Assembly (NCBI GenBank): GCA_018667995.1
Contig: JABIQT010000304.1
Span: forward strand, 1-7,025
DNA: 7,025 bases
Origin: Candidatus Latescibacterota bacterium
GTDB taxonomy: Bacteria; JAAXHH01; JABIQT01
Direction: 5' to 3'
Under the pieces are notes generated by a model. It did not search any database. It had not been told where the DNA came from and saw only the letters and a list, made by a program, of their open reading frames with translations. Numbering within the stretch: the first letter of the stretch is position 1; each line of letters starts with the position of its first letter. The position numbers and the translations under genes are program-made. Shown here piece by piece: positions 1 through 7,025 of this stretch.

Positions 1-820
1 TCGACTTGTCCTCTTCGACCAGCGTACAGACCCAGCAACCAAACCTGCTGTTTCCACAGCTCGGGGTCGTCTCATCGACAACGAGGGGGCAATCTCCATC
101 GGGAGATGCACCTTGATACATGCCGAGGAGATTCTTGTTGTCATTGCCCCATGGGTTCTTCTGCTGCATGAGGAATGTCCAGACGTCGTCATTCGACCAG
201 CTCTCGATCGGGGAGTAGACGAGGCAGTTCGGCAGGCGGGCATTAGGGCTCAGCCGGTCCCGGATCCGATGCCTTTCGAGATTTGTCATAACCGCCGAGC
301 GTTTGGAGCTCTCAGCTTTGCGTGTGCCGAGGACAAGAATGGCCTCGCCATTGGTCCGAACGACGTCCATGATGAACGTATTTGAGGGCGAGATCTTCAG
401 CCTGTCAGTGCACCACCGAAAGCGTCTACGTGGAGCTGGATACCCCTTGCCGATCAAGTTCACCCAGAATGTGTCTTTCACGGCAGGAGTGAGTCGGTGG
501 GGCTGGATGGGTAAGTCGTCCTCTTCACTTGCAGCACGCATCAGTTCCAGCGAATTCGAGACCCAGAGCGCAACAATCGGGTTCTCGACCAAGGTGTCTG
601 TACTGATGACGTGAACCGTCTTCTTTCGCTGGCTCTTCTCCAATCCTGCAAGTGCTTGCCAGACGAGTTGGAGCACCGCGGTCGAGTCCTTGCCGCCGCT
701 GTAGCCTACCACCCAAGGGACCTCATCCTCCAGGTAGAGGGAACGGATCTCGGCAATAAGGACGTCGACGGTGCCTCGTAAGCCGAGTTCTTCGAAGGCG
801 CTGTACTGTTCACCGGTCAC
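1..820 (-). CDS. dndC: DndC, phosphorothioation sulfurtransferase of the PAPS-reductase/ATP-pyrophosphatase fold (partial, C-terminus beyond left edge)
   Basis: DndC is an iron-sulfur protein with ATP pyrophosphatase activity that takes part in putting sulfur into the DNA backbone. Reading leftward from a GTG at 820, 273 codons are open up to the window edge. The PP-loop SGGKDST lies at residues 41-47, preceded by PWVVGY. RFRWCTDRLK (residues 133-142) and the family hallmark SCGNSRFGCWVCT (254-266) follow. C137, C255, C262 and C265 are candidates for the [4Fe-4S] ligands known in this family. The GTG overlaps the dndB stop as GTGA, and AGGAG (828-832, complement) sits 7 nt upstream, so the start is well supported and translation is probably coupled to dndB. 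The missing part is the C-terminus. dndD and dndE would be expected further left, but this cannot be seen. Confidence 0.96.
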   Translation of the reverse strand, partial: MTGEQYSAFEELGLRGTVDVLIAEIRSLYLEDEVPWVVGYSGGKDSTAVLQLVWQALAGLEKSQRKKTVHVISTDTLVENPIVALWVSNSLELMRAASEEDDLPIQPHRLTPAVKDTFWVNLIGKGYPAPRRRFRWCTDRLKISPSNTFIMDVVRTNGEAILVLGTRKAESSKRSAVMTNLERHRIRDRLSPNARLPNCLVYSPIESWSNDDVWTFLMQQKNPWGNDNKNLLGMYQGASPDGDCPLVVDETTPSCGNSRFGCWVCTLVEEDKS

Positions 821-1911
821 TTATTGTCTCCTCGCTGGAACGCGTCTTCGACGCGTTGTTCCTCAGATGTCAGAGCGATGCCCAGTCGCTGTTTGATCAG
901 ATTCGCAGTCAGAATGACGTTGTGTGTGGACTTAGACACGCGGCCCCCGATAAGGGCCCGACCTTCCCACGTTGGTGCGTTTGCCCGCGACCAATCGATC
1001 GTCCCGAGATCTGCCAAGCTTTTTTCGAAGTCAGTGATGCCTGCAGAGAGCAAGGTGTTGCCCGCCTTCCCGAGCGCGTGCAGAGCGATACCGTGAGAAT
1101 GGATAAAATCCCGCCTCACCTCCCCGGCGGTGAGTTTTGAATCACGTACGAGATTCCATTCCAGCATTTGCTCTGCAACGGCTTCCCAGTAGCCTTGGGC
1201 TAAATCACACAGTGCGTTATCATCATCGGCCTCGACGTCTCGTAGAAGGGCGCCCGTTGCTGTGTGTACCGCGCTCAGCGTGAAGAGCTTTCTCGATCTT
1301 TGTGCCAGCGACGACTTCTCCATTTCAACGAAGTCACGGAAGATCGGGGAGCTTAACACCATCGACTTCGTGAGTTGTGCTCTCGAGTCTCGATGTTCAT
1401 ATAGCAAACCAAGTGAGGCCGACGGGCGGATGGCATGGCGGTTCAGGTCCGCGAACATCTGCTGGCAGCGTTCAAGACCCTTGTCCATATAGAGCACGAC
1501 GGAAATAGTCTCGTTGGCTATGTCCGGATTCTCCTGCAACGCGAGCTCGATCGCAGCCCGACGATGCTGCCCATCGTTGATTATGAATCGGGCGTTGAAG
1601 TCGATATGTAGGGTACCCAACGAGAAGCCCGGTCCCTCGGCGCCTTGGGGATCGAATTTCAGATCTCCATCGACTGATGCTGTGAGAGCGGAGAAGACGT
1701 AGCTATCTGGATTTTCGAGGATGTAGTTACGTAGCTCAGGCAAGCGACTCTTGTTCAAGATCCTCTGAGCACGTAGTTCGGGTTTCAGTTCCTCTTCGTC
1801 GTACTGGAACATCTTGGGTAGGAACCTCAGAGGGCACATCACGACATAGTATTCACGTCGAGCCTGGATTCCCCTGATGCAGGGGAATGACGATCCGAAA
1901 GAAGAATTCAT
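817..1911 (-). CDS. dndB: DndB, DGQHR-domain regulator of DNA phosphorothioation
   Basis: DndB is not needed for modification itself; in studied systems it represses dnd transcription and alters modification level. The 364-residue protein carries DGQHRRAAIELAL (residues 113-125), the motif that names the DGQHR family, and MFADLNRHAIRPSAS further on, both typical of DndB. The N-terminal FPCIRGIQARREYYVVMCP also fits the family. I chose the ATG at 1911 because AGGG lies 7 nt upstream and the conserved N-terminus begins just after it. An ATG at 1917 and a TTG at 1959 are in-frame alternatives; the TTG would add 16 residues of unfamiliar sequence. It is first gene of the minus-strand operon and overlaps dndC by 4 bp. 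Its promoter region holds the TGACAAACAAT repeats, so autoregulation is plausible but unproven. Confidence 0.95.
   Translation of the reverse strand: MNSSFGSSFPCIRGIQARREYYVVMCPLRFLPKMFQYDEEELKPELRAQRILNKSRLPELRNYILENPDSYVFSALTASVDGDLKFDPQGAEGPGFSLGTLHIDFNARFIINDGQHRRAAIELALQENPDIANETISVVLYMDKGLERCQQMFADLNRHAIRPSASLGLLYEHRDSRAQLTKSMVLSSPIFRDFVEMEKSSLAQRSRKLFTLSAVHTATGALLRDVEADDDNALCDLAQGYWEAVAEQMLEWNLVRDSKLTAGEVRRDFIHSHGIALHALGKAGNTLLSAGITDFEKSLADLGTIDWSRANAPTWEGRALIGGRVSKSTHNVILTANLIKQRLGIALTSEEQRVEDAFQRGDNK
818..832 (-). promoter_or_regulatory. Ribosome binding site and GTGA stop/start overlap joining dndB to dndC
   Basis: On the minus strand AGGAG (828-832) is followed after 7 nt by GTG (820-818), which shares bases with the dndB TGA stop (819-817). 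This fixes the dndC start, which is not ATG, and indicates translational coupling of the two genes. The next GTG, at 813-811, is out of frame. Confidence 0.8.
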
Positions 1912-2027
1912 CTGCATGCCCTGGGATATGCGTTGAGCTGCAACTGCTAAGCGAAACAAAGCCGTGTCAGGCTAAGTGCTACACCCTATTTCACAAACAA
2001 ACTGGTGGGAAATCACGTGCCACAAGA

Positions 2028-2055
2028 TTTGTATGTCAACGATATGACAAACATA
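2028..2055. repeat. Inverted pair of TGACAAACAAT-like elements (operator candidate, dndB side)
   Basis: TTTGTATGTCA (2028-2038) and TGACAAACATA (2045-2055) are diverging copies of the element, facing away from each other across a 6-bp centre. Over the 10-bp core each differs from TGACAAACAA at one position. The right copy overlaps the proposed dndB -10 hexamer at 2050-2055, so a bound protein would block dndB transcription. A further single copy, TCACAAACAA at 1991-2000 (one mismatch), lies towards dndB. The binding protein is unknown; DndB is the obvious candidate. Confidence 0.6.
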
Positions 2056-2079
2056 CTTTTCTCTTGGAAACCTTGTCAA
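2050..2079 (-). promoter_or_regulatory. Putative dndB promoter
   Basis: On the minus strand a perfect TTGACA (2079-2074) and TATGTT (2055-2050) are 18 bp apart. The transcript would start near 2043 and have a leader of about 130 nt before the dndB ATG. The -10 hexamer lies over a TGACAAACA copy, and the promoter overlaps the proposed dndA promoter on the other strand. This is a pattern match only. Confidence 0.45.
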
Positions 2080-2092
2080 GGGTGTCTATTGT
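2064..2092 (+). promoter_or_regulatory. Putative dndA promoter
   Basis: TTGGAA (2064-2069) and TATTGT (2087-2092) are separated by 17 bp, each hexamer matching the sigma-70 consensus at four positions. The predicted transcript would start near 2099, about 50 nt before the dndA GTG. The -10 hexamer overlaps one TGACAAACAAT copy. This is a pattern match only. Confidence 0.45.
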
Positions 2093-2125
2093 TTGTCATC
2101 ACATCCACAGATTTTGACAAACAAT
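2088..2125. repeat. Perfect 11-bp inverted repeat ATTGTTTGTCA / TGACAAACAAT (operator candidate, dndA side)
   Basis: ATTGTTTGTCA (2088-2098) and its exact reverse complement TGACAAACAAT (2115-2125) flank a 16-bp spacer. An 11-bp perfect match at this distance is very unlikely by chance. The left half overlaps the proposed dndA -10 hexamer (2087-2092), and the right half lies just before the dndA ribosome binding site. It shares its core with the elements at 2028-2055, which argues for one DNA-binding protein acting on both promoters. Confidence 0.7.
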
Positions 2126-2148
2126 GATAGCAAGCAAGGACATGATCA

Positions 2149-3279
2149 GTGCCAGTATATCTAGATTGTAACGCAACTTCCCCGATGGAAGATGCTGTTT
2201 TAGAAGAAGTTATGAATTATATGCGTGTGGAATATGGAAATTCAGGTAGTAGAACTCATAGCTATGGGTTGGACGCGAAACGCGCTGTAGAGAGTGCCAG
2301 GGCGAAGGTCGCTAGCGTTGTCGATGCTGAAGTGAACGAGGTTTTCTTCACTAGCGGGGCAACAGAAAGCAACAATTTGGCCATCCTCGGACTTCGCGAA
2401 CACGCAGAGTCTGTCGGTCGCAAGCACATCGTCAGCACGGCGCTCGAGCACAAGGCGGTACTTGAGCCACTGGAAGTTCTTGAAAGGCGGGGGTACGAGG
2501 TGTCGTTAGTCAGGCCGAATAGCGGTGGATGGGTTGAGCCTGAAGCCATCCGAGCGGTTGTAAGGGACGACACCGTGTTGGTTTCGCTGATGCACGTGAA
2601 CAACGAGACAGGCATCGTGCAATGTCTGCCCGAGTTAACAGAGCTGTTACAAAACCATCCCACGTATCTGCACGTCGACGGAGCTCAGGGGTTTGGTAAG
2701 GACCTCGATGGGTTGAGGGATCCGCGAATCGACCTGATCAGCGTGAGTGGCCACAAGATCTATGGGCCCAAGGGCATCGGTGCTCTGATCGCGCGACGAC
2801 GGGGATATGAAAAGCCACCGCTGACGCCCCTGGTCTTCGGTGGTGGTCAGGAACGCGGCCTCCGACCTGGAACATTACCAGTGGCATTGATCGCAGGATT
2901 GGGCGTTGCCGCTGAACTTGCGGCTCTTCATGCAGCGGAACGAGAGAAGCAATGCACAGAGTTCAGGAGGACGATGCTTGCGGCGATCGAGCCCCTTGAG
3001 CCCGTGTTCCATGGCGATCAAGCGCGCGTCCTACCGCACGTCGTGAATCTGTCGTTTCCAGGCTTGGATTCGGAGGCGCTTATGGTGGCCCTAAAGGATC
3101 ATGTGGCCGTCTCCAATGGATCAGCATGTACCTCATCCAGCTACGAACCGAGCCACGTGCTCAAGTCAATGGGACTGAGCGACGACGAGATCCAAGGTGC
3201 CCTACGATTCTCATGGTGTCACATGACGGCAGACGTGGCTTGGGATGGGGTCGTGGGCGCTATCAAACGGCTGATGTGA
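2149..3279 (+). CDS. dndA: DndA, cysteine desulfurase for DNA phosphorothioation
   Basis: DndA is a PLP-dependent, NifS/IscS-like cysteine desulfurase that releases sulfur from L-cysteine as a protein persulfide and feeds DndC. The 376 residues match the family length. MPVYLDCNAT opens the protein as in other DndA/NifS proteins. TSGATESNN contributes to PLP phosphate binding, HVDGAQ holds the PLP-contacting Asp, and SGHKIYGPKG places the Schiff-base lysine at K203. SNGSACTSSSYEPSHVL puts the catalytic cysteine at C327, the position I recall for the S. lividans enzyme. The GTG start is preceded by AAGGA (2136-2140) at 8 nt; the ATG at 2142 is out of frame and soon stops. The first 120 nt or so are AT-rich compared with the rest. 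The stop overlaps the next gene's start. Confidence 0.96.
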   Translation: MPVYLDCNATSPMEDAVLEEVMNYMRVEYGNSGSRTHSYGLDAKRAVESARAKVASVVDAEVNEVFFTSGATESNNLAILGLREHAESVGRKHIVSTALEHKAVLEPLEVLERRGYEVSLVRPNSGGWVEPEAIRAVVRDDTVLVSLMHVNNETGIVQCLPELTELLQNHPTYLHVDGAQGFGKDLDGLRDPRIDLISVSGHKIYGPKGIGALIARRRGYEKPPLTPLVFGGGQERGLRPGTLPVALIAGLGVAAELAALHAAEREKQCTEFRRTMLAAIEPLEPVFHGDQARVLPHVVNLSFPGLDSEALMVALKDHVAVSNGSACTSSSYEPSHVLKSMGLSDDEIQGALRFSWCHMTADVAWDGVVGAIKRLM

Positions 3280-4529
3280 CCTTGCCCGTTCGCTCTGCTA
3301 GACACCTCACGGCGATCGCCCGGCTTGAACCCTCGTTGCCGGTAAGGTCGACGATGGAAGATGGTCTTCTCCGACAAGGGAAATCCTTCTTCGACTACGG
3401 CTGCGGTAGAGGAGACGACGTGCGGTTCGTCGAAGCAGCGGGGATTGAGTCTCGGGGCTGGGATCCTGTGCACCGAAACGAATCGCAATTATTGAAGGCC
3501 GATGTCGTCAATCTGGGCTATGTGACAAATGTGATCGAGGATAGCGCAGAGCGGGGCCAGACTCTGCGAAGCGCATGGGGATTGGCCAACGAACTGCTCG
3601 TTGTTGCTGCGCGCCTTGATGGCCCATCGTCGGGTTCTGAGGAAGATGGATCATATACCAGCAAAGGGACGTTCCAAAAGTACTTCACTCAAGAAGAGCT
3701 CAGAGGTTGGATCGAAGCGGAGCTTCAGAAGAAGGTCGTGGCAGCCAGGCCCGGTGTGTTCTACGTCTTCCGAGACGACACAGAAGCACAACGCTTGATT
3801 GCTCGGCGAATGCGAGCGCGGGTTGAGCGGCCAACAGTGCGCCAAGCAGACGCACTGTACGAAGAGAATCGCGGGGCGCTCGAGTGTTTGGAGGCATTCT
3901 ACCTGGAGAGAGGACGGTTACCGCGCGGTCCAGAAACACTCGAGCACGAAGGACTCGCGGGCCGATTTGGTACCCTTCGCCAAGCGTGGTGGGTTGTTCG
4001 GAAAGCCACAGGCGAAGAGGCGTGGGAACGCGTGCGAAAAGTGCGCATGCAGGATCTACTCGTGCAGATAGCTCTTTCTTCTTTCGGCGAACGGCCACGA
4101 TTTGGTCAACTGCCCAGCGAGATGCAGAGTGATGTTCGAGACCATCTCAGCTCGTATAAACGCGCCTGCGCGTTTGCTGACAAGCTACTGCAGCTGACGG
4201 GAAAACCCTCTGCGCTCGAGTACGCGATACTGCATTCAGAGGTAGGTCAATTGGCAGACGGCGGGTTGGTGGTGCCCATCCAAGAGGTCGGTGATCTGCC
4301 TCCACTTCTGAGGACCTACGAGGGGTGCGGGCGAGTGCTCGCTGGTGAACCGTTCGACGTGACCCACGTTAGTCTTGGTGTGGAAGGTTTCTTTGTCGCC
4401 TACCAAGTCCACCACGCCTCGAATACGAGCCACGGTGGGACGAAAGGGGTGGTGCTGGCCGACCTTGGTCGGAGGACAGTCGAGTTCGTTCGCAAACAAT
4501 CAGAGCGAGACTTGCATCATGGCGAATGA
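3276..4529 (+). CDS. DNA phosphorothioation-associated putative methyltransferase
   Basis: This 417-residue protein resembles the phosphorothioation-associated putative methyltransferase family (TIGR04096, from memory), whose members sit in dnd clusters and have no settled substrate. Family-like features in order are HLTAIARLEPSLPVR (residues 10-24), a Rossmann-type SAM-binding motif FFDYGCGRGDD (38-48), GWDPVH (61-66) and the conserved VNLGYVTNVIED (78-89). A C-terminal module includes DLPPLLRTYEGCGRVLAGE. No classical NPPY or PCQ DNA-methyltransferase catalytic motif was seen, so base methylation of DNA should not be assumed. The reading frame extends upstream to 3126 inside dndA, but homology begins near the GTG at 3276, which overlaps the dndA TGA as GTGA. 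There is no strong Shine-Dalgarno, so translation probably depends on coupling to dndA. Confidence 0.87.
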   Translation: MTLPVRSARHLTAIARLEPSLPVRSTMEDGLLRQGKSFFDYGCGRGDDVRFVEAAGIESRGWDPVHRNESQLLKADVVNLGYVTNVIEDSAERGQTLRSAWGLANELLVVAARLDGPSSGSEEDGSYTSKGTFQKYFTQEELRGWIEAELQKKVVAARPGVFYVFRDDTEAQRLIARRMRARVERPTVRQADALYEENRGALECLEAFYLERGRLPRGPETLEHEGLAGRFGTLRQAWWVVRKATGEEAWERVRKVRMQDLLVQIALSSFGERPRFGQLPSEMQSDVRDHLSSYKRACAFADKLLQLTGKPSALEYAILHSEVGQLADGGLVVPIQEVGDLPPLLRTYEGCGRVLAGEPFDVTHVSLGVEGFFVAYQVHHASNTSHGGTKGVVLADLGRRTVEFVRKQSERDLHHGE

Positions 4530-4747
4530 CAACGTAGGTCACCCTACTGCCGCCAAACTCAGATTTCCGAGGACTGTGCCGTGAAATTCGAGGGAGTGAT
4601 GCTTATGATTCGTACATCGGAATGACAACGAGAAAGATGTTAACTTGCATATAATCAGCAAGTTATGAGGGGGTGTTACGCGCGAGCGACTGGATGGTGC
4701 CGAAATTGCAAGCAGATCTCCGAACCCCCATACCGGAGGATGCACGA
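4530..4747 (+). promoter_or_regulatory. Gap with a TATAAT inside an 8-bp inverted repeat; likely promoter/operator of the Cys-rich gene
   Basis: No convincing gene lies between the methyltransferase stop and 4748. TAACTTGC (4641-4648) and its exact complement GCAAGTTA (4658-4665) enclose a 9-nt loop that contains a perfect -10 hexamer TATAAT (4650-4655). There is no T-run after the stem, so a promoter with an operator fits better than a terminator. No good -35 is found at 16-18 bp: ATGACA at 4622-4627 is 22 bp away. A transcript starting near 4662 would have a leader of about 85 nt. The promoter could depend on an activator. Confidence 0.4.
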
Positions 4748-5047
4748 ATGGCACACTGGAATCGGCGTCAGTTCGAAACGGTCTCTGATCATCAGCAAGT
4801 GGAGGATTACACCCAGTGCAGAGCGACTACCCGAGCAGGCAGGCGGTGCAGTCACGGGGCTACGCATGAGTCTCACTGCGGTCCTGTCTGTTGGCAGCAT
4901 TTCCAGGATTCGGGTGTCGCGAATTCCAAGCGAAACCAGACGAATAGCCGTCTGAGATCCACTAGGCGACCAGCACCAGTTGGTCCACGAACCAGCTACG
5001 AAGCGTTCCTGTTCAGCTACCTGGACAGGTGGAAGGCGCGTCAATGA
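4748..5047 (+). CDS. Small Cys/His-rich, putative zinc-binding protein
   Basis: Function is not recognised. The 99-residue product contains a compact metal-site-like pattern, C24-X9-C34-X9-C44-X3-C48-X2-H51, within QCRATTRAGRRC (23-34) and HCGPVCWQH (43-51). This resembles the short CxxTTxxGxxC...C..H modules seen in many small accessory-gene proteins, which are thought to bind zinc. The rest is basic and Arg/Ser-rich (61-82), with an aromatic C-terminus, SYEAFLFSYLDRW (83-95). I chose the ATG at 4748 because GGAGGA (4735-4740) lies 7 nt upstream; a GTG at 4673 in the same frame would add 25 residues but has a poorly placed ribosome site. It follows the methyltransferase after 218 bp with its own promoter-like element and converges with the DUF4007 gene. 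A nucleic-acid-binding or regulatory role is only inference. Confidence 0.65.
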   Translation: MAHWNRRQFETVSDHQQVEDYTQCRATTRAGRRCSHGATHESHCGPVCWQHFQDSGVANSKRNQTNSRLRSTRRPAPVGPRTSYEAFLFSYLDRWKARQ

Positions 5048-5110
5048 GAGGCAAACACTCGCGATGATAGGATTCTAACTGGCCCTCCCGTCAAAACGCA
5101 CTCGATCTTC

Positions 5111-5710
5111 TCACCGACCGTAGGCCTTTTCTAGAGCAGCAGGGGTCTTCCACGGACCACGCACCCGAGGTTTGAGGGTCTTGTATTCGTCCTTCCCTAC
5201 CTGCTCGATAAAACGCAGCTCCCCCAATGCGTGATCCGCTGAGTAGCATTCGACGAGTTTTCTCGCGATCACCGCGTTCAGCTTGCTTCCCATGCCGAAG
5301 TGTTTCTGGCTGTGGGGGCCGAGCTTCATGGCAAGACCCATGAGTAGGTCGTCTCGAGTGAAGCTGGTCTTCTTAGGTAAGAACTCATTCAAGAAGAAAT
5401 GCCACGACTCGACCTTAACGGGATCAGTCGTCAACTCGTGATGCAAAAACCACATCGTTGTGGGGGTCTCTAATTTGGGGTCTTTCGAAACGATGACTTC
5501 GCCCATCTGGGTAAGCTGGAGCGGCAAGCGCTGCTCAATCAACCCCGAGTAATGGAGCCAGCTACGGTAGCGCGAACCGAACGGCCCACCGTAGCCAAAG
5601 AGGGCACCGAGCTCTTTGTCAGACGGTTTACCTTTCTTGCGAAGCAGTGCAAGTACGCCCGACATGTACTCTCGATTCAGGCCAAAGTTACCGTGGAAGT
5701 AGACGGTCAT
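5111..5710 (-). CDS. Compact DUF4007-family protein, phosphorothioation-associated
   Basis: The 199-residue product resembles DUF4007 proteins, which are of unknown biochemical role and recur beside dndC-like (PAPS-reductase-type) genes. The N-terminal FHGNFGLN (residues 5-12) matches the family's FHGTFPLR-like opening. A helix-turn-helix-like stretch ending in RSWLHYSGLIE follows (49-59). LTQMGEVIVSKDP (66-78), TTMWFLHHEL (84-93) and WHFFLNEF (103-110) correspond to the conserved LTPxG, TLWLLHxxL and Trp/Phe/Asn segments. The C-terminus, PWKTPAALEKAYG, looks complete although the protein is shorter than the roughly 300 residues I recall for many members. The ATG at 5710 has GGAG (5717-5720, complement) 6 nt upstream. 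It lies opposite in direction to the Cys-rich gene on one side and to the patatin gene on the other. A DNA-binding or modification-sensing role is possible. Confidence 0.75.
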   Translation of the reverse strand: MTVYFHGNFGLNREYMSGVLALLRKKGKPSDKELGALFGYGGPFGSRYRSWLHYSGLIEQRLPLQLTQMGEVIVSKDPKLETPTTMWFLHHELTTDPVKVESWHFFLNEFLPKKTSFTRDDLLMGLAMKLGPHSQKHFGMGSKLNAVIARKLVECYSADHALGELRFIEQVGKDEYKTLKPRVRGPWKTPAALEKAYGR

Positions 5711-5901
5711 TGGTCACTCCGCTCCATTGTTAAGGGGGAGGAAATAGTGCTCACGTATCTGAGTCTACCTAATCAGCCGCGTTGGCGCATTCGCGGGGTT
5801 GTCCTGACCAGCCAGACTATACTATTTCTCGTACGACGACTTGAGTGAAGGCAGAGAATGCTCAATCACTGGTGGTTGTTCTCATTGAGGGAAGGCATTG
5901 T
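5711..5901. promoter_or_regulatory. Divergent gap between the DUF4007 gene and the patatin gene
   Basis: The 191-bp gap must hold promoters in both directions. Towards the patatin gene the best -10 is TATACT (5818-5823), without a good -35 at normal spacing (TTGTCC at 5799-5804 is only 13 bp away). No convincing pair was found towards the DUF4007 gene. The TGACAAACAAT element of the dnd control region is absent, so this arm does not appear to share that operator. Confidence 0.35.
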
Positions 5902-5905
5902 ATGA
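5858..5905 (+). CDS. Possible 15-residue leader peptide upstream of the patatin gene
   Basis: An ATG at 5858 opens a 15-codon frame encoding MLNHWWLFSLREGIV, whose TGA stop (5903-5905) overlaps the patatin ATG (5902-5904) as ATGA. AAGG (5848-5851) lies 6 nt before the ATG, a sound ribosome site. Such a short frame can arise by chance, but the ribosome site and the exact stop/start overlap together suggest translational coupling. The tandem tryptophans could make it sensitive to charged tRNA-Trp, although no attenuator hairpin or terminator was seen. Function is unknown. Confidence 0.3.
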   Translation: MLNHWWLFSLREGIV

Positions 5906-7025
5906 CTGAGACGCAACTTGACTGCGTTGTCCTAAGCGGCGGGGGCGCGACGGGTGCCTTCGGCAGCGGAGCTGCACGTGCTATCCGCGACTTCCACAGG
6001 GACATTGTCGGCCACGAACGGCAGACGTGCTACATCGGCACGTCAGCTGGTGCCCTGAACGCTGCAGTGTTGGCCGCCTTTTCTGAGGATGGTGCGGAAC
6101 GCCTACGTCAGCTGTGGACAAACGCCAACGCGAAGTCTGTAGTCGGCGAATCCTTGGGTCGAAAAAAGGACACCCGACGTATCATGCGCAGGCTTCTGTG
6201 GCGCGCTTTTCTGGGTAAGGAACCGTTCTATCTGTTTGATACCAAAGCCTTGCGACAGCTTGTATCAGAAGCCCTGAAGGATGTGGATTTCGGCTCGCTC
6301 GATGAGGCACCGCTGGTACTGGTTGCCACGTGCTTTGACGACGGCCGCATTAGGAGCTTCTACACGTCTAGTCTGATCGACGAGGTTGTTCGGAAGGATC
6401 GAGAGGCAGCAGATCGCGAAGGCGTGCGTCAGAAGCTCAGTCGTTTCAAGAGAATCGATAGCAAAGAAATGCTGATTGAATGTCTCCTGGCGTCAGCTGC
6501 CATCCCGGTCCTCTTCCCACTTGTGGAAATTAACGGCAACTGGTACGGTGATGGCGGGATCGCAAACAACACGCCCGTCCAGGAGGCCGCGCTGCTCTTA
6601 CGTGTGGTCAAGGAGTGCTCTATCACCCATCTGCCAGGTGACACGTTCTGCATCATGCAGAATCCCAATAGCCGCTCCATGGAGCTTGAAGAACGCGGGC
6701 TCAAGGAGGTCGCGCTCTCAACCTATGAACTCGCCCAAACTCTTCATATGGGACCGATACTCGCCTCGTGGCACCAGATCAACAAATCAGTGCAGGATTA
6801 CTCCGAGGCTGTCGCGAAGCTGGAGGAGGCAGGGCATATAGCTGCAGACGGTAAGGATAGACTACTGCCGGCACCCGGCGGATACGTTCCTCGGCTGTCA
6901 CTTCCGCTCTACGAGATCCGGCCGACTGGCGAACTCGGTGGACTACTGGACTTCAGGAGCGCTGACTACGACCTGGAGGGATACGCAGCAGCTGTGGATG
7001 CCCTCCATCAGGCTCGTTTGGTAGA
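5902..7025 (+). CDS. Patatin-like phospholipase (partial, C-terminus beyond right edge)
   Basis: Patatin-like enzymes are Ser-Asp dyad acyl hydrolases that cleave membrane phospholipids or related esters. The visible 374 residues contain all three signatures: the oxyanion-hole glycine loop SGGGATGAFGSG (residues 12-23), the nucleophile elbow GTSAG with S48, and the catalytic Asp in DGG (D217-G219, within NWYGDGGIANNTPV). ASAAIPVLFP just before the Asp is also typical. No signal peptide or membrane segment is apparent at the N-terminus, so the enzyme starts in the cytoplasm. The ATG has GAGGGAAGG (5887-5895) upstream, with AAGG at 6 nt. Patatin lipases act as membrane-damaging effectors in some defence systems (for example CapV in CBASS), but no nucleotide cyclase is in the window. 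An ordinary lipase role, or an unrelated neighbour, remains possible. Confidence 0.93.
   Translation, partial: MTETQLDCVVLSGGGATGAFGSGAARAIRDFHRDIVGHERQTCYIGTSAGALNAAVLAAFSEDGAERLRQLWTNANAKSVVGESLGRKKDTRRIMRRLLWRAFLGKEPFYLFDTKALRQLVSEALKDVDFGSLDEAPLVLVATCFDDGRIRSFYTSSLIDEVVRKDREAADREGVRQKLSRFKRIDSKEMLIECLLASAAIPVLFPLVEINGNWYGDGGIANNTPVQEAALLLRVVKECSITHLPGDTFCIMQNPNSRSMELEERGLKEVALSTYELAQTLHMGPILASWHQINKSVQDYSEAVAKLEEAGHIAADGKDRLLPAPGGYVPRLSLPLYEIRPTGELGGLLDFRSADYDLEGYAAAVDALHQARLV

Follow-up and report, generated by a model that had tools for sequence, protein, structure and literature searches.

The intergenic region between the divergent dndB and dndA genes carries an array of short half-sites that is unique in the source genome, is conserved together with dndB across phyla and falls into distinct spacing classes. 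Judged by its sequence, the array is an operator that is conserved before dndB in many phyla. It very probably governs both divergent units, dndA and dndBCDE: DndB dimers would bind two palindromes, O1 and O2, and repress both promoters. To our knowledge a DndB operator has been published for a single organism. The comparison made here points to a general operator rule for the dndA-linked dnd systems of many phyla, joined to the Salmonella site, and bears on the control of phosphorothioation levels and on why the modification is partial, a matter that the field has yet to settle.

The window, that is the whole 7,025 bp stretch of DNA that was analysed, is one entire contig with dndC and dndB on the minus strand and dndA and a methyltransferase gene on the plus strand (Table 1). 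The overlap of dndC and dndB by 4 bp places them in the same operon. The ATG at 1911 was chosen as the dndB start on the basis of homology at the first matched residues and an AGGG 7 nt upstream, the open frame itself reaching 1959. The real start of the methyltransferase gene is probably near 3280–3360. With the likely starts at ATG 1911 and GTG 2149, the dndB-dndA intergenic region is about 237 bp and contains all five half-sites. After the dnd genes are those for a DUF4007 protein (5111–5710, minus strand) and a patatin-like phospholipase (5902–7023, plus strand), the latter weakly similar to a CBASS lipase model. These two may be a further defence module, truncated by the contig end.

Table 1. 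Genes, candidate promoters and predicted operator elements of the window.
Feature	Position	Strand	Characteristics
dndC	2–820	-	TIGR03183; truncated by the contig end
dndB	817–1911	-	TIGR03233; DGQHR motif; Cys26 is the counterpart of Salmonella Cys29
Lone fifth half-site	1991–2000	-	TTGTTTGTGA in dndB orientation; inside the presumed dndB 5' leader
Operator O1 (predicted)	2029–2054	no strand	TTGTATGTCA-N6-TGACAAACAT; core TATG-N12-CAAA, standard spacing
Predicted dndB promoter	2050–2079	-	-35 TTGACA (2079–2074), 18 nt, -10 TATGTT (2055–2050); sigma-70-like
Possible dndA promoter	2064–2092	+	-35 TTGGAA (2064–2069), 17 nt, -10 TATTGT (2087–2092); weak
Operator O2 (predicted)	2088–2125	no strand	ATTGTTTGTCA-N16-TGACAAACAAT; perfect 11 bp arms, core spacing 22
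dndA, cysteine desulfurase	2149–3279	+	TIGR03235; GTG start; RBS AAGGA 2136–2140
Putative methyltransferase, DNA phosphorothioation-associated	3126–4529	+	TIGR04096; downstream of dndA

The original prediction described five copies of TGACAAACAA, and all five were recovered: two are exact, at 2089–2098 (minus) and 2115–2124 (plus), and three have one mismatch, at 1991–2000 (plus), 2029–2038 (minus) and 2045–2054 (plus). There is no sixth match with at most one mismatch across the 7025 bp window. The perfect 11 bp inverted repeat also described there is present, with arms at 2088–2098 and 2115–2125 that are 16 nt apart, as is the arrangement into two pairs with spacers of 6 and 16, the 6 nt value following from the coordinates. 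Within O1, an inner palindrome at 2030–2053 is of the form TGTATGTCA-N6-TGACAAACA. The half-sites of O2 score 12.2 bits each, and the lone half-site at 1991–2000 scores 9.8 bits on the half-site matrix. The layout of the array is nearly mirror-symmetric around position 2071. The pattern TGTNTGTCA-N4..24-TGACAAACA has only two matches in the 6.06 Mb assembly, both of them in the window, and the reversed control pattern has none in that assembly. Exact copies of TGACAAACAA number 10 in the whole genome, including the 2 in the array.

The candidate promoters overlap the two palindromes. A promoter search found one dndB promoter, against 0.3 expected in shuffled sequences, which is a consensus match only; its predicted -10 overlaps an arm of O1. 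The candidate for dndA was read from the sequence and, at 8 of 12 consensus bases, is under the threshold of the promoter search. Its -10 overlaps the proximal arm of O2.

We infer DndB as the binder of these sites, repression as the outcome and a step that depends on ATP. As the product of the operon under its control, DndB would bind as a dimer to palindromes of the half-site TGT(A/T)TGTCA. O1, with its spacer of 6, would cover the dndB promoter at its -10 and start region, and O2, with its spacer of 16, would cover the presumed -10 and the leader of dndA. When occupied, O1 and O2 would block RNA polymerase at both promoters, a negative feedback that may keep the sulfur-modification genes low. 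ATP at the DGQHR/ParB-like domain probably tunes the affinity, in line with what is reported for Salmonella DndB; ATP-modulated autoregulation of DndB is cited in PMC10853773. The lone half-site would be accessory. No relative of DndB was found by sequence among solved structures. The AlphaFold model of the window DndB, with a mean pLDDT of 84, has weak matches to the ParB-N/sulfiredoxin fold; there is no confident DNA-binding fold in this model and no claim is therefore made about DNA contacts.

Conservation of the element was assessed in 80 dndB loci obtained by a genome scan, most of them with a divergent dndA. With no motif assumed, the 80 dndB-upstream regions have an excess of inverted repeats at concentric gaps of 8, 10 and 12, and those with an arm of 6 and a gap of 10 are found in 42 of the 80 loci where 6 are expected. 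A symmetric motif search of 76 non-redundant dndB-upstream regions, from which the window was excluded, learned the motif TGTAYGTYA-N6-TRACRTACA, with a core of TNNG-N12-CNNA. On this window-free matrix O1, which has both the half-sites and the core spacing of 12, scores 26.6 bits. By our count, matches of at least 14 bits are present in 64 of the 80 other dndB loci. In 55 of the 76 loci, outward-facing half-sites are paired at core spacing 12 (shuffle mean 0.02), and over 698 kb of these loci there are 84 matches above 14 bits at dndB starts and 1 elsewhere. The palindrome is retained where dndA is not nearby, for example in L064–L066, L069 and L071. In most related loci the half-site core upstream of dndB is TACG, TATG or TTTG within one 24 bp geometry, with the alphaproteobacteria and the window having TATG/TTTG cores at core spacing 12. 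Among the neighbours of the source genome, whose genus has one genome and whose phylum has 16, a true dndB relative was not found. The comparison of related dnd loci that had been proposed as a check thus finds the element conserved, which supports it as a regulatory element of dnd loci.

O2 departs from the standard spacing, having a core spacing of 22 and a full-matrix score of 3.1 bits. This is 10 more than the core spacing of O1, which would leave the half-sites facing the same side of the helix but separated by one more turn. A core spacing of 22 is present in four other loci (L068, L076, L078 and L079; shuffle mean 0.04), and in eight loci (L068, L076–L082), as classified by hand, a wide site is the only one visible, at core spacings of 19–23. 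In L078 and L080 the wide site, which is near dndA, escaped the scan because an extra reading frame separates dndA from dndB, and was assigned by hand. L076 and L079 were likewise classed by hand, each with a wide site and a weak full-matrix score. O2 has the geometry of this class, with two good outward-facing half-sites at core spacing 22 upstream of dndB, and the half-sites are the same. Unlike the window, these loci have no site at core spacing 12. It is unusual for both core spacings, 12 and 22, to be found at one locus, as they are in the window. Neither spacer is arbitrary, 6 being the standard value and 16 lying close to the value of one DndB clade.

The DndB proteins of the eight wide-site loci form one clade with support of 100/100, which spans the Verrucomicrobiota, Thermodesulfobacteriota, Myxococcota and Pseudomonadota. 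Operator geometry therefore tracks DndB type across phyla. This is consistent with DndB as the reader of the sites, but the whole cassette travels together. Five of the seven conserved columns that are switched in the wide clade are within residues 11–35, including Cys26 (scan p 0.003), the switch being a single evolutionary event. Wide-clade DndBs carry W26, R32 and S35, compared with C26, P32 and F35 in the window DndB. L083 is an exception, having the residues of the wide clade but a site at core spacing 12, and because of this contradiction residues 26–35 are retained as a lead only to the determinant of spacing. The window DndB is not assigned to the wide clade: a better tree does not group it there and its residues are of the other kind. 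A quick tree had made it sister to the wide clade (SH-aLRT 80), a placement that was dropped because the better model leaves the window DndB unplaced.

In Salmonella enterica Cerro 87, the dndB promoter contains two TACG-N10-CGTA palindromes to which the DndB (DptB) homodimer binds, and dndCD transcripts rise about 15-fold when dndB is deleted (PMC4507180). A change at Cys29 of the Salmonella protein alters its affinity for the operator. The window resembles this system in having two palindromic sites, O1 and O2, with short TNNG...CNNA cores in the dndB promoter, and in having a regulator of the same family, homodimeric in Salmonella, in which the cysteine is kept. It differs in its core spacings of 12 and 22 rather than 10, in its half-site of TATG/TTTG followed by TCA rather than TACG, and in the sharing of the control region with a divergent dndA, Salmonella having no linked dndA. 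The earlier observation that TACG-N10-CGTA is absent from the intergenic region holds; the sole match with up to one mismatch is in coding sequence at 3142, the number expected by chance. The different operator type that had been proposed on this ground is not supported, however. The design is that of Salmonella with a core spacing of 12 and a relaxed half-site. The region upstream of E. coli dndB contains TTACGTAAAATATCACGTAA, which is TACG-N10-CGTA, and the Streptomyces loci have TACGTCA-N6-TGACGTA, which is TACG with a core spacing of 12. The element in the window is therefore a variant of the DndB site.

The Streptomyces loci (for example L008, L020 and L047) are like the window in their divergent dndA and dndB, their half-site arrays and a palindrome of core spacing 12 near each promoter. 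Their palindrome is TGTACGTCA-N6-TGACGTACA, with a CpG-containing TACG half-site, unlike that of the window. These palindromes probably include the R repeat of S. lividans, which is predicted to be the same operator.

Several observations count against repression by DndB. The Salmonella sites have a core spacing of 10 and TACG, against 12 and TATG/TTTG here; O2 is wide while the window DndB is of the standard-spacing kind; and the candidate dndA promoter is weak by its sequence. In addition, although DndB is also termed a negative regulator in S. lividans, the inverted repeat R near the dndB -10 acted there as a positive element, mutation of one of its arms, R2, nearly abolishing promoter activity, and a protein other than DndB was suggested to bind it (PMC6186775). 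By analogy, the sites in the window could be targets of a regulator of the host that is not part of the dnd cassette and might be an activator. This is very improbable given that the site is nearly confined to dndB starts in many phyla, and that a host-wide regulator would have more targets than the two pattern matches in this genome. The effect of mutating R2 is expected if this arm shares bases with the -10, as seems to be so for the operator in the Streptomyces loci, and can then be reinterpreted as loss of the promoter itself. Nor are the five copies a product of chance. It is true that short repeats in two copies occur often and that these half-sites are T-rich and A-rich, but the geometry conserved across phyla, the uniqueness in the genome and counts far above those in shuffles refute an origin as chance or low-complexity repeats, the probability of which is negligible.

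The RHH fold is common among autorepressors. DndE has been assigned an RHH domain (PMC10853773), and the sites could be operators of another dnd-encoded protein such as DndE, or of a complex of DndB with other Dnd proteins. Since the dnd genes travel together, conservation of the sites with the operon cannot separate DndB from DndC, DndD and DndE. We nevertheless consider this improbable, because among the dnd proteins binding to a promoter of this kind has been shown for DndB alone (PMC4507180), and because the wide-spacing clade differs from other DndBs at Cys26 and adjacent positions, close to where a change affects affinity in Salmonella. Five dndC-like loci without dndB (L135, L136, L138, L142 and L144) likewise have nothing above 6 bits, a control that is modest because their DndC proteins are distant. 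It is also unlikely, though to be taken seriously, that O1 is the sole functional operator and that O2 and the lone half-site do nothing by themselves, being decayed or accessory copies. The full-matrix scores of O1 and O2 and the likeness of the window DndB to the standard-spacing kind would fit such an arrangement, but O2 is the more perfect repeat, at 11 of 11, and its core spacing, within the range of 19–23, is that of the sole visible operator in the eight other loci.

Repression of both promoters by DndB at O1 and O2 remains the preferred reading, and a more tentative extension of it, possible but rather doubtful, is that DndB reads a modular operator. Half-sites would pair either at 6 bp or one helical turn wider, at 16 bp, and the presence of one of each here could give dndB and dndA different repression thresholds or allow the two sites to be bridged into one complex. 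The spacing preference might then be set by the N-terminal stretch in which the conserved cysteine lies. The two spacing classes are testable with one protein and short probes.

Additional dndC loci in three classes were scanned with the operator matrix; among them L153 duplicates L078, and the DndB of L146 is that of L054. In dndB-bearing loci of more than 50% identity, the scores are 27.1 bits for L139 and 14–15.4 bits for L132, L149 and L150. Matrix scores are lower in L146, L147, L148, L151 and L152, yet these have clear N12-centred palindromes of other letters, such as TTGTACGGATCGATCGGTCCGTACAA; in L131 the palindrome was not found. More distant DndBs have different palindromes upstream. 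In L134, where DndB is about 37% identical, the long palindrome ATACGCAAGTATATACTTGCGTAT is directly before dndB and is possibly a further operator class. L140 and L141, which are near the E. coli type, have a common palindrome ATGGAAGTTATT...AATAACTTCCAT (TGGAAGT...ACTTCCA) upstream of dndB, which suggests another DndB specificity. A sixth dndC-like locus without dndB, L143, has an 11-bit perfect palindrome, GTATATGTCTGATCTGACATATAC, at 8847–8872, far from the dndC match.

DGQHR/DndB-like proteins are present on hundreds of plasmids, with 977 records matched. Four stand-alone plasmid homologues of DndB (L084–L087) have no operator upstream and no dndC, dndD or dndE annotated alongside. The mycobacterial/nocardial DndB clade (L014, L036, L045, L052, L063 and L150–L152) has the half-site TGTACGGA or TGTTCGGA at core spacing 12. 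An additional half-site pair at core spacing 32 is present in ten loci, almost all of them from alphaproteobacteria. In the alphaproteobacterial L009, L012, L013, L025, L030, L033, L043, L050 and L058, a third half-site is two helical turns out (core spacing 32), beside the standard palindrome.
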